Source: Halogeometricum sp. S3BR5-2
GTDB taxonomy: Archaea > Halobacteriota > Halobacteria > Halobacteriales > Haloferacaceae
Assembly (NCBI RefSeq): GCF_031624635.1
Contig: NZ_JAMQOQ010000003.1
Span: 310,001-374,000, forward strand
DNA: 64,000 bases
Direction: 5' to 3'
Shown here: one piece after another, positions 1 to 64,000 of the stretch
Layout: every line of letters starts with the position of its first letter
Numbering within the stretch: position 1 is the stretch's first letter
The notes under the pieces: generated by a model
Databases searched by the model: none
The model's input: the letters and a program-made list of their open reading frames with translations, nothing else
Told to the model about the DNA's origin: nothing
Position numbers and translations under genes: made by a program

Positions 1-99
1 ACGGTGCGCGCATCCGTATACGTTCCTCCATCGCTCGCCGCGCGTTTCGATGCTGCGAGCGCTCGCCCGTCGATTATCCGTAGAGTTACTTTGCAGGCG

Positions 100-116
100 G
101 TACGGTTATCCCGTAC
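100..116. promoter_or_regulatory. Inverted repeat touching the GT4 start
   Basis: GTACGG and CCGTAC form a perfect 6-bp inverted repeat around a 5-base spacer, and the ATG of the glycosyltransferase begins four bases later. Haloarchaeal transcripts often have very short leaders, so the repeat could overlap the transcription start as an operator or fold as a tiny hairpin. No regulator is identified. Confidence 0.35.
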
Positions 117-119
117 ACG

Positions 120-1211
120 ATGGACGATATCGACCTGCTGGTCGTTGGGCCGACGGGCGGGAAGGACGGGGGTATCGGTCGGTACATCTCCGAGCAACTG
201 CGCCACCTCGACGGCCGGGTTTCCGCCCGACTGTTCAACTCGAAGACGCCGTCGGCCGACGGACCGCTCAGCCTCGCCCGCGGCGCCCTCCACGCCGCCG
301 CCGACTGGGTTCGGTTCGGCCGCGAGTCCCCGCCGGACGTCGTCCACGTTCACACCTCTCATTACCTCTCCTTCTATCTGTCTTCGGCGTACGTTCTCGT
401 CGCCGCGCGCCGCTGGGACGTGCCGGTCGTCCTGCACGTCCACGGCTCCTCGTTCGACGAGTTCGTCGCGGAGGCGTCCGGTCCCGTCGCCGCCTTCCAG
501 TCGATGGTCTTCGACGCCTGCGACGCCGTCGTCGTCCTCTCGGAGTACTGGCGCGAGACGCTGTCCGCGCGCGTCGCCGACTCGAAACTGGTCGTCCTGC
601 CGAACGCGGTGGTCCCGGACGAGTACGATCCCGACGCCGCCGCGGACCCACAGCACGTCGTCTTCGTTTCGAGCCACGTCGAGCGGAAGGGCGTCGTCGA
701 GTTCACGGAAGCGGTCGCGGCGCTGTACGACCGCGGGTTCGACTTCCGCACCACGGTCGCCGGCTCCGGTCCGCTCTCGTCTCACGCCGAGGCGCTCGCG
801 GCCGCGTACGACGACGCCGAGTACGTCGGTTACGTGAGCGAGGCCGAAAAACGGAATCTGCTGAGCGACGCCTCGGTGTACGTCCTTCCGACCTACGCCG
901 AAGGCCTTCCGATCGCTATTCTGGAGGCGATGGCCGGAGGCAACGCCGTCGTTTCGACGGACGTCGGTAGCATCGCTTCGGTCGTCGACGGATCCAACGG
1001 CGCGCTCGTCGACCCGGGCGACGTTGACGACCTCGTCTCGGCGTTAGAGGGTATCCTTCGGAACCCGGAGACGACGGCCCGGATGGGCGCAGAGAGCCGT
1101 CGTCGCGTCGAAGCCGACTACACGTGGAGCGGCGTCGCCGACGAACTCGTCTCGCTGTACGCCCGACTGCTCGGCCGGCCGGTCGAACGACCGGACGCCG
1201 CCCAGCGCTGA
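120..1211 (+). CDS. Family 4 glycosyltransferase
   Basis: This 363-residue cytoplasmic GT-B enzyme should transfer a sugar from a nucleotide donor to a growing glycan. The N-terminal half carries the glycine-rich loop GGIGRYISEQL (about residues 18-27) and the middle has the LPNAV segment (about 160-163) that begins the donor-binding half. The C-terminal half has the retaining-GT signature EGLPIAILEAMAGG, with the paired glutamates E261 and E269. Length is normal for GT4. It stands alone on the plus strand, left of the S-layer gene and about 8 kb from the main glycan locus, so a role in S-layer or exopolysaccharide glycosylation is inferred from position. Donor and acceptor cannot be told from sequence. 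Confidence 0.9.
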   Translation: MDDIDLLVVGPTGGKDGGIGRYISEQLRHLDGRVSARLFNSKTPSADGPLSLARGALHAAADWVRFGRESPPDVVHVHTSHYLSFYLSSAYVLVAARRWDVPVVLHVHGSSFDEFVAEASGPVAAFQSMVFDACDAVVVLSEYWRETLSARVADSKLVVLPNAVVPDEYDPDAAADPQHVVFVSSHVERKGVVEFTEAVAALYDRGFDFRTTVAGSGPLSSHAEALAAAYDDAEYVGYVSEAEKRNLLSDASVYVLPTYAEGLPIAILEAMAGGNAVVSTDVGSIASVVDGSNGALVDPGDVDDLVSALEGILRNPETTARMGAESRRRVEADYTWSGVADELVSLYARLLGRPVERPDAAQR

Positions 1212-1608
1212 CCGCGGGACGGTATCTTCTCAGTCCACGCCTCACCTGGGCGGAGCAATCTGCTCGGTCCTGACCTCGCAGAGAGAGAGAAACGACTGTG
1301 ACTGTGATGACAACCAACTGCCGACAGACGATTTGTCATCCGCACCCGAGCTATCGCATTCTCGACTATCTTCTCTCGCACTTCGCTACTGTTCGATTCT
1401 GAACTCCGCCGAGCGACTGCGAGAGGACGTGCGTCTCGTTCGCTGTGTCGATGGAGATCTACGTACACCGGCTTCGATAGTAGGCCGGAAACACACTCGG
1501 AGCGACTACGGTCGTCACCGAGGGTCGCTGTCGCTCTCGGGTCGGAGCATCGCGAAAAAGTGAAAGAGAGTCGAGAGCCGGCGGTGAGCCGGTAGTTAGC
1601 TTCGGTCG
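1212..1608. other. Intergenic region between convergent genes
   Basis: This 397-base stretch separates two convergent genes. It contains the likely terminator of the S-layer gene at its right end. A 76-codon open frame (1333-1563) has a basic, Ser/Arg-rich composition unlike the acidic proteins around it and is not called. I see no RNA gene. Confidence 0.6.
1556..1593 (-). terminator. Terminator of the S-layer gene
   Basis: Reading the minus strand just past the stop codon, a CCGGC/GCCGG hairpin with a five-base loop is followed by a pyrimidine-rich tract containing CTTTC and CTTTTTCG. Archaeal termination relies mostly on T-tracts, so the T-run is the more reliable part. A strong terminator is expected for a very highly expressed gene. 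Confidence 0.6.
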
Positions 1609-4134
1609 TTAGTCGCGGCGGACTGCCAGCAGAGCCGCGGCCAGCAGTGCCGTCACGGCGACGACAACACCGAAGCCGGGCGTGCTACCGTCGGTGGAAC
1701 CGGTCGTGGTTTCGCCACCGTCAGTGGGCGATTCGCCGCCCTCGGTGGGCGTCTCGTCGGTGCCGGTGGGCATCTCGGTCTCGGTGTCGGTCATCCCGTC
1801 ATCCGTACCGGGGGTTTCCGACATCGTACCGTCCATCGTGCCCGTACCCGTCATGTTCGAGCCTTCGACGATGATGCCGTCCTCGCTGGCGAGTTCGTCG
1901 CCACCGCTGCGGACGATCATGTCGAATTCCGTACCGACTTCGACGTCCGAGGTGTCGAACGTCGTCATGACGGTACCGTTACCGTTCGTGTCGACCGTGT
2001 TCGAGAGCAGGAACGCGGAGTCCGAGGCCGAACTGCGCAGGCGGACAACGACTTCGGAGCCGCCCGCGAGGTTCGTGTCGAACTGGACCTGTGCGTTCTG
2101 CGACTGCGGGACCTCGAACTGGTCGTCGTCGTTCAGGCTGAGGTCCGCGTCAGGCTCCTCGGCCGTGAACGTCGCGGAGACGCTCTCTTCTTCCTCGTCG
2201 TCGATGTAGTCGATCGGACTCACGTCCGCGTCCTCGTCGCCGACGGTGAAGACCGCCTCGTACTCCGTGTCGTCGTCGAACTCGTCGACGTTACGCGTGT
2301 CGACGACCACGAAGAACTGGTCGTTGTCGCCAGTCTCGTTCTGGTAGATGGCAGTGTTCGTGCCGTCGAGGCCGAGTTGGCTGTCGTCGGCGTTCGCGCC
2401 GGCGTCAGCTTCCTCGATGTTGAACTCCATACCCTCGTCGCCGTTCAGCAGCGCGTTGACGTTGTCCTCGTCGATGACGCCGGAGGTACCGCTGGCGTTC
2501 ACCTGGACAACGAGACGGTCGCCGATGGCGACCACGTTGCTCTGGTTGACGTTCTCGAGGAGTTCCTGCGTGTCGTCGAACTCGCCGGCGTTACCGCTCG
2601 CTGCGGTCCACGTGGTGAGGCCGTTCGTGCTGCGCTCGCCGAGGTCGAGCGTCGCGACGTCCTGCTCGTCGACGACTTCGTCGTCCTCGACGTTGTATTC
2701 GAGCGACGTGCTCGTACGGAGGTCGTAGTCACCGGTTTCGAGACGGCTGTCGAGGACGCCGTCGACTTCAGCGGGAAGACCGTTGTCTTCCGTCTCGACG
2801 TCGCCCGTCACGAGTTCGAGTTCGTCGTCAGAGTCCTCGACGAGCTCGAACGGGTTCGTGCCGCTCTCGTTCGCGGTGTAGGTGTTGAACGTGAAGTTCA
2901 CCATACCGTCCTCGTCGTCGTCCGTGACCTGGACGACTTCGAGGTAGTTCACGTCGTCACCGCCGACGTAAACGTACGCTTCGTCACGGTCCTCCATTTC
3001 GACGGACATCGTGACGACGTCACCGACTTGTTCGGTGTAGACCGAGTCGGCGAAGTTGACGTCAGCGTCGGACTCCGAGACTTCGATGGAAGCCGTGTCG
3101 GAGGCCGTCGTGTCGGTCACTTCGACGTCGAACTCGTAGTCACCGGCGTCGATGTCGTCGGTGAAGTCAGCGGGAATCTCGTCCTGCTCGCCCGCGTCGA
3201 GGTAGACGCTGTCGTCCTCGTCGTTCGTGCCGACGAAGGCGTCAGAGTCACCGAAGAGCGTTTCGAGTTCGTCAGCGTCGAGACCGTCTGCGCTGACTTC
3301 CACGATGTAGTCGCTGCGACCCGATTCGAGTTCGAGGTCCTCGCTGTCACCCTGCGTGACGGAGTCCTCGCTCCAGTTGGCCGTGAGGCTCTGGACTGCG
3401 ACCTCGAACTCGAGGGTGTTCTCGCCGTTGACACCGCCGTCGCCGACGATGATGTAGTCACCCTCGAGATCGTCGGTGTCGATTTCGACGTAACCGTTCT
3501 CGTTCGCGCTAAGCTGCTCAACGAAGCTGCTGCTGCTGATTCCGTCGCTGTCGCGCTCGTCAACTTCGCGGAGCGTGAGGTCGCCAGCCAGGTCGGTGGT
3601 GTTAGCCTGGACGGTCTCGCCCTGGAAGATGACGTCGTTGTTGCCAGCTTCGTTGGCCGTGAACTCGAACTCTTCAGTATCCACACTGTCCGTGGTGCTA
3701 CTCTCGATCGTGAAGGTTGCAGACGTACCGATCGAGCCGACACCGACGTCGGACGTGTCGTGAACGAGCGTCAGCGTAACGTTGCTGGTCTCGTTTGTGT
3801 CGCCGTCGTTGGAGACGGTGACCTCGACGACGTCATCGTCGACGGACGAATCGGAGACGGAGAAGTTACTCTCGTCTTCGAACGACGCGCCGACGCCAAG
3901 GACGTCAACGTTGGGGAGCTCGCTCGCATCAATCGTGACCGTTTCTTCTTCGCCACTCTGGATGGTGGTGTTATATTCTACCGTCTGAGTAGCCGTGTCC
4001 TGACCGACAGGGACGTCGGTGGCGCTGGGTGTCGGCGTCTCTTCGACGGCGCTGACCGTTCCAACGCCTGCGAAGACCGACATGACCACCAGTGCCGCCA
4101 TCAGCAGGGCACGGAGATTGTTTGTTTCGCTCAT
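1609..4134 (-). CDS. csg: S-layer (major cell surface) glycoprotein
   Basis: This 841-residue secreted protein is probably the main S-layer subunit. It has a Sec signal peptide (hydrophobic segment about residues 8-28, likely cut near GTVSA), a very acidic beta-rich ectodomain and a Thr/Pro/Gly-rich stalk from about residue 770. The end is a PGF-CTERM signal: a PGFG motif, one membrane helix and the basic tail RRD. In haloarchaea archaeosortase A removes this signal and the protein is lipid-anchored. About 13 N-X-S/T sequons are visible, among them NTT, NFS, NET, NVT, NWS, NFT, NQS, NAS, NGT and NMT, so heavy N-glycosylation is expected. The length is close to the 827 residues of Haloferax volcanii Csg. 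A paralogous surface protein remains possible. Confidence 0.85.
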   Translation of the reverse strand: MSETNNLRALLMAALVVMSVFAGVGTVSAVEETPTPSATDVPVGQDTATQTVEYNTTIQSGEEETVTIDASELPNVDVLGVGASFEDESNFSVSDSSVDDDVVEVTVSNDGDTNETSNVTLTLVHDTSDVGVGSIGTSATFTIESSTTDSVDTEEFEFTANEAGNNDVIFQGETVQANTTDLAGDLTLREVDERDSDGISSSSFVEQLSANENGYVEIDTDDLEGDYIIVGDGGVNGENTLEFEVAVQSLTANWSEDSVTQGDSEDLELESGRSDYIVEVSADGLDADELETLFGDSDAFVGTNDEDDSVYLDAGEQDEIPADFTDDIDAGDYEFDVEVTDTTASDTASIEVSESDADVNFADSVYTEQVGDVVTMSVEMEDRDEAYVYVGGDDVNYLEVVQVTDDDEDGMVNFTFNTYTANESGTNPFELVEDSDDELELVTGDVETEDNGLPAEVDGVLDSRLETGDYDLRTSTSLEYNVEDDEVVDEQDVATLDLGERSTNGLTTWTAASGNAGEFDDTQELLENVNQSNVVAIGDRLVVQVNASGTSGVIDEDNVNALLNGDEGMEFNIEEADAGANADDSQLGLDGTNTAIYQNETGDNDQFFVVVDTRNVDEFDDDTEYEAVFTVGDEDADVSPIDYIDDEEEESVSATFTAEEPDADLSLNDDDQFEVPQSQNAQVQFDTNLAGGSEVVVRLRSSASDSAFLLSNTVDTNGNGTVMTTFDTSDVEVGTEFDMIVRSGGDELASEDGIIVEGSNMTGTGTMDGTMSETPGTDDGMTDTETEMPTGTDETPTEGGESPTDGGETTTGSTDGSTPGFGVVVAVTALLAAALLAVRRD

Positions 4135-4246
4135 GTGTGTTTAGTTGAGTCGACAACACCTGCTTTCGCCCCGAACGCCGGAAGCGCCCGAGGACTACTC
4201 GCCTGTGCCGTCATGGGTAGGGGTACGATTTCCTCATCCCGCCGCC

Positions 4247-4258
4247 GGTAAATACTTT
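4247..4258 (-). promoter_or_regulatory. Probable S-layer promoter (TATA region)
   Basis: On the minus strand the sequence AGTATTTACC lies about 115 bases upstream of the S-layer ATG, within an AT-rich patch. Start of transcription would fall about 25 bases further on, giving a leader near 90 nt. A second AT-rich element (TTTAGAATAC) lies just upstream of it. No mapped start site supports either. Confidence 0.4.
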
Positions 4259-4326
4259 CTGTATTCTAAACGCTTTGAGACTTATTGTCGGCTTATACCG
4301 ACCGTACGACCCGTGAATACGATAAT

Positions 4327-4342
4327 CGACCGACAGCGGTCG
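4327..4342. promoter_or_regulatory. Short inverted repeat between divergent promoters
   Basis: CGACCG and CGGTCG are perfect 6-bp arms around ACAG, placed between the S-layer promoter and the promoter of the divergent exporter operon. It could be a regulator site serving either side. The arms are GC-rich, so chance is a real alternative. Confidence 0.25.
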
Positions 4343-4381
4343 AATCGAGGTATATGTCCCGTTTGTACTCGTTTGCAACAC

Positions 4382-4388
4382 TTTATAT
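4382..4388 (+). promoter_or_regulatory. TATA box of the COG1361-RND-TrmB operon
   Basis: TTTATAT lies 46 bases upstream of the ATG at 4434. Transcription would start near 4410, which puts the inverted repeat at 4407-4428 directly over the start site. Confidence 0.6.
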
Positions 4389-4406
4389 GTGAGGCGTCGA
4401 AAGGGT

Positions 4407-4428
4407 GTGTTGTAGGTAATTACAACAC
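4407..4428. promoter_or_regulatory. Candidate operator, perfect 8-bp inverted repeat
   Basis: GTGTTGTA and TACAACAC are perfect arms around the spacer GGTAAT, between the TATA box and the start codon of the operon. Its position over the likely transcription start is that of a repressor site. The third gene of the operon is a TrmB-family regulator, so autoregulation is the obvious hypothesis. Confidence 0.55.
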
Positions 4429-4433
4429 GCTCT

Positions 4434-6023
4434 ATGAACCGAAACCAACTCATCGCCATCGCGCTCGTCGGCCTCCTCGTCGCGCCCGGAACGGCGGCCG
4501 CGGTGGTGCGGGGGTCCCCCGAACTCTCCGTGTTCACCCCCGACAACTCCGTCTCTCCCGGCGAACAGACCACGCTGAACGTCCAGATCCAGAACACCGG
4601 CGACGTCGACGTCGCCGGCGCCAACCCGTCGCTGACCTCGCAAGTGACCACCGCGCGCGGCGTCACCGCCAGCCTCGACGCCGACGGCACGCCCATCGAA
4701 ATCGACACCGGGCAAACCGCCGTCGGAACCATTCAAGACGGTCAGATTCAGACGGCCGGCTTCGCCATCACCGTCCCCGAGGGCGTCGAAGAGGGCACCT
4801 ACGAGTTGGAGATGGAGGTCGACTACTCCTACACCTCCCAGATAGCGGAGACGACGCAAGCGTACCAGAACCGCGAGGCCTCCGAGACGTACACGGTGGA
4901 AGTGCGCGTCGAGGACCAAGCGCGCTTCCGCGTCGTCGACAGTTCCTCGAACGTCCTCGTGGGTGACGAGGGAACGGTCACGCTCGACGTGCGCAACATC
5001 GGCTCCCAACCCGCCCGCGACGCTACCGTCAACCTCCGCTCCTCGACGGCCGACATCCGCTTCGGCGAGTCCGCCTCGGCCTCCCGCTTCGTCGGCAACT
5101 GGGACGCCGGCGAGACCAAGACCGTCGAGTTCGACGCCACCGCGACCAACAGCGCCGCCACGAGTAGCTACTCTTTGACCAGCACCGTCCAGTTCGAGGA
5201 CACCGACGGCGTGCCCGCGCGCTCGAACAACCTCTCCGTCGGCGTCACGCCGCGGGGCGAGCAGTCCTTCTCACTGTCGAACGTCAGCAGCGACCTCCGC
5301 GTCGGCGAGGAGGGAACCGTTTCGGGCACCATCACGAATCAGGGACCGCAGGTCGCACAGAACGCGGTCGTCACTGTCCAGACCAACTCCGGAACCCTGT
5401 CGAGTCAGGAGTCCGAGTACGCCATCGGCACTCTCCAGCCGAACCAGTCCGCGGAGTTCGAGTTCACGGTCGACGTGAGCGAGAGCGCCGACCCGGGCGC
5501 GCGCCAACTCACGCACGCGGTCGAGTTCCAGAACGGCGACGGCGACGACCGCACGAGCAAGTCGCTGAATAGCCGCGTCCAGATCAACGAGAGCCGCGAC
5601 CGGTTTTCGGTCTCGGTCGACGACACTCTCGAGGTTCCCATCGGTAACAGCGAGGTCGTCGCGGTGAACGTCACGAACAACGGCGAGGAGCCGCTGACGG
5701 ACGTGAGCGCGAAGGCCTACGTCAACTCCCCGCTCTCGCTGGACGACGACGAGGCGTTCTTGGGTCGACTCGCCCCCGGTGAGACCAAGACCGTGCGCGT
5801 GAGCGCGAGCGTCGCGGGGTCGGCCATCAACAAGACGTACCCGATGTCGATGGACTTCCAGTACGAGCGACCGAACGGCGACACCGAGATATCCGAGACG
5901 TACAAGGTGCCCGTCTCCGCGGTCGAACCCGAGGACAGCGGCCTCCCGATCACCGGCATCGCGCTCGGCATCGTCGCACTTCTAGTCATCGGCGGCGTCG
6001 TCCTCTACCGCAGGCGGCAATAA
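4434..6023 (+). CDS. Secreted, membrane-anchored COG1361 family protein
   Basis: This 529-residue protein has an N-terminal signal peptide (about residues 1-23), a long extracellular part and one C-terminal membrane helix (about 505-526) ending in RRRQ. The ectodomain is built from repeated beta-sandwich units of the CARDB/NEW3 type. Each carries phrases such as SPGEQTTLNVQIQNTGDVDV, VGDEGTVTLDVRNIGSQPA, VGEEGTVSGTITNQGPQVA and VVAVNVTNNGEEPL, giving about four units. COG1361 proteins are commonly encoded next to RND exporters in haloarchaea. Here the next gene starts 15 bases downstream, so it is probably an extracellular accessory or substrate-capture subunit of that exporter. The exact role is unknown. 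Confidence 0.85.
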   Translation: MNRNQLIAIALVGLLVAPGTAAAVVRGSPELSVFTPDNSVSPGEQTTLNVQIQNTGDVDVAGANPSLTSQVTTARGVTASLDADGTPIEIDTGQTAVGTIQDGQIQTAGFAITVPEGVEEGTYELEMEVDYSYTSQIAETTQAYQNREASETYTVEVRVEDQARFRVVDSSSNVLVGDEGTVTLDVRNIGSQPARDATVNLRSSTADIRFGESASASRFVGNWDAGETKTVEFDATATNSAATSSYSLTSTVQFEDTDGVPARSNNLSVGVTPRGEQSFSLSNVSSDLRVGEEGTVSGTITNQGPQVAQNAVVTVQTNSGTLSSQESEYAIGTLQPNQSAEFEFTVDVSESADPGARQLTHAVEFQNGDGDDRTSKSLNSRVQINESRDRFSVSVDDTLEVPIGNSEVVAVNVTNNGEEPLTDVSAKAYVNSPLSLDDDEAFLGRLAPGETKTVRVSASVAGSAINKTYPMSMDFQYERPNGDTEISETYKVPVSAVEPEDSGLPITGIALGIVALLVIGGVVLYRRRQ

Positions 6024-6038
6024 CAGTCCGAGTACAGC

Positions 6039-8534
6039 ATGGACTACCAACCGTACATCGACGCGGTCGACGATTGGATCGTCGAACGCTCGCGGACGGT
6101 TCTCCTCGTCTTCTTAGTCGCCACGCTCGTCTTCTCGGCGGGCCTGCCCCTCATCTCCACGGACTCGGGTACCTCGCAGTTCACGAACGACGTGCCCGCA
6201 CAGACCGCCCTGGAGAACGTCAACGACGAGTTCCTGACGCAGTCGTTCGAGGAGGGGTCGGGGACGACCCAACTCATCCAGCGGGCGAACAACGTCCTCT
6301 CGAAGGACGAACAGCTCAGGATGCTCCGGGCGCAACACCGGATGCAGGAGCACGAGGACCTCCGAGTCGAGAGCACGACCAGCGTCGCCAGCGCCGTCGC
6401 GCAGACGCTGAACCCCGACGCGACCGACCTGGAAGCGCAGATTCGCGCGCTCGAACGGGCGTCGGACTCCGAGGTGGAGTCGGCGACGCGCGCGACGCTC
6501 GAACGGAGTCCCGGTCTCACCTCGACGGTGAGCGACGACTACAACAGCAAGACGGTGGAGGCGTCGGCGACTATCGGCGTCGTCACGCACCGCCTGCCGA
6601 GCGCCGATACCGGGGGCAGCGCGGGAACCTCGGGGACGAGCCCGCTCACCTCGGTTCAGGAGAAGGCCCAGACCGTCGTCGCCTCCGTCGGCGGCACCAT
6701 CACCGTCTTCGGCAGCGGTATCGTCTCCAGCGAGTTGACCAACGTCATCACGGATTCGCTGCTGCTCGTCGTCCCGGCGGCGGTGCTTCTCATCCTCGGA
6801 TTCTTGGTGTACTCCTACCGGGACCCGTTCGACCTCCTGTTGGGGGTCGTCTGTCTGGGGATGGCCATCCTGTGGACGTTCGGGTTCATGGGACTGGCGG
6901 GCATCGCGTTCACGCAGATGCTCATCGCGGTGCCGCCGCTGCTCTTGGCCGTGGGCATCGACTTCGGTATCCACGCGGTCAACCGCTACCGCGAGGAACG
7001 CGTGCAGGGCTACTCGGTCGCGGACTCGATGCGGACGGCGACCGACCAACTGCTCGTCGCGTTCACCATCGTCACCGGGACGACGGTCATCGGCTTCCTC
7101 GCGAACGTCACCAGCAGCCTCCAACCGATTCGTGACTTCGGACTGGTGGCTGGCATCGGTATCGTGTTCACGTTCCTCATCTTCGGCATCTTCCTCCCCG
7201 CCGCGAAGGTGCACTCCGACCAGTTCCGAGAGCGACACGACATCCCCTTCTGGGGGCAGTCGCCGCTCGGCGACGAGAAGTCGCTCCTCGGCCGGATACT
7301 GCCCGCGGGGGTGAAAATCGGACAGGTCGCACCGGCGGTGTTCGTCGTCGGGATGATTCTGCTCACCGCCGGGGTCGGAGTTTACGGGACGGGAGTGGAG
7401 TCGAAGTTCACGCAGGACGACTTCCTCCCGCCGGAGGACAACCCAGCGTTCATCGAGAGTCTCCCCGAACCGTTCGCGCCGGGCGACTACACGGTGACGG
7501 AGACGACGAACTACCTCGAAGACAACTTCCAGACGGGACAGGGCGACACGGTCACCCTCTACGTCGAGGGGCCGATGTATCAGGACAGCGCCCTCGACCA
7601 GTTGGCGAAGGCCGGCGACGACCCGCCGGACTCGTTCGTCTCGGAGGGCGGCGAGGCGTCCTCGACGAGCATCGTCACGGTCATCCAAGACTACGCCGAC
7701 CAGTCCGAGGAGTTCCGGCAACTCGTCGCGCGCAACGACATCGACGACGACGGCATTCCGGACGACAACCTGAAAGAGGTGTACGCGGCGCTTCTGGACT
7801 CGCCGTACGGGTCGCAGGCCAGTCAGTACATCTCCGAGGACTACCGGAGTGCGAGAATCGTCTACGACGTGAAGGCCGACGCCGAACAGGCCGAGATAAC
7901 GACGGACGCGCAGGCGGTCGCCGACCGACTGCGCTTCGAGGCGACGGCCACGGGGACGACCATCGTGCTCAAGGCCGTCTCAGACACCATCGCCAACTCC
8001 GCGCTGCAGAGCATGATGCTCGCGATGCTGGCGACGGCGCTGTTCTTGGTCTTCAGCTACTACGTGACCGAGGGCTACCCCTCGCTCGGCATCGTCAACC
8101 TGTTCCCCATCGCCATCGCCATCGCGTTCATCGCGGGGACGATGCGCTACGCGGGCATCCCGTTCAACGCCCTGACGGGGACTATCCTCTCGATAGCCAT
8201 CGGGCTGGGCGTCGACTACTCGGCGCACACGGTCCACCGATTCGCCGAGGAGTACGAAGGGCCCGGTACGGCCACCCAATCGCTGTACGCCACGGTCCGC
8301 GGGACTGGCGGCGCACTGACGGCGAGCATGATGACGACGGTCACCGGTATCGGCGTCCTCGTCATCGCCGTGACGCCCATCCTCGGGCAGTTCGGGCTGC
8401 TCATCGGGATTAGCATCCTGTACTCGTACCTCGCTTCGGTGTTCGTCCTCCCGTCGGCGCTCGTCCTCTGGGACCGTTACATCGACTACAGAACGACCGC
8501 GCACGGAGGTGACACGGATGCCAACTCAGTCTGA
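6039..8534 (+). CDS. RND superfamily exporter, HAE3 (MMPL-like) type
   Basis: This 831-residue membrane protein belongs to the RND superfamily, whose members move lipids or hydrophobic compounds using the proton gradient. It has the two-fold RND layout: TM1 near residue 20, a first outer domain, a five-helix bundle (about 230-380) with GIDFGIHAVNRYREE, then TM7 near 435, a second outer domain and a second bundle (about 650-815) with GLGVDYSAHTVHRF. The paired D-containing GxDF/GVDY motifs are the expected proton-relay segments of TM4 and TM10. It is followed with overlap by the TrmB gene and preceded by the COG1361 gene, indicating one operon. The substrate is unknown. Confidence 0.9.
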   Translation: MDYQPYIDAVDDWIVERSRTVLLVFLVATLVFSAGLPLISTDSGTSQFTNDVPAQTALENVNDEFLTQSFEEGSGTTQLIQRANNVLSKDEQLRMLRAQHRMQEHEDLRVESTTSVASAVAQTLNPDATDLEAQIRALERASDSEVESATRATLERSPGLTSTVSDDYNSKTVEASATIGVVTHRLPSADTGGSAGTSGTSPLTSVQEKAQTVVASVGGTITVFGSGIVSSELTNVITDSLLLVVPAAVLLILGFLVYSYRDPFDLLLGVVCLGMAILWTFGFMGLAGIAFTQMLIAVPPLLLAVGIDFGIHAVNRYREERVQGYSVADSMRTATDQLLVAFTIVTGTTVIGFLANVTSSLQPIRDFGLVAGIGIVFTFLIFGIFLPAAKVHSDQFRERHDIPFWGQSPLGDEKSLLGRILPAGVKIGQVAPAVFVVGMILLTAGVGVYGTGVESKFTQDDFLPPEDNPAFIESLPEPFAPGDYTVTETTNYLEDNFQTGQGDTVTLYVEGPMYQDSALDQLAKAGDDPPDSFVSEGGEASSTSIVTVIQDYADQSEEFRQLVARNDIDDDGIPDDNLKEVYAALLDSPYGSQASQYISEDYRSARIVYDVKADAEQAEITTDAQAVADRLRFEATATGTTIVLKAVSDTIANSALQSMMLAMLATALFLVFSYYVTEGYPSLGIVNLFPIAIAIAFIAGTMRYAGIPFNALTGTILSIAIGLGVDYSAHTVHRFAEEYEGPGTATQSLYATVRGTGGALTASMMTTVTGIGVLVIAVTPILGQFGLLIGISILYSYLASVFVLPSALVLWDRYIDYRTTAHGGDTDANSV

Positions 8535-9267
8535 GACCGCGGAACTGCTCGAGTGGTTCGGCCTCTCGAGCTACGAGGCGAGCGTGTTCGTCGCGCTCCA
8601 GCGACTCGGTCGCGGCACCGCGAAGGAGATTGCCAGCCTCTCGGGCGTCCCGCGCTCGCAGATATACGGCGCCGCGGACTCCCTACAGGAGCAGGGGCTG
8701 GTCGAGGTCCAGCAGTCGAACCCGCGGATATACCGTCCCATCGCGGTCGACGAGGCCATCGACCAGTTGAAACAGCGGTACGAGCGCCGGACCGCGGACG
8801 CCGAACAGCAGCTAAAGCAGATCCGAAACGAGCGTCGGAGCCGCGAGCAAGAGCAGAAGGAGGACGTCTGGACCGTCAGCGGCGCAGCGGCGGTCAAATC
8901 GCGCATCGCCAAGATCGTCTCCGACACCGAGGAGCGACTCGTCGTCGGCATCGACGAAAACTCCCCGCTCTTCGAGCAGTTGGTGACGCAACTCGCGGAG
9001 AAGAGCGAGCAGGGCGTCGAAATCGTCGTCGTCACCGAGAGCGAGACAGCGGCCGAGCGGCTCGAACCGTTCGCGAGCGTGGTCAAACACCGCGAGGCGG
9101 CGGGTGCCGACGTTCCGAGACCGCAGCACGTCCTCATCGCGGACGACGAGACGATTCTGCTCGGCGTGCAGGCGAACGAGGAGGAGACCGCCATCTGGAG
9201 TTCGGGTACGAACTTCGCGAAGGTGCTCATCCAACTCGCTCGGAGCGGGATGGACCGAGACTCGTAG
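8518..9267 (+). CDS. TrmB family transcriptional regulator
   Basis: This 249-residue regulator has an N-terminal winged helix (about residues 5-75, with SSYEASVFVALQRLGRGTAK and GVPRSQIYGAADSL). A coiled-coil linker follows (about 85-120), then a C-terminal phospholipase D-like effector domain typical of the TrmB family. An in-frame GTG lies at 8509, but the ATG at 8518 has the Shine-Dalgarno-like GGAGGTGA just before it and is preferred. The start lies inside the end of the RND gene, so expression is coupled. TrmB proteins sense sugars or other ligands; here it probably regulates its own operon through the inverted repeat upstream of the first gene. Confidence 0.88.
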   Translation: MPTQSETAELLEWFGLSSYEASVFVALQRLGRGTAKEIASLSGVPRSQIYGAADSLQEQGLVEVQQSNPRIYRPIAVDEAIDQLKQRYERRTADAEQQLKQIRNERRSREQEQKEDVWTVSGAAAVKSRIAKIVSDTEERLVVGIDENSPLFEQLVTQLAEKSEQGVEIVVVTESETAAERLEPFASVVKHREAAGADVPRPQHVLIADDETILLGVQANEEETAIWSSGTNFAKVLIQLARSGMDRDS

Positions 9268-9670
9268 TCGAACCGAACGCTCATCCGCTGCGACCCGTCC
9301 CCGTTCACCGTCCTGACAGGCGCTTGCTACCGCTCTGCACGATTTCGGCGCCTCTTCTGTGCATAATCTGCGACGTCGCCGACCGGCCTCGTCGGACGAT
9401 ACGAGTCCGGAATCGAGAACCGGTAGATAGACGCCACGATGCGACCGTTATCTCCGCCTGATGGGGATTCACGGCATCTCTTATCATATTTTATCTGAGA
9501 GTAGTGTACGTTTGAATAACATCTCCGGTTAAGACACGGTTATAATTCGATATTCCGTTAAAAACAATGCCGACGGGCGCATTGGTCCCTACTGAGATGT
9601 GGTGCTCGAATTCGTATCGTCCGTCGTGCGCACGCCGGAGATTCGACTCGGTCTCGGTTGGTGCGTACAG
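9268..9670. other. Intergenic region with promoter of the WbpD/E/B-like operon
   Basis: The right half (about 9481-9570) is AT-rich and contains GGTTATAATTCG near 9538-9549, a plausible TATA region for the downstream plus-strand genes with a leader of about 100 nt. A GTG at 9599 could extend the next gene by 24 residues, but that extension is not acidic and does not look conserved. Nothing else is recognisable. Confidence 0.45.
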
Positions 9671-10243
9671 ATGAGCGATACGAACGACGATACAGGTTCG
9701 ATCTCTCCGGACGCCGACGTCGGTCACGGAGAGGGAGCCGACCCCGTGTTGGGAGACGAAGCCGTCGTCCGCGCGGGGACGGTCATCTACCACGACGTCG
9801 TCGTCGGCGACCGGTTCCAGACGGGCCACGACGCGCTCGTCCGCGAGGAGACCGAGATCGGCGACGACGTCCTCGTCGGGACGCACACCGTCATCGACGG
9901 CCGCTCGACCATCGGGTCCGGCGTCAGCCTCCAGACGCGTGTCTACGTCCCCTCCAACACGACCATCGGCGACGACGTGTTCGTCGGTCCGGGCGCGGTG
10001 TTGACGAACGACCCGCACCCGATACGGCGCGACGACGAGTTGGTCGGGCCGACCATCGAAGACCACGCCTCCATCGGCGCGAACGCGACCGTCCTCCCCG
10101 GCGTCACCGTCGGTCGAGGGGCGTTCGTCGCCGCCGGAGCCGTCGTTACCAAGGACGTGCCGCCCGAGACCTTAGCCGTGGGGTGTCCGGCGAGGCACGA
10201 GGAACTCCCGGAGAAACTGCGCGGCGAGAACAAGATCCGGTAA
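9671..10243 (+). CDS. WbpD-like sugar N-acetyltransferase (left-handed beta-helix)
   Basis: This 190-residue acyltransferase is made of hexapeptide repeats that form a left-handed beta-helix, for example IGDDVLVGTHTVIDG, IGDDVFVGPGAVLTN and IGANATVLPGVTVGRGAFVA. It ends with the conserved VTKDVPPETLAVGCPAR segment. Enzymes of this type, such as WbpD, acetylate the 3-amino group of a UDP-2-acetamido-3-amino uronic acid using acetyl-CoA. That assignment rests on the next two genes, a WbpE-like aminotransferase and a WbpB-like dehydrogenase, transcribed in the same direction with almost no gaps. The ATG at 9671 is preferred over an upstream GTG. A different acceptor amine is possible. Confidence 0.82.
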   Translation: MSDTNDDTGSISPDADVGHGEGADPVLGDEAVVRAGTVIYHDVVVGDRFQTGHDALVREETEIGDDVLVGTHTVIDGRSTIGSGVSLQTRVYVPSNTTIGDDVFVGPGAVLTNDPHPIRRDDELVGPTIEDHASIGANATVLPGVTVGRGAFVAAGAVVTKDVPPETLAVGCPARHEELPEKLRGENKIR

Positions 10244-10247
10244 CGCT

Positions 10248-11330
10248 ATGATACACATCGCAAATCCGACGCTCGGAAGGGAAGAGAAAGATCGCGTAAC
10301 GGAAGTCATCGACTCGGGCATGGTCGCGGAAGGCGACGTCGTTCACGAGTTCGAGTCCGATTTCGCGTCGTACTGCGGCGCCGACACCGGCCTCGCGACG
10401 ACGAACGGAACGACGGCACTACACGCGGCGCTCGTCGGCCTCGGAATCGGCGACGGCGACAGGGTGCTCACGACGCCGTTCTCGTTCATCGCGACGGCGA
10501 ACACCCCTCGACTCGCGGGCGCGGACGTCGACTTCGTCGACATCGACCCCGAGACGTACAACATCGACCCCGAGGCCCTCGAATCCCGCCTCCGCGCGGG
10601 AGAGGACGTCGACGCTGTCATCGCCGTCCACCTGTACGGTCTTCCGGCGGACGTCGGTCGTCTCCGCGAACTCGCGGACGAATACGACTTCAAACTCCTC
10701 GAGGACGCCGCGCAGGCGCACGGCGCGAAATACGAGGGGACGCGCGTCGGCACGTTCGGCGACGCGGCGTGCTTCTCGTTCTACCCGACGAAGAACATGA
10801 CGACGGGCGAGGGCGGCATGGTCCTCACCGACGACGAGGAGGTGGCCGAACGCACCCGGCGGTTCGTCGACCACGGGCGTACCGAGGGCTACGAACACGC
10901 CTCGGTCGGCCACAACTTCCGGATGACGAACATCGCGGCGGCCATCGGCCTCGCGCAGATGGAGCGTCTCCCCGGGTTCACCGAGGCCCGCCGGCGGAAC
11001 GCCGCGCGGTTGACCGAGGAACTCACGGACGTCCCCGGCGTGACCCCGCCGGCCGAACCCGAGGGGTACGAGCACGTCTACCACCAGTACACGGTCCGCG
11101 TCGACGACCGCGACGGCCTGCAGGAACACCTCTCCGACGCCGGCGTCGGAACGGGCGTCTACTACCCCGTTCCCATCCACCGGCAACCGGCGTACGACGA
11201 CGTCGGGGGCTCCTACCCCGAGGCCGAAGCGGCCGCCGAGGAGGTGCTGTCGCTGCCGGTGCATCCCGCCCTGGAGGATGACGACATCGACGACATCGTC
11301 GCGGCGATGACGAGGTCGGTGGTCCCATGA
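10248..11330 (+). CDS. DegT/DnrJ/EryC1 sugar aminotransferase (WbpE-like)
   Basis: This 360-residue PLP enzyme should aminate a keto-sugar nucleotide, taking the amino group from glutamate. TTNGTTALHAAL (about 51-62) is the phosphate-binding segment, EDAAQAHGA (152-160) holds the PLP-contacting aspartate, and SFYPTKNMTTGEGG places the Schiff-base lysine at K182. The length is normal. It starts four bases after the acetyltransferase and overlaps the next gene by four bases (ATGA), so the three are one operon. With a WbpB-type partner it would make the 3-amino sugar of a diacetamido uronic acid. WbpE is the closest well-known model. Confidence 0.9.
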   Translation: MIHIANPTLGREEKDRVTEVIDSGMVAEGDVVHEFESDFASYCGADTGLATTNGTTALHAALVGLGIGDGDRVLTTPFSFIATANTPRLAGADVDFVDIDPETYNIDPEALESRLRAGEDVDAVIAVHLYGLPADVGRLRELADEYDFKLLEDAAQAHGAKYEGTRVGTFGDAACFSFYPTKNMTTGEGGMVLTDDEEVAERTRRFVDHGRTEGYEHASVGHNFRMTNIAAAIGLAQMERLPGFTEARRRNAARLTEELTDVPGVTPPAEPEGYEHVYHQYTVRVDDRDGLQEHLSDAGVGTGVYYPVPIHRQPAYDDVGGSYPEAEAAAEEVLSLPVHPALEDDDIDDIVAAMTRSVVP

Positions 11331-12325
11331 CCGGCATCGACGTCGGCGTCATCGGCGTCGGATCGATGGGGCAGAACCACGCGCGCATCTACTCGCAGAT
11401 GTGGGAGGCGAACCTCGTCGGCGTCGCCGACGCGGACGTCGAACGCGCCGGCGAGATAGCGAACGACCTCGGGACGGAGGCGTTCACGACCGAGGAACTG
11501 CTCGCGCGCGTCGACGCCGTCTCCATCGTCGTCCCCACGCAGTTCCACGCATCCGTCGCCGAGCAGTGCATCGACGCCGGCGTCAGCGTCCTCGTCGAGA
11601 AACCGTTCGTCACCACCCGCGAGGAGGGACGTTCGATCATCGAACGGGCGAACGAGGCCGGCGTGAAGGTGCAGGTCGGACACGTCGAGCAGTTCAACCC
11701 CGCCGTGACCGAGTTGGCCCGCATCACGGAGGACTTCGACCCCATCGCCATCCACGCGCGCCGCCTCGGCCCGCCGAGCGACGACGACCGCTCGCTGGAC
11801 GGCGTGGTCCACGACCTGATGATACACGACATCGACGTGGTCCGGTCGCTCGTCCCCGGGCGGGCGGTGCGCGTCAACGCGATGGGCACCCCCGACCGCC
11901 AGTACACCAACGCCCAGATGTCCTTCGACAACGGCACCATCGTGAACCTCACCGCCAGTCGCGTCACCCAGCAGAAGACGCGCGACCTGACCATCACGGC
12001 CGAGGACTGCTACATCACGCTGGACTACATCGACCAGTCGGTCGAGATTCACCGGCAGTCCCGCCCGGAGTACATGAACGACGACGGGAACCTCCGCTAC
12101 CGCCACGAAGGCATCATCGAGAAACCGTTCGTCAACACGGGCGAACCGCTGCGACTCGAACTGGAGTCGTTCGTCGACAGCATCATCGAGGACGAGACGC
12201 CGCGCGTCACGGCCGAGGACGGCCTCCGAGCGGTCGAACTCGCCGACCAAATCAGAGAGTGCGCCGGCGACCCCGAACACGGCGTCGACGTCGGCGACCG
12301 ACCGCTGCCGCACGGGATGAACTGA
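11327..12325 (+). CDS. Gfo/Idh/MocA family sugar-nucleotide dehydrogenase (WbpB-like)
   Basis: This 332-residue NAD-dependent oxidoreductase has the N-terminal Rossmann motif GVIGVGSMGQNHAR (about 7-20), the family signature EKPF at 91-94 and GHVEQFNP (about 118-125). It also has HDLMIHDIDV in the catalytic domain. In the Pseudomonas pathway the WbpB family member oxidises C3 of a UDP-HexNAc uronic acid to a ketone, which the WbpE aminotransferase then aminates. The gene order here (acetyltransferase, aminotransferase, dehydrogenase) supports that role. The required first step, oxidation at C6, could come from the dehydrogenase at 26997-28358. Confidence 0.87.
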   Translation: MTGIDVGVIGVGSMGQNHARIYSQMWEANLVGVADADVERAGEIANDLGTEAFTTEELLARVDAVSIVVPTQFHASVAEQCIDAGVSVLVEKPFVTTREEGRSIIERANEAGVKVQVGHVEQFNPAVTELARITEDFDPIAIHARRLGPPSDDDRSLDGVVHDLMIHDIDVVRSLVPGRAVRVNAMGTPDRQYTNAQMSFDNGTIVNLTASRVTQQKTRDLTITAEDCYITLDYIDQSVEIHRQSRPEYMNDDGNLRYRHEGIIEKPFVNTGEPLRLELESFVDSIIEDETPRVTAEDGLRAVELADQIRECAGDPEHGVDVGDRPLPHGMN

Positions 12326-12378
12326 CCTCGCGGGCGAGCGACGGTACGAACGGCTTTTCTCTCGGGTCTCCGGTTCCG

Positions 12379-12401
12379 ATTCGAACTCGAACTCGAACTC
12401 G
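12379..12401. repeat. Short tandem hexamer repeat between convergent genes
   Basis: About three and a half copies of TCGAAC follow one another in the short gap between the plus-strand dehydrogenase and the minus-strand glycosyltransferase. It is probably a slippage product and has no obvious role. Confidence 0.5.
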
Positions 12402-12404
12402 AAT

Positions 12405-13379
12405 TCAGACCCCGACTCGCCGCCGGACGCGCCTGACGCGTTCGAGCGTCGACGGACCGGCCAGCGCCAGCGCGAGAAACGCGTACGTCTTCCAGTCCAG
12501 CGGGTAGTAGAACAGCGACCGCAGGAGGAACGGGAGCGCCGACCGAAAGTTACCCGTTCGAATCGCCGCCGCGGCCACCGCGCGCGACCGCTCGGCCACG
12601 AAGCGGCGTTCCATCCCGTACTCCGCGGCCGTCGAGCGATGCTTGTGGACGAACAGCGGGAACGACACGTCGCGCTTGCGTTCGAAATCGTCGCTTATCT
12701 GCCCGTGAGAGGCCATCCGTCGGACCGTCAACTGTTCGTCGACGTACTCGAACTCGCAGTGCGTCGACAGGCGGAGGTACCACTCGCGGTCCTGCCAACT
12801 CGGAAAACGGGTGTCCGTGGGGCCCGCCGCCTCGACGACCGACCGGCGGACGACGGGGTTCGAGAACCCGCCGACGACGTTCTCCCCGCGAAGTAACGCC
12901 TTCGTTACGTCGTCTCGGCGCGAGGAGCGGACCGACCGGACCGTCTCGCCGTCGCCGTCCACCACGTCGACGCCGCCGTAGACGACGCCCACGCCCGGCC
13001 CGGCGCGTTCGAAGGCGTCGACGAACCGCTCGAGTTTCTCGGGACGCCAGTAGTCGTCGTCGTCGAGGAAGGCGACGAACTCGCCGCTCGACTCCTCGAT
13101 GCCCGTGTTGCGCGCGGCGTTAGCCCCCCGGTTCACGGGGTGGCGGACGACGGTGAGGTCCACCGCGGGGTCCTCGACGAACGCCGTCAGCGCCGGTTCG
13201 ACGGGGTCGGGCGAGCAGTCGTCGACGACCAGAATCTCGACGGCGTCGTACGTCTGTTCGACGACGCTCCGGACGGCCTCGGGGAGGTACTCCGGGCGGC
13301 CGTACGCCGGAATCACGACGCTGACGAGGGGGGCGGAAGCCGGGTCGGACCCGGTGTCGGAATCGAGGTCCTCTCTCAT
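12405..13379 (-). CDS. Family 2 glycosyltransferase
   Basis: This 324-residue enzyme has a GT-A domain at the N-terminus: VSVVIPAYGRPEYLPEAVRS, then VVDDCSPDP, and the metal-binding acidic cluster FLDDDDYW. NRGANAARNTGI is the usual nucleotide-sugar contact segment. The ATG at 13379 is preferred; upstream in-frame codons give an Arg/Asp-rich extension without family similarity. The C-terminal 80 residues are rich in Arg and hydrophobic residues and may sit on the membrane surface. It follows another GT2 gene on the same strand, with a gap of 189 bases. Donor and acceptor are unknown; it probably adds one sugar to the glycan made by this locus. Confidence 0.88.
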   Translation of the reverse strand: MREDLDSDTGSDPASAPLVSVVIPAYGRPEYLPEAVRSVVEQTYDAVEILVVDDCSPDPVEPALTAFVEDPAVDLTVVRHPVNRGANAARNTGIEESSGEFVAFLDDDDYWRPEKLERFVDAFERAGPGVGVVYGGVDVVDGDGETVRSVRSSRRDDVTKALLRGENVVGGFSNPVVRRSVVEAAGPTDTRFPSWQDREWYLRLSTHCEFEYVDEQLTVRRMASHGQISDDFERKRDVSFPLFVHKHRSTAAEYGMERRFVAERSRAVAAAAIRTGNFRSALPFLLRSLFYYPLDWKTYAFLALALAGPSTLERVRRVRRRVGV

Positions 13380-13568
13380 CGGTGACACACCGCCGCGGAG
13401 CCGTCGGCGTCGCCCACCGTCTCGTGCGGACGTCGACGCGTCGCTCCGTCTGCCGTCGTCTGACTCATCGTCGCGGTGAACGCGTCCCACTCTCTTTGTT
13501 ACCGAACCGCTACGCGCCGGTAGCCGCCGCCAAACCGTCGGTTCGCGGTCACGTCGCGGGTCGAGGGG

Positions 13569-14453
13569 TCACATCACGAAGTCGACGACGCGGCGGACGC
13601 CGCTCAGCGCGAGGAACTTCACCTTGTCGCGCGTGCGGAGTTCGGGGGAGGTGACCGGCGGGTCGTAGGAGGCGGCGAACTCGAATATCTCCGGGCGGTG
13701 CTCGAAGAGGTACTCCAAGTTCGGGTTTCGGCCCGTCCGCTTGCGGATGTACTCGACGAACGAGTTCGCGTAGTCGTGGTAGATGACGGCGTCCGGATAG
13801 TAGATGATCTGGTCGCGTCGAATCCCGTCCTGCATCAGCCGGTGGGTCAGTTCGATACCCTCGTGCCCCGCCCGGTCGGCGAGGTTCTCGTCGTAACCGC
13901 CGGCGTCGAGGTACGTCTTCCGGTCGAACGAGGTGTTTCCCTCGACGTTGATGAAGTAGGGAAACGGCTCGTCTCCGAGGTCGTAGTGGCTCTGAATCCG
14001 CGTATACACGGTGTCGTGCTTCGGGAGGACGCGGCCGCGCGCCGCGACGATATCGTGTTCCGCGTGCGCGCGCCGGTGGGCCGCCACGAAGTCCCGTTCC
14101 GGGACGCCGTCGTCGTCGAGGAACAGGAGGAGTTCCCCGCGAGCGAGTTTCGCGCCGAGGTTTCGACCGACCGTCACGCCGTAGTTGCGGTCGAGTTCGA
14201 CGAACAGGCGGACGTGTTCGGACTCCGCGACGGTCGATTCGACGTCCGCGTCGGTGCCGTTGGCGACGACGACTATCTCGTAGTTCGAGGCCGTCTGGTC
14301 GTCGAGCGCCTCCAACACCGGCTCGAACACCTCGGCGGGCGTCCGATAGGTGACGACGACGACGGAGGCGTCGGCGGCGACGTCCTCGTTGACGACCACG
14401 CATCGGGAGACGCACTCGCGCATCTCGGGTCCGAGCCGCGCTGGCACGTCCAT
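13569..14453 (-). CDS. Family 2 glycosyltransferase
   Basis: This 294-residue GT-A enzyme begins its fold with SVVVVTYRTPAEVFEPVLEA and carries NYGVTVGRNLGAK and the metal-binding motif LFLDDDGVPE. A later GYDENLADRAGHEGIELTHR segment matches the ED/HE-containing acceptor loop seen in rhamnosyl- and galactosyltransferase-like GT2 enzymes. The ATG at 14453 is preferred because the longer frame adds only a basic tail; a start at the later ATG of MRECVS is also possible. It lies upstream of the other GT2 gene on the minus strand and probably adds another sugar of the same glycan. Confidence 0.87.
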   Translation of the reverse strand: MDVPARLGPEMRECVSRCVVVNEDVAADASVVVVTYRTPAEVFEPVLEALDDQTASNYEIVVVANGTDADVESTVAESEHVRLFVELDRNYGVTVGRNLGAKLARGELLLFLDDDGVPERDFVAAHRRAHAEHDIVAARGRVLPKHDTVYTRIQSHYDLGDEPFPYFINVEGNTSFDRKTYLDAGGYDENLADRAGHEGIELTHRLMQDGIRRDQIIYYPDAVIYHDYANSFVEYIRKRTGRNPNLEYLFEHRPEIFEFAASYDPPVTSPELRTRDKVKFLALSGVRRVVDFVM

Positions 14454-14957
14454 CGTACTACGCGTCACCCGCCTCGGAGGGGGCGCGCCGGTCGGGGGGC
14501 GCACGCCCGGAGTTCGTGCGGGCCTCTCGGTGTCGCGCGTGCGCGCGAAGGAAGTACTCTGCGCCGTCTCTCACGGCGGCGTTCGGGAGGGAGAACATCT
14601 GCTTCACCGGGCTATTCGTCGGTGCGTTCGACCGTTCTGTGCTGCGGTCTCGTCGGGAGCGGGTCGTCGCCGAGATGGGAGGGAGACGGCGCAGACGCGC
14701 CTGAGACGGATGTCGCACTGCCTTCGTCGCTCGCAGGTCGGCCCTCGGCGGTCGGTCGCCTCGGCCCGATCCGATGTGTCGCAGGCATGCTATCGTGTAC
14801 GTACCGACTCTTCCCTCATTAGTAAGTTGTACCTATCTCGGCCGACCGGGGGATACGTTTTTGCGTCCGGGTCGGATTGGTACTTACTCGGCGAGTAGTG
14901 CGTTCCCGCGGCTCGACGCCGCGTCGCACGACTCGACAGAGACTCTATCATCAGACG
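14454..14957. other. Intergenic region between divergent GT2 and epimerase genes
   Basis: This 504-base region lies between divergent genes and must hold both promoters. On the minus strand a 46-codon open frame (14458-14598, beginning MFSLPNAAVRDGAEYFLR) ends just before the GT2 start. It could be a leader peptide or a gene remnant, but it is too short to call. The right part holds a long imperfect stem-loop, listed separately. Confidence 0.45.
14821..14888. repeat. Nested imperfect inverted repeat (about 68 bp)
   Basis: The outer arms are AGTAAG-TTG-TACC and GGTACTTACT, ten pairs with a three-base bulge. The inner arms are CCGACCGG and CCGGGTCGG. The loop contains ACGTTTTTGCGT. It lies 70 bases upstream of the epimerase start. 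It may be a regulatory site pair, a terminator-like hairpin or the relic of a small mobile element; no flanking duplication is obvious. Confidence 0.5.
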
Positions 14958-15881
14958 ATGAACACAGTAGATATCGAAGATCAGACGGTCGTCATCACCG
15001 GCGGCGCGGGATTCATCGGCAGTCACATCGCCGACGCCCTCGTCCCGGAGAACGACGTCCGCGTGTTGGACGACTGTTCGACCGGGTACCGAGAAAACGT
15101 CCCCGAGGGCGCGGAACTCGTCTCCGGGGACGTCCGCGACGAAGACGTCGTCTCGGCCGCCGTCGAGGGCGCAGACCTGGTGTTCCACGAGGCCGCGGAG
15201 GTCAGCGTCCAACGGAGCGTCGAACAGCCCAAACGGAGCAACGAGGTCAACGTCGGCGGAACGCTGAACGTCCTCGAAGCCGCCAGAGACGCCGACGCGC
15301 GGGTCGTCATGGCCTCGAGTTGCGCCATCTACGGCGTCCCGGACTCGGTGCCGCTCTCGGAGACCGACCGACTCGGTCCGCGGTCGCCGTACGGCGTCGA
15401 CAAAGCCGCTATCGACTCCTACGCCGAGGTCTACCACGAACAGTACGGACTCGAGACGGTCGCGCTCCGCTACTTCAACGCCTACGGGCCGCGGCAGACG
15501 GCCGGCGAGTACAGCGGCGTCATCAGCATCTTCCTCGACCAGGCGCGCCGCGGCGAACCCATCACCGTCGAGGGCGAGGGCGACCAGACGCGCGATTTCG
15601 TCCACGTCAGCGACGTGGTGCGCGCGAACCTCGCGGCGGCCACCACCGACGCCGTCGGCGAGGCGTACAACGTCGGTACCGGCGAGGAGACGAGCATCGA
15701 GACGCTCGCGGAGACGGTCAAGCGCGCGGCCGGCAGCGACAGCGACATCGTCCACGTCGAGGGCCGCGAGGGCGACATCCCGCGGAGCGTCGCCGACCTC
15801 TCGAAGTCCCGCGAGTCGCTGGGGTACGAACCCACCGTCTCGCTCGAAGAGGGACTCCGGACGCTCGTCGACGACGAGTAG
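14958..15881 (+). CDS. NAD-dependent nucleotide-sugar epimerase (GalE-like SDR)
   Basis: This 307-residue extended SDR has the NAD-binding motif TGGAGFIGSH (about 15-23), a SSCAIYG segment and the catalytic pair Y145/K149 in SPYGVDK. RYFNAYGPRQ and the C-terminal region typical of UDP-glucose or UDP-N-acetylglucosamine 4-epimerases follow. The ATG at 14958 is chosen because upstream in-frame codons encode only a basic tail. It supplies an activated sugar (probably a Gal- or GalNAc-type epimer) for the glycan locus. A dehydratase role is less likely, since the Ser/Thr-Asp-Glu triad of 4,6-dehydratases is not seen. Confidence 0.88.
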   Translation: MNTVDIEDQTVVITGGAGFIGSHIADALVPENDVRVLDDCSTGYRENVPEGAELVSGDVRDEDVVSAAVEGADLVFHEAAEVSVQRSVEQPKRSNEVNVGGTLNVLEAARDADARVVMASSCAIYGVPDSVPLSETDRLGPRSPYGVDKAAIDSYAEVYHEQYGLETVALRYFNAYGPRQTAGEYSGVISIFLDQARRGEPITVEGEGDQTRDFVHVSDVVRANLAAATTDAVGEAYNVGTGEETSIETLAETVKRAAGSDSDIVHVEGREGDIPRSVADLSKSRESLGYEPTVSLEEGLRTLVDDE

Positions 15882-16062
15882 GTCCGTTCGCCTCGGTGGA
15901 CCGGCTCTCGTACTCGGGTCGCTACTCGGTATCGTGTCGCGTACCCGCCGTCGCGCCGCAGAGCCTCTCGTCTCCGCGTTGTCAGGTGCTCGCCGGTTCG
16001 CGGGTCGCTCGCGGGTATACGAGGGCTATAACAATACCGCGCTTGTCCGAACGCGTGCACAC

Positions 16063-16986
16063 ATGCGGGTTCTCAATCTCGTAGTCGAAGAGTCGGCGCC
16101 CTTCTTTCAACAGCAGGAGAAAATCCTCGAACGGCGAGGTATCGAGTGCGAGACGATAGAGGTGCCGGGGAGTCACGACACCGAGCACACCCGCACCGCC
16201 GCCGACTACCTCCGATTTCACGCTCCGGTGCTGAAGAAGTCCCGGCAGTTCGACATCGTCCACGCGAACTACGGACTCACCGCCCCCGCGGCGCTGTTAC
16301 AGCCCACGCGGCCCGTCGTGCTGTCGCTGTGGGGGAGCGACCTCTTGGGCTGGACGGGTCCGGTGAGCAAAGCCTGCGCCCGTCTCTCGGACGCCGTCAT
16401 CGTGATGAGCGACGAGATGGCCGAGGCGTACGGCGGCGACTGCGAGGTCATCCCCCACGGTATCGACATGCGACTGTTCGAGCCCCGGTCGACGCGCGAG
16501 GCGCGGGAGGAGGTGGGCTGGAGCCACGACGCCCGACACGTGCTGTTCCCGTACTCGCCCGGCCGGGAACTGAAAGACCACCCCCGAGCGGAGCGAGTGG
16601 TCGAACGCGTCGACGAGGAGTTCGACGAGGCGGTCGAACTCCACGCGGTCCACGGCGTCCCGCACGATACGATACCGACGTACATGAACGCCGCCGACGC
16701 GCTCTTGATGACCTCGAAGCGCGAGGGGTCGCCGAACACGGTCAAAGAGGCGCTCGCGTGCAACCTCCCCGTCGTCTCCACCGACGTCGGCGACGTGCGT
16801 AACCTCCTCTCCGGCGTCGACCCGTCGTTCGCATGCGAGACGGACGCGGAACTCGTCGACGCCCTCGTCGAGACGCTCCGACGCGGCGAGCGCTCCAACG
16901 GGCGCGAGACGGTCGAGCACCTGCGCCTGGAGACGATGGGCGAGCGCATCGAAAACGTCTACCGGCGCGCGCTGGAGTCAAGATAG
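16063..16986 (+). CDS. Family 4 glycosyltransferase
   Basis: This 307-residue GT-B enzyme has an N-terminal domain with LNLVVEESAPFFQQQEKIL and the donor-side segments SLWGSDLLGW and VIPHGIDMRLFEP. The retaining-GT signature is present as SKREGSPNTVKEALACNLPVV. At 307 residues it is shorter than the usual 350-400 because the N-terminal domain is compact, as in some archaeal members. The ATG at 16063 is preferred; upstream codons give an Arg-rich stretch. It lies 181 bases after the epimerase on the same strand, so co-transcription is possible. Its sugar specificity is not known. Confidence 0.87.
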   Translation: MRVLNLVVEESAPFFQQQEKILERRGIECETIEVPGSHDTEHTRTAADYLRFHAPVLKKSRQFDIVHANYGLTAPAALLQPTRPVVLSLWGSDLLGWTGPVSKACARLSDAVIVMSDEMAEAYGGDCEVIPHGIDMRLFEPRSTREAREEVGWSHDARHVLFPYSPGRELKDHPRAERVVERVDEEFDEAVELHAVHGVPHDTIPTYMNAADALLMTSKREGSPNTVKEALACNLPVVSTDVGDVRNLLSGVDPSFACETDAELVDALVETLRRGERSNGRETVEHLRLETMGERIENVYRRALESR

Positions 16987-17070
16987 CGCGCGGCGCGGCG
17001 CCGAGAGTCGAGGAGTCGAGCGGACCGCGAGGAACGAGAGAAACGAGAAACGGGGAAACGACTTCGTCGC

Positions 17071-18939
17071 TCAGTCGCTCACTTTGTACATCTTGTAGTC
17101 GCCCGACGTCTGCACGAGGCTCACCTCGGCCGTCGAGTTCAGACTCCGGAACCCGGACTCGTTGTACATGAGTCCGCGGTACAGTTCGAGTTCGCGGCGT
17201 TCGTCGGAGCGTTTCACCACGACGTAGACGTCGCCCTCGCCGTTGTAGTGCGTCGTCAGGTTGCTGTTGAACACCTCCGGCGGCACGCTCCCGCCGGTCG
17301 GAAGCGACGACATCGTCCGCTTCGCCTCGCGGCCGTAGACGGCGTCGGAGTATCGCCCCGGGCCGAGGCGGACGCCGAGGAGTCTCGCGTCCCCCCCGAC
17401 GTCCTCGAAACTCGCCTGGTAGCCGGCCATCTCCGTCTCGGGCACCTGCGAGGAGGGGAGGTAGATGAGCGGCGACATGAAGAACGTCATCGTGCTGAGG
17501 ACGATGAGCGCCGCGAACGCCACCGCCAGCACGCTGTCGGCGCTGACGTTCCTGAGCCGTCCGGTCGCCAACTCGCGCCCGCGGACGAGCGCCACGCAGC
17601 CGAGGACGTTCAACAGGAGGACGACGGCGCCGACGTACCGGCCCCACACCGCCGTCGACGACGCGAGGTAGAACACCCCGAACATCGCCGTGAGCGCGGT
17701 GGTGGCCACGCCGAGGGCGACGACGATGGCGGACCGGCGGGAGGCGTCGCCGCGCGCCTCCGCGATGAGCGCTCGGAGCACCAACCCGGCCGCGAGGAGT
17801 CCGAACACCACCGTCGGGAGGAACAGTTTCGTCGCGACTTCGACGGTGCTTCCGCCCAGCGCGCTCAGCGACGTCGCCTGCGTCGCCACGTCGTTCGCGC
17901 CGGTCCCCGTCTGGAAGATGCTCTCGAAGAAGCTCTGCACGACGCCGATGGAGGACTGCTGGGCGCGTTCGAGCCGACTCGTCCACAGGAGGAACACGGC
18001 CATGAGGAAGGCGCCGTGTCCGAGCACCGACCGCTGGGCCGCTATCGGGTGGTCGTTCCACCGACGCACGATGAGCGCCCTGGTCGCGCCGATGAGGAGG
18101 AAGACCATCGCGACGTTCAGCGCCTGCTGGGGGTGCAGGAGCACGAGCGCCACCGACGCGAACGCGAGGGCGCCGTCCGTCGCGGTGACGGGAAGCAACC
18201 CCTCCTCGCCGGGCGCGTCGAGAATGTGGCGGAGCGCGAGATAGAGCAGGACCGGGGTGAAGTACAGCGCCTGCGTGAACGGATGCGCCATCATGAACAC
18301 GCCGAGGTCGTTGCTCGGCAGGAGCAACAGCGCCGAGAAGGCGGCGATGACCGAGACGCCGCGCCCGTCGACCAACACCCCGACGCAGAGGGGAACCGTG
18401 ACGAAGTAGACGAGGACGAACAGCAGGACGACGAGCAGCATCGCCCGGTTCAGCGTCATGCCGGTCAGCTCCTGAATCAGGAGCGTCGTCGTGTGGACCC
18501 CGGGGTAGAGGAACTGCGTCGGCTGCATCACGCCCGACGCGAGGTCCTTCGCCCAGCCGAGGTGGGTGAGCGAGTCGCCCATCCCGTAGAAGAAGTAGCC
18601 GCGGATGAGCGGCAGGCCGGCCACCGAGAGTATCGGGAGCCCGCCGACGACCATCGTCGCCCAGCGGAGCGGACCGCCGGGGCGGAGGACGAGGCCCACG
18701 AGGAGCGCGCAGGCCACCGCGACGCCGATACCGACCCAGTAGAGCGCCGGCGTCGACCCGTAGATGGAGAGCTCGTACCCCGTCGCCGGGGCGAAGTACG
18801 CCCGCACCAGTCCCGCGAAGAAGGCGAGTCCGCCCACGACGAGCAGAGCCTTCGAGAGTCGCGCGGACGTCCCGCTCTCCGTCTCGGTTCCGCTCCCGCG
18901 CGCGTTCCGCCGTCCGCGCCGCGCGGTCGTTCGCTGCAC
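17071..18939 (-). CDS. Polytopic membrane protein, GT-C glycosyltransferase-like
   Basis: This 622-residue protein has about a dozen predicted membrane helices between residues 29 and 490, followed by a soluble, probably external, C-terminal domain of about 130 residues. After the third helix the loop FFYGMGDSLTHLGWAKDL carries an aspartate at the place where GT-C enzymes keep their catalytic acidic residue. Members of that fold use lipid-linked sugars on the outer membrane face. It lies 50 bases downstream of a DUF354 gene on the same strand, inside a glycan locus. A polymerase or a lipid-phosphate-sugar transferase are both possible. I did not recognise a precise family, so the functional call is tentative. 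Confidence 0.72.
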   Translation of the reverse strand: MQRTTARRGRRNARGSGTETESGTSARLSKALLVVGGLAFFAGLVRAYFAPATGYELSIYGSTPALYWVGIGVAVACALLVGLVLRPGGPLRWATMVVGGLPILSVAGLPLIRGYFFYGMGDSLTHLGWAKDLASGVMQPTQFLYPGVHTTTLLIQELTGMTLNRAMLLVVLLFVLVYFVTVPLCVGVLVDGRGVSVIAAFSALLLLPSNDLGVFMMAHPFTQALYFTPVLLYLALRHILDAPGEEGLLPVTATDGALAFASVALVLLHPQQALNVAMVFLLIGATRALIVRRWNDHPIAAQRSVLGHGAFLMAVFLLWTSRLERAQQSSIGVVQSFFESIFQTGTGANDVATQATSLSALGGSTVEVATKLFLPTVVFGLLAAGLVLRALIAEARGDASRRSAIVVALGVATTALTAMFGVFYLASSTAVWGRYVGAVVLLLNVLGCVALVRGRELATGRLRNVSADSVLAVAFAALIVLSTMTFFMSPLIYLPSSQVPETEMAGYQASFEDVGGDARLLGVRLGPGRYSDAVYGREAKRTMSSLPTGGSVPPEVFNSNLTTHYNGEGDVYVVVKRSDERRELELYRGLMYNESGFRSLNSTAEVSLVQTSGDYKMYKVSD

Positions 18940-18989
18940 GCTACGTCACCCTCGCCGGAGCCGCGGTGTGGTTCACAGCTCTCATGGTC

Positions 18990-20102
18990 TCACGCCGGGT
19001 TCCGTTCGGTCGGTCGGCGGACGGGGTCGGAGTCTCGGACGCCGCGGATGTCGGCGGGCGTCGCGTCCGGCCGCCCGGCCGCCTCGACGGCGTCCGTGAC
19101 GAACCGCGCGACGTCTATGGTGTCGTCCAGCAGCCGTCGCCGCCGCTTTCCGATTTCGCGCTCGCTCTCCGGCCGTTCGAGCCACGACCGGGCCTTCTCG
19201 ACCGCCTCCTCGCCGTCGGGCGTGGAGTACATCAACCCGTATCGCTCCTGGAACTCGACGAAGTTGCTCATGTCGCCCTCGCCGGCGAACGAGTTCGTCC
19301 GGATGACGGGCGTCCCGAGGATGGCGGATTCGGTGGCCATCGTGTGGGTGTCGGTGACGAACATGTCCGCGGCGTCGAGCAGCGAGTGCGAGAGGTGGAC
19401 GGGCGTCTGCAAGGCGTACTGCGACAGCGAGTCGGGGAGCTTCTTTGCGACGCTCATGATGTACACCTCCCCGTGCTCGGACAGCAGATCGACGAGGCGT
19501 TCCTTGACGGCGAGCGACATCCCCTTCTGACCGATGTCGTGGTGGGCCTTCATCGTCCCGAACCGGAGCAGGAAGTACGGTTCGTCGGGTTCGACCCCGT
19601 GTTCGCGCAGGGCGTCGTGGTCCGGTTCGAAGTACTCCGGGCGGAGGTAGGCGAGTTCGTGGAAGCCGTCGTAGCGGACGTGCTTCTCGCCGAAGTCGTC
19701 GCGGAATTTCCGCGGGGTGCAGACGAAGTCGGCGAACGGCACGGTGATGCGGTTCGACCCGACGGGGCTGTCGGTCCAGACGACGCTGCGAGCGCCGACG
19801 ACCGCGGAGACGTGCGCCGCGGCGATACCGCCGATGGCCGTTATCACGTCCGGTTTCCACTTCCGGGCGATGTCGAGGATGCGCGCCTCGTACTGGAGTT
19901 GGACTTTGACCATGTCGAACGTGGTGTCGACGTGCCCGGCGAGCACTTGATGGTCGATGCCGTACTCCTCGAGGAGTTCGATGGCCACGTCGTACTCGCG
20001 CGCGACGACGCGGACCTCGTGGCCGCGGGCTTCGAGTTCCCGGATAGAATGCTTGAAGAAGTGAACGTGTGCGGGATGTTGTATCGTGACGAGTACCTTC
20101 AT
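18990..20102 (-). CDS. DUF354 family protein (GT-B-like)
   Basis: This 370-residue protein begins MKVLVTIQHPAHVHFFKHSI, typical of DUF354 proteins of archaeal surface-polysaccharide clusters. It has GHEVRVVAREYD, a central TDSPVGSNRIT segment and FVTDTHTMATESAILGTPVI near the C-terminus. The fold resembles UDP-GlcNAc 2-epimerase and MurG-type glycosyltransferases, but the biochemical activity of the family is not established. The ATG at 20102 is preferred because the upstream frame lacks similarity. It precedes the GT-C-like gene by 50 bases. A glycosyltransferase role fits the context; supplying a ManNAc-type sugar as an epimerase is an alternative. Confidence 0.85.
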   Translation of the reverse strand: MKVLVTIQHPAHVHFFKHSIRELEARGHEVRVVAREYDVAIELLEEYGIDHQVLAGHVDTTFDMVKVQLQYEARILDIARKWKPDVITAIGGIAAAHVSAVVGARSVVWTDSPVGSNRITVPFADFVCTPRKFRDDFGEKHVRYDGFHELAYLRPEYFEPDHDALREHGVEPDEPYFLLRFGTMKAHHDIGQKGMSLAVKERLVDLLSEHGEVYIMSVAKKLPDSLSQYALQTPVHLSHSLLDAADMFVTDTHTMATESAILGTPVIRTNSFAGEGDMSNFVEFQERYGLMYSTPDGEEAVEKARSWLERPESEREIGKRRRRLLDDTIDVARFVTDAVEAAGRPDATPADIRGVRDSDPVRRPTERNPA

Positions 20103-20196
20103 CGCTTGTGGAACGGGGGGAGACGGCGCTCGTTCGAAACAGACGCACCTGTCGACGAACACTCTTGTCGGATTGTCAACAACGGGGCCGTCATTT

Positions 20197-20212
20197 GACG
20201 AGTACACTCGTC
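20197..20212. promoter_or_regulatory. Candidate operator upstream of the DUF354 gene
   Basis: GACGAGT and ACTCGTC are perfect 7-bp arms separated by AC. An outer perfect repeat, TTTGACG (20194-20200) and CGTCAAA (20233-20239), overlaps it. The element lies about 95 bases upstream of the DUF354 start, in the only non-coding gap before the gene. No regulator is encoded nearby. Confidence 0.45.
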
Positions 20213-20326
20213 TTATCCACTTAGTTAGTAAGCGTCAAAGCCAATCCCGTGACACCTAAAAACCGCTTACTCGGGCCTTGACGCGGTGTGTTAGCGAGCG
20301 ACAGGCTCGGTAACGTGTCGTCTGTT

Positions 20327-22780
20327 CTATCGGTTCTCGAAGTCGACGACCGCGAAACCGGTAATGTCGAACTGCGTGATAGAACCGGAGAAGCGGTAGG
20401 CGTCGACGCCCTCCGTGACGGTGCCTTCGACGCGCCCGTCGAGCACCTCGTCCGTCTTCAGGTCGCCCGCCGGCGCGTCCGCGGGGACGACGCTCAGTTC
20501 CGCGCTGCGTTCGACGTCGCCCGTGACGGTGAACGAGTAGTGGCTGGTGTTGCGAGTGGCGGAGCCGTCGACGTAGATGACGTGTTCCAGCGTCGACCCC
20601 TCCTCCGAACCGCCGTCGGTCGAACCGTCGCCGAAGCCGTCGCCGCCGTCCGCGGGGGCGTACTCCCCGGGGTCGAGTTCCTCGCCGTTGACGAAGAACT
20701 TCGCGTCGTCGCTCAGTTCGACGGAGACGATCTCCCCGGCGAACCAGAACCAGTCCTCGTCGTTCTCGCCGAGAGAGCCCTCGACGACCGTGCTGACCTC
20801 GTTCTCGACGATGTGCGAACCCTGATTGATACCGCTGGTCGTCACGATGCGGTAGTCGAGGGGGGCGCCGGTGCTCCGGACCGTCGTCGTATCCGTGAGC
20901 TTTCGGGTCCCGTCGAACCGGATGATTTCGGGGGCGTCGACGGCACCGCCGTCGGCATCGGAGCCCTCGCCCGCGTCGCCGTCGGTCGAACCGTCGCCGC
21001 CGTCGCCGCCGGCGTCTGCGGGGGCGTAGTCGGCAGGGTCGACCGGTTCGCCCTCGACGAACAGTTTCGCCTCGTCGCTGAGGCTCACTTCGGTGACTTC
21101 GCCGGCGAACCAGAACCAGTCCTCCTGGTCGTCCGCGTCGAGAGAGCCCTCGACGACGGTGGGCACGTCCTCGTCGACGATGTGCGAGCCCTGATTGATG
21201 CCGTCGGTCGTCACGACGCGGTAGTCGAGGGGGGCGCCGGTGCCCCGAACGGTGAGCGTGTAGGGCAGTTCCTTCGACCCGCCGTAGTTCGCTCCCGACC
21301 CCGAGAGATCCGGAATGGGGCACGCGTACGCCGTGGAGACGTTCGAGGTGCTGATCGTGGAGTTCTGGAACAGCGTCGACCGGCCGTCGACGCCGATGTT
21401 CGTGTCGGCGACGACGCCGCTCGACGTGTCGATGAACTTGATGCCGTTCTGGTCGGCGCCGTCGACGGAGATGCAGCAGTTGCGAATCGATGTCCCCGGA
21501 CGGCCGGTGACCTCGACGGCTATCTTCCGACCGCCGCCGACGCCCGTGACGGAGACGTTCTCGAACGTGTACGCCGTGTCCGGCCAGTCGATGGAGGGTT
21601 CGGCGACGACGATGGGGTTGAGCACGTCGGTCGTGTTCACCTGGACGCGCGTGTTCCGAATCGTGCAGTTACCCGTCGCCCCCTTGGCGATGATGGCTCC
21701 GGAGGAGATGCCGGTATCCATCCGGATGTCGCAGTCCTCGACGAGCAGGTTCGTCCGGCCGGCAAGCCAGATGCCCCGGGAGTTGACGACGGGTTCGGGT
21801 TCGGTGCCCGACCGCGGCATGATGTCGTACTCGCGGGAGTCCCACGAGTCCGCGGAGATGTTCTTCTCGTTGTGGATGACGGCGCCCTTCACCGAACTGT
21901 TCGTCGACCCGATGCGGACGTTCGAGATGTTGTTGTTCTTGAACACCCCGCCCTCGATGTGGACCTCGCCGTCGCCGCGGTCGGAGTCGGTCGTCCCGCG
22001 GTAGCTTCCGATGTAGCCGGGACTGGAGGCGTAGACGCCGTTGTCCGTCCAGTTCCACACCTCGCAGTCGCGGATGTAGAGCTTTCCGGCGTGCTTGAGA
22101 CCGACGAACAGCCCGTGCGAGGCGCTGTCGTACGTGCTGCCGTCGCGGGCGTAGAACCGCTCGATGACGCCGGTCCCGTTCGGGTCCTCGACGGCGGTAG
22201 ACAGGCCCTCACAGCTGTGACCGACGACGCCCTTGACGTGAACGTCGCCGATGTAGTAGTCGCCGCGCTCCGCGATGACGATGAGCGTCCCGCCGTAGCC
22301 CTCGCGCGTGTAGTCGAACTCGAACCCGGAGAAGACGTGGTCACCGCCGGTCTTCATCAGGATGGTCCACGATTCGCTCTCGCTCTGTGGCTTGGCCGGG
22401 ACGAACACCGGGTTCGCGCCGTCGGCCGCGACGAGGCCGACGTTGCTGGACCGAATCCAACAGGAGTCGATGCGGTACCGACCCGTGGGGAACTCAACGA
22501 GCGTTCCGCTCGGAACGGCTCCGAGCGTATCGTCGACCAGCGCTCCCTCGTTCGGGTCGAGACCGAGGTCGTCGACCGCGTTCACCTTGCGGTCGAACGA
22601 GATTCCTTCGTAGGTGTGCCCGCCCGCGGCGGCGGCGGAGCCAACGCCCGTGGCGGCGACGGCGGCGGTCGCGGCGCCGAGGCGGAGCACGCCTCGCCGG
22701 CCGAGGAGTTTCGAACCGGTGTGCGCGCCGGCGGGTTCAGTGGGTGATTCGGTCGAAGGCTCGATGGGGTTCTCTGCCAT
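20327..22780 (-). CDS. Tat-exported right-handed beta-helix protein with C-terminal repeats
   Basis: This 817-residue protein has a twin-arginine signal peptide (RR at 28-29, hydrophobic run about 32-50, cut near AAA at 51-53). A right-handed parallel beta-helix follows (about 70-480) with many short N/D-rich turns, for example RDCEVWNWTDNGVYASS and FKNNNISNVRIGSTNSSV. The last 300 residues hold three related modules of about 100 residues, two of them nearly identical and joined by Gly/Asp/Ser linkers. Beta-helix folds of this kind occur in pectate lyases and alginate C5-epimerases, so modification or trimming of an acidic surface glycan is plausible. The exact activity is unproven. A paralogue lies immediately upstream. 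Confidence 0.87.
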   Translation of the reverse strand: MAENPIEPSTESPTEPAGAHTGSKLLGRRGVLRLGAATAAVAATGVGSAAAAGGHTYEGISFDRKVNAVDDLGLDPNEGALVDDTLGAVPSGTLVEFPTGRYRIDSCWIRSSNVGLVAADGANPVFVPAKPQSESESWTILMKTGGDHVFSGFEFDYTREGYGGTLIVIAERGDYYIGDVHVKGVVGHSCEGLSTAVEDPNGTGVIERFYARDGSTYDSASHGLFVGLKHAGKLYIRDCEVWNWTDNGVYASSPGYIGSYRGTTDSDRGDGEVHIEGGVFKNNNISNVRIGSTNSSVKGAVIHNEKNISADSWDSREYDIMPRSGTEPEPVVNSRGIWLAGRTNLLVEDCDIRMDTGISSGAIIAKGATGNCTIRNTRVQVNTTDVLNPIVVAEPSIDWPDTAYTFENVSVTGVGGGRKIAVEVTGRPGTSIRNCCISVDGADQNGIKFIDTSSGVVADTNIGVDGRSTLFQNSTISTSNVSTAYACPIPDLSGSGANYGGSKELPYTLTVRGTGAPLDYRVVTTDGINQGSHIVDEDVPTVVEGSLDADDQEDWFWFAGEVTEVSLSDEAKLFVEGEPVDPADYAPADAGGDGGDGSTDGDAGEGSDADGGAVDAPEIIRFDGTRKLTDTTTVRSTGAPLDYRIVTTSGINQGSHIVENEVSTVVEGSLGENDEDWFWFAGEIVSVELSDDAKFFVNGEELDPGEYAPADGGDGFGDGSTDGGSEEGSTLEHVIYVDGSATRNTSHYSFTVTGDVERSAELSVVPADAPAGDLKTDEVLDGRVEGTVTEGVDAYRFSGSITQFDITGFAVVDFENR
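20577..21270 (-). repeat. Internal duplicated C-terminal module of the beta-helix protein
   Basis: Two copies of a module are encoded at about 20640-20900 and 21010-21250. Each contains STGAPLDYR or GTGAPLDYR, GINQGSHIV, TVVEGSL, DWFWFAGE and YAPAD in the same order. The DNA of the two copies is also very similar, with identical stretches around the DWFWFAGE segment, which indicates recent duplication or gene conversion. A third, diverged module ends the protein. Confidence 0.75.
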
Positions 22781-23025
22781 GGACACTTGATTAAGAGATA
22801 ATTAAGAACATAAATCTATTGGTCTTGAAAGAAACACGGAAATATGATAGTCACAATATTATGAATTTCAATTTTTGTATTCTATTTACTAGGTGTGCGG
22901 AGATGAGAAACGGACTAAACGGGCCTTGGTCTACTCGCGCTTCAAACGGTCGAAAAAGGCCACTAGCGGCGTTTAATACCACGTTAACGTCCTTCTAAGC
23001 GTTTTGTCAGGTCGCGTCCCGAGCG
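22781..23025. promoter_or_regulatory. AT-rich intergenic island with beta-helix gene promoter
   Basis: This 245-base gap is strongly AT-rich against the local background. Near its left end two copies of ATTAAGA, 11 bases apart, lie within 30 bases of the beta-helix start; on the minus strand they form TTCTTAATTATC, a likely TATA region giving a very short leader. Toward its right side, minus-strand T-run CCTTTTTCG (about 22953-22963) may end the upstream beta-helix gene. Confidence 0.5.
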
Positions 23026-24477
23026 TCAGGTACCGTCGCCGCAGGTGCCGTTCGACCGAAGGTTCGTCCGCCTCACCGTCGCGTTGGTCGTCGTGACCAT
23101 CCGTCCGGGCACGGCGATGGTGCTGTTCGACACCGCGCCGTTGCGAGTGTTCTCGAAGGCGATGCCGTCCTGATTCCCTCCGTCGAGCGAGATGCAGCAG
23201 TTCTCGAAACTGGTGTCGTCTCTCCCCTGGACGCGAACCGCCGCGTTTCGGGCGGTCGCGGTCCCCGTTATCGTGACGCCTTCGACCGTGAACCCGTGTC
23301 GCTGCCAGTCGATGGACGGTCCCTTCAGGTTGATGGGGTAGAGCACCTCGTCGGTATCGACGTGTATCCGCGTGTTTCGAATCCTGTTCGTCCCCGTCGC
23401 CCCGTTGGCGACGATGGCGCCGTCCGACCGGCCGGCGTTCATCACGATGTCGCAGTCGGCGACGAGTTGGTGGTGCCGGTTCGTCAGGCGGATGCCCCGG
23501 GAGTTGACGACGGGTTCGGGTTCGGTGCCCGACCGCGGCATGATGGGGTACCGCCGCGAGTCCCACGTGTCGCCCGAGGGGTTCCGCTCGTTGCGGATGA
23601 GCGCCCCCCGCACGGAACTGTACGTCGACCCGATGCGGATGTTGGCGATGTTGTTGTTCTTGTAGACGCCGCCGCGGACGTGGACGACGCCGTTGCCCCG
23701 GTCGGCCGTCGTCTGTCCCTTGAACCCGCCGACGTAGCCGGGACTGGAGGCGTAGACGCCGTTGTCGGCCCAGTTCCACACCTCGCAGTCCCGTATTTCG
23801 AGCCGTCCGGCGTGACCCTGCGCGACGAAGATTCCCGCTCCGGGGCTGTCGTACGTGCTGCCGTCGCGCGCGACGAACCGCTCGACGACGCCTTCGCCGT
23901 CCGGGTCGGTCACGCTCACGCCGACGCCGTACGTGTCGTACGGGTAGACGCCGAACGCGTGAACGTCGTGCAGGTAGAGGCTGCCCACCGTCGCGATGAG
24001 GGTGACGCTCGCGCCCACGTCCTCGCCGCGGAAGTCGAAGTCGAAGCGCCCGAACTCGAAGTCGCCCCCGTTCTCGAAGGTGAACAGCCACCCCCGCTCG
24101 CTGGCGGCGCTCGTCGGGACGAGCGTCGTCCGCGCGTTCGGCGCGCCGACGACGCCGACGTTGCGGTAGCCGTTGACCCGCACCGGGTCGACGAAGTGGC
24201 GTCCCGCCGGGACCACGAACAGGGTGTCGTCGGCCAGTTCCGAGGCGATTATCGACCCGACGCGCCCCTTGCTGGCGTTTCCGACGCCGCGGTCGGCGAG
24301 TCGCACGACGCGGTCGTACGACTGATACTGTTTCGGCGTCCCTCGCGACGTCTCCACTCCGTCCCGCGGCAGCGTCCCCGTCGGCGTCGACGGCTTCGAG
24401 TCGTCGAACGCCGAGCAGCCCGCGAGGCCCAGGAGACCGGCCGACGCGGCCGACGCCAGAAGCGTGCGGCGCTTCAT
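23026..24477 (-). CDS. Lipoprotein right-handed beta-helix protein
   Basis: This 483-residue protein is a paralogue of the larger beta-helix protein downstream. Its signal peptide has RR at 3-4 and the lipobox LAGC with the lipidated cysteine at C21, so it should be Tat-exported and membrane-anchored. The beta-helix (about 60-470) shares long similar stretches with its neighbour, such as ARDGSTYDS, RDCEVWNWADNGVYASS and IMPRSGTEPEPVVNSRGI. It lacks the C-terminal repeat modules. The pair probably act on the same glycan, one tethered and one free or differently attached. Carbohydrate-binding without catalysis is also possible. Confidence 0.86.
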   Translation of the reverse strand: MKRRTLLASAASAGLLGLAGCSAFDDSKPSTPTGTLPRDGVETSRGTPKQYQSYDRVVRLADRGVGNASKGRVGSIIASELADDTLFVVPAGRHFVDPVRVNGYRNVGVVGAPNARTTLVPTSAASERGWLFTFENGGDFEFGRFDFDFRGEDVGASVTLIATVGSLYLHDVHAFGVYPYDTYGVGVSVTDPDGEGVVERFVARDGSTYDSPGAGIFVAQGHAGRLEIRDCEVWNWADNGVYASSPGYVGGFKGQTTADRGNGVVHVRGGVYKNNNIANIRIGSTYSSVRGALIRNERNPSGDTWDSRRYPIMPRSGTEPEPVVNSRGIRLTNRHHQLVADCDIVMNAGRSDGAIVANGATGTNRIRNTRIHVDTDEVLYPINLKGPSIDWQRHGFTVEGVTITGTATARNAAVRVQGRDDTSFENCCISLDGGNQDGIAFENTRNGAVSNSTIAVPGRMVTTTNATVRRTNLRSNGTCGDGT

Positions 24478-24808
24478 CAGACCCCGTCGGCGGCCGCGCG
24501 CGCACGCGGCGACGCATCACCCGTTCGGTCCGTGCGGTCCGCGTGACCCACGTGACCCGCGCGGCTCACGTTCCGCGCCCCCCGACGCCCGTCCCGCCGG
24601 CGTCCGTCCCGCTCCCGCGACTCCCCTCGCGGCGCGCTCCCTCGGCGGCCGCGGTGTCGACGACTCTCGACTGATCGGTCATTCCTGTCGGATAATTCGG
24701 ACTCACTCGGTTGAATATGTGTCGCATAAACTGAGCGATTCCGCGCGTCCAGCGGGCCTCGGCGGTCGCAGGGTGGGCCGAAACACTCCCGCCGGTGGGA
24801 AACCTCCG
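24478..24808. other. Intergenic region upstream of the lipoprotein gene
   Basis: This 331-base gap separates genes on the same (minus) strand. A modest AT-rich patch near 24715-24735, reading TTTATGCGACACATATTC on the minus strand, may be the promoter of the lipoprotein gene, which would give a leader of more than 200 nt. I see no open frame worth calling. Confidence 0.4.
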
Positions 24809-25816
24809 CTACGATTCGCTGACGTTGATGTCCAGCGTCAGATGGCGGTACGCCGAGTCGACGCTCGGGTCGTCCGGCGCCTCGCCCCGGTAGACGAGAT
24901 AGGTGTACCGGAGGTTGTCGCCGGCGAACGTCGGCTGGAGTTCGTGCCGTAACTGCCAGGTCACGTTCTCGCCGATGTTCCGCTGGTACCGGTCCACCTC
25001 GGCGGACCTGACGATGTTGCCGTTCTCGCCCACCTCCTGCTGTTCGACGACGATGGTGTACGTCGTCGGTCCGTCCTCGTGGTTGGCGACTTCGAGCACG
25101 TATTCGGCGGTTTCGCCCACCGTGAGGTCCGTCTGGTACCCGTTGGCGACGAGGTTCCCCTCGTCGTTCTCGGTGAGCAGCGACACCCGCGTGAACGTCG
25201 TCTGGTCCTGCGGGAGCGCCACCGCCCCGAGGAACCCGGCGCTGGCGACGACGAGGACCAGCACCAGCAGGACGTTCAGCGCGACGTCGAGGGTCGACCC
25301 CTCGAACCCGGCGCCGACGGTCCGTCGGAACGAGGCCAGCGGTAGCACGTACCGGCTCTCCTCGCGCTTCCGTACCCGGCGCACGACGCCGAGGGCGAAC
25401 ACGAGCACGGTGAATCCGACCACTGCGGCCAGCACCACCTGTATCGAGAGCGCGAGCGGGCTTGCCACGATGGCGACGCCGAACACCGGGAGCACGGCCA
25501 CGCTGAGGCCGAGCGAGAGCCCCGCCCGCTGTGCGCCCGTCAGCGTCCCGCGGCGCGACCCGGTGTCGGTCCGCCCGAGTCGACGGCTCCGCGCCGGTCG
25601 CTCGACGACGCGCTTCGGGAACACCAGCGTCGTGATGGCGTACCCCGGCAGCCACAGCAGTCCGAGTAGGACGACGGCGATTCGGGTCGGGCCCGGAGGA
25701 AGCGTCAGCGCCGCCGCGCCGAACACGGCGAGGGCGGCGACGACGAGGATGGACTCGACGGCCAACCCGACCGCGCCGGACGTCCGCTCAGGCGAGTTTC
25801 GCACGGCTACGCTCAC
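24809..25816 (-). CDS. DUF1616 membrane protein
   Basis: This protein of about 335 residues has four helices in its N-terminal 190 residues, including LLGLLWLPGYAITTLVFPKR, which is characteristic of DUF1616. An extracellular C-terminal domain of about 140 residues follows, with VGETAEYVLEVANHEDGPTT and an NVTW sequon. DUF1616 proteins are frequent in archaeal glycan loci but have no established function. The first GTG has GGAG abutting it; a GTG four codons later (25804) is better spaced from the Shine-Dalgarno-like GGAGGTGA and may be the true start. The gene follows the polyprenyl-phosphate-type GT2 gene after 36 bases, so it is probably in the same transcript. Confidence 0.82.
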   Translation of the reverse strand: MSVAVRNSPERTSGAVGLAVESILVVAALAVFGAAALTLPPGPTRIAVVLLGLLWLPGYAITTLVFPKRVVERPARSRRLGRTDTGSRRGTLTGAQRAGLSLGLSVAVLPVFGVAIVASPLALSIQVVLAAVVGFTVLVFALGVVRRVRKREESRYVLPLASFRRTVGAGFEGSTLDVALNVLLVLVLVVASAGFLGAVALPQDQTTFTRVSLLTENDEGNLVANGYQTDLTVGETAEYVLEVANHEDGPTTYTIVVEQQEVGENGNIVRSAEVDRYQRNIGENVTWQLRHELQPTFAGDNLRYTYLVYRGEAPDDPSVDSAYRHLTLDINVSES

Positions 25817-25852
25817 CTCCGCGGCGACCGACGGCGGGTTCGAGAGCGTCCG

Positions 25853-27013
25853 TCACCGCCCGCTCCCTCCGGCGGCCTCGTCGGTCTCTCCCGGGAGGCC
25901 GTCCGCGCCGTTCCCGTTCCCGTCTTCGCCTTCGCTCCCGACCTCGGAGTCGGCGTCGCCCCCCGTCTCCGGGGCGCCGTTCGTCGCGTCGCCCGTCTGC
26001 GCGTACGCCGCGTCCGGGATGTCCTCCTCCGCGCGTCGCTCGCCGTACTCGCCGGACGCCACCAGGTCGGCGTTCCGGTCGATGTCGAGGACGACGGCGA
26101 CGACGAGGAACAGCCATCCGAGCAGCGAGACGGCGCCGGACAGCAGCAGGTTCGTGAAGCGGTTCTCGGCGTCGCGGTCGGCAAGCGCCTTCAGCGTCGC
26201 GAGCGCGCCCGCGCCGGTTCCGGCGGCGCCGAGCGCGTAGCACAGCCCCGTCGGGTGGAAGTCGTAGACGAAGTACTTCATCTTCAGCCGCCAGAGGAAG
26301 TCGCGCAGGAGGAGCCTCGACAGCCGCGGGACGAACGTCGAGTATTTGATACCGCTCTGCTCGTCGCCGTACACCGCCTCGTGCGGCACGTCGGCGATGC
26401 GAAGGCCCTGCACGTTGAGGTGGACGAGCAGGTCGTTGAGGAAGCCGTACTCCTCGTAGAGGTCGTCGACGGGCAGTTCTTCGAGCGCCCGCAGCGAGAT
26501 GGCCGCGTAGCCGTTCTGCGGGTCGACCATCCCCCAGTAGCCGCTGGCTATCCTCGTCAGGACGGTGAGCAGGCGGTTGCCGAACAGGCGCCACCGCGAC
26601 ATCTCGCGCCACGTGTCCTCGCGCCAGAGGCGGTTGCCCTTCGTGTAGTCCGCCTCGCCGTCGACGATGGGGTCGAGAAACTGCGTCAGTTTGCTCGGGT
26701 CCATCTGTCCGTCGCCGGCGATGACGGCCGTCACGTCCATCTCGTCGCGCAGCGCCTGTCCGTATCCGGTCTTGATGGCGCCGCCGACGCCGCGGTTCCG
26801 CTCGTGACGGATGGGGACGACGCGCTCTCCGTCGCTCTCGGCGTTCACCTGCTCCGCGCACGCGCGCAACTCCTCCCACGTCCCGTCGGTCGAGCGGTCG
26901 TCGACGGCGTATATCTTGTCGACGTAGGCCGGGATGCCGCGCACCACGTCGCCGACGAACCCCTCCTCGTTGTAGGCGGGGACGACGACGGCGACGCTAC
27001 TGTTCCGATACAC
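25853..27013 (-). CDS. Polyprenyl/dolichyl-phosphate sugar transferase (GT2, DPM-like)
   Basis: This 386-residue protein has an N-terminal GT-A domain like dolichyl-phosphate mannose synthase: VAVVVPAYNEEGFVGDVVRG, then VDDRSTDGTWEEL and VIAGDGQMDPSKL, which carries the metal-binding aspartates. Two membrane helices follow (about 265-285 and 300-320), then an acidic low-complexity tail of about 55 residues. Such enzymes put one sugar on a polyprenyl phosphate at the cytoplasmic face, as the haloarchaeal Agl-type enzymes do to start N-glycan assembly. It starts with GTG, preceded by GGAGGAG, and overlaps the dehydrogenase gene by 17 bases. It could therefore prime the glycan or feed a GT-C enzyme. 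Confidence 0.87.
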   Translation of the reverse strand: MYRNSSVAVVVPAYNEEGFVGDVVRGIPAYVDKIYAVDDRSTDGTWEELRACAEQVNAESDGERVVPIRHERNRGVGGAIKTGYGQALRDEMDVTAVIAGDGQMDPSKLTQFLDPIVDGEADYTKGNRLWREDTWREMSRWRLFGNRLLTVLTRIASGYWGMVDPQNGYAAISLRALEELPVDDLYEEYGFLNDLLVHLNVQGLRIADVPHEAVYGDEQSGIKYSTFVPRLSRLLLRDFLWRLKMKYFVYDFHPTGLCYALGAAGTGAGALATLKALADRDAENRFTNLLLSGAVSLLGWLFLVVAVVLDIDRNADLVASGEYGERRAEEDIPDAAYAQTGDATNGAPETGGDADSEVGSEGEDGNGNGADGLPGETDEAAGGSGR

Positions 27014-28358
27014 GCTCTCCTCCTCCGATAGTCAGGATGCGGTGGTCGCCGTCGCCGCACCACTCCTCGAGGACGCCGCGCCCGTCGACGAGGAGGGCGT
27101 CTTCGAGGCGCGCCCAGTCGACGTCGGCGAACTCCTCGTGTGCGGTGACGAGGACGACGGCGTCGACGTCCGCGTCGGGAACGTCTCGGGCCTCGACGGG
27201 CGTCGCGCCGAACGACTCGATGTCGTCGATGAGGGGGTCGGCGGCGAGCACCTTCGCGCCGCGCGCGTTCAGGCCGTCGATGACGCCGGCGGCGGGCGTC
27301 TTCCGCGTCTCCTCGACGCCGGCCCGATAGGTGATTCCGAGCACCGCGACGGTCGACCCGTCCACGTCGCGCCCCATCGCCTCCAGACCGTCCGTCAGTA
27401 GGTCCACGGTGTGGCCGGGCATCGAGTCGTTCACCTCGCGCGCCGTCCGGAGCAGCGGGGTGTCGGTCTCGGTGTACTTCATGATGAAGTACGGGTAGAA
27501 GGGGATGCAGTGGCCCCCGACGCCCGGTCCGGGCGTGTGGATGTCGCAGAACGGTTGGGTGTTCGCCGCGTCGATGGCCTCGTTGACGTCGATTCCGAGG
27601 TCGCGGTCGAGTTTGGCGAGTTCGTTCGCCAGGGCGATGTTCACGTCGCGGTAGACGCCCTCGAACAGTTTCACCGCCTCGGCGGAGGTCGCGTCCTCCA
27701 TCGGGACGATGTCGTTCGTCGTGAGTTCGCCGTAGACGAGTTCGGCCGCGCGGCCGCTCTCCTCGTCGGCGCCGCCGACGACTTTGGGGTACGCGCCGCG
27801 GATGTCCTTCAGCGCCCGTCCGCTGGACGTCCGCTCGGGACAGAAGGCGACGCCGAACTCGTCCTCGTCGAGGCCGCTGACCGACGAGAGGAGCGGGCGA
27901 ACGCGGCGTTCGCACGTCCCCGGCGGGACGGTGCACTCGACGACGACGAGGTCGCCCTTCGAGAGGCCCTCGCCGATGCCCTCGACGGCGGCGGTCAGCG
28001 CCGAGAGGTCCGGTTCGTGGTCGTCCGTCAACGGCGTCGGGACGATGACGACGTGGACCGCCGCGGCTTCCGCGGCCTCGGCGGCCGAGGTGGTGGCGCG
28101 GAGTCGCCCCGCCTCCACCTGTTCGGCGACGAGGTCCGAGAGGCCCGGTTCGCCCTTGATGTGCGAGCGGCCCTCGTTGATGCCGTCGACCACGTCTTGG
28201 TCGACGTCGACGCCGACGACGTCGCCGGCCGTCTCTGCGTACACCGCCGCGAGCGGCAGGCCCATCTTCCCGAGGCCGACGACGGAGACCGGCACCTCGC
28301 CGGACGTGAACGCCCGTCGCTGTTCTTCGGGGTCTCGCTGACTGCCGTACAGGCCCAT
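26997..28358 (-). CDS. UDP-sugar 6-dehydrogenase (UDP-ManNAc/GlcNAc type)
   Basis: This 453-residue enzyme performs the two-step NAD-dependent oxidation of a UDP-HexNAc to its uronic acid. The N-terminal Rossmann motif is VVGLGKMGLPLAAVYAE, the central domain has the family helix, and the catalytic segment GPGVGGHCIPFYP carries the active-site cysteine. The last third is the UDP-binding domain. The FYP version after the cysteine is typical of UDP-N-acetylmannosamine or -glucosamine dehydrogenases (WecC/WbpA) rather than UDP-glucose dehydrogenase. The ATG at 28358 is used; a GTG lies one codon upstream. It probably supplies the uronic acid that the WbpB/E/D-like enzymes convert further. Confidence 0.9.
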   Translation of the reverse strand: MGLYGSQRDPEEQRRAFTSGEVPVSVVGLGKMGLPLAAVYAETAGDVVGVDVDQDVVDGINEGRSHIKGEPGLSDLVAEQVEAGRLRATTSAAEAAEAAAVHVVIVPTPLTDDHEPDLSALTAAVEGIGEGLSKGDLVVVECTVPPGTCERRVRPLLSSVSGLDEDEFGVAFCPERTSSGRALKDIRGAYPKVVGGADEESGRAAELVYGELTTNDIVPMEDATSAEAVKLFEGVYRDVNIALANELAKLDRDLGIDVNEAIDAANTQPFCDIHTPGPGVGGHCIPFYPYFIMKYTETDTPLLRTAREVNDSMPGHTVDLLTDGLEAMGRDVDGSTVAVLGITYRAGVEETRKTPAAGVIDGLNARGAKVLAADPLIDDIESFGATPVEARDVPDADVDAVVLVTAHEEFADVDWARLEDALLVDGRGVLEEWCGDGDHRILTIGGGERVSEQ

Positions 28359-28361
28359 CAC

Positions 28362-28729
28362 TGTCGCGCCGACCCCCGACCGTGCGATGGCGCTGTCTGC
28401 GCGTCGACCGTCGTTCCCTCGGTTCCGTGGAGAGCGCGGACCTGAGGGGCCGCCTGTGTGACTTCGAGCATATGTGTTCGACCGCCGAATAGAGAGGCGG
28501 GTCTACCGACCGAACCGAAGGAACGTACTTTGTTATACGGTACTTGGCCCTGTCAATCGGATACTAATTCGCCGTATTCGGTGGTTTAAGCCCCCTCTCG
28601 GGCGTGTGTGAATATCTAGCGCTGCAGTCGCTCTCCCGCGTGCCGTGCGAACCCGACTCACTCTCCGGGTCGGCCGGACGAGTCGGCGACCGGAACGGGG
28701 TCGCCTCGAACGGAAGGTCGGGGCGGGGA
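28362..28729. other. Intergenic region with promoter of the dehydrogenase operon
   Basis: This 368-base gap separates genes on the same strand. On the minus strand GTATAACAAAG near 28528-28538 is a possible TATA region. It is flanked by two copies of AAGTAC (GTACTT on the plus strand at 28525-28530 and 28540-28545), 15 bases apart. The leader would be long, about 145 nt. No open frame is convincing. Confidence 0.4.
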
Positions 28730-30055
28730 CTACGCGCCGGCGACTTCCTCTCGGATATACTTCCCGAGAACGCCGACCGTGGCGGCGGCGACGACGACGG
28801 CGAACGCGAGGACGGCCCCCGAGAGCGGACCGACGCCGCCGGCGACCTGTCCGCGGACGAAGTTCGCTGCCAGCGCACCCGAGAGGAGGAAGACGGCGAC
28901 GCCGCCTGCGTTTGCGAGCGTCGGGGTCGGTTCGGATACCGCTCGGGAGTTCAGGAGGTAGAGCACGAGGGCGAGGGCGAACGGCGTCCCGACGGTGCCG
29001 AGGGCGAGGACGAGGACGAGTTGGCCGAGCACCTCGCCGCCGATGAACGCCCCCGGTACTGACAGCAGCGCGAACCCGGCCAGGAGAGCGCGGTAGCGGC
29101 CGTCCTCGACCGTCGTCCCCCAGCCGAGTTTGTCCGCGAGGAGGAAGGGCGGGGCGACGGTGTTCCCGCCGAGCGTCGAGACGGCCGCGCCGCCGAGTCC
29201 GAGGAGGAACAGCCACTCCGCGCCCGGACCGACGAGCGGTCCCAGCGCCTCCGCGGCGCCGACCGTCGTGAGGTCCGGGTCCGACAGCACGCTCGCCGCG
29301 ACGAGGAAGATGGCGACGCTGTAGACGCCGAAGGCGACGAGCATCGAGGCGACCACGTCGAAGACGGCGAGGTCGGCGTCCGACCGCGTCCACCCGCGCG
29401 CCCGCATCGCGTACGAGTGCATCGTCACCAGCGTGACGTGCACCGCGCCGCCGAGGATGCCGGCGGCCAGCACCGCGCTCCCCGCCGGCAGCGTCGGGAC
29501 GAGGCCGCGCGCCGCGGCGCCCGGGTCGACGGGAACGACGAGCAGCGAGGAGACGAACGCGACGACGACGCCGGCCACGAGCAGTTTCGCCGCCAGTTCG
29601 AGGAAGCCGTAGCCCCGGCCCGCGAGTCCGGCCGCGAGCACCAGCGCCCACGCGACGCCGCAGACCCCCGCGCCCACGCCCGTCACCGTCGACGTGACGC
29701 TCGCGAGGGTGTTCAGAATCACCAACTGCGCGGCGCCGGCGGCGACCACCACGTCGGCGACCAGCAGCCACGCCCACCGCTCGCCGAGGTGCGCCTCCAC
29801 GACGGCGACGATTCCGCGCTCGGTCAGCAGACCCAGCCGCATCGCGAGGTACTGCGCGAGCGTCCCCGCGACGGCCGACAGCACGACGACCCACAGCAGC
29901 GAGTAGTCGAAACTCGCCCCGGCGGTGACGAGGCTCGCCATCGTCGCCGGCCCGGCCGCGACGGCGCCCGCGACCCACGCGGGTCCCATCCCGGACAGTC
30001 GCTCGCGCACCCCGGCCAGCCGAGTTCCCGAGACTGTCAACGCCGCGTCGCTCAT
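28730..30055 (-). CDS. Nramp-fold transporter lacking both metal-binding motifs
   Basis: This 441-residue protein has about 11 membrane helices and aligns with Nramp divalent-metal transporters along TM1 (MGPAWVAGAVAAGPAT ... AGASFDYSLLW). The metal-binding DPGN of TM1 is GPAT here (residues 35-38). The MPH of TM6 is HVT (206-208, in GGAVHVTLVTMHS). The residues that bind metal in the family are thus gone, so a non-metal substrate, or none, is likely. It is the last gene of the TenA-TenA-symporter operon, 43 bases behind the symporter. Transport of a thiamine-related organic compound is a hypothesis from context only. Confidence 0.8.
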   Translation of the reverse strand: MSDAALTVSGTRLAGVRERLSGMGPAWVAGAVAAGPATMASLVTAGASFDYSLLWVVVLSAVAGTLAQYLAMRLGLLTERGIVAVVEAHLGERWAWLLVADVVVAAGAAQLVILNTLASVTSTVTGVGAGVCGVAWALVLAAGLAGRGYGFLELAAKLLVAGVVVAFVSSLLVVPVDPGAAARGLVPTLPAGSAVLAAGILGGAVHVTLVTMHSYAMRARGWTRSDADLAVFDVVASMLVAFGVYSVAIFLVAASVLSDPDLTTVGAAEALGPLVGPGAEWLFLLGLGGAAVSTLGGNTVAPPFLLADKLGWGTTVEDGRYRALLAGFALLSVPGAFIGGEVLGQLVLVLALGTVGTPFALALVLYLLNSRAVSEPTPTLANAGGVAVFLLSGALAANFVRGQVAGGVGPLSGAVLAFAVVVAAATVGVLGKYIREEVAGA

Positions 30056-30098
30056 CGGTCGTCACCTCCGTCGAACGCTGTTCGACGTGCGACGGAAC

Positions 30099-31700
30099 TC
30101 ATCGGTCCTCCGCCCCCTCGAAGGTCGGGTCGGTCCGGTCGTTCGGCTCGTCCGGGCCGTTCGCCTCCGTCGAGTCGCGCGGCGTTCCGCCGTCGGCGAC
30201 GGGTCCGTCGAGGCGGCGAATCTCCCGCGAGAGGCGGTCGAGGTCGAACTCGCGGCTCGACAGGCGCGCCGCCGCGGCCGACGCGGTCGAAGAGACGAGG
30301 AACGCGCCGGCGAACGGCAGAAGGTAGGTCGGGTCGGGCGCCGGGAGGAGGCCGCCGAGGAGCGAGTCGACCGCGCCGTGCAGACCGAACGGGAAGGGGA
30401 AGAACGCGCTCCCGACGGCGAGGCCGAGGAGGGCGCTCGCCAGCGCCCCCCGTCCGGAGAGCCGACCGCTGAACAGCCCGTAGACGAGGGGGACGCCGAC
30501 GGCGGCGCCGAGGAGGTCCGCGACGAAGAACAGGCTGAGGACGCTCCGCGCGCGGAGGCTGACGGCGACGGCGGCGACGGCGACGACGACGGTGACCGCG
30601 CGCGCCCCGAGGCGGAGCGTCCGGTCGTCGGGGTCGTCGAGCACCCGTGGCAGGTCGGCGGTGACGAGGCTCGACAGGGCGTTGAACAGCGAGTCGGCCG
30701 TGCTCGTCACGAGCAGCAGGGCGAGCAGGAGGACGCCGACGACCAGCGGCTCGGAGAAGGCGCCGTCCAACAGGACGAAGAAGGCGACGCCGGCGTTGTA
30801 CTCCGCGCCCGCCGTGACCACGTCCGAGTTCCCGACGGCGACGACGCCGAGCAGCGTGGCCAAAAGGAGGACGAGACCATTGGCGACGGTGGCGACGCGG
30901 AAGCTCCGTTCGACCGTCTCGGAGCCGTCGGCGGCGTAGATGCGCTGCCACCACGTCTGGTTGAGGAGTTCCGCGCCGAGCACCGCGAACACGAGGGCGA
31001 CGCCGAACCGGAGGCCGGGGACGTAGCCGGGGTCGAGAAGCGCCGGGTTCGCCTCCGCGACGCCGTCGACGACGGGGCCGGGGCCGCCGAGCGCGAACAG
31101 CAGGGCCGCGACGCTCCCGACGAGGAGGGGGAGGACGACGAACAGTTGTACGGCGTCGGTGGCGATGCTCGCCCGGAGGCCGCCGTAGGCGGTGTAGAGG
31201 AGGACGAATCCGGCGACGAGCGTGGCCGTCTGCCACTGCGGGACCCCCGCGACGTAGTGGAACGCCAGCGAGATGCCCGTCAACTCGGCGGCGAGGAAGA
31301 CGAACATGTAGAGGGCGCTGACGGCGAGGACGAACGCGTACATCGCGCCGCCGTAGCGCGCGTAGGCGTACTCGGTCAGCGAGTGGCCCTCCGGAATCAG
31401 CTCCCGTATTTGGGGTCCCAATCGAGAGTACGCGAGCATCGGCGCGGCCTCGCCGAGTCCGTAGCCGACGGCGGCGGCGATGCCGTACAGCGCGCCCGCC
31501 TCGGGGGCCGACAGCAGTATCCACACGCCCATCACCGAGGCGACGAGCGTGGTGCTCAACCGCCCCTCGCCCGCGGTGCCGCGGGCGGTGATGAGGTCCT
31601 CGACGGAACCGACGCGCCCCCGCGAGAACCACAGCCCCAGCCCCGCGAAGACGGCGAGGGTGACGACGGTGAGACCGAGGGCGAGGGTCGAACTTACCAC
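30099..31700 (-). CDS. Sodium:solute symporter family transporter
   Basis: This 533-residue protein has about 13 membrane helices and the features of the SSS family: the early SRGRVGSVEDLITARGTAGEG loop, GYGLGEAAPMLAYSRLGPQI and the central helix YTAYGGLRASIATDAVQ, which matches the family signature. It uses a sodium gradient to import a small solute. The GTG start overlaps the end of the second tenA-like gene by seven bases, so translation is coupled. The context suggests uptake of a thiamine breakdown product or the HMP pyrimidine. Substrates in this family vary too much to decide from sequence. Confidence 0.87.
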   Translation of the reverse strand: MVSSTLALGLTVVTLAVFAGLGLWFSRGRVGSVEDLITARGTAGEGRLSTTLVASVMGVWILLSAPEAGALYGIAAAVGYGLGEAAPMLAYSRLGPQIRELIPEGHSLTEYAYARYGGAMYAFVLAVSALYMFVFLAAELTGISLAFHYVAGVPQWQTATLVAGFVLLYTAYGGLRASIATDAVQLFVVLPLLVGSVAALLFALGGPGPVVDGVAEANPALLDPGYVPGLRFGVALVFAVLGAELLNQTWWQRIYAADGSETVERSFRVATVANGLVLLLATLLGVVAVGNSDVVTAGAEYNAGVAFFVLLDGAFSEPLVVGVLLLALLLVTSTADSLFNALSSLVTADLPRVLDDPDDRTLRLGARAVTVVVAVAAVAVSLRARSVLSLFFVADLLGAAVGVPLVYGLFSGRLSGRGALASALLGLAVGSAFFPFPFGLHGAVDSLLGGLLPAPDPTYLLPFAGAFLVSSTASAAAARLSSREFDLDRLSREIRRLDGPVADGGTPRDSTEANGPDEPNDRTDPTFEGAEDR

Positions 31701-32455
31701 CGGCTCTCACCCTCCTCGGCGTCGCCCGCGTCGTAGGCCGACTCGAAGAACGCGACTTCCAGCGAGACGGTCCGCGTGAAGAGTCGTTCGAGGCGGCGCC
31801 GGCGCCGCGGCGAGGCGGCCGCGCCCTCCCGGTCGAGTTCCCCGCGGAGCCACCCCACGAACGCCCGAAAATCGTCGTTCGCGTGGAGGTGCACCCACTC
31901 GTCGAGGTAGAATCGGTCGGGCGACTGGGACCCCTCGGCGGCGGCCGCCGCCCACGCCTCGTACGTCCACTCCGCGGGCAGGAGCACGGCCAGTCGCTCG
32001 GCGTACCCGCCCTGCCGGGCGGCGCGTTCGATGAGGTCCTCGAACGCAAGCGTCGTCGGCGTTCGCGTCGGGTCCTCGTACGTCTCGCGCGGGACGCCCA
32101 GCGCCTCGAAGGAGCGCTCGAAGTAGTCGTCCTCCTCAGAAGTGAGCGTGCCGAGGAACGTCGACAGCCGACGCTTCGACGCCATCGTCGGCGCGTCGCC
32201 GACGGCGTGGCCGACGAGGCCGACGAGCGATTCCAGGAACGCGTAATCCTGCACCAGATACCGCCGGAACGCCGCGTCGTCCACCTCGCCGGCACCCAGT
32301 TCGCGGGTGAACCGGTGGGTCGTCGCCGCCGTCCACTCCGGCTCCGACCGTTCCCGGAGCCAGTCGGTGAAGCGGGCGTCTGTGACCGTCTCGGCGTACG
32401 CGTCGAACGAGTCGGGGACGGACTCGCTTCCGACCTCGGAGTCGCCGCCGTTCAT
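31694..32455 (-). CDS. TenA family protein without the catalytic cysteine (TenA_E type)
   Basis: This 253-residue protein has the all-helical TenA fold. It keeps the substrate-binding aspartate D70 (in YLVQDYAF) and the C-terminal glutamates in SLEVAFFESAY (E233, E238). At the place of the catalytic cysteine the sequence is LLPAEW (A161), so it belongs to the class lacking the cysteine, often called TenA_E. Plant members of that class hydrolyse oxidised or formylated aminopyrimidines derived from thiamine. It overlaps the preceding TenA gene by four bases (ATGA), so the two are translated together and may catalyse consecutive salvage steps. The start at 32455 is fixed by that overlap and by the loss of similarity upstream. 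Confidence 0.85.
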   Translation of the reverse strand: MNGGDSEVGSESVPDSFDAYAETVTDARFTDWLRERSEPEWTAATTHRFTRELGAGEVDDAAFRRYLVQDYAFLESLVGLVGHAVGDAPTMASKRRLSTFLGTLTSEEDDYFERSFEALGVPRETYEDPTRTPTTLAFEDLIERAARQGGYAERLAVLLPAEWTYEAWAAAAAEGSQSPDRFYLDEWVHLHANDDFRAFVGWLRGELDREGAAASPRRRRRLERLFTRTVSLEVAFFESAYDAGDAEEGESRW

Positions 32456-33117
32456 ATCGCCCACTCCTCCTGCCGCCACGCGGCGTCCCAGAAGCGGTAC
32501 TCGTAGCGCCCCGACTCGTAGAACAGGTCGCGGTAGCGCTCGCGTTCGGCGTCGCTCGCATCGCGGGCCACGCCGTCCATCAGCTCTTTGCACCACGTCG
32601 TGAGTTCGGTGAACTCCGCGCCCGCGTAGGTGTCTATCCACTCGGCGTACCGCTCGTCGTCGGGTTCGCCTTTCGCCCGCAGTCGCTCGGCCGTCTCGTT
32701 GAACCCCCACATGCAGGGGAGGAGAACGGCGACCAGGTCGCCGAACGACCCGGTCGCGGCGGTGCGTACGAGGAAGTCCGTGTACGCGCGCGTCGTCGGC
32801 GAGGCTTCGGTCGCCTCCAACTCCGCCTCGCTGATTCCGAACTCCGCGGCGTACGCGCGGTGGAGGTCCATCTCCGTGTTGATGGTCGAATCCAGGAGTC
32901 CCGCGAACGTGCCCATTCGCTCCAAGTCGGGCGCCGTCGCGGCGCCGTAGGCGAACACCCGCGCGTAGTCGACTAAGTAGACGTAGTCCTGCCGCACCCA
33001 GTACTCGAAGGGGTCCGTCGAGAGCGTGCCCGCGCCCAACCGCTCGACCATCGGGTGGTCCTCGATGGCGTCCCAGAGCGGTTCGGCCACCGTCGACAGT
33101 TCGTCGGTGAAGCTCAT
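32452..33117 (-). CDS. tenA: TenA (thiaminase II / aminopyrimidine aminohydrolase)
   Basis: This 221-residue enzyme hydrolyses aminopyrimidine to HMP, the thiamine pyrimidine, salvaging base-degraded thiamine. The residues known from Bacillus TenA line up almost one to one: D44, Y47, Y112, the nucleophile C135 (in LLPCMWGF), Y164 and E206 (in ESGRYEYRFW). The tyrosine after the cysteine is F139 here. The ATG at 33117 places these residues at the family positions, so upstream in-frame codons are excluded. It is the first gene of a four-gene operon and has an inverted repeat in its promoter region. Thiamine hydrolysis itself is a minor activity of the family. Confidence 0.92.
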   Translation of the reverse strand: MSFTDELSTVAEPLWDAIEDHPMVERLGAGTLSTDPFEYWVRQDYVYLVDYARVFAYGAATAPDLERMGTFAGLLDSTINTEMDLHRAYAAEFGISEAELEATEASPTTRAYTDFLVRTAATGSFGDLVAVLLPCMWGFNETAERLRAKGEPDDERYAEWIDTYAGAEFTELTTWCKELMDGVARDASDAERERYRDLFYESGRYEYRFWDAAWRQEEWAI

Positions 33118-33151
33118 GCTCGCCCGTACCGGCTCGGCGGTGAAATACGTT

Positions 33152-33174
33152 GGTAATACCACCGGATAATTACC
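33152..33174. promoter_or_regulatory. Candidate operator of the TenA operon
   Basis: GGTAAT and ATTACC are perfect arms of a 23-base element whose spacer is 11 bases. It lies 35-57 bases upstream of the tenA ATG, where the TATA box and start site of the minus-strand transcript should be. It is a good candidate site for a thiamine-responsive repressor. No thiamine riboswitch (THI element) is seen in the short leader. Confidence 0.5.
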
Positions 33175-33188
33175 GGGTCAAGACTCGA

Positions 33189-35993
33189 TTACTCCCGCGC
33201 CGCGAACGCGCGGTCGAGGAGTCTGCTGGATAGCAAATTCAGCGCGAGGAAGGCGACGAACGCCGCGCCGACCAACCCCCACGCGTCGAGCGGGAGGGCT
33301 TCGACGCCGAAGAGGTCGTTCAGCGGCGTGTAGAGCACGACTAGTTGCAGGAGGAGCGTCAGCGCGATGGCGCCGACGAGCCACGGGTTCGACGCGAGCG
33401 AGAGGTCGTACCGCGCCCGTATCACCTGTATCCTGACCACCTCGACGACGACGAGGAAGGCGAACAGGAGCGTCTGCGCGCGGACCAGACTGCCGGTCGA
33501 CTGCAGTCCGAAGAAGAACAGGGCGAGACCCGTCACGGTCATGACGAGGCCGATAGAACCGATCGAGGCCATCAGTCGCCCGTCGAGCACGGGTTCGTCC
33601 GTCGGCCGCGGCGGTTCGTCCATGATTCCCTCCGCCTTCGGGTCCGCCCCGAGCGCCAGCGCCGGGAAGCCGTCCGTCACGAGGTTGATCCAGAGGAGCA
33701 TCACCGGCGTCAGGACGAGCGCCTCCGGTCGCTCGGCGAACACCTCCGGGAAGAGGACGGTTCCGAGGAGGACGCCGACGAACACGACGAGCACCTCGCC
33801 CGCGTTCGCCGAGAGGAGGTAGTTCACGAACTTGCGGATGTTGTCGAAGATGCCCCGCCCCTCGGCGATGGCGTCGCGGATGGTGGCGAAGTTGTCGTCG
33901 CGCAGCACCATATCGCTGGCCTGTTGGGCGACGTCGGTCCCCCGAATCCCCATCGAGATGCCCACGTCGGCGTTCCGCAGGGCTGGGGCGTCGTTGACGC
34001 CGTCGCCCGTCATCGCCACGTTGTGCCCGTTCGACTGGAGCGCACTCAACACCCGTACCTTGTGCTCGGGTTCGACGCGCGCGAACACCTCCGTCTCCTC
34101 GACGGCCTCGCGCAGTTCGGCCTCGGAGGACGACGCCACCTCCCGGCCCGTCAGCGCCCCCTCGGGGTCGAATCCGACCTCTCGCCCGATGGCCTTCGCC
34201 GTCTCGACGTTGTCGCCGGTGGCCATGACGACGCGGATTCCCGCCTCCCGACAGTCCGCGACGGCCTCGGGGACCCCCTCCCGCGGCGGGTCTAACATCC
34301 CCTGGAGGCCGAGAAACACCATGCCGCGCTCTATCTCCTCGTCCGGCGCGTCGGGGTCGGTCACCGCCCGCGCGGCGAACCCGAGGACGCGGAGGGCGTC
34401 GCCGGCGAACGCGCGGTTCGACTCCAGAATCGCCGCCCGTCGCTCGTCGGTGAGTTCGACCGCCTCGCCCCCGTCGAGCACCCGGTCGCAGTGGTCGAGC
34501 ACCTGCTCCGGCGCGCCCTTCATGTAGGCGGTGACGCCCCCGCCGTCGGCGCCCGTCGCCCCGTCGCGGACCGCGTTCCGAACGCCCTCCTCTCCGTCCC
34601 CGCCCTCGCCCGCCGCGAGCACGGTCATGCGGCGCCGCTCCGAGGTGAACGGAATCACGCGCACGCGCCGGTGCGCGGCGTCGACGCCGGCCTTCGCGGC
34701 GGAGACGAGGAGGGCGACTTCGGTCGGGTCGCCGTAGTAGTCGACGTCCTGCGAGTCGGGCGCTCGCTCGGCGTTGTTGCACACCGCGCCGCAGCGAAGC
34801 ATCGGTTCGAGGGGGACGGCGTCGGCGGTCCTTTCACCCTGACGGAACTCCCCGTCCGTCTCGGTCCCGGTTCCGGTCACGTCGTACGTCTCGCCCGCGG
34901 CGGCGGCGCGCACCACGGTCATCCGGTTCTCGGTGAGCGTTCCCGTCTTGTCGGTGACGATGGTGTCGACGGCGCCGAGGCTCTCGACGACGGGCAGGCG
35001 CCTGACGAGGGCGTTCTTCTCGACCATCCGCCGCGACCCGAGCGCCAGGGTGAGCGTGACGACGGCGGGCAACCCCTCCGGGACGGCCGCGACGGCGAGG
35101 GTGACGCCGACGAGGAGCACGGAGAGCGGACTGGCGGCGGTCAACAGCAGTTGGACGGCGGCGACGAGGGCGATGAGGCCGACGACGCCGTACCCGATGC
35201 GCGTGCCGAGGTGGTCGACCTCCGCCTGAAACGACGTCTCCTGTTCCTCGGCCGCCTCCATCTGCGTGGCGATGCCGCCCACCTCCGTGTCCATCCCCGT
35301 CGCGACGACGACGGCCGTCGCCTGCCCCTCGACCGCCGAGGTGTTCATGTACACCATGTTCGACCGCTCGGCCAGCGGCGCGTCGGCGTCGAGCGGTTCG
35401 GCCGACTTCTCGACGGCGGCGCTCTCGCCGGTGAGCGCCGACTCGTCCGTCTTGAGGCCGGCCGCCTCGACCACCCGCGCGTCGGCGGGCACCGCGTCCC
35501 CGCCCTCTAAGAACACCACGTCGCCGGGGACGACGGCCGTCGAGTCGACGGTCACCTTCTCGCCGTCGCGCAGGACGGTGGCCACGGGCGAGGATAGCTC
35601 TCGGAGCGCCTCGATGGACTTCTCGGCCCGGTAGTCCTGCACGAACCCGAACACGCCGTTGGCGAGGAGGATGAGGAGGATGAGCGCCGCGTCGGTGTAG
35701 TTCGCCTCGGCGCCCGGGAGCAGGCCGACGCCGAGCGAGAGCAGGGCCGCGAGCACGAGGATGTAGACGAGGACGTCCCGGAACTGTGCGAGGAATATCT
35801 CCACGAGGGAGATACTCTCGGACTGGCGTATCTCGTTCGGACCGTGCGCGTCGAGGCGGGCGGCGGCCTCCTCGCCACTCAGCCCCGCCGTCGAGGAGTC
35901 CACCCGCTCGAAGACGCGTTCGGCTGAATCGCCGTGCCACTCGCTCCCCCGCGGGTCGTCGGCGACCGCTTCGGTGGCGGCGTCCGCGGTCAT
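33189..35993 (-). CDS. P2-type cation ATPase (Ca2+-ATPase-like)
   Basis: This 934-residue pump couples ATP hydrolysis to export of a cation, most likely Ca2+. The actuator motif is LTGESAAVEKS (about 187-197), the phosphorylated aspartate is D348 in DKTGTLTENRM, and the P domain ends with TGDGVNDAPALRNADVGISM. In M4 it has AVPEGLPAVVT, in M5 SANAGEVLVVF and in M6 NLVTDGFPALALG. These match the Ca2+-binding Glu, Asn/Glu and Asn/Asp residues of SERCA-type (P2A) pumps, although Mn2+ or Na+ transport cannot be excluded. Length and domain order are complete. It stands upstream of the TenA operon on the same strand, separated by 71 bases, and is probably unrelated to it. Confidence 0.93.
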   Translation of the reverse strand: MTADAATEAVADDPRGSEWHGDSAERVFERVDSSTAGLSGEEAAARLDAHGPNEIRQSESISLVEIFLAQFRDVLVYILVLAALLSLGVGLLPGAEANYTDAALILLILLANGVFGFVQDYRAEKSIEALRELSSPVATVLRDGEKVTVDSTAVVPGDVVFLEGGDAVPADARVVEAAGLKTDESALTGESAAVEKSAEPLDADAPLAERSNMVYMNTSAVEGQATAVVVATGMDTEVGGIATQMEAAEEQETSFQAEVDHLGTRIGYGVVGLIALVAAVQLLLTAASPLSVLLVGVTLAVAAVPEGLPAVVTLTLALGSRRMVEKNALVRRLPVVESLGAVDTIVTDKTGTLTENRMTVVRAAAAGETYDVTGTGTETDGEFRQGERTADAVPLEPMLRCGAVCNNAERAPDSQDVDYYGDPTEVALLVSAAKAGVDAAHRRVRVIPFTSERRRMTVLAAGEGGDGEEGVRNAVRDGATGADGGGVTAYMKGAPEQVLDHCDRVLDGGEAVELTDERRAAILESNRAFAGDALRVLGFAARAVTDPDAPDEEIERGMVFLGLQGMLDPPREGVPEAVADCREAGIRVVMATGDNVETAKAIGREVGFDPEGALTGREVASSSEAELREAVEETEVFARVEPEHKVRVLSALQSNGHNVAMTGDGVNDAPALRNADVGISMGIRGTDVAQQASDMVLRDDNFATIRDAIAEGRGIFDNIRKFVNYLLSANAGEVLVVFVGVLLGTVLFPEVFAERPEALVLTPVMLLWINLVTDGFPALALGADPKAEGIMDEPPRPTDEPVLDGRLMASIGSIGLVMTVTGLALFFFGLQSTGSLVRAQTLLFAFLVVVEVVRIQVIRARYDLSLASNPWLVGAIALTLLLQLVVLYTPLNDLFGVEALPLDAWGLVGAAFVAFLALNLLSSRLLDRAFAARE

Positions 35994-36191
35994 CGTCGGC
36001 GCGGCGGTTCGAGCGGAGCGTCCCGGAGGCGAGGCATGGTCGTACTACGAGGCCTACCCCAAGAACCTGTGGCGCACGTCGTCGCAGACGCGGCGGTCCG
36101 TCGTTCTCGCTCGGCGGGAACGACGGCCGCCAGTCATGCGCTCGGGGGCCGTAGTCGTTGTCGAGAGCGATTCGCTCCCGAGGCTACGACG

Positions 36192-36404
36192 ATGGACGAC
36201 AACGCAGCGCACGACGCCGAGAAACGCCCGCCGAGAGAAACGGGTCCCGACCGGCCGCCGCGACTGGCGGCCGAGATAGTCCTCCCGCGGGACGGACCGG
36301 CCGAGTGCACGCTGTTTCCGCCCGACCTCGTCGGCTTCGAGCGCACGACGACGTGGATAACCGCCGAGGAGGGGTCGTTCGTCAGCCTGACCGACATGGC
36401 GTGA
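36192..36404 (+). CDS. Small haloarchaeal protein, DUF7511-like
   Basis: This 70-residue acidic protein has the pattern ECTLFPPDLVGFERTTTWIT followed by AEEGSFVSLTDMA. Small haloarchaeal proteins with a conserved C-x-L-F/Y-P ... W-I-T/S-A pattern are grouped as DUF7511; assignment to that group is from memory. No enzymatic residue or membrane segment is visible. It is divergent from the ATPase gene and convergent with a small membrane protein gene. Function unknown. Confidence 0.65.
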   Translation: MDDNAAHDAEKRPPRETGPDRPPRLAAEIVLPRDGPAECTLFPPDLVGFERTTTWITAEEGSFVSLTDMA

Positions 36405-36439
36405 GCGACGCCTGTCTCTCGGGTACCGACCGGCCGAAC

Positions 36440-36694
36440 TCAGAGCAGATGTACTATGACTATGACGGAGACGCCGATGACGACGGCCCAGAACCCGGCG
36501 GGACCGACCTCGAAGTCGGACGGCGACTCCGTCGCTAGTTTCCATCCCGACACCGCGACCAGTAGCGCACCGGCGGCGCCCTGCACCGCGATCGGAACGC
36601 CCCATCCCTGTTCCGTTCCCATTCGGACCGCGTCCGTCCCCGCCGTCCCGCCCCAGAGCGCGAGGAACCCGTAGTAAACGTACATCCGTTCCAT
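36440..36694 (-). CDS. Small membrane protein
   Basis: This 84-residue hydrophobic protein has three probable membrane segments, at about 5-22, 32-50 and 66-84, joined by short loops; the middle loop contains KLATESPSDFEVG. Two methionines near the start (residues 1 and 4) could both serve. A good TATA box lies about 70 bases upstream. It is unrecognised; nothing indicates a function. Confidence 0.65.
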   Translation of the reverse strand: MERMYVYYGFLALWGGTAGTDAVRMGTEQGWGVPIAVQGAAGALLVAVSGWKLATESPSDFEVGPAGFWAVVIGVSVIVIVHLL

Positions 36695-36762
36695 CCTGTC
36701 CGTATGTAGTCATACCAGTGACAAATATCTGCCTTTTCTTGGACCGAAGTGGCTTTGTTCTG

Positions 36763-36770
36763 TATATAAA
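36763..36770 (-). promoter_or_regulatory. TATA box of the small membrane protein gene
   Basis: The minus strand reads TTTATATA here, about 70 bases upstream of the ATG at 36694, implying a leader near 45 nt. Confidence 0.5.
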
Positions 36771-36800
36771 CACATATAGGATATAATAGAATCATATGTG
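36771..36800. repeat. Inverted repeat in an AT-rich island
   Basis: CACATAT and ATATGTG are perfect 7-bp arms around a 16-base spacer that includes GGATATAATAG. It sits at the right edge of the catabolic locus's AT-rich boundary (about 36716-36905), upstream of the small membrane protein gene. The island is markedly poorer in GC than all flanking coding DNA. Confidence 0.45.
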
Positions 36801-36902
36801 GGGGTTTAAATTCCATCCAAAAGATATTCTGTCTATAAACGGGAAGGTAGAATCTAAATTCTCTCTGTTTGTGATTCTACTCGTCTTTGTAGGACTATTT
36901 AC

Positions 36903-38054
36903 TCACCATTCGGCGATACTTCCGTCCTCGTGGTGCCAAACGGGGTTGTACCAGTTCACGTCGGTCTGCGCCTTCTCGCGGATGTACTCCTCGTCGGGTT
37001 CGATGCCGAGTCCGGGTCCGGTCGGACGCTCGACGTAGCCGTCCTCGAACCCGAACGCCTCGGGGTCTTCGAGCAGAGCGAGCCGTTGGCTCGACCCCGG
37101 GTCGTGCAGTTCGAGGTCCTGCTCCTGCAGGACGAGGTTCTGCGAGCAGAACGCCACCTGCAGGCTGGCGGCGAAGGCGACGGGGCCGAGCGGGCAGTGC
37201 GGGACGACGGCCACGTCGAACGCCTCGGCCATCGACGCGAGTTTCCGCATCTCGCTGATTCCCCCGACGTGCGTCACGTCGGGCTGGATGACCGAGACGG
37301 CGTCCTCGACGAACAGCGGTTTGAACTCCCAGCGGGAGTACAACCGCTCGCCCGTGGCGATGGGAATGCTCGTCCGACTGTTGATGCGGTCGAACCCGTC
37401 CAACTGCTCGGGGAGCAGCGGTTGGTCGACGAACATCAGGTCGTGCGGTTCGAGCCGGTCGAGCAGTTTCGCGGCCATCGGTTTCGACACCCGACCGTGG
37501 AAGTCGAGCCCGACCAGCGCCTCGTCGCCGACGGCGTCGCGGATGGCCGCCACTCGGTCGACGACGCCGTCGACGACGGCGGGCGTCTCCAGCGGGCGGA
37601 ACTCCCGCGGGTAGTTGAGCTTGAACGCCCGATAGCCCCGTTCGCGGCTCTGTGCAGCCATCTCGACGACGTCGTCGACGCTGTCGCCGCCGACCCACTG
37701 GTGGACCATGAGTCGGTCGCGGACGTGCCCGCCCAACAGGTCGTGCACCGGCACGCCGTGGTGGCGGCCCTTGATGTCCCAGAGCGCCTGGTCGACGCCG
37801 GCGAGCGCGCTCATCAGGATGGGCCCGCCGCGGAAGTAGCCGCTCTGGTAGAGCTTCCGCCAGTGGTAGTCGATGCGCAGCGGGTCGGCCCCCACGAGGT
37901 AGCCCTCTACCAGTTCCGACACCGCCGTTCGGACGGTTTCGAGGCGTCCCTGAACTATCGGCTCCCCCCACCCGACCGTCCCCTCGTCCGTCTCCAGTTT
38001 GAGCAGCAGCCACCGCGGCGGAACGGCGAACAGCTCGTACCCGGTAATTTTCAT
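36903..38054 (-). CDS. dgoD: Galactonate dehydratase-like enolase-superfamily enzyme
   Basis: This 383-residue enzyme is very similar over its whole length to E. coli D-galactonate dehydratase. Examples are GGPILMSALAGVDQALWDIK, VGLDFHGRVSKPMA, VIQPDVTHVGGI and VVPHCPLGPVAFA. It should dehydrate a six-carbon sugar acid to its 2-keto-3-deoxy derivative. The metal ligands would be D184, D210 and E236, with catalytic H186 and H286. The middle ligand is Asp (FVDQP) where the E. coli enzyme has Glu (IEEP), a conservative but notable change. The ATG at 38054 matches the family start. It is divergent from an SDR gene in a sugar catabolic locus, so galactonate or a related sugar acid is the likely substrate. 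Confidence 0.88.
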   Translation of the reverse strand: MKITGYELFAVPPRWLLLKLETDEGTVGWGEPIVQGRLETVRTAVSELVEGYLVGADPLRIDYHWRKLYQSGYFRGGPILMSALAGVDQALWDIKGRHHGVPVHDLLGGHVRDRLMVHQWVGGDSVDDVVEMAAQSRERGYRAFKLNYPREFRPLETPAVVDGVVDRVAAIRDAVGDEALVGLDFHGRVSKPMAAKLLDRLEPHDLMFVDQPLLPEQLDGFDRINSRTSIPIATGERLYSRWEFKPLFVEDAVSVIQPDVTHVGGISEMRKLASMAEAFDVAVVPHCPLGPVAFAASLQVAFCSQNLVLQEQDLELHDPGSSQRLALLEDPEAFGFEDGYVERPTGPGLGIEPDEEYIREKAQTDVNWYNPVWHHEDGSIAEW

Positions 38055-38201
38055 GAATCCACATCCCCCCGCGACCACTTGAAGTGACGGGGAGACTGTC
38101 GGCGCGGCGACACGCCGACGCCGTCGGACGGCGTTCGGCCGTGCGCGCGGCGCGACCGAGGGTGAGGTTTAACACCGTGGGGAGTGATGGCAGACTGACG
38201 C

Positions 38202-38975
38202 ATGAGCGTACTCGAACGCCTCTCCCTCGAAGGAGAGACGGCTATCGTCACCGGCGCGGCGCAGGGACTCGGCAAACAGATGGCCACCGGCCTCACGCAG
38301 ATGGGCGCGGACGTCGCCATCGCGGACCTCAACGTCGAGAAGGCGGAGGAGACGGCCGCCGAACTCGACGGCGAGACGACGGTGGTCGCCGTCCCCGTCG
38401 ACGTCACCGACGAGGCGTCCGTCGAAGCGATGGTCGAGGAGGTGGAGGACCGCCTCGGCCCGATAGACGTGCTGGTGAACAACGCCGGCATCGTCGAGAA
38501 CTCCCCCGCCGAGGAGACGAGCATCGAGTCGTGGCGGCGCGTCGTCGCGGTCAACCTCGACGGCGTCTTCCTCTGTGCGAAGCACGTCGGCCGGCGGATG
38601 CTCGAACGCGGCGAGGGTCGCATCGTCAACATCGCGTCGATGTCCGGGTTCGACGTGAACGTCCCGCAGAAGCAGGCCAGCTACAACACGACGAAGGCGG
38701 GCGTTTCGATGCTAACGAAGTCGCTCGCCGTCGAGTGGGGCGACCGCGGGGTGCGCGTCAACGCCATCGCGCCGGGGTACATGCGGACGGAACTCGTCGA
38801 CGAGGTGCTCGCGGCGAACCCGGAGATGGAGGCGGAGTGGGTCGAGAACACGCCGATGGAACGGCTCGGCCGCCCGGAGGAACTCCGCGAACTCGTCGTC
38901 TACCTCGCTTCCGACGCCTCCTCGTACATGACGGGGTCGACCGTCTCGATGGACGGCGGCTACACGGCCCGGTAA
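38202..38975 (+). CDS. SDR family sugar dehydrogenase
   Basis: This 257-residue classical SDR has the cofactor motif TGAAQGLG (17-24), D42 at the end of beta-2 (suggesting NAD rather than NADP), NNAG (93-96) and the catalytic Y161/K165 in YNTTK. The C-terminal YMTGSTVSMDGGYTAR is typical of tetrameric sugar or polyol dehydrogenases. With the neighbouring sugar-acid dehydratase it may oxidise an aldose to a lactone, the first step of an oxidative pathway. A keto-reductase role is possible. It is divergent from the dehydratase and convergent with the kinase gene. Confidence 0.88.
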   Translation: MSVLERLSLEGETAIVTGAAQGLGKQMATGLTQMGADVAIADLNVEKAEETAAELDGETTVVAVPVDVTDEASVEAMVEEVEDRLGPIDVLVNNAGIVENSPAEETSIESWRRVVAVNLDGVFLCAKHVGRRMLERGEGRIVNIASMSGFDVNVPQKQASYNTTKAGVSMLTKSLAVEWGDRGVRVNAIAPGYMRTELVDEVLAANPEMEAEWVENTPMERLGRPEELRELVVYLASDASSYMTGSTVSMDGGYTAR

Positions 38976-38991
38976 CGCTTTCCGCCCGAAC

Positions 38992-40455
38992 TCACGCGGC
39001 TTCGAGTTCGGCCAACCGCTCCTTCTCTCGCTCCCACTCCTCGGGGTTCGCCGGTTCGTACGTCCGCGTCTCGAACTCGGCCTCGACGAGTCGACGCCCG
39101 GCGTCGACGCTCGGAAGCGTCCCCGACGCCACCGCCTGCGTCAGGACGTTGCCGACGGCCGTCGCCTCCACCGGACCGGCGGTCACGGGCCGCCCCGTCG
39201 CGTCGGCTAGCAGCCGACAGAATAGCTCGTTCCGGACGCCGCCGCCCCCGAGGTGAATCCGCCGGAGCGGTTCCGCCGTGACGGCGTCCAACTCGTCGAG
39301 GACGAGCGCCGTCTTCGTCACCAGTCCGTCGAGGAGACACCGGACGACTTCGCCCCTCCCCTCGGGAACGGGCTGATCCGTCTCGCGACAGAACGCGCGC
39401 ACCTGGGCGGGCATCGGTTCGTCGATGCGGAAGTCGCCGGCGTCGGGGACGACCAGCGCCGCCCGAGGGTCCGCCTCCGCCGCCGCCGCGAGTAAGCTCT
39501 CGTAGTCGGCGTCCTCGCCCGCCTCCCGCCACGCCTGCCGGCACTCCTCGAGCAGGAAGAAGCCGTCCACGTTCTTCAGGAGGCGAACGGTGCCGTCGGC
39601 GCCCAACTCGTTCGAGAGCCCGTTCTCGTAGGCGGCGTCCGTGCGCACCGGGTCGTCGCGCTCGCAGCCGAGGATGAACCACGACCCCGTGCTGAGGAAG
39701 GCGGCGTCGTCGGTCAGGGGCAACCCGGCGACGGCCGAGGCGGTGTCGTGGCTCGCCGGCGTCAGGAGTTCGGGCGTTCCGGCCAGTCCGGCGGCCGCGT
39801 CGTCGTCGAGGGTACCGAGTCGCGCCCCCGGTTCCTCCAGCGTCGGGAGGAGGTCGACCGGGAGGGAGAGGTCTTCGAGGAGGTCCGTCGCCCACGCGCG
39901 CCGCCCGGGGTCGACCATCTGCGAGGAGGAGGCGACGGTCACCTCCCCCGCCGCGCGGCCGCCGAGCAGCGTCGAGAGCAGTTGCGGCGTCATCAGCAGT
40001 CGGTCGGCCCGTTCGAGCAGTTCCGGCTCCTCGCGGGCGAGCGTGTACAACTGCCAGAGCGTATTCGGCGTGTTCCAGTTGGTGACGCCAGACGCCTCGA
40101 ACAGGCGGCGTTTCCCGACCGCCTCGAACAGTTCCTCGCGCCGCGCCGCCGACTCGGGGTCGCGGTAGGAGACGGGGTTCCGCAGCACCTCGCCGTCCGC
40201 GAGGAGGCCGAAGTCGAGCCCCCACGTGTCGATACCGACGGTGTCGAGGGGGCCCGCCGCCGCCTCGTCGGCGGCCTCGATTCCCCGCACCATCCGCTCG
40301 CGCAGGGCGTCGAGATCCCAGACGTACCGCCCGTCGCGCTCGACGGGCCGGTTCTCGAAGCGGTGCACCTCGCGCACGTCGAACGCCGACTCGGTCACGG
40401 TCCCGAGGTGGACGGTTCCGCCGCTGGCGCCGATGTCTATCGCGACGTGTCTCAT
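38992..40455 (-). CDS. rhaB: Rhamnulokinase-like FGGY sugar kinase
   Basis: This 487-residue kinase follows E. coli RhaB closely: VAIDIGASGGTVHLG at the N-terminus, VHRFENRPVERDGRYVWDLD, GIDTWGLDFGLL and SHDTASAVAGLPL. It continues with LSTGSWFILG, RLLKNVDGFFLLEECRQAW and IHLGGGGVRNELFCRLLAD. The expected role is phosphorylation of a ketose such as L-rhamnulose or L-fuculose at C1. The stop lies just before the aldolase gene on the same strand (11-base gap), so kinase and aldolase work together. No ketol isomerase gene is present in the window. Confidence 0.88.
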   Translation of the reverse strand: MRHVAIDIGASGGTVHLGTVTESAFDVREVHRFENRPVERDGRYVWDLDALRERMVRGIEAADEAAAGPLDTVGIDTWGLDFGLLADGEVLRNPVSYRDPESAARREELFEAVGKRRLFEASGVTNWNTPNTLWQLYTLAREEPELLERADRLLMTPQLLSTLLGGRAAGEVTVASSSQMVDPGRRAWATDLLEDLSLPVDLLPTLEEPGARLGTLDDDAAAGLAGTPELLTPASHDTASAVAGLPLTDDAAFLSTGSWFILGCERDDPVRTDAAYENGLSNELGADGTVRLLKNVDGFFLLEECRQAWREAGEDADYESLLAAAAEADPRAALVVPDAGDFRIDEPMPAQVRAFCRETDQPVPEGRGEVVRCLLDGLVTKTALVLDELDAVTAEPLRRIHLGGGGVRNELFCRLLADATGRPVTAGPVEATAVGNVLTQAVASGTLPSVDAGRRLVEAEFETRTYEPANPEEWEREKERLAELEAA

Positions 40456-40466
40456 CTCCTACCCCC

Positions 40467-41120
40467 TCACTGCCCGTAGGCGTCCAGTTTCTCGGCCAGT
40501 CGGTCCATCTCCTCGTCCGGAAGCACCTCCGGGTCGCCGACGGCGCGGGCCTGGTGGTGGATGCGCGCGCAGAACTCCACCATCTGCGCGACGGTGTAGG
40601 CGTCCTCCAGTGACGCGTCGGCCGTCAGGACGCCGTGGTTCCGGAGCAGCGTCGCGCTGACCTCCTCGCCGAGGGCGTCGACGGCCGCCTCGCCTATCTC
40701 CGGCGTCGCGTGCGTCTCGTAGCGCGTCACCGGCACCTCCGACCCGGCGAACGCCAGCAGGTAGTGCGACGCCGGAATCGGCTCGCCCAGCGAGGCGAAC
40801 GTCGTCGCGTACGGGGAGTGCGTGTGGACGACGCCGCCCACGTCCGGCCGCGCCTCGTAGACGGCCAGGTGCATCGGCAGTTCCGACGACGGTTCGATAT
40901 CGCCCTCCAGGACGGTGCCGTCGGTTCGGACGACGGGCACGTCCGTCGGTTCGATGTCCTCGTAGGGGACCCCCGAGGGGCTGATGGCGATGCGGTCCTC
41001 GCCGACGCGGGCGCTCAGGTTTCCGCCGGTGCCGGTGGTCAGGTCGTCCGCCAGCAGTTGCCGACCGTACTCGCAGATGGTGCGTCTGACGTCGCGGTCG
41101 CTCGTCTCTGATTCGGACAC
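40467..41120 (-). CDS. Class II aldolase (fuculose/rhamnulose-1-phosphate type)
   Basis: This 217-residue zinc aldolase matches E. coli FucA. The zinc ligands would be H99 and H101 (VVHTHSPYA) and H162 (RNHG), and the catalytic glutamate E80 (in PSSELPMH). ISPSGVPYEDI and GTGGNLSAR are the phosphate-binding regions. It should cleave a ketose 1-phosphate to dihydroxyacetone phosphate and lactaldehyde or glycolaldehyde. It is the first gene of the pair with the rhamnulokinase-like gene. Substrate could be L-fuculose-, L-rhamnulose- or a pentulose-1-phosphate. Confidence 0.87.
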   Translation of the reverse strand: MSESETSDRDVRRTICEYGRQLLADDLTTGTGGNLSARVGEDRIAISPSGVPYEDIEPTDVPVVRTDGTVLEGDIEPSSELPMHLAVYEARPDVGGVVHTHSPYATTFASLGEPIPASHYLLAFAGSEVPVTRYETHATPEIGEAAVDALGEEVSATLLRNHGVLTADASLEDAYTVAQMVEFCARIHHQARAVGDPEVLPDEEMDRLAEKLDAYGQ

Positions 41121-41256
41121 GGTGCGATACTCGATAGCGCGGAATAAAGGCTCTTCGGTCGGGAGAGTGTCTCTCGGACGATGTACGCGGCGCTCGAAGG
41201 CCGACGTGGCCGGCGTCGCGGAACTGCGACCGCGGCCGCACTCCCTCGCGACCGAG

Positions 41257-42426
41257 TTACGTCGACCCCTGCGCCGTCTGCATCCGCTCGTCCAGCGCGA
41301 CGCGCGCCTCGTCGTCGAGTCGGCGCTGGTGGATGGTCTCGCCCGTCTCGGCGTCGAACAGGTGGACGTCCTCGTCGGGAATCTTCACGCCGACGGTCTC
41401 TCCCTCCCGTATCGGGCGCTGGCCGTCCGCCTCCACGACGAACGTCTCCTCGCGGTCCCCGCGCGTCGGGCGGAGGTAGACGTACGAGATGCTGCCCATC
41501 GGTTCGACGACGTCCACGGCGGCCTCGAACTCGCAGTCGGCGCCGGCGTCGTCGCGGAGCGTCACGTCCTCGGGGCGGGCGCCGAGGACGACGGCGTTCC
41601 GGTCGCCCACCGACGGCTGCATCCGCTCGGTCAGGTCGTAATCGAACCCGTCGGCGCGGAGCGTCCCGCCGTCGACGCGTCCCTCGAAGAAGTTCATCGA
41701 CGGCGACCCGAGGAAGCCGGCGACGAAGCGGTTCGCCGGGCGGTAGAAACACTCCAGCGGTGTGCCCACCTGCTGGAGTTCGCCGTAGTTGAGCACGACC
41801 AGTCGGTCGCCCATCGTCATCGCCTCCGTCTGGTCGTGCGTGACGTACAGCGTCGTCACGCCGAGGTCCTGCTGGAGGCGGTTTATCTCGGTGCGCATCT
41901 CCGTCCGGAGCTTCGCGTCCAAGTTCGAGAGCGGTTCGTCCATCAGGAACACGTTCGGGTCGCGGACGATGGAGCGGCCGAGGGCGACTCGCTGCTGCTG
42001 GCCGCCGGAGAGTTCGCCGGGCGTATCGTCCAGCAGATTTCCGATACCCATCATCTCGGCGGTGTCGGTGACCGTCCGCGCTATCTCGTCGTCGTCCATG
42101 TCGGTCGACATCTTCAGCCCGAACGACATGTTCTCCTCGACGGTCATGTTCGGGTACAGCGCGTAGTTCTGGAACACCATCGCGATGTCGCGGGCGCGCG
42201 GCCCGAGTTCGTTGACGACGGTGTCGCCGATGACGACGTCGCCCTCGCTCTGCTGTTCGAGTCCGGCCACCATCCGCAGGAGCGTCGACTTCCCGCTTCC
42301 CGAGGGGCCGACGAAGACGACGAACTCGCCGTCGTCGATATCCAGTGACACGTCGTCGACGGCGACGACGGCGTTATCTTCCGCTCCGAAGCGTTTCGTG
42401 ACGTTGTCGATGGTGATTCCTGCCAT
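41257..42426 (-). CDS. Sugar ABC importer ATPase (CUT1, MalK/UgpC-like)
   Basis: This 389-residue ATPase energises the importer encoded just upstream. Walker A is GPSGSGKST (40-48), the signature LSGGQQQR is at 139-146, Walker B is FLMDEP (160-165), and the H-loop is YVTHDQTEA. The last 150 residues form the OB-type regulatory domain of MalK-like proteins, with GARPEDVTL. It follows the second permease gene, with a gap of 88 bases, as the last gene of a four-gene importer operon. A solute of the neighbouring catabolic enzymes is the likely cargo. Confidence 0.93.
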   Translation of the reverse strand: MAGITIDNVTKRFGAEDNAVVAVDDVSLDIDDGEFVVFVGPSGSGKSTLLRMVAGLEQQSEGDVVIGDTVVNELGPRARDIAMVFQNYALYPNMTVEENMSFGLKMSTDMDDDEIARTVTDTAEMMGIGNLLDDTPGELSGGQQQRVALGRSIVRDPNVFLMDEPLSNLDAKLRTEMRTEINRLQQDLGVTTLYVTHDQTEAMTMGDRLVVLNYGELQQVGTPLECFYRPANRFVAGFLGSPSMNFFEGRVDGGTLRADGFDYDLTERMQPSVGDRNAVVLGARPEDVTLRDDAGADCEFEAAVDVVEPMGSISYVYLRPTRGDREETFVVEADGQRPIREGETVGVKIPDEDVHLFDAETGETIHQRRLDDEARVALDERMQTAQGST

Positions 42427-42514
42427 TATCGTCTCTCCAGGGTGCGGCGGTTCGCCCCCGCCGTGCGGGCTCGGTTCGCGCGCGGTTCGGCTCGGCCGGT
42501 CGACGTTCCTCCGT

Positions 42515-43441
42515 TCATTCTTTGATCACCACGCCGAAGCTGAGTCCCGCGGCGAGGTACTTGTTGACCGCGACGACGAACACCAACACCGGCAGGATGA
42601 CCGCCGTGGAGGCCGCCGCGAGCAGACCCCACTCTATCTGGCGGACGCCGATGAACTGGTACACCTGCATCGACACCGTCACCGCGCGGTTGTTCGTCAG
42701 CACGAGGCCGAACAGGAGCTCTATCCACGCGAAGATGAAGCTGATGATGGCGACGGAGAAGATGCCGGGTTTGGCCGCCGGGAGGACCACCTTGCGGAAG
42801 CCTTGGAACCGCGTCGCGCCGTCGACGCGCGCGGCCTCCTCCAGCGCCTCCGGGATGCCGTCGAAGAACGCCTTCATCACCCACACGACCAGCGAGATGT
42901 TGATGGTGACGTACATGAATATCATCCCGATTCGGGTGTCGTAGAGGTTCAGCGACCGGAAGATGACGAAGAACGGGATGACGACGGCGATGGGCGGGAG
43001 CATCCGCGAGGAGAGTATCCACACGAGCACGTCCCGCTGTTTCGGGATGTCGTACCGCGAGAGGACGTACGCCGCCGGGACGCCGATGAGCAACACGAGA
43101 ATCACCGACGCCGTGACCATGAACAGGCTGTTGGCGAACGCCGCGATGAAACTCGACTCCTGGACGAGTCGCAGGTAGTTGAACACCGTCGGAAGGAACA
43201 CCCAGTCCGGCGGCAGCGAGATGGCCTCCCGCGGCGGCTTCAGCGACATGGAGACGATCCAGTACAGCGGAAACAGCACGACGACGGTCCACAGGAGGAG
43301 CGCGGCGTGGCGGCCGACGGCGGCGAGTCGGTTCCGCGTGTCCTTCGAGAACCGCCGCGAGGGGCGCGTGGGTTCGCCGCTCGCGCCCGGGTTCGCGTCC
43401 ACGTCGGTCTTCATCTCCGAACCCGCATCCGAGGTCGCCAT
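42515..43441 (-). CDS. Sugar ABC importer permease (MalG-like)
   Basis: This 308-residue membrane protein has six helices and the permease EAA loop EALEEAARVDGATRFQGFRK. The N-terminal 45 residues are a cytoplasmic extension before the first helix. The ATG at 43441 overlaps the stop of the first permease (TGATG), so this start is preferred over an upstream GTG. It pairs with the MalF-like permease to form the channel. Confidence 0.92.
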   Translation of the reverse strand: MATSDAGSEMKTDVDANPGASGEPTRPSRRFSKDTRNRLAAVGRHAALLLWTVVVLFPLYWIVSMSLKPPREAISLPPDWVFLPTVFNYLRLVQESSFIAAFANSLFMVTASVILVLLIGVPAAYVLSRYDIPKQRDVLVWILSSRMLPPIAVVIPFFVIFRSLNLYDTRIGMIFMYVTINISLVVWVMKAFFDGIPEALEEAARVDGATRFQGFRKVVLPAAKPGIFSVAIISFIFAWIELLFGLVLTNNRAVTVSMQVYQFIGVRQIEWGLLAAASTAVILPVLVFVVAVNKYLAAGLSFGVVIKE

Positions 43442-44376
43442 CAGTCCCACACCCCGTCGAAGCCGACCTTGGCGATGAGGACGTTACACAACGCGACGAT
43501 GCCGACGAGGTAGACGATGGCGATGGCGCTGGCGACGCCGAGGTCCACGAACTTGAACCCCTGCTCGAAGATGTTGATGCTCACCAACTGCGTCGCCGTC
43601 CCCGGCCCCCCGCGCGTGAGGCTGAACACCAGCCCGAACGTCCGGAACAGGTCGATGAGGCGGATGAGGATGGCGACGAACAGCACGGGCTTCATGTAGG
43701 GGACGACGACGTGAACGTAGCGACGCCACAGGGGCGCGCCGTCCACCTTCGCCGCCTCCACCAGCGTGTCCGGCACCGACGAGAGGCCGGCGTAGAAGAT
43801 GATGAACATGAACGGCGTCCAGTTCCACGTGTCGACGAGGATGATGGTCAAAAGCGGCAGGTCGCTCAGGAAGTTCGGCGCGACGAACGGCGTGTACGTC
43901 GCGATGAGGTAGGGGACGACGCCGACTTCGGAGTTCAGCATGATGCGGAAGATGGTCGCCAGCGACACCGGCGCGACGGCCATCGGCAGGATGAACGCGA
44001 CGCGGTAGAACGCCTGCATCCGGTCGGACTTCACGCCCGTCACCAGGGCGGCGAGGACGAACCCGAACGCCGTCTCCAAGGCGAGCGACCCGCCGACGAA
44101 CGCGAGGGTGACGCCGAACGAGTGCAGGGCGCCGGCGCTCGTGAACGCCGCTCGGAAGTTGCTCAGCCCGGCGAACGTCCCCATCGTCGCGGGGTTCGTG
44201 AGTTCGTAGTGGACGAGGCTGAGATAGAGGTCGTAGACGCCGGGGAAGACGGTGATGAGGAGCATCACCAGCACCATCGGCGTCATGAACCAGTACGGGA
44301 GGTACTCGTTCCACAACTCCTTGGCCCGCGCGAGGTTCGAGGTGGTCGCCGTCTTCGTCTCGGTGAGCGTGCTCAT
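43441..44376 (-). CDS. Sugar ABC importer permease (MalF-like)
   Basis: This 311-residue membrane protein has six helices and the EAA loop TLVEAAKVDGAPLWRRYVHV. The ATG at 44376 overlaps the stop of the solute-binding protein gene (ATGA); the longer frame upstream overlaps that gene without sense. It forms the transmembrane pore together with the MalG-like subunit. Confidence 0.92.
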   Translation of the reverse strand: MSTLTETKTATTSNLARAKELWNEYLPYWFMTPMVLVMLLITVFPGVYDLYLSLVHYELTNPATMGTFAGLSNFRAAFTSAGALHSFGVTLAFVGGSLALETAFGFVLAALVTGVKSDRMQAFYRVAFILPMAVAPVSLATIFRIMLNSEVGVVPYLIATYTPFVAPNFLSDLPLLTIILVDTWNWTPFMFIIFYAGLSSVPDTLVEAAKVDGAPLWRRYVHVVVPYMKPVLFVAILIRLIDLFRTFGLVFSLTRGGPGTATQLVSINIFEQGFKFVDLGVASAIAIVYLVGIVALCNVLIAKVGFDGVWD

Positions 44377-45800
44377 TGGAACGTCTGCTGGGCTTTCTCG
44401 GCGGCGCGTTTCATCGCGGCTTCGGGCGACTTCGTCCCCGCGATGGCCTTCTGGAGTTCCTCGGAGTACTTCTGACCCCACTCGGGGTACTTACGGTCGA
44501 ACGGGTCCGGCTTGGCCACCTCCAGCGACTCGAGCGACACCTGCGCGAACTTCTCGCCGACACGCGAGCGGAACTCGTCGTTCTCCCAGACGGAGCGACG
44601 CACGGAGAACGCCGCGTCGCTCTCCAGGTGCATCCACGTGTTCGTCGGTTCGGACGTCGCCCACAGCATGAACAGGAACGCCTGCTTCGAGTTCTTGGCG
44701 TTCTTCGAGGAGGCGATCTGCCAGGAGTAGGCGTTCGGGCCGAACTGGCCGCTCTCCGGCGCGGGCACCCGCGCTATCTCGACGTTATCCGCCACGTCCG
44801 AGGAACTCGAATCGATCAGGTTCGGCCAGAACAGGTTGGCGTCCGAGACGATGTGGCCGGCCCGCCCCGACTGCATCGTCGAGAGCACGTCCGACCACGT
44901 CTGACTCGACGCTCCGTCGGGACCGTACTCGCGCAGAAGGTTCACGTACCACTGCGCCGCCGCGATCGCCCCGTCGGTGTCGAGTCCGGAGTCCTTCGGG
45001 TAGTTCTCCCAGAGTTCGGCGCCGTGTTCGCGGAGGAACGTGTTCAGGACGTAGATGTTCATCCCGTAGCCCTTCTGCCCTCGCCCGACGGTGCCGACGA
45101 CGTCGGACTCCTCCTCGTGGATGGTCTTCGCGTTCTCCCGGAACCCCTCGAGGGTCGTCGCCACCTCCAGTCCGTGCTTTTCGTAGAGGTCCGTCCGGTA
45201 GAACTGCGTCTGCACCTCGACGGTGATGGGCATCCCCGTCCACGTGTCGCTGTAGCCCCCGCCGTGGGCCTGCCACGTCGTCGCCTCGAACAGGTCGTCC
45301 GGCTTGTACCACTGCTCGTCGTACAGGCTCCCGTCGTCGAAGTACGGGTCGAGCGGTTGGAGCCAGCCCGATTCGGCGAACTGGTTGACGACCTGGTCGA
45401 GGAAGAACACGTCGAACTTCCCCGCGCCGGTGCTCACGTCGGTCAGCCGCTTGGTCCGGAACTGCTGTTCGGGCAGGATGTTCCACACCACGTCGATACC
45501 CGTCAGTTCCTCGAAGACCGGTATCGCGGGTTTGATCGAGGACACCCACGGGTGGTTGACCGCGCCGATGTTGATGGTGGTGCCCTCGAACTGCTTCCAG
45601 TCGATGTCCGCGCCCGTGTACTCGTCGAGCGGAACGGCGAGTTCGTCCGACCCGCCGCCGGACTCGCCCGTTCCAGTGCTCCCGGACGTTTCGCTGCTCC
45701 CGCCGGACTGCATGCTGCCCCGCGTGCAGCCCGCGAGTCCGCCGAGCGCGCCGATACCTACCGCTCTGAGGAGGTTTCGCCTCGTGTGTTCGCTTGGCAT
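44373..45800 (-). CDS. Sugar ABC importer solute-binding lipoprotein
   Basis: This 475-residue extracellular protein captures the sugar for the importer. It has a Tat-like signal (RRNLLRAVG) with the lipobox GLAGC, then a Ser/Gly/Thr-rich linker (about 27-55) and a CUT1-type binding protein fold. TGIDVVWNILPEQQFRTKRL marks the domain, and the protein continues to KAIAGTKSPEAAMKRAAEKA near the end. The ATG at 45800 directly precedes the signal peptide and is preferred over one ten codons upstream. It begins a four-gene operon on the minus strand. The ligand is probably an oligosaccharide or the sugar fed into the adjoining enzymes. Confidence 0.92.
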   Translation of the reverse strand: MPSEHTRRNLLRAVGIGALGGLAGCTRGSMQSGGSSETSGSTGTGESGGGSDELAVPLDEYTGADIDWKQFEGTTINIGAVNHPWVSSIKPAIPVFEELTGIDVVWNILPEQQFRTKRLTDVSTGAGKFDVFFLDQVVNQFAESGWLQPLDPYFDDGSLYDEQWYKPDDLFEATTWQAHGGGYSDTWTGMPITVEVQTQFYRTDLYEKHGLEVATTLEGFRENAKTIHEEESDVVGTVGRGQKGYGMNIYVLNTFLREHGAELWENYPKDSGLDTDGAIAAAQWYVNLLREYGPDGASSQTWSDVLSTMQSGRAGHIVSDANLFWPNLIDSSSSDVADNVEIARVPAPESGQFGPNAYSWQIASSKNAKNSKQAFLFMLWATSEPTNTWMHLESDAAFSVRRSVWENDEFRSRVGEKFAQVSLESLEVAKPDPFDRKYPEWGQKYSEELQKAIAGTKSPEAAMKRAAEKAQQTFQ

Positions 45801-46103
45801 GCTTGTCGGCCTCGTCCTCCCCCAAATCATCCATGATTAATAAAATTACTCCTCAGCGGCTGACTCTCGCGGCCGGACGCGGGTTCGACCGCGGACGTGA
45901 GAGCGACTGTCCGACCCGATTCCGCGGGTTCGGTGCATCCCCGTGGCAAGATTTTAATACGGTCTTCCGGTACATACGGGCCGGACCGGGAGAGAGAGTC
46001 CCGTCCGAGGAGACTCGAACTCGCGGCCGACCGAACCCACCATGAACGACTGTCACTCCCCACGACCCGCATCGCGCACCGACTCTCGACGAGGGACCGA
46101 CCG
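45801..46103. promoter_or_regulatory. Divergent promoter region of ABC importer and alcohol dehydrogenase
   Basis: For the minus strand, AATTTTATTAATC at 45835-45847 is a strong TATA region, only about 35 bases from the solute-binding protein start, so the leader is short. For the plus strand, TTTTAATA at 45952-45959 may serve the dehydrogenase with a leader of about 120 nt. The region is 303 bases long; an IclR-type regulator is encoded about 1.3 kb away and could bind here. Confidence 0.55.
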
Positions 46104-47138
46104 ATGATGCGGACGGCGACGCTGACGGACGTCGGCGAAATCGCGGTCCGAGAGCGGGAACGACCCGAACCGGCGGCGGACGAGGTGCTCGTCCGCGTCG
46201 GCGCCTGCGGCGTCTGCATGACCGACTACCACATGTACCACGGCTCCTTCGCCGTCGAGACGCCCCTCGTGTTGGGACACGAGAGCGCCGGCGAAGTCGT
46301 CGACGCCGGCGACGGCGTGACCGGCGTGGAGACGGGCGACCGGGTCGCCATCAACCCGACCATCCCCTGTACGACCTGCTCGTACTGCAAGCGCGGCGAG
46401 ACGCACCTCTGCGAGAACAACACCAGCGTCGGCGGCGCCGGCGACACCATCCTCGACGGCGCGTTCGCCGAGTACGTGGCGGTCCCCGCGATAAGCGTCG
46501 AACCCATCGGCGAGATGTCGTTCGAGCGGGCCGCCCTCGCCGAACCGCTGGCTTGCTGCATGCACGGCGTGGACCAGACGGACCTCGAACCCGGCGACAG
46601 CGTCGCCATCATCGGCGCCGGTCCCATCGGCCTCCTCCTCCTCCAGGCGTTCCGCAACGCCGGCGCCGCGCCGATCGTCGTCTCCGAACCCGACGACGAA
46701 CGCCGCGAACTCGCGGCCGAACTGGGCGCCGACGCGGTGGTCGACCCCGACGAGGACGACCCGACGACGGTCGTTCCGGCGGCCGCCGACGGTCCCGTCG
46801 ACGTGGGCGTCGAGGCCATCGGCCTCGTCCCGACCATCGAACAGGCCAACGAGGTGACCGCGAAGGGCGGGTCGACGCTCATCTTCGGCGTTCCGGACCA
46901 GGAGGCGACCCTGGAGGTCAGCCCGTTCGACGTGTTCTTCGACGAAGTCGGCTATCGGGGCTCCTACTCGCTCACCGCGGCCGACTTCGAGCGCGCCGTA
47001 ACGATGCTCCGGTACGACCGCGTCGACGCCGAGACGCTCGTGACCTCCACGATCGGTCTCGGAGACCTCCCCGCGGCGTTCGACCGCATGGAGAACGCCG
47101 AGGGACTGAAGAACGTCGTCGTCCCCGGGGACGACTGA
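46104..47138 (+). CDS. Zinc-dependent medium-chain alcohol/sugar dehydrogenase
   Basis: This 344-residue MDR enzyme has catalytic zinc ligands in GACGVCMTDYHMYHG and GHESAGEVVDAG. A structural zinc site is CTTCSYCKRGETHLC, and the NAD-binding motif is IIGAGPIGLLLLQAF. Proteins of this sort include threonine, sorbitol and L-idonate dehydrogenases. It is divergent from the ABC importer and precedes an IclR regulator, which supports a role in sugar or sugar-alcohol catabolism. Two ATGs in a row occur at 46104 and 46107; either could be the start. Confidence 0.9.
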   Translation: MMRTATLTDVGEIAVRERERPEPAADEVLVRVGACGVCMTDYHMYHGSFAVETPLVLGHESAGEVVDAGDGVTGVETGDRVAINPTIPCTTCSYCKRGETHLCENNTSVGGAGDTILDGAFAEYVAVPAISVEPIGEMSFERAALAEPLACCMHGVDQTDLEPGDSVAIIGAGPIGLLLLQAFRNAGAAPIVVSEPDDERRELAAELGADAVVDPDEDDPTTVVPAAADGPVDVGVEAIGLVPTIEQANEVTAKGGSTLIFGVPDQEATLEVSPFDVFFDEVGYRGSYSLTAADFERAVTMLRYDRVDAETLVTSTIGLGDLPAAFDRMENAEGLKNVVVPGDD

Positions 47139-47389
47139 GACCCCTTCTCGACGGCTTTCGACGCGATTGTCGACTTTCTTCGACCGCTCTCGACTGACGA
47201 GATCGTCCCGGCAGAGCGCCTCTCGTTCTTCAGAGCTGAACGAATTACTTTCAATGTATACAGAGAGGAAATAACTGATACTTCATGGTCGTTAATGCAC
47301 TTCGTGGCGCGAAATTGGTACGCGAGCCGAACTGTCGTTCTGCTCTCGTGAACAGCTATTTCACGGAGGAGGGCGTAGGAGACGTCGAG
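47139..47389. promoter_or_regulatory. Intergenic region with IclR promoter
   Basis: AT-rich sequence near 47243-47262, reading AATTACTTTCAATGTATACA, is the probable promoter of the IclR gene, which would then have a leader of about 105 nt. The only other open frame is an in-frame upstream extension of the IclR gene that is not convincing. Confidence 0.4.
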
Positions 47390-48142
47390 ATGTCCCACGA
47401 ATCGGAGTACACCGTCGAGGCGACGAAGACGTCGCTGACCCTCTTAGAAGCGCTCGTCGACGCCGACGCTCCGATGGGCGTCACGCCCCTCGCCGAGCGA
47501 GTGGGTTCGTCGAAGAGCGTCGTCCACAATCACCTCTCGACGCTCCGGACGTGCGGGTACGTGACGAAGGAGGGCGACGCGTACCGGCCGTCGCTCCGAA
47601 CGCTCAACCTGGGGGTGCGAACGCGGGAGCGGTCGGCCGTCTACCGGGTCGCCGCGCCGAGTCTGGACAACCTCGCGGCCGCCACGGGCGAGACGGCGGT
47701 CCTCTTCGTCGCCGAGGAGAGGTGGGGCGTCCCCGCCTACGTCGCCGAGCGGCCGAGCGGTCGGCGGCCCGCCTTCGAGGAGGGGGACCGTTTCCCTCTG
47801 TCGGCGACGGCGCCCGGCAAGTCGATACTCGCCTCGCTCTCGGAGGACCGCGTCGCGGAGGTCCTCGACGCGACGGAACTCCCCGCCGACACCGACGTGG
47901 ACGAACTGCGGCGGGAGATCCGCCGCATCCGGGACGACGGAGTGGCGTTCTGCAGAGAAGAACAGTTCGAGGGCGTCGTCGGCGTCGCGGCACCCATCGA
48001 GTCTGGGGCGGACCGCACCCCCGCCGCGCTGAGCGTCTACGGACCTTCGGACCGTCTGCGGGGGCGGCACCTCGAAGAGGACGTTACGGGACAGGTGCTC
48101 AGCACCGCCAAATCGATACAAGTAGAGCTCGCGAGTGAATGA
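47390..48142 (+). CDS. IclR family transcriptional regulator
   Basis: This 250-residue regulator has an N-terminal winged helix (about residues 8-70, with SLTLLEALVDADAPMGVTPL and GSSKSVVHNHLSTLRTCGYV). An effector-binding domain follows (about 75-245) with PLSATAPGKSILASLSEDRV, the family segment that contacts the ligand. The ATG at 47390 is preferred; the longer frame adds an unrelated basic leader. It is the only regulator in the catabolic locus, so it probably controls the importer and the dehydrogenase and responds to a pathway intermediate. Confidence 0.9.
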   Translation: MSHESEYTVEATKTSLTLLEALVDADAPMGVTPLAERVGSSKSVVHNHLSTLRTCGYVTKEGDAYRPSLRTLNLGVRTRERSAVYRVAAPSLDNLAAATGETAVLFVAEERWGVPAYVAERPSGRRPAFEEGDRFPLSATAPGKSILASLSEDRVAEVLDATELPADTDVDELRREIRRIRDDGVAFCREEQFEGVVGVAAPIESGADRTPAALSVYGPSDRLRGRHLEEDVTGQVLSTAKSIQVELASE

Positions 48143-48536
48143 ATGCTCTCGCATTACGAACATAGACTTGTAATGTACCGGCTCCGCCGCTCGAAGCATC
48201 GTCACAGTTGTACCGCTGTAAGGGTCGAACGGGGATTGAACGACCTTCCGTCCGCGTACGCCGTCCGGTGGACATGGTTCAACGTTGAGGTCCCGCTCAC
48301 AGTTCGGGATTTTGCAGAACTGAAATGGATATAATAGGTCTCTATCCAATTTTATAGAGACAGATATCGAGTAGTATAATCAAGAGCTACAAAATAGATA
48401 CAATCAGCCGAACTCCGAATATATTCGGGCCGTATTCGAACCCGAGTACCGCTATCTCCGCTCTCGGGCGAGGCCCGACCGCGCTGCGGCTCTCGATTCG
48501 GAGCGGTACGAAAAATCGCCGCGGCGTCGGGATTCG
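48143..48536. other. AT-rich intergenic region between convergent genes
   Basis: This 394-base gap lies between the IclR gene and the antiporter gene. The stretch 48300-48420 is AT-rich and holds a perfect hairpin, listed separately. A 63-codon plus-strand frame (48143-48334) is not called: it begins directly at the IclR stop and its composition is unlike haloarchaeal proteins. Confidence 0.5.
48338..48361. terminator. Hairpin in the convergent gap, possible bidirectional terminator
   Basis: GTCTCTAT and ATAGAGAC are perfect 8-bp arms around CCAATTTT, preceded by GGATATAATAG. It lies about 195 bases from the IclR stop and 175 from the antiporter stop, rather far for a simple terminator. A regulator or element-end function is possible. 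Confidence 0.35.
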
Positions 48537-50102
48537 TCAGTCCGACGAGGATCCGAAGACGTTCGGAACGTCCGCGTCGCGGCGTTCCGAGAGGTAGTAC
48601 GCGGTGACGAACAGCGCCAGGACGCCCACGGGCAGGAGCAGGATGGGCCCGCTGAATCCGTACCCGGTGGCGAGGAACAGCAGCGTCGCCACCGCCCCGC
48701 AGAGCACGGCGTAGGGAATCTGCGTGTTCACGTGGTCGACGTGGTCGGCGCCGGCGAACATCGACGACAGCACCGTCGTGTCGCTGATGGGCGAGCAGTG
48801 GTCGCCGAACAGCGACCCCGTGAGGATGGCGCCGATGGCGCCCGGAAGCGGCGCGCCGAGTTGGAACGCCAGCGGCACCGCCACGGGGAACATGATGCCC
48901 ATCGTCCCCCACGAGGTGCCGATGGAGAAGGAGACGATGGCCGCGGCGACGAACACGATGGCCGGCAGCAGCGGCGCGGTGATGACGCCCTCCGCGATGC
49001 TGACGACGAACGGTCCGACGCCGAGCGTCTCGCTGACGCCGCCGATGGTCCACGCCAGCGTGAGGACGGCCACCGGAAACATCACCATCTTGAACCCCTC
49101 GAACATGGAGTCGCTCACCGCTTCGAGTTCCACGCGGGCGTGTCCGACGAGGATGGCGAGCAGCAGCGCGCAGGCCGAGAAGACGCCCCACAGGATGGCG
49201 TCGGCGGTGGCCGCGTCTCGCAGCGCCTGGTTGGGCGCCGCACCCGGCCATCCGCCCGAGTACAGCAGCCCGAACCCGGTGACGGCGACCAGGGCGACGA
49301 TGGGTGCGGCGAAGTACCACCAGCGCGAGTCGACGTGGTCGGGCGTGACGATGTCCTCCTCGCGCGTCTCGATGAGGGGGTCGGCGTCGTCCGCGAGCAC
49401 CTTCCCCTCCTCCTTCGCGCGCTTCTCGGCGCGCTTCATCGGCCCGAAGTTCCACCCCATGCCGACGAGGATGAACACCAGCGCGATTGCGAGGAGGCTG
49501 TAGAAGCGGTACGGGATGCTCTGGAGGAACACCACGAACGCGCTCTGGTCGATGCCGAGCGAGGAGAACTGGTCGCGGATGAGCCCCACCTCGAACCCGA
49601 CCCACGTCGAGACGACGGCGATGCTCACGACCGGCGAGGTGGTCGAGTCGAGCAGGTACGCGAGTTTCTCGCGGCTGATGTCGAACTGGTCGGTGATGGG
49701 CCGCATCACCGACCCCGTTATCATCGTGCTCGCGTAGGAGTCGACGAAGATGAGCATCCCGAGGAGGCCCGTCCCCACCTCGGCCTGCCTCCTGGTCTTG
49801 ATGCGGTCGATGATGCGCTCCGCGAGCGCTTTCATCCCGCCCGAGAGGAATATCATCCCGAGCATCGCACCCGAGAGGAACGTGAACAGCAGGAGTTTGC
49901 TGTTGAACGGCGTGATGAGGCTGTTGATGACCAACTGGAGCGAGTGGGCCATTCCCCCGATGGGGTTCCACCCGACCAGTATGGTCGCGCCGATCCAGAT
50001 TCCGGTGAACAACGAGAGGAGCACCTGCCGGCTCACCAGCGTCAGCACGATGGCGAACAACGCCGGGAGCAGACTGATGGCTCCGTACGTCTCTGCGGGC
50101 AT
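48537..50102 (-). CDS. NhaC family Na+/H+ antiporter
   Basis: This 521-residue protein has about 12 membrane helices and belongs to the NhaC family. It contains LLSLFTGIWIGATIL, the acidic-helix motif LIFVDSYASTMITGSVMRPI and FSIGTSWGTMGIMFPVAVPL. FGDHCSPISDTTVLSSM is the family signature near the C-terminal end. It should exchange cytoplasmic Na+ for H+, important for a salt-loving cell. Some relatives exchange malate and lactate instead. It stands alone; an inverted repeat lies upstream of its promoter. Confidence 0.9.
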   Translation of the reverse strand: MPAETYGAISLLPALFAIVLTLVSRQVLLSLFTGIWIGATILVGWNPIGGMAHSLQLVINSLITPFNSKLLLFTFLSGAMLGMIFLSGGMKALAERIIDRIKTRRQAEVGTGLLGMLIFVDSYASTMITGSVMRPITDQFDISREKLAYLLDSTTSPVVSIAVVSTWVGFEVGLIRDQFSSLGIDQSAFVVFLQSIPYRFYSLLAIALVFILVGMGWNFGPMKRAEKRAKEEGKVLADDADPLIETREEDIVTPDHVDSRWWYFAAPIVALVAVTGFGLLYSGGWPGAAPNQALRDAATADAILWGVFSACALLLAILVGHARVELEAVSDSMFEGFKMVMFPVAVLTLAWTIGGVSETLGVGPFVVSIAEGVITAPLLPAIVFVAAAIVSFSIGTSWGTMGIMFPVAVPLAFQLGAPLPGAIGAILTGSLFGDHCSPISDTTVLSSMFAGADHVDHVNTQIPYAVLCGAVATLLFLATGYGFSGPILLLPVGVLALFVTAYYLSERRDADVPNVFGSSSD

Positions 50103-50154
50103 GACAGCCCGACTCTCGTCTCCGGTCTGTTAAGTTTTATCGCCGAGACCCGCG

Positions 50155-50167
50155 AAATTGTAAAATT
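50155..50167 (-). promoter_or_regulatory. Probable promoter of the NhaC gene
   Basis: On the minus strand TAATTTTACAATT lies about 55-65 bases upstream of the ATG at 50102. The inverted repeat at 50179-50202 is immediately upstream of it. Confidence 0.45.
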
Positions 50168-50178
50168 AGGTTCGTATC

Positions 50179-50202
50179 TTCGGACAGAAAAATATGTCCG
50201 AA
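50179..50202. promoter_or_regulatory. Perfect 8-bp inverted repeat upstream of NhaC
   Basis: TTCGGACA and TGTCCGAA are perfect arms around GAAAAATA. It is either a regulator site just upstream of the NhaC TATA region or the terminator hairpin of the flavin reductase gene, whose stop codon lies about 65 bases away on the same strand. The spacer carries a T-rich minus-strand run. Confidence 0.5.
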
Positions 50203-50264
50203 CGCGAGACATCACGACCCGCTCGGCGACTCGCCCCGTCCGGGGAGGCGACGCGCCGCGGTAC

Positions 50265-51704
50265 CTAAATCCCAGAGGGCGCCACGTCTCGAACCTCGCG
50301 GAACGCCCCCTGCACGACTTCGGACAGCGCCGGGTGGACGTGTATCGTCTCAGCTACCGTCTTCGCGTCCGCGCCCGCGGCGACGGCGGTGCTCACCTCG
50401 TGGACGAGCATCGACGCGTGCGGGCCGACGACGTGGAACCCGAGCACTTCGCCGTCGTCCGCGACGAGCGCCTTCGCGAACCCGTCCCCGGGGAGCACGG
50501 ACCCGAGCGCGGTATCGTCGTAATCGTACCTGCCCGCCTCGTAGCCGCCGTCTATCTCCTCTTCCGTCTTTCCGAGGCTCCCGACCTGCGGCGACCCGAA
50601 GACGGCGTGAGCCATCCCCGGATACGACACCGCCGACCGCGACTCGCCGAGGAGGCTCTCGACGACGTGTTCGGCCTCCTTGTCGCCGGAGTGTTTGAAC
50701 ATGTAGTTGCCCGCGATGTCGCCGATGGCGTAGACGCCGTCGACCGAGGTTTCGAGGTACTCGTCCGTCTCGACGAACCCGTCCTCGTCGGTGTCGAGTC
50801 CGGCCGCGGAGACGTTCCAGCGGTCGGTGTTGGGCCGCCGACCCGTCGCCAACAGCACCTCGTCGCCCGCGAGTTCGATGCGGCCGTCGCCGTTCTCGCC
50901 GTTTCCGTCGCCGTCGCCGTTCTCGCCCTCCTCGGACTCCGCGACGACGACGGTCTCCTCGCCGTCCTCGCGGAGTTCCGTCACCTCGCGACCGAGGTGG
51001 AGTTCGTGCTTCTCCTCGTACGCCTCGGTCAGCCGTTCGGCCACCTCGCGGTCCTCTCGCCCGAGGAGGACGTTCCCGCGGCCGACGACGGCCACGTCGG
51101 TTCCGAGGGCGCCGAACAGGTGCGCCATCTCGACGGCGATGTAGCCGCCGCCGGCGACGACGAGGCGGTCCGGCAACTCCCTCAACCGAAGCGCCTCGTC
51201 GCTGGTGAGGAAGTCCGCCTCGTCGGTGCCGTCGATGGAGTCGGGAACGACCGGTCGCGACCCGCCCGCGAGGACGATTCGCTCGGCGGTCAGTTCCGCC
51301 GTACTGTCCCCCTCCCCGCTTTCACCCTCGGCATCGACCTCGACCGTCCGCTCGCCGACGAACCGCCCTTCGGTCTGGTAGAAATCGATACGCTCGTGCT
51401 CGCGGGCGCGTTCGGCCTTCTCCTCGGCTTCCGCGGTCACCTCTCCGATGACCTCGTCGACGATGTCGCCGAAGGCGACGCCGTCCAGCGACGCGTCGAG
51501 ACCGAGCGAGTCGGCGTTCGTAATCGTCTCGGCCGCGTCGGCCCGGTGGATGAGCTTCTTCGAGGGGTTGCAACCGCGGTTGAGGCAGGTGCCGCCGAGT
51601 CTGTCGCGTTCGACGAGCGCGACGTCCAGTCCGCCGTCTGCGGCCGCCGCCGCCACGATGTTTCCGGTTCCGCCGCCGAGGACGATGAGGTCGTACTCGC
51701 GCAT
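50265..51704 (-). CDS. Pyridine nucleotide-disulfide oxidoreductase (class I)
   Basis: This 479-residue flavoprotein has the FAD motif LGGGTGN (8-14) and the redox pair GGTCLNRGCNPSK with cysteines about residues 40 and 45. An NAD(P) domain contains VVAGGGYIAVEMAHLFG, then VYAIGDIAGNYMFKHSG, and the C-terminal dimer domain has HVHPALSEVV with the catalytic histidine. It reduces a disulfide using NAD(P)H. Dihydrolipoyl dehydrogenase is possible, but no 2-oxoacid dehydrogenase genes lie nearby; a mercuric reductase-like or bis-gamma-glutamylcystine reductase role, common in haloarchaea, is as likely. A Gly/Asn/Glu/Asp-rich insert near residues 255-275 is unusual and may be a surface loop. The ATG at 51704 fits the family. 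Confidence 0.86.
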   Translation of the reverse strand: MREYDLIVLGGGTGNIVAAAAADGGLDVALVERDRLGGTCLNRGCNPSKKLIHRADAAETITNADSLGLDASLDGVAFGDIVDEVIGEVTAEAEEKAERAREHERIDFYQTEGRFVGERTVEVDAEGESGEGDSTAELTAERIVLAGGSRPVVPDSIDGTDEADFLTSDEALRLRELPDRLVVAGGGYIAVEMAHLFGALGTDVAVVGRGNVLLGREDREVAERLTEAYEEKHELHLGREVTELREDGEETVVVAESEEGENGDGDGNGENGDGRIELAGDEVLLATGRRPNTDRWNVSAAGLDTDEDGFVETDEYLETSVDGVYAIGDIAGNYMFKHSGDKEAEHVVESLLGESRSAVSYPGMAHAVFGSPQVGSLGKTEEEIDGGYEAGRYDYDDTALGSVLPGDGFAKALVADDGEVLGFHVVGPHASMLVHEVSTAVAAGADAKTVAETIHVHPALSEVVQGAFREVRDVAPSGI

Positions 51705-51851
51705 CGTCGGCGGTACGGACACGAGCGTGAAAAGGGGTCTTGCCGGCCTCCCGACAAGGGGGGTCCGCGGTCGCGCGCCGGACTCCCGACGCTTGAACCA
51801 CTTGGATATACAGCCCTGTCGCCTTCGGCCGCGTGCCCCCGAGTGCTGACA

Positions 51852-52376
51852 ATGAGCGGTCAGACTCCCTCCTCGAACCGGTCGCTGGAGACGGCCGACG
51901 GCGTGACCCGTCGGTCGCTCCTCTCGGCGGGCGTGTTCGGCTTCGGCTTCAGCGGCCTCATCGACGTGCTCGTGCTCCACCTCGTCCTCCAGTGGCACCA
52001 CCTCCTCTCGGGTATCTACCCGCAGACGACGATGGCCGGCCTCCGGACGAACATCCTCGCCGACGGTCTGTTCTCCGTCGCGATGCTCGTCGTCGCGTGC
52101 GTCGGCGCCGGCCTCCTCTGGCAGTCCGAACGCCGGACCGACGTCCCCCTCGCCCTCCGACCGGTGGCCGGCGCGGCGATTATCGGCCTCGGCGCCTTCG
52201 ACCTGTACGACGTGGTGGTCGACCACGTCCTCCTCGGCCTCCACCAACCGCTCTCGCAGGGCGGACAGTACAACCCTCACTGGGCCGCCGTGAGCCTCCT
52301 CATCCTCGGAGCCGGCTACTACATCTATCGGACGGGCGTGAAACGGCAGACCGAAGCCGCGACGGAGACGGCGTGA
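51852..52376 (+). CDS. DUF2243 membrane protein
   Basis: This 174-residue protein has four membrane helices with GFGFSGLIDVLVLHLVLQWH, a histidine-containing segment, and LGAFDLYDVVVDHVLLGLHQ. Both are typical of DUF2243, a family of unknown function whose conserved His and Asp residues could bind metal in the membrane. The ATG at 51852 lies just before a Ser/Thr-rich lead-in. The next gene overlaps its stop by four bases (GTGA), so a small membrane partner is translated with it. Confidence 0.85.
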   Translation: MSGQTPSSNRSLETADGVTRRSLLSAGVFGFGFSGLIDVLVLHLVLQWHHLLSGIYPQTTMAGLRTNILADGLFSVAMLVVACVGAGLLWQSERRTDVPLALRPVAGAAIIGLGAFDLYDVVVDHVLLGLHQPLSQGGQYNPHWAAVSLLILGAGYYIYRTGVKRQTEAATETA

Positions 52377-52591
52377 CTGCGGCCCTCGCGCCCGCCGTAC
52401 TCCCGGCGTCCGTCACCCTCTCGGCGCTCGTCGTCCCCGCGCCGCTTCACGGTGGGGCGGCCGCTCCGGCGTCGACGCCGATTCCGCACTGGTCGGTGCT
52501 CCTCGTCGCCGTCCTCGGCCTCTGGGTCGTCATCGCGGCCGGCGTGCTGGTCTGCGACAGACTGCTCGCGCGGGCCGGGGCGGCGGCGTAG
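52373..52591 (+). CDS. Small membrane protein coupled to DUF2243
   Basis: This 72-residue protein starts with GTG overlapping the stop of the DUF2243 gene by four bases. It has a hydrophobic N-terminal stretch, the charged-poor linker HGGAAAPASTPIPHWS and one clear membrane helix (about 42-62) ending in CDRLLARAG. It has no recognisable family. The coupled start suggests it may form a complex with the DUF2243 protein. Confidence 0.6.
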   Translation: MTAALAPAVLPASVTLSALVVPAPLHGGAAAPASTPIPHWSVLLVAVLGLWVVIAAGVLVCDRLLARAGAAA

Positions 52592-52595
52592 GTGG

Positions 52596-53852
52596 CTACC
52601 GCTCGACGGTGACGGAGACGCCGAGCGGTTCGTAGGCGTTGTTTCCGTACCCCTTCTGATTCCACGGGTAGCGGTCGCCTTCGATGCCGCGTAACCCCTC
52701 TTCCGGGTCCGAGACCGTCGCGGGTTGCGTCCGTCCGCGGTCGTCCGTCGCGCGCGAGACGACGGTGTGCTCGCCGGGGTCGGCGTCCCAGACGTACCGG
52801 AACTTCCGGACGGCGTAGCGGCCGAGGTCCGGGCCGACGAACTCGGCGTCCGCCCACGTCTCGCCGCCGTCCGTCGACACCTCGACGGCTTCGACCGCGT
52901 CGTCGCCGGACCACGCCACGCCCGCCACCTCGATTCGTCCGTCGGCGCCCGGCGAGCGGTCGGCGCCGTCCGCCGGCGACGTGACGAGCGACTTGACGAG
53001 TTGGTCGAACAGGTAGGCGTTCCGCACCTCCTCGGTCTCCCGCATCTGGTCGCGCGTGTCCACCGTCTCCACCGAGGCGTGTCGCTCGGCCTCGTCGTCC
53101 TGCGCCGGGACGATGCGGTAGGAGGACTGCTGGTACTCGGTGTAGTCGCGGCCGTCCCGCGACTCCCACTCCTCGCCGGCGACCATGGAGTCCATCACGC
53201 GCACCTCCTCGACCCACTTCACGCTGTTGTTGCCGAACCACCCCGGTACGAGGAGTCTGACGGGGTAGCCGTGCTCGGCGGTCATCGGGTCGCCGTTCAT
53301 CTCGTAGGCGAGGATGCAGTCTTCGAGCGCCTTCGCCATCGGAACCGACCGGCAGAACACGTCCTCGTCGGCCTTCGCCTCGCCGCCCATCGCCGTCAGC
53401 CACTGTTCGTCCCCCGTGTCGGCGCCGTGGTCCTCCAGCACCGCACGCAGGGGCGTCCCCGTCCAGACGGCGTTGCCGACGGCGCCGAACGTCCACTGGT
53501 CGCCCTCGGCGTCCGGCGAGAAGTACGCCCGGCCGTTGCCCGAGCACTCCATCATGTGGACGACCGACTCGGTGGGGTAGTCGTTCCGTATCGCCGCCAT
53601 CGACAGGTCCGCCTCCGAGTCGACCAGCCCCGTCAGCGAGACGGTCCACTCCTCGGCGTCTATCTCCGGCGTCCGGTGGTGGTTTCGGACGTAGTGTTCC
53701 TCCCGCGGCGTGAGGTAGCTCTCCAGGTTCTCCCGCGCGTCGGTCTGGGCGTTGTCGGGGTCGGTCGAGAGCGCCTCCAGTCCGGGGTACGTCTGGGCGA
53801 CCGGTTCGTCTTCGGCGCGCTGCTCGCTCTCGTCTGCATCTCTCGGGGACAT
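52596..53852 (-). CDS. Sulfite oxidase-fold molybdopterin oxidoreductase
   Basis: This 418-residue enzyme holds a molybdenum cofactor in the sulfite oxidase fold. The molybdenum-ligating cysteine is C103, in MMECSGNGR, followed by an NGDPMTAEHGYPVRLLVPGW segment that is the family hallmark. The C-terminal domain (about 290-415) resembles the dimerisation domain of sulfite oxidases. No signal peptide or Tat motif is seen, so a cytoplasmic location is likely, unlike most periplasmic bacterial homologues. It may oxidise sulfite or act as a nitrate-reductase-like oxidoreductase. No heme partner is adjacent. Confidence 0.87.
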   Translation of the reverse strand: MSPRDADESEQRAEDEPVAQTYPGLEALSTDPDNAQTDARENLESYLTPREEHYVRNHHRTPEIDAEEWTVSLTGLVDSEADLSMAAIRNDYPTESVVHMMECSGNGRAYFSPDAEGDQWTFGAVGNAVWTGTPLRAVLEDHGADTGDEQWLTAMGGEAKADEDVFCRSVPMAKALEDCILAYEMNGDPMTAEHGYPVRLLVPGWFGNNSVKWVEEVRVMDSMVAGEEWESRDGRDYTEYQQSSYRIVPAQDDEAERHASVETVDTRDQMRETEEVRNAYLFDQLVKSLVTSPADGADRSPGADGRIEVAGVAWSGDDAVEAVEVSTDGGETWADAEFVGPDLGRYAVRKFRYVWDADPGEHTVVSRATDDRGRTQPATVSDPEEGLRGIEGDRYPWNQKGYGNNAYEPLGVSVTVER

Positions 53853-53937
53853 TCGGGGAGTCGTCGGTTCAGGGAGGACGCACTCGGCTGTGCTGCCTGC
53901 GCGTGAAAGGCACGACCGTCGCCGCGTCGTCCCTCGA

Positions 53938-55674
53938 CTACGCGCCCGCTCGAACCCGACCCGCCGTCGCGTTCGCGCCCGATTCCCCGTCCGACGCCGC
54001 GGACGCCGCCGAGGCGTTTGCGCTCTCGGTCCCGTTCGCGGGCTGTCGGATGCGAACCGTCTCGTCGCCGTACACCTCCATCGTCTCTATCACCGTACCG
54101 TTCTCCGCGACGCGCTGAACGATGACCGTCGGCGCGCCGTCACCCGCCTCCGAGGGCCCGCCGCCCGCCCCGCCCGCGTCGCCGGGCCCGGTCGTCGCGT
54201 TCGTCGGCGTCTCGCCGGCGAGGAACCGCCGAATCGCGTCCGTCCGCTCGAACTCCCGCACCTCGCCGCTCTGGGCGTCGACGAACGCGACGTAGGCGAT
54301 GCCGCTGTTGTCCTCGGGGACGACGCGCACCTGCCAGTACTCGCGGTCGTCTATCACCGTCAGTATCGGCTCGGCCGGCGAGAAGCGGTTCCAGTCGGTC
54401 TGCCGGGCGGCCTGCCTGACCAGGTCCGCGGCCTTCTGCGGGCCGAACAGCGACCGGTTCGGCCGGTACACCTCGAAGGCGCCCGTCTGGCCGTCTATCG
54501 TCCACACCTCGCGGAGACCCTGCGCCTGCCCGTACGGTTCGACGGCGACGACGTACTGCGGCCCCTCCTCGGTGAGCACGAAGAACGGCTGGTCGTTGTC
54601 GTCTCCGGGGAGTGGAGCGACCTCTATCTCGTCCTCGTGGCTGGTGAACGTGTTCACGATGCCGTTGCGGTACTTCGTCGCCGCGACCCGTCGCCGCGCG
54701 AGGTCCTCGGGGTACAACTGCTGGCCCGAAAGCACCGGGCTCTCGGCCGCTTCTTCCGGCGAGAGCGTCCGGACGGTGCCGTCGGGGTCGACGACGGCGA
54801 CGCCGCCCCACGACGGCGTCGTGTGCGGAATCGGCGTCAGGTGGAACGTCGGCTTCGAGTACGGGACGACGATGTGCTGGGTGCCGTTCTCGACGACCAT
54901 CTTCGGGTCGCCGTAGTCGACGAGGTACTCGCCGTTCTTCAGCAGGTGCCAGCGGTAGCTCTCGAAGAACACGGTTCCGATGCCCTTCTCCATCGCCCCG
55001 TCGACGACCCGGACGTTCGCCCGTTGGGTCGTCGTGTCGACGAGCACCGTCCCCGCCTGCTGCTTCGTCAGCACGTTGAACAGGCCGTCCGGCGACAGCG
55101 GCGCCGCCCAGTACGGCGTCCCGTTCGCGACGGTGATGGCCGTCTCGCCCACCCGGTACTGCGGCCGGTTGAGCGTGTTCGAGGCGTACTGCTCGGCCAC
55201 CGCGCGGGTGACGATGCGCGGGTTGTCGGCGTCGACGTCGTCGAGTCGCTCCACCGTCGTCGACGCACCCATCGTCTGGTCGCTCAGCGTGGCGCCGGCG
55301 ACGACGTTGACGACGGGCGAGAGCACGAAGATACCGACGACGAACACGACGCCCGCCGCCCGGAGCGGACTCACCTGCGGACCGTCGTCGCCGATTCCGT
55401 ACTCCGAGGGCGTCTCGTCCCGCGCGTACTTGGAAAAGAGCCATCCGGCGACGACGGCGGCGACCAGCGGAACGACGAGCAGCGGCGTCGTGTACAGCGC
55501 GTACACCGCCGCGTGCAGCGTCGGTCGGAAGAACCACGCGGCGGCGACGAGGAGGAGTGCGACCCCGAGCAGCGCCGCCCACGGGGGACCGCCGCCGTCG
55601 CCGCCGGGGGGCCACTCGCCCGTCTCCTCGCCGGCCGGTGGGCCGTCGGACTCCTCGGAGGAGGGCGAGGACAT
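53938..55674 (-). CDS. Large membrane protein of unknown function
   Basis: This 578-residue protein has three membrane helices in the first 135 residues (about 32-50, 57-80, 107-130), then a soluble domain of about 350 residues that is probably outside the cell. It ends in a Gly/Ala/Asn-rich tail with several NAT/NGT/NAS-type sequons. The soluble region contains NRSLFGPQKAADLVRQAARQ and a RVVPEDNSGIAYVAFVDAQS segment reminiscent of PepSY-like folds, but I do not recognise the family. A promoter-like GGGTTTTAATATCGG lies upstream on the minus strand. Function unknown; a surface sensor or protease-inhibitor role cannot be excluded. Confidence 0.72.
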   Translation of the reverse strand: MSSPSSEESDGPPAGEETGEWPPGGDGGGPPWAALLGVALLLVAAAWFFRPTLHAAVYALYTTPLLVVPLVAAVVAGWLFSKYARDETPSEYGIGDDGPQVSPLRAAGVVFVVGIFVLSPVVNVVAGATLSDQTMGASTTVERLDDVDADNPRIVTRAVAEQYASNTLNRPQYRVGETAITVANGTPYWAAPLSPDGLFNVLTKQQAGTVLVDTTTQRANVRVVDGAMEKGIGTVFFESYRWHLLKNGEYLVDYGDPKMVVENGTQHIVVPYSKPTFHLTPIPHTTPSWGGVAVVDPDGTVRTLSPEEAAESPVLSGQQLYPEDLARRRVAATKYRNGIVNTFTSHEDEIEVAPLPGDDNDQPFFVLTEEGPQYVVAVEPYGQAQGLREVWTIDGQTGAFEVYRPNRSLFGPQKAADLVRQAARQTDWNRFSPAEPILTVIDDREYWQVRVVPEDNSGIAYVAFVDAQSGEVREFERTDAIRRFLAGETPTNATTGPGDAGGAGGGPSEAGDGAPTVIVQRVAENGTVIETMEVYGDETVRIRQPANGTESANASAASAASDGESGANATAGRVRAGA

Positions 55675-56008
55675 CAGGAACCGGCCTCGCGGAGCGGCGG
55701 ACGTCGGTCGAGGCGGGTACTCGTCGTCCGAGACGCGTTCGGGAGGGTCATACCGAGACGTGTCAGCGTCCGATATTAAAACCCGGTATCTCCCCGACCC
55801 GGCCGCGACGTCGGCGCCGCCGCACTAGTCGAAAGTCCTTCTTCCATCAAATATGTGGATTGTTAACTAATACTGTGGTTCATGCAAACGCTTATCACGA
55901 AATACGACATTCTTACCGGTCGTACGTAGGGGGGTCACGACCGGACGTAGGGACGTCGAAGCGTCGGAACCGGCGGTCGTGGGCGCCGCTGCGCGGGAGA
56001 ACCAAAGT
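55675..56008. promoter_or_regulatory. Divergent intergenic region
   Basis: This 334-base region lies between the membrane protein gene (minus) and the sensor kinase gene (plus). On the minus strand GGTTTTAATAT at about 55773-55783 is a good promoter for the membrane protein, about 100 bases from its start. The rest is mixed in composition, with an AT-rich patch at about 55845-55910 that may serve the kinase. Confidence 0.45.
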
Positions 56009-57421
56009 ATGTCAATCACCGTCCTTCACGTCGACGACGACCCCATGTTCGGGGACCTCGTGGCGTCCTACCTCGACTGCGAGGACGATATCACCGTCGA
56101 GAGCACGGCCGGAGCGTCCGCGGCGATGGACCGCCTCCGCCGAACCGACGTCGACTGCGTCGTGAGCGACTACGACATGCCCGGGACGAACGGGCTGGAA
56201 CTGCTGGCGGAGGTTCGGACGGTGTGCCCGGAGGTCCCTTTCATCCTCTTCACCGGCAAGGGTTCCGAGGAGATAGCCAGCGACGCCATCAACAACGGCG
56301 TGACGGACTACCTGCAGAAGGGCGGCGGCGTCGACAAGTTCGACGTGCTGCGCAACAGCGTCCGCAACGCTGTCTCGCGGTACCAAGGGGAACACGAACT
56401 CATGCTGAGCCGACGATTCATCGAACGAGTGCTGAAACTGAGCCCCGCGGCCATCCTCGTCTTCGACCGCGAGGGAACGGTCGTGCAGGCCAACGAACGG
56501 GCCGAGGGACTCCTCGGCGTCGAGGCGTCGGAACTGGTCGGGCGGTCCGGCTCCGAACCGGGGTGGGAGGTCGTCGACGAGAAACGCGCGCCGGTGTCGG
56601 CGGACCCGTTCTTCTGCACTCGGGTGTTGGAGACGGGTGAGACCGTCTCCGACGTCGTCCGCGGGGTACGCCAACCCGACGGGCGCCTCGCGTGGCTGTC
56701 GGTCAGCGCCGCCCCTCTCTGGGACGACGCGGACGCCATCGAGAACGTCATCGCGGTGATGGCCGACGTGACGGACCAACACCGGCGCGAGCGAGCGCTC
56801 GCGGACACGCTCAAGCAGTTCGACGGCTTCGCCAGCGTGCTCTCGCACGACCTCGGCAACGTCCTCGCCATCGCGCAGGGGCGGCTCGAACTGGCCGAGC
56901 GAACCGGCGACGCGAGCCACCTCGAACAGGTCGAACGCGCGCTGGAACGGTCCGTCGGACTGCTCGAAGACCTCACGACGGTGATGCGGTCGGGGAGCTT
57001 CGTCGACGAGATAGGCGACGTGGACGCCCGGGCGGTGTTCGAGGCGGCCTGGGAGACCCAAGAGACGAAGCGAGCGACGTTCGAGACGGAACCGCTCGCG
57101 GTCCGCGCCGACGAGAACGCCCTGCTGCGGATGTTCGAGAACCTCATCCGGAACGCGCTCGAACACGGGACGGACACGGTGGCCGTCAGACTCGGCCGCC
57201 TCGACGACGGCTTCTACGTCGAGGACGACGGCGACGGCATCCCGGCGGCCGACCGCGACCGGGTGTTCGACCCCGGCTACTCGACGAAGGCGGGCGGGAC
57301 GGGGTTCGGCCTCGTCAGCATCCAACAGATCGCGTTCGCGCACGGATGGACGATAGCCGTCGCCGACAGCCCCGACGGCGGCGCGCGCTTCGAGTTCTCG
57401 GACGTGACGCTCGCCGACTGA
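56009..57421 (+). CDS. Soluble sensor histidine kinase with N-terminal receiver domain
   Basis: This 470-residue protein joins a receiver domain (about 1-120, phospho-acceptor D54 in VSDYDMPG) and a PAS domain (about 135-255). The H-box SHDLGNVLAIAQGRLELAE follows, then a HATPase domain with NLIRNALEHG, VEDDGDGIPAADR and GGTGFGLVSI. There is no membrane helix, so it senses a cytoplasmic signal and may belong to a phosphorelay. The ATG at 56009 directly begins the receiver domain. A second, distinct sensor kinase gene follows 121 bases later on the same strand. Confidence 0.88.
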   Translation: MSITVLHVDDDPMFGDLVASYLDCEDDITVESTAGASAAMDRLRRTDVDCVVSDYDMPGTNGLELLAEVRTVCPEVPFILFTGKGSEEIASDAINNGVTDYLQKGGGVDKFDVLRNSVRNAVSRYQGEHELMLSRRFIERVLKLSPAAILVFDREGTVVQANERAEGLLGVEASELVGRSGSEPGWEVVDEKRAPVSADPFFCTRVLETGETVSDVVRGVRQPDGRLAWLSVSAAPLWDDADAIENVIAVMADVTDQHRRERALADTLKQFDGFASVLSHDLGNVLAIAQGRLELAERTGDASHLEQVERALERSVGLLEDLTTVMRSGSFVDEIGDVDARAVFEAAWETQETKRATFETEPLAVRADENALLRMFENLIRNALEHGTDTVAVRLGRLDDGFYVEDDGDGIPAADRDRVFDPGYSTKAGGTGFGLVSIQQIAFAHGWTIAVADSPDGGARFEFSDVTLAD

Positions 57422-57542
57422 CTCCGCGCGACGGACGCCGGGAGCGGAGCGTCCGAGCGGACCCATACGCTTTTGTCGAAACGATACCAACTCGTGTCCG
57501 CGAACTAATTAGTAAATATACCTGAATGTTCGTGATGCGCAT

Positions 57543-59522
57543 ATGAGACAGGGAGAAGTTTCCGACGCGTCGGGGGGAAGAGAGGCGATATACGAGGTGT
57601 TTGCGGACCGGTCGCAACGTCCGTCGGAGGCGACGCGGCGCGCCCTCGAAATCGGAGCCGAACACTTGGGCGTCGAGGTGGGGTTTCTCACGCGAATCGA
57701 GGACGGCACCCAGTCCATCGAACTGGTGTCGGGACCACATCCAACCGTCCGTCTGGGCGCCGCCTGCCCCCTCGAGGAGGCCTACTGCTCGCGCACGGTC
57801 CGACTGTCGGGACCGATGAGCGTCCAGAACGCCGGTTCGTCCGACGCGGTCGACCCGAGCGCCTACGAGCGATTCGAGTTGGGGAGCTACGTCGGGACGG
57901 CCGTCGCCGTCGACGGCGAACTGTACGGGACGGTCTGCTTCGCCGACGCGGACCCCCGCGAGGAGCCGTTCTCCGAGTCCGAGGAACTGTTCGTCGAACT
58001 CCTCGGACACCTCGTCTCCCGGGCGCTGGAGCGACAGCGGTACGAGCGGCGGTTGGAGCGGCGCGCCGAGCGACTGGCGGCGGAGGCCGAGCGGTTGGAG
58101 AACATCACCCAGACGACGTTCGACGTGATCTACCGCATCGATATGCAGACGAACTTCACCTACGTCTCCTCGGCCGCCGAACGCGTCGTCGGCTACGATT
58201 CAGGAGAGCTCACGGGCGCCTCGTTCGCCGACTACATCGCCGACGCGTCGCTGCCCACCGTGATGGACGCGTTTCAGCGCGTGTACGCCGGCGAGTCGGT
58301 GCAGAACGTTCAGATAGGGTTCGACGCCAAGGACGGGAGCGTCGTCGTCCTCGAAATCAACGTGCGCCCGGTGTTCGAGGGCGACGAGGTGGTCGAGATG
58401 CAGGGCGTCGCCCGCGACGTCACGGAGCGGGTCCGACAGGAGGAGATGCTCCGGACACGCAACCGGGCCATCGAGGACTCTCAGCTCGGTATCGTCATCA
58501 CCGAACTGGCCGACGACGGCGAGCGGGCGGTCTTCACCAACCGAGCGTTCGAGACGCTGACGGGCTACGCGCGCGAGGAGGTAGACCGCAGCCCCCGCGA
58601 ACTCCTCGCGGGGAAGCGCACCTCGGCGGCGGTGACCGCCGAGTTCGAACGGGCGCTCGCGAACCGCGAGTCCGCGTCGGCGGAGCTGGTGAGCTACCGC
58701 AAAGACGGCAGCCCCTACTGGGACTCCGTCTCTCTCAGCCCCGTTCACGGCGACGGGGGCGCGGTCACGCACGTGGTTGCGTTCCACCGGGACGTGACCG
58801 AACGGGAGCGGACCCGCCGCCTCGTCGGCCTGTTCAACCGGGTGTTCCGCCACAACTTCAGAAACGAGATGAACCTCGTGTTGGGCCACGCGGACCTGCT
58901 GTCCTCGCTCGACGCGACGGACCGCATCGAGGAGGTACGGCGGTCGGCGGACGTGATACATCGGACCGCGGAGTCGCTTCTCGACTTCAGCCGACGGCTG
59001 CGCGAGTTGGAGCGCTACGCCGACAGGGACCGCGACCCGGTTCGAATCGACCCCCGGTCCCTGCTCTCGACCGTCCGGGAGACGTGCGAACAGCGGTTCC
59101 CGGAGGTGACGCTGCACACGACCGTCGCCACCGACCGCTCGGTCTGCGCCGGCGACGAACTGGGGCAAGCGCTCCTGGAGTTGGTGTCGAACGCGGCCGA
59201 GCACAACGACCCGCCGGTCGCGGTCACCGTCTCCGTCGACGACGCGGGCGACCGAGTCGAGGTACGACTCGAAGACGACGGCGCGGGTATCCTGCCCGGC
59301 GAAGTCGCGTTCATCGAGTCGGGCCGGGAGACGGCGCTCGACCACGGGAGCGGACTCGGCCTCTGGTTCGTGAACTGGGTCGTGACCTGGTACGGCGGGT
59401 CGTTCCAGATCGGACCGGGACCGACGGGGACGGGAACCGTGGCGACGCTCCGCCTCCCCGCCCTCGACGCCGACGAGTCGGTCGACGAGGTCGCGGCGCC
59501 GCCGACGCCGCTGTTTCAGTAA
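57543..59522 (+). CDS. Soluble GAF-PAS-PAS sensor histidine kinase
   Basis: This 659-residue protein has an N-terminal GAF domain (about 15-165) and a short coiled coil. Two PAS domains follow (about 190-310 and 315-430, with YDSGELTGASFADYI and GIVITELADDGERAVFTNRA). The H-box FRHNFRNEMNLVLGHADLL comes next, then a HATPase domain with ELVSNAAEHND, LEDDGAGIL and GSGLGLWFV. The RHN form of the H-box is common among haloarchaeal kinases. No membrane helix is seen, so it should sense light, redox or a cytoplasmic ligand. A TATA-like TAATTAGTAAATATAC lies just upstream of the start. Confidence 0.88.
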   Translation: MRQGEVSDASGGREAIYEVFADRSQRPSEATRRALEIGAEHLGVEVGFLTRIEDGTQSIELVSGPHPTVRLGAACPLEEAYCSRTVRLSGPMSVQNAGSSDAVDPSAYERFELGSYVGTAVAVDGELYGTVCFADADPREEPFSESEELFVELLGHLVSRALERQRYERRLERRAERLAAEAERLENITQTTFDVIYRIDMQTNFTYVSSAAERVVGYDSGELTGASFADYIADASLPTVMDAFQRVYAGESVQNVQIGFDAKDGSVVVLEINVRPVFEGDEVVEMQGVARDVTERVRQEEMLRTRNRAIEDSQLGIVITELADDGERAVFTNRAFETLTGYAREEVDRSPRELLAGKRTSAAVTAEFERALANRESASAELVSYRKDGSPYWDSVSLSPVHGDGGAVTHVVAFHRDVTERERTRRLVGLFNRVFRHNFRNEMNLVLGHADLLSSLDATDRIEEVRRSADVIHRTAESLLDFSRRLRELERYADRDRDPVRIDPRSLLSTVRETCEQRFPEVTLHTTVATDRSVCAGDELGQALLELVSNAAEHNDPPVAVTVSVDDAGDRVEVRLEDDGAGILPGEVAFIESGRETALDHGSGLGLWFVNWVVTWYGGSFQIGPGPTGTGTVATLRLPALDADESVDEVAAPPTPLFQ

Positions 59523-59593
59523 CCCCGCTCTTCGCCGTCCGGAGCCCCGCGCTCCGGTTCTGGGCGTCTCCGGCGCCGACGGCGCGCAATGCG

Positions 59594-59619
59594 GTGAACA
59601 CGGCTAAATGTTCGTTCAC
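59594..59619. promoter_or_regulatory. Inverted repeat upstream of the ABC exporter
   Basis: GTGAAC and GTTCAC are 6-bp arms separated by 14 bases, about 35 bases upstream of the ATPase start, next to an A-rich AAAAACTTTC patch. Position fits an operator. Confidence 0.35.
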
Positions 59620-59653
59620 AAAAACTTTCACCGTCCGCTCCGGCTCTCGGACC

Positions 59654-60697
59654 GTGAGCGCAATCGAAGCCCGACAACTCGCGTTGACGTACGCCGACGG
59701 AACGGAGGCCGTCGAGGACGTCTCGCTCGACATCCCGGAAGGCGAGTTCTTCGGCTTCCTCGGGGCGAACGGCGCGGGTAAGACGACGACCATCAAGATG
59801 CTCGTGACGCTGTTGCGGCCGACGTCGGGGAGCGTCGCCGTCAACGGCTACGACATCGAGAACAGCCCCCGGCGCGTCCGCGAGTCCATCGGCTACATGG
59901 CGCAGGAGACGAGCATCGACCCGGAACTCACCGCGCGCGAGAACGTCCGCTACGCCTGCGAGGCGTACGGCGTCCCCCGCGGACGGCGGAGCGAGCGCAT
60001 CGACGAACTGCTGGACCTCGTCGACCTCGTCGACGTGGCGGACAAGCAGGCCAAAGGGTTCTCGGGCGGGATGAAAAAGCGCCTCGACGTGGCCACCGCT
60101 CTCGCTCACGAACCGCCAATCGTCTTCCTCGACGAACCGACGACGGGACTGGACCCGAAGGCGCGCAACCGCCTGTGGGACTACTTCGAGCGCATCAACG
60201 ACCGCGGGACGACCATCTTCCTGACGACGCAGTACCTGGAGGAGGCCGACCAACTCTGCGAGCGAATCGGGGTCATCAAGGACGGAACCATCGCCGTCAG
60301 CGGGTCGCCCGCGGAGCTGAAATCGCGGGTCGGCGGCGACGTGCTCGAACTCGAACTCGACGACCCCGCCGAGACGGACCTCGAACGCGCCCGCGAGGTG
60401 GCGCTCGACTCCCGTCTCGTCGCCGCCGCCGAGGACGTGGAGACGACGGCGGACGGACTGCGCGTCCGGTCCGGCGAGGCGCGTCGGTACGGCACCGACC
60501 TCCTCGTCTCGCTCCGCGACGCCGGCCTCTCGGTGGTCGGGTTCAACGTCCGGAGTCCGACCCTCGACGACGTGTTCCTCGCGGTGACCGGCGAGGAGTA
60601 CGACGCGGACGCCGCCGGTACCGGCGGCGGAGGGACCGACGGCGGGGATGGGGGCGCGGAAGACGCCGAGACGACCGTCCGGGAGGCGTCGGAGTGA
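59654..60697 (+). CDS. ABC-2 type exporter ATPase
   Basis: This 347-residue ATPase has Walker A GANGAGKTTT (37-46), the signature FSGGMKKRLDVATAL and Walker B VFLDEPTTGLDP. It is followed by a C-terminal domain (about 225-320) found in DrrA-like drug or polysaccharide exporters and a Gly/Asp-rich tail. The start is GTG at 59654, as the upstream frame reads through another gene. It overlaps the permease gene by four bases (GTGA), forming an exporter pair. The cargo is not known. Confidence 0.9.
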   Translation: MSAIEARQLALTYADGTEAVEDVSLDIPEGEFFGFLGANGAGKTTTIKMLVTLLRPTSGSVAVNGYDIENSPRRVRESIGYMAQETSIDPELTARENVRYACEAYGVPRGRRSERIDELLDLVDLVDVADKQAKGFSGGMKKRLDVATALAHEPPIVFLDEPTTGLDPKARNRLWDYFERINDRGTTIFLTTQYLEEADQLCERIGVIKDGTIAVSGSPAELKSRVGGDVLELELDDPAETDLERAREVALDSRLVAAAEDVETTADGLRVRSGEARRYGTDLLVSLRDAGLSVVGFNVRSPTLDDVFLAVTGEEYDADAAGTGGGGTDGGDGGAEDAETTVREASE

Positions 60698-61581
60698 GCG
60701 CCGAAACCGGGCGGAAGGCCGACGGCAACGGCTTCCTGACCGACACCTGGATAAACCTCAAACGGTGGGCGCTGAAGACGCTGCGGAACCCGTTCGTGAT
60801 GACGTTCTCGCTTCTGAATCCGGTGATGTTCCTCGTGCTGTTCACCGAGGTGTTCGGAGGGATAACGGGCGGGGCTATCGCCGGCAGCATCGGCGCCGAC
60901 GTGAGTTACGTCACCTACCTCGTCCCCGCCATCGCGATACAGGTGTCGCTCATCGCGGCGACCACCTCCGGTATCGGCCTCGTCGAGGACATCGAGAACG
61001 GGATGTTCGAGAAGGCGCTCGTCTCGCCGATGCACCGCGGCGCCGTCTTCCTCGGGAAGTCGCTCTCGGAGGTGCTCCGCATCGTCGTCCAGATATGCAT
61101 CATCCTCACGTTCGGCTACGTCCTACTGTGGTTCGAGACGGGCGGGGACCCCGGCGACTACGTCGCTACCGGCCTCCTCGGCGCGGTCGGAATCGTCGTC
61201 GTCGGCATCTTCTTCTCCGTCTGGTTCACGGCGTTCTCGAACATCATGGCGCTCGTCACCCGCGACGACGAGTCGACGATGATATCCGTGAACATCCTGC
61301 AGTTCCCGCTCCTCTTTCTCTCCAGCGCCTTCCTCCCCCTCGACAGCCTTCCGGGGTGGGTTCGGGCCGTCGCTGCGGTGAACCCGATCACCTACGGCGT
61401 CGACGCTGCGCGCGCGCTGATGTTCGGCCGCGACGTGATGACCGTCGTCGACGTGTCGGCGTTCGGCGGCGTCTGGAACACGCTGGTGCCGGCGCTTCTC
61501 GTGCTCGGGGCTCTGGACCTCGCGCTGGGATCCGTCGCCGTCTACTTCATGGCCCGAGCGACCAGCGCGGAGGCGCGCTGA
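60694..61581 (+). CDS. ABC-2 type exporter permease
   Basis: This 295-residue membrane protein has six helices with the ABC-2 features: MTFSLLNPVMFLVLFTEVFG, then IENGMFEKALVSPMHRGAVF and the conserved LPGWVRAVAAVNPITYGVDA near the end. GTG at 60694 overlaps the ATPase stop by four bases and is preferred. Together with the ATPase it forms a DrrAB-type exporter, for lipids, antibiotics or other hydrophobic compounds. Confidence 0.9.
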   Translation: MSAETGRKADGNGFLTDTWINLKRWALKTLRNPFVMTFSLLNPVMFLVLFTEVFGGITGGAIAGSIGADVSYVTYLVPAIAIQVSLIAATTSGIGLVEDIENGMFEKALVSPMHRGAVFLGKSLSEVLRIVVQICIILTFGYVLLWFETGGDPGDYVATGLLGAVGIVVVGIFFSVWFTAFSNIMALVTRDDESTMISVNILQFPLLFLSSAFLPLDSLPGWVRAVAAVNPITYGVDAARALMFGRDVMTVVDVSAFGGVWNTLVPALLVLGALDLALGSVAVYFMARATSAEAR

Positions 61582-61615
61582 CGGCGGCGCTTCCCTCGGA
61601 CACCGCGCTGTACGA

Positions 61616-62383
61616 CTAAGCGCCCGAACCCTGACCCATCTCCTTCGGATTCATCATTCCCTCCTTCACGCCGAAGGTGATGAGACCGGCGTTGACGGGG
61701 TAGGCGGCGATGAACCCGACCGACAGCGAGAACGCCATCGCCATCCAGAACAGGACGCTCCCGATGCCGGCGGTGCCGGCCAACAGCAGGTCCGTGCCGA
61801 TGGCCGCTATCTCCATGACGGTGATGCTCGGCGTCTCGCTGAGGAGTGCGTCCCGCGTCGCCTCGCGGAAACTCGACCCCTCCTGCATCAGCGGGCCGAT
61901 GTTGAGCCCGTAGCCGAACAGGTACGCGAACCCGAACGTGACGACCACGACCCAGAGGGTGTGGAGTCCCAGGATGCCCTGCGCGAGCGTGATGCCGACG
62001 ATTTCGCCCAGTCCGCACCCCGAGTAGCAGTGGCTCGTCGAGCGCGCGCCGCGCCGCCAGAGCGAGTCGCGGGCTATCTGCGTCCGCCCGGACCACCAGT
62101 AGACGGCGAGACCGATGGGGCCCGAGTAGACGACGGTCAGCGTCCAGACGAACTTCATCATCGACGGGAGCGCCTCGTTTCGCTTCCGGATGTCCCACCA
62201 GAGGACGGCCACCGCCGAGACGACCAACAACACCCAGATGCCGGCGACGACGGGGCTGGAGAGCACGGGCTCCAGCACCCGCCGTATCGGCGCGAACGCG
62301 TGTTCGAGCTGTTTTCCGAACTGTGCGAGCCACTGCGGAATCAACGACCCCTGTAGCGGCGTCGCGAGTTGTTCTCGAAGCAT
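61616..62383 (-). CDS. DUF4396-like membrane protein
   Basis: This 255-residue protein has about six membrane helices. The central SHCYSGCGLGEIVG motif, with two cysteines and a histidine, is typical of DUF4396, assigned from memory; metal binding is suspected for such His-Cys motifs but not shown. It lies convergent to the ABC exporter. An amphipathic N-terminal stretch (about 1-40) is unusual for the family. Function unknown. Confidence 0.7.
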   Translation of the reverse strand: MLREQLATPLQGSLIPQWLAQFGKQLEHAFAPIRRVLEPVLSSPVVAGIWVLLVVSAVAVLWWDIRKRNEALPSMMKFVWTLTVVYSGPIGLAVYWWSGRTQIARDSLWRRGARSTSHCYSGCGLGEIVGITLAQGILGLHTLWVVVVTFGFAYLFGYGLNIGPLMQEGSSFREATRDALLSETPSITVMEIAAIGTDLLLAGTAGIGSVLFWMAMAFSLSVGFIAAYPVNAGLITFGVKEGMMNPKEMGQGSGA

Positions 62384-62608
62384 CGTTTGATCGAACGTGT
62401 CGGAGCCGACGGGCCACGCTTCCTCGAAACGAGGCGAGCGCGCGGCCGCCGTTCACCGACGACTCCGGTAGGGATACGCGTCGGAGCTTTTCAGTGATTT
62501 CGGCTAACGAACTAGAGATTCGCCCCGCTCACGACTTCGAATACGAAGCGCGCCGGCTCCTGGACGACGGCGCTCCGACGATGGACTCGCGACCGTTCGC
62601 CCGCGGCG

Positions 62609-62797
62609 TCAGAAGAGGATGCTGTCGTACGAGGCGGACGCCGCGGCGCCGAGAACTCGGTCGCAGTGCGGGCAGACGACCAGTCCGGACGACCCGTTCG
62701 AACTCTCGCTCGTCTGCAGGAACCCGACGTCGTCGTCGCCGGTGATGCGCTCCCCGCACTCGGGACACCGCGCCGCGTCGACCGATTTCAGTGCCAT
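62609..62797 (-). CDS. Mini zinc-ribbon protein (CPxCG-related)
   Basis: This 62-residue protein has two zinc knuckles, RCPECGER near residue 10 and VVCPHCDRVLG near residue 45, separated by an acidic Ser/Gly-rich loop. Haloarchaea encode many such tiny CPxCG proteins, and deletion studies in Haloferax have linked some of them to stress or motility phenotypes. The ATG at 62797 is preferred over an upstream start that adds a basic leader. It is divergent from a membrane protein gene. Confidence 0.8.
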   Translation of the reverse strand: MALKSVDAARCPECGERITGDDDVGFLQTSESSNGSSGLVVCPHCDRVLGAAASASYDSILF

Positions 62798-62916
62798 GTC
62801 GAACCGAGCGACCGAAGCGCACTTCGGTTTTCCTCTTCGACCCCCTCCGAAACCTACTTGTATCACGACTGAAACGTCCAGATAGACTCGCCGGCGCCGC
62901 CGGCGGACGTCCTCCG

Positions 62917-63756
62917 ATGGTCTCGATAACCTCCGACACGCTGTTCGACGCCGCCGCGGCCGTCGTCGGGACGGCCGCCCTACTGCTGTTCGTCCTCGGC
63001 TTTCAGTACCCCTACTCGCCGGTGTCGAAGTACGCCCTCGCCGTCGCCTTCCTCGTGGGCGTCGTCGCCCTCTGTCAGTGGACGCCGGACCCGCAGGTGA
63101 GACTCCTCGGGTACGGCGTCGTCCTCGTCGTCCTCGTCGCCGTCTTCTTCGACGTCGCCGAGACGTTCGACGCGGGCACGCCCCTCGTCATCGCGGGCCT
63201 GCTTCTGCTGGCGGCGCTGCTGTACGCGGTCCCGCGGTTCGACGCCGCGGACCGCCTCCTCGCCCCGTCGCGCGCCCGGACGCTGTTCGCGGGCGTCGCC
63301 GTCCTCGCCGCCGCCGTCCTCGTCGCCGACGTCGCCACCGGCGGCCTCGCCTACGAACTCCGGCCCGAGAGCCGGGTCGAGTTCGTCGACGAGTACGACC
63401 GGAGCGACTCGGTCAGCGTCGCCTCCGTCGTCGTCTCGAACCCGACGCCGTTCCCCGAACGCGTCGACGCCCCGGACTACGGCGTCTGCGCGGTGGGGAA
63501 CTGGACGGCGTACCGACCGCCGGGCGAACCGGGGCGTCCCGACCGGGAGGTGTACCTCGACGCGCACGTCGACGACGGTTACGACGAGTACGTCCTCGGC
63601 GGGAGCGAGCGAACGTACCGAGTCGCGTTGCACACGAACGCGGCGAACCTCACCGGCGAGACGATTCCCGTCGAACGCGTCGACTCCTGTCCGAACGCGA
63701 ACGCGGACGCGGGTCCCCCCTCCATCGCCCTCTTCCCCGACCCGGTCGACCGGTGA
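62917..63756 (+). CDS. Membrane protein of unknown function
   Basis: This 279-residue protein has five membrane helices within the first 145 residues and an extracellular-looking domain of about 130 residues with two cysteines and the NWT and NLT sequons. ATG at 62917 is preferred over a longer frame that would overlap the zinc-ribbon gene. It has no family that I recognise. Confidence 0.72.
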   Translation: MVSITSDTLFDAAAAVVGTAALLLFVLGFQYPYSPVSKYALAVAFLVGVVALCQWTPDPQVRLLGYGVVLVVLVAVFFDVAETFDAGTPLVIAGLLLLAALLYAVPRFDAADRLLAPSRARTLFAGVAVLAAAVLVADVATGGLAYELRPESRVEFVDEYDRSDSVSVASVVVSNPTPFPERVDAPDYGVCAVGNWTAYRPPGEPGRPDREVYLDAHVDDGYDEYVLGGSERTYRVALHTNAANLTGETIPVERVDSCPNANADAGPPSIALFPDPVDR

Positions 63757-63782
63757 CGGACGGATAGCCGCTCCGAGAGGAC

Positions 63783-64000
63783 TCAGCGCGCGGCCGTCCG
63801 GGCCGTCTCCAGTTCGGGGAACTCGTAGCAGTCGTGTTCCTCGTGCAGGCGGCGCCGAATCGCCGCCGCGTCGCCGGGGGCGATGCCGTCGAAGAACCGC
63901 CGCGTCTGCGCCAGTTTCCGCCGGCACACCGGCGCGTCGACGTCGACGTCCGTCGCCACGGTGTGCGTCGCTTCGACGGGGACGCCCGGCCCGAAGCAGT
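63783..64000 (-). CDS. C-terminal part of an unrecognised protein (runs off the window)
   Basis: This is a minus-strand reading frame with its stop at 63783-63785 and no start inside the window; about 72 codons are visible. The end of the protein reads ...RRRLHEEHDCYEFPELETARTAAR, with cysteines in the visible part at VCRRKL and HDCYEF. Composition is acidic, like haloarchaeal proteins. The family cannot be identified from this fragment. Confidence 0.6.
   Translation of the reverse strand, partial: CFGPGVPVEATHTVATDVDVDAPVCRRKLAQTRRFFDGIAPGDAAAIRRRLHEEHDCYEFPELETARTAAR

Follow-up and report, generated by a model that had tools for sequence, protein, structure and literature searches.

A tightly packed four-gene operon of Halogeometricum sp. 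S3BR5-2 probably forms a single import-and-salvage unit that is controlled by ThiR and supplies the pyrimidine of thiamin to a cell lacking ThiC; within it, an Nramp-related protein would carry an organic vitamer and would not be a canonical metal importer. The operon lies on the minus strand at 33117-28730 of the window, i.e., the whole 64-kb stretch of DNA that was analyzed, and open reading frames and family profiles identified its genes, in order, as TenA_C, TenA2, an SSS symporter and an Nramp-related transporter. The features are:

32452..33117, minus strand: TenA_C (thiaminase II / aminopyrimidine aminohydrolase), 221 aa; TIGR04306 184 bits (cut-off 130)
31694..32455, minus strand: TenA2, a 253-aa TenA paralogue that lacks the cysteine, SP_0716 type; PF03070, with SP_0716 closest and by tree
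30099..31700, minus strand: SSS-family sodium:solute symporter (PF00474) with a putative ThiV-like role, 533 aa, GTG start
28730..30055, minus strand: 441-aa transporter related to Nramp (PF01566), from a haloarchaeal clade that lacks the canonical metal ligands
33144..33163, minus strand: putative ThiR operator and TATA-like box, with the palindrome GGTGGTATTACC at 33152-33163
30052..30102, minus strand: open frame of 16 codons with ATGA overlaps with the SSS stop and the Nramp start; coding is not claimed

Read from the DNA, TenA_C and TenA2 share a 4-base ATGA overlap, TenA2 and the SSS gene overlap by 7 bases (31694-31700), and a gap of 43 bases separates the SSS and Nramp genes. The place, the families and these three junctions of the four minus-strand genes could all be read back as the original prediction gave them. 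Both TenA proteins matched PF03070 in Pfam (E-values of 4e-54 for TenA_C and 2e-24 for TenA2), and only TenA_C scored above the thiaminase II cut-off of NCBIfam (TIGR04306). The symporter (SSF profile E-value of 2e-22; PF00474, 79.9 bits) and the transporter (Nramp profile E-value of 2e-66; PF01566, 224.7 bits) both exceeded the cut-offs of their families. TenA_C is preceded by a P-type ATPase gene, and the 71-base gap between them holds the palindrome. An Rfam search of the window gave zero matches, and thus no TPP riboswitch upstream of the operon.

The host genome comprises 4.66 Mb and is 99.87% complete. At this completeness, ThiC, which synthesizes HMP, was not found, and no gene of the CytX family was detected in the genome; Thi4 is present, thiE, thiM and thiD are consecutive, and TenA_C and TenA2 are the sole TenA genes. 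The regulator ThiR is represented by an HTH-ThiN protein of 302 aa, encoded by the only ThiN gene of the host. By gene content, as opposed to growth, the host needs an outside pyrimidine, and it can synthesize thiamin phosphate once external HMP arrives. The operon is a plausible source of this HMP. Auxotrophy as the driver was considered and rejected: in a sample of 117 genomes of the order, TenA, TenA2, SSS and Nramp showed no significant association with the absence of ThiC, and neither TenA2 nor Nramp was enriched among the genomes lacking ThiC.

The two TenA proteins differ at the active site. Using B. subtilis numbering, TenA_C has D44, Y47, Y112, C135, Y163 and E205, in agreement with the prediction that the first TenA retains C135 and its partner residues. 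TenA2 has D44, F47, F112, A135, E136, H163 and E205 at the corresponding positions; as predicted, the cysteine is missing while the aspartate and the C-terminal glutamate are kept. D44, E136 and E205 were invariant across 33 TenA2 homologues, and in TenA2's own numbering the family-invariant residues are D70, E162, W163, Y165, Y183, E186, W187, H191 and E233. Because this set of residues is invariant in the family, TenA2 looks like a functional enzyme. Its E162 is equivalent to Pyrococcus E129 and Arabidopsis E140, the conserved glutamate which, together with the absence of the cysteine, defines TenA_E (PMC5635689). With regard to descent, the profile of TenA2 scored 181 bits with S. pneumoniae SP_0716, 88 with B. 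subtilis TenA, 62 with P. furiosus and 50 with Arabidopsis, and in the tree TenA2 grouped with SP_0716 (support 100/99), apart from the P. furiosus, Arabidopsis and T. thermophilus sequences (100/97), the branches being long. The Arabidopsis TenA_E sequence that was used matches PDB 2f2g along its full length. The assignment of the second protein to the TenA_E class thus stands for the key glutamate and the lack of the cysteine, but does not extend to descent, which is shared with SP_0716 and not with the plant/Pyrococcus lineage. As a consequence of this placement, the activity of plant TenA_E is only an analogy for TenA2. TenA2 marks a third TenA lineage, the reaction of which is apparently unassayed, as no assay of any SP_0716-type protein was found in a literature search.

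TenA2 was called at an identity of at least 47% in 34 of the 117 genomes, and all 34 also contain TenA_C, which is present without TenA2 in 40 genomes. This one-way dependence fits with TenA2 feeding TenA_C. The strict pairing and the separate lineage, with H at the Y163 site and A or V in place of the cysteine, would also suit an enzyme that acts on a different pyrimidine, such as an oxidized thiamin product or a toxic analogue, and not before TenA_C, or a non-catalytic subunit that partners TenA_C. Such roles are a real but lesser possibility, since the invariance of D44, E136 and E205 is what would be expected of an enzyme and E136 is the glutamate common to the assayed TenA_E proteins. Two lineages of TenA_C, of the LLPCMW and YPCGQ types and ∼42% identical, occur in haloarchaea, and each pairs with TenA2. 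In one genome (G116, locus L050) TenA2 has an in-frame TGA near 8986, which reflects either a pseudogene or a sequencing error; the copy in its sister G022 (L053) is intact.

The synteny that the original prediction had called for was indeed recovered. Of the 33 other carriers, 28 have TenA_C directly upstream of TenA2 on the same strand, and in four named genomes TenA2 is located beside Nramp while TenA_C is encoded elsewhere. The order TenA_C-TenA2-SSS-Nramp was observed in eight named genomes or MAGs, namely Halogeometricum pallidum, three Haladaptatus, Halobacterium sp. CBA1126, Halegenticoccus tardaugens and two MAGs, and two genomes of the order sample, G003 and G012, also have the complete order. 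The nearest named copy is that of H. pallidum, the Nramp gene of which is 89% identical. SSS adjoins a TenA gene in 24 of the 32 genomes that hold it, a context that suggests a ThiV-like role for the symporter, and adjoins an Nramp gene in three more. At one locus (L035, 8056-8304) the TenA pair is followed by no more than a piece of SSS, apparently left over from a symporter gene that was lost.

The genes also occur in permuted orders (C-TenA2-Nramp, Nramp-Ploop-C-TenA2-SSS, Nramp-Ploop-C-TenA2, C-Nramp, TenA2-Nramp, SSS-Nramp and Nramp-Ploop-C-SSS), and several genomes have a ThiR gene next to Nramp or TenA_C. A same-strand TenA gene was found within ∼4 kb of 25 of 80 Nramp loci, compared with ∼0.09 expected from random placement, a figure that is not a true probability as the genomes are related. 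Every carrier found is haloarchaeal, and the gene order could therefore reflect shared descent of a single neighborhood without any functional tie; this is highly improbable, given that the same genes occur in at least seven different orders and that the flanks differ between families. The diversity of gene orders speaks for a linkage that was selected for repeatedly. As the flanking genes differ between families, the unit moves as a module, and a longer conserved cluster was rejected because the neighbors, among them PyrB/PyrI, PGM, Sdh, helicase and GDPD genes, are unrelated. Two small, incomplete haloarchaeal genomes of ∼1 Mb (G001 and G032; loci L135 and L133) contain an SSS-Nramp unit, and neither TenA nor ThiC was found in them. 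This suggests that both transporters also handle vitamers that need no TenA.

A motif search in 44 regions upstream of TenA_C identified GGTnnTAnnACC, a palindrome with a TATA-like box behind it, ∼46 bases upstream of the start. When the window was scanned with a matrix from which its own site and the one in its nearest relative had been left out, the best match was at 33144-33163, the stretch that carries GGTGGTATTACC. The second-best separate match in the window was AGTAGTATAATCAAGAGCTA, at 48370-48389 on the plus strand. The same element is present upstream of stand-alone Nramp genes (31 starts compared with 443 control starts, P = 5e-9), and the top-scoring controls were the ThiR gene of L042 and those PhyH genes that run divergently from Nramp. 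No strong match was observed around thi4 and thiE of the host. Archaeal ThiR regulons, reportedly described by Rodionov 2017 and Hwang 2017, pair a regulator of the HTH-ThiN type with palindromic sites upstream of thiamin genes. The palindrome is a putative operator that ThiR may bind. Taken together, the synteny, the absence of ThiC from an otherwise retained pathway and the common promoter palindrome support the original proposal of a thiamin-pyrimidine salvage operon.

The more unusual part of the operon, which the original prediction missed, is the loss of the metal ligands in the Nramp-related clade together with its tie to thiamin genes. The predicted AF2 model of the transporter (pLDDT 84.8) has the LeuT-type Nramp fold and is closest to DraNramp (6d91; TM-score 0.83). 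Of the canonical Nramp ligands D56, N59 and M230 (PMC13060092), none is kept: in TM1, D56 and N59 correspond to G35 and T38, and in TM6, M230 corresponds to H206, so that the protein does not have the ligand set of a canonical Nramp/MntH transporter. The replacement is clade-wide, with G in 42 of 42 aligned sequences, T or S at the second site, and H in 43 of 43. The clade was seen in haloarchaea only, and its genes are neighbors of TenA, SSS or ThiR in many different arrangements. In nine genomes the Nramp-clade gene is present and TenA is missing altogether; seven of these genomes encode ThiC. Because of these nine genomes, the substrate need not be that of TenA and may be HMP, thiamin or thiazole.

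It was considered whether the protein is instead a metal importer under thiamin control that feeds the iron-dependent Thi4 or the Fe(II) dioxygenase PhyH, with SSS alone moving the pyrimidine. Its PF01566 membership and DraNramp-like model would agree with this, as would the palindrome borne by neighboring PhyH genes in many genomes and the Nramp-related YcsG/MntG of B. subtilis, which is reported to import Mn2+ (PMC10448178). Metal import is nevertheless unlikely, because the three ligands are replaced throughout the clade, and the D56A and D56G variants of DraNramp no longer import Mn (PMC13060092). Moreover, the related NRAMP-family protein PxpT is required for growth on an organic solute, 5-oxoproline (PMC13274462). 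The Nramp-related protein of the operon probably carries a thiamin vitamer. For the haloarchaeal clade as a whole, we lean slightly towards transporters of thiamin vitamers (thiamin, HMP or a breakdown pyrimidine) that are frequently coupled to a P-loop protein of their own. If true, the metal-transporter superfamily gains a vitamin-carrying branch.

The P-loop gene follows directly behind the Nramp-clade gene in 31 of 31 copies from 30 genomes, often overlapping it (e.g., L127:8756-9307), and is missing from the host genome. It encodes a protein of ∼180 aa with the motifs GPSNVGKT and FVNDATIPFQ, the predicted model of which is near CobA, thymidine kinase, CobU and Rho domains. A gene for a PhyH-type Fe(II) dioxygenase adjoins the Nramp-clade gene in many genomes (L097, L098, L111, L112, L118, L126, L129, L150, L151, L170, and others). 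Given the common palindromic promoter element, it is possible that this gene encodes an unrecognized thiamin-linked dioxygenase.

In the mechanism proposed here, ThiR would control the four-gene operon, and the SSS symporter and the Nramp-related protein would take up pyrimidines from thiamin breakdown or other vitamers. TenA2 would carry out a preparatory hydrolysis, most likely the deformylation of FAMP or of a similar modified pyrimidine, and TenA_C would hydrolyze the aminopyrimidine to HMP, which could then be converted to thiamin phosphate by the cellular ThiD, ThiE and Thi4/ThiM. The substrates of the operon proteins and the order of their reactions are those that we infer.

Parts of this arrangement are already known, namely tenA with SSS (ThiV) and the TenA_C/TenA_E pairs; a link between Nramp and thiamin was not found in the literature searched. 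No paper connecting an Nramp-family protein with thiamin was retrieved; the papers on archaeal ThiR regulons lay outside this search and may list part of it. Which transporters carry FAMP and AmMP is an open question (PMC10470507), as is what many orphan Nramp-related groups transport (PMC12873925). The operon, conserved and co-regulated, opens both questions to experiment through four genes in organisms that are amenable to genetics, and it suggests that an orphan branch of the largely metal-moving Nramp family carries vitamin fragments.

The closest known system is thiV-tenA of the Pelagibacterales, in which cells that lack ThiC likewise have an SSS gene next to a TenA gene and import of HMP or pyrimidine was proposed (PMC10881298, PMC11452348). 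There, however, a TPP riboswitch is present, whereas the haloarchaeal operon has a predicted operator of the protein type and no Rfam match, and it adds a second TenA paralogue and a second transporter, of the Nramp family. The TenA_C/TenA_E pairs of Rubrobacter and algae also combine one TenA with the cysteine and one cysteine-less TenA that has the Glu equivalent to Arabidopsis E140 (PMC10470507, PMC5635689), and haloarchaeal sequences of the TenA_E class were already noted in ocean data (PMC10470507); TenA2 differs from these pairs in that it falls with SP_0716 and outside the TenA_E lineage of plants and Pyrococcus. Finally, the orphan G-motif Nramp-related groups, EleNRMT, YcsG/MntG and PxpT are likewise PF01566 proteins without the DPGN/MPH metal motif (PMC12873925, PMC8806188, PMC10448178, PMC13274462), and the haloarchaeal clade is distinguished from them by its tie to thiamin genes.
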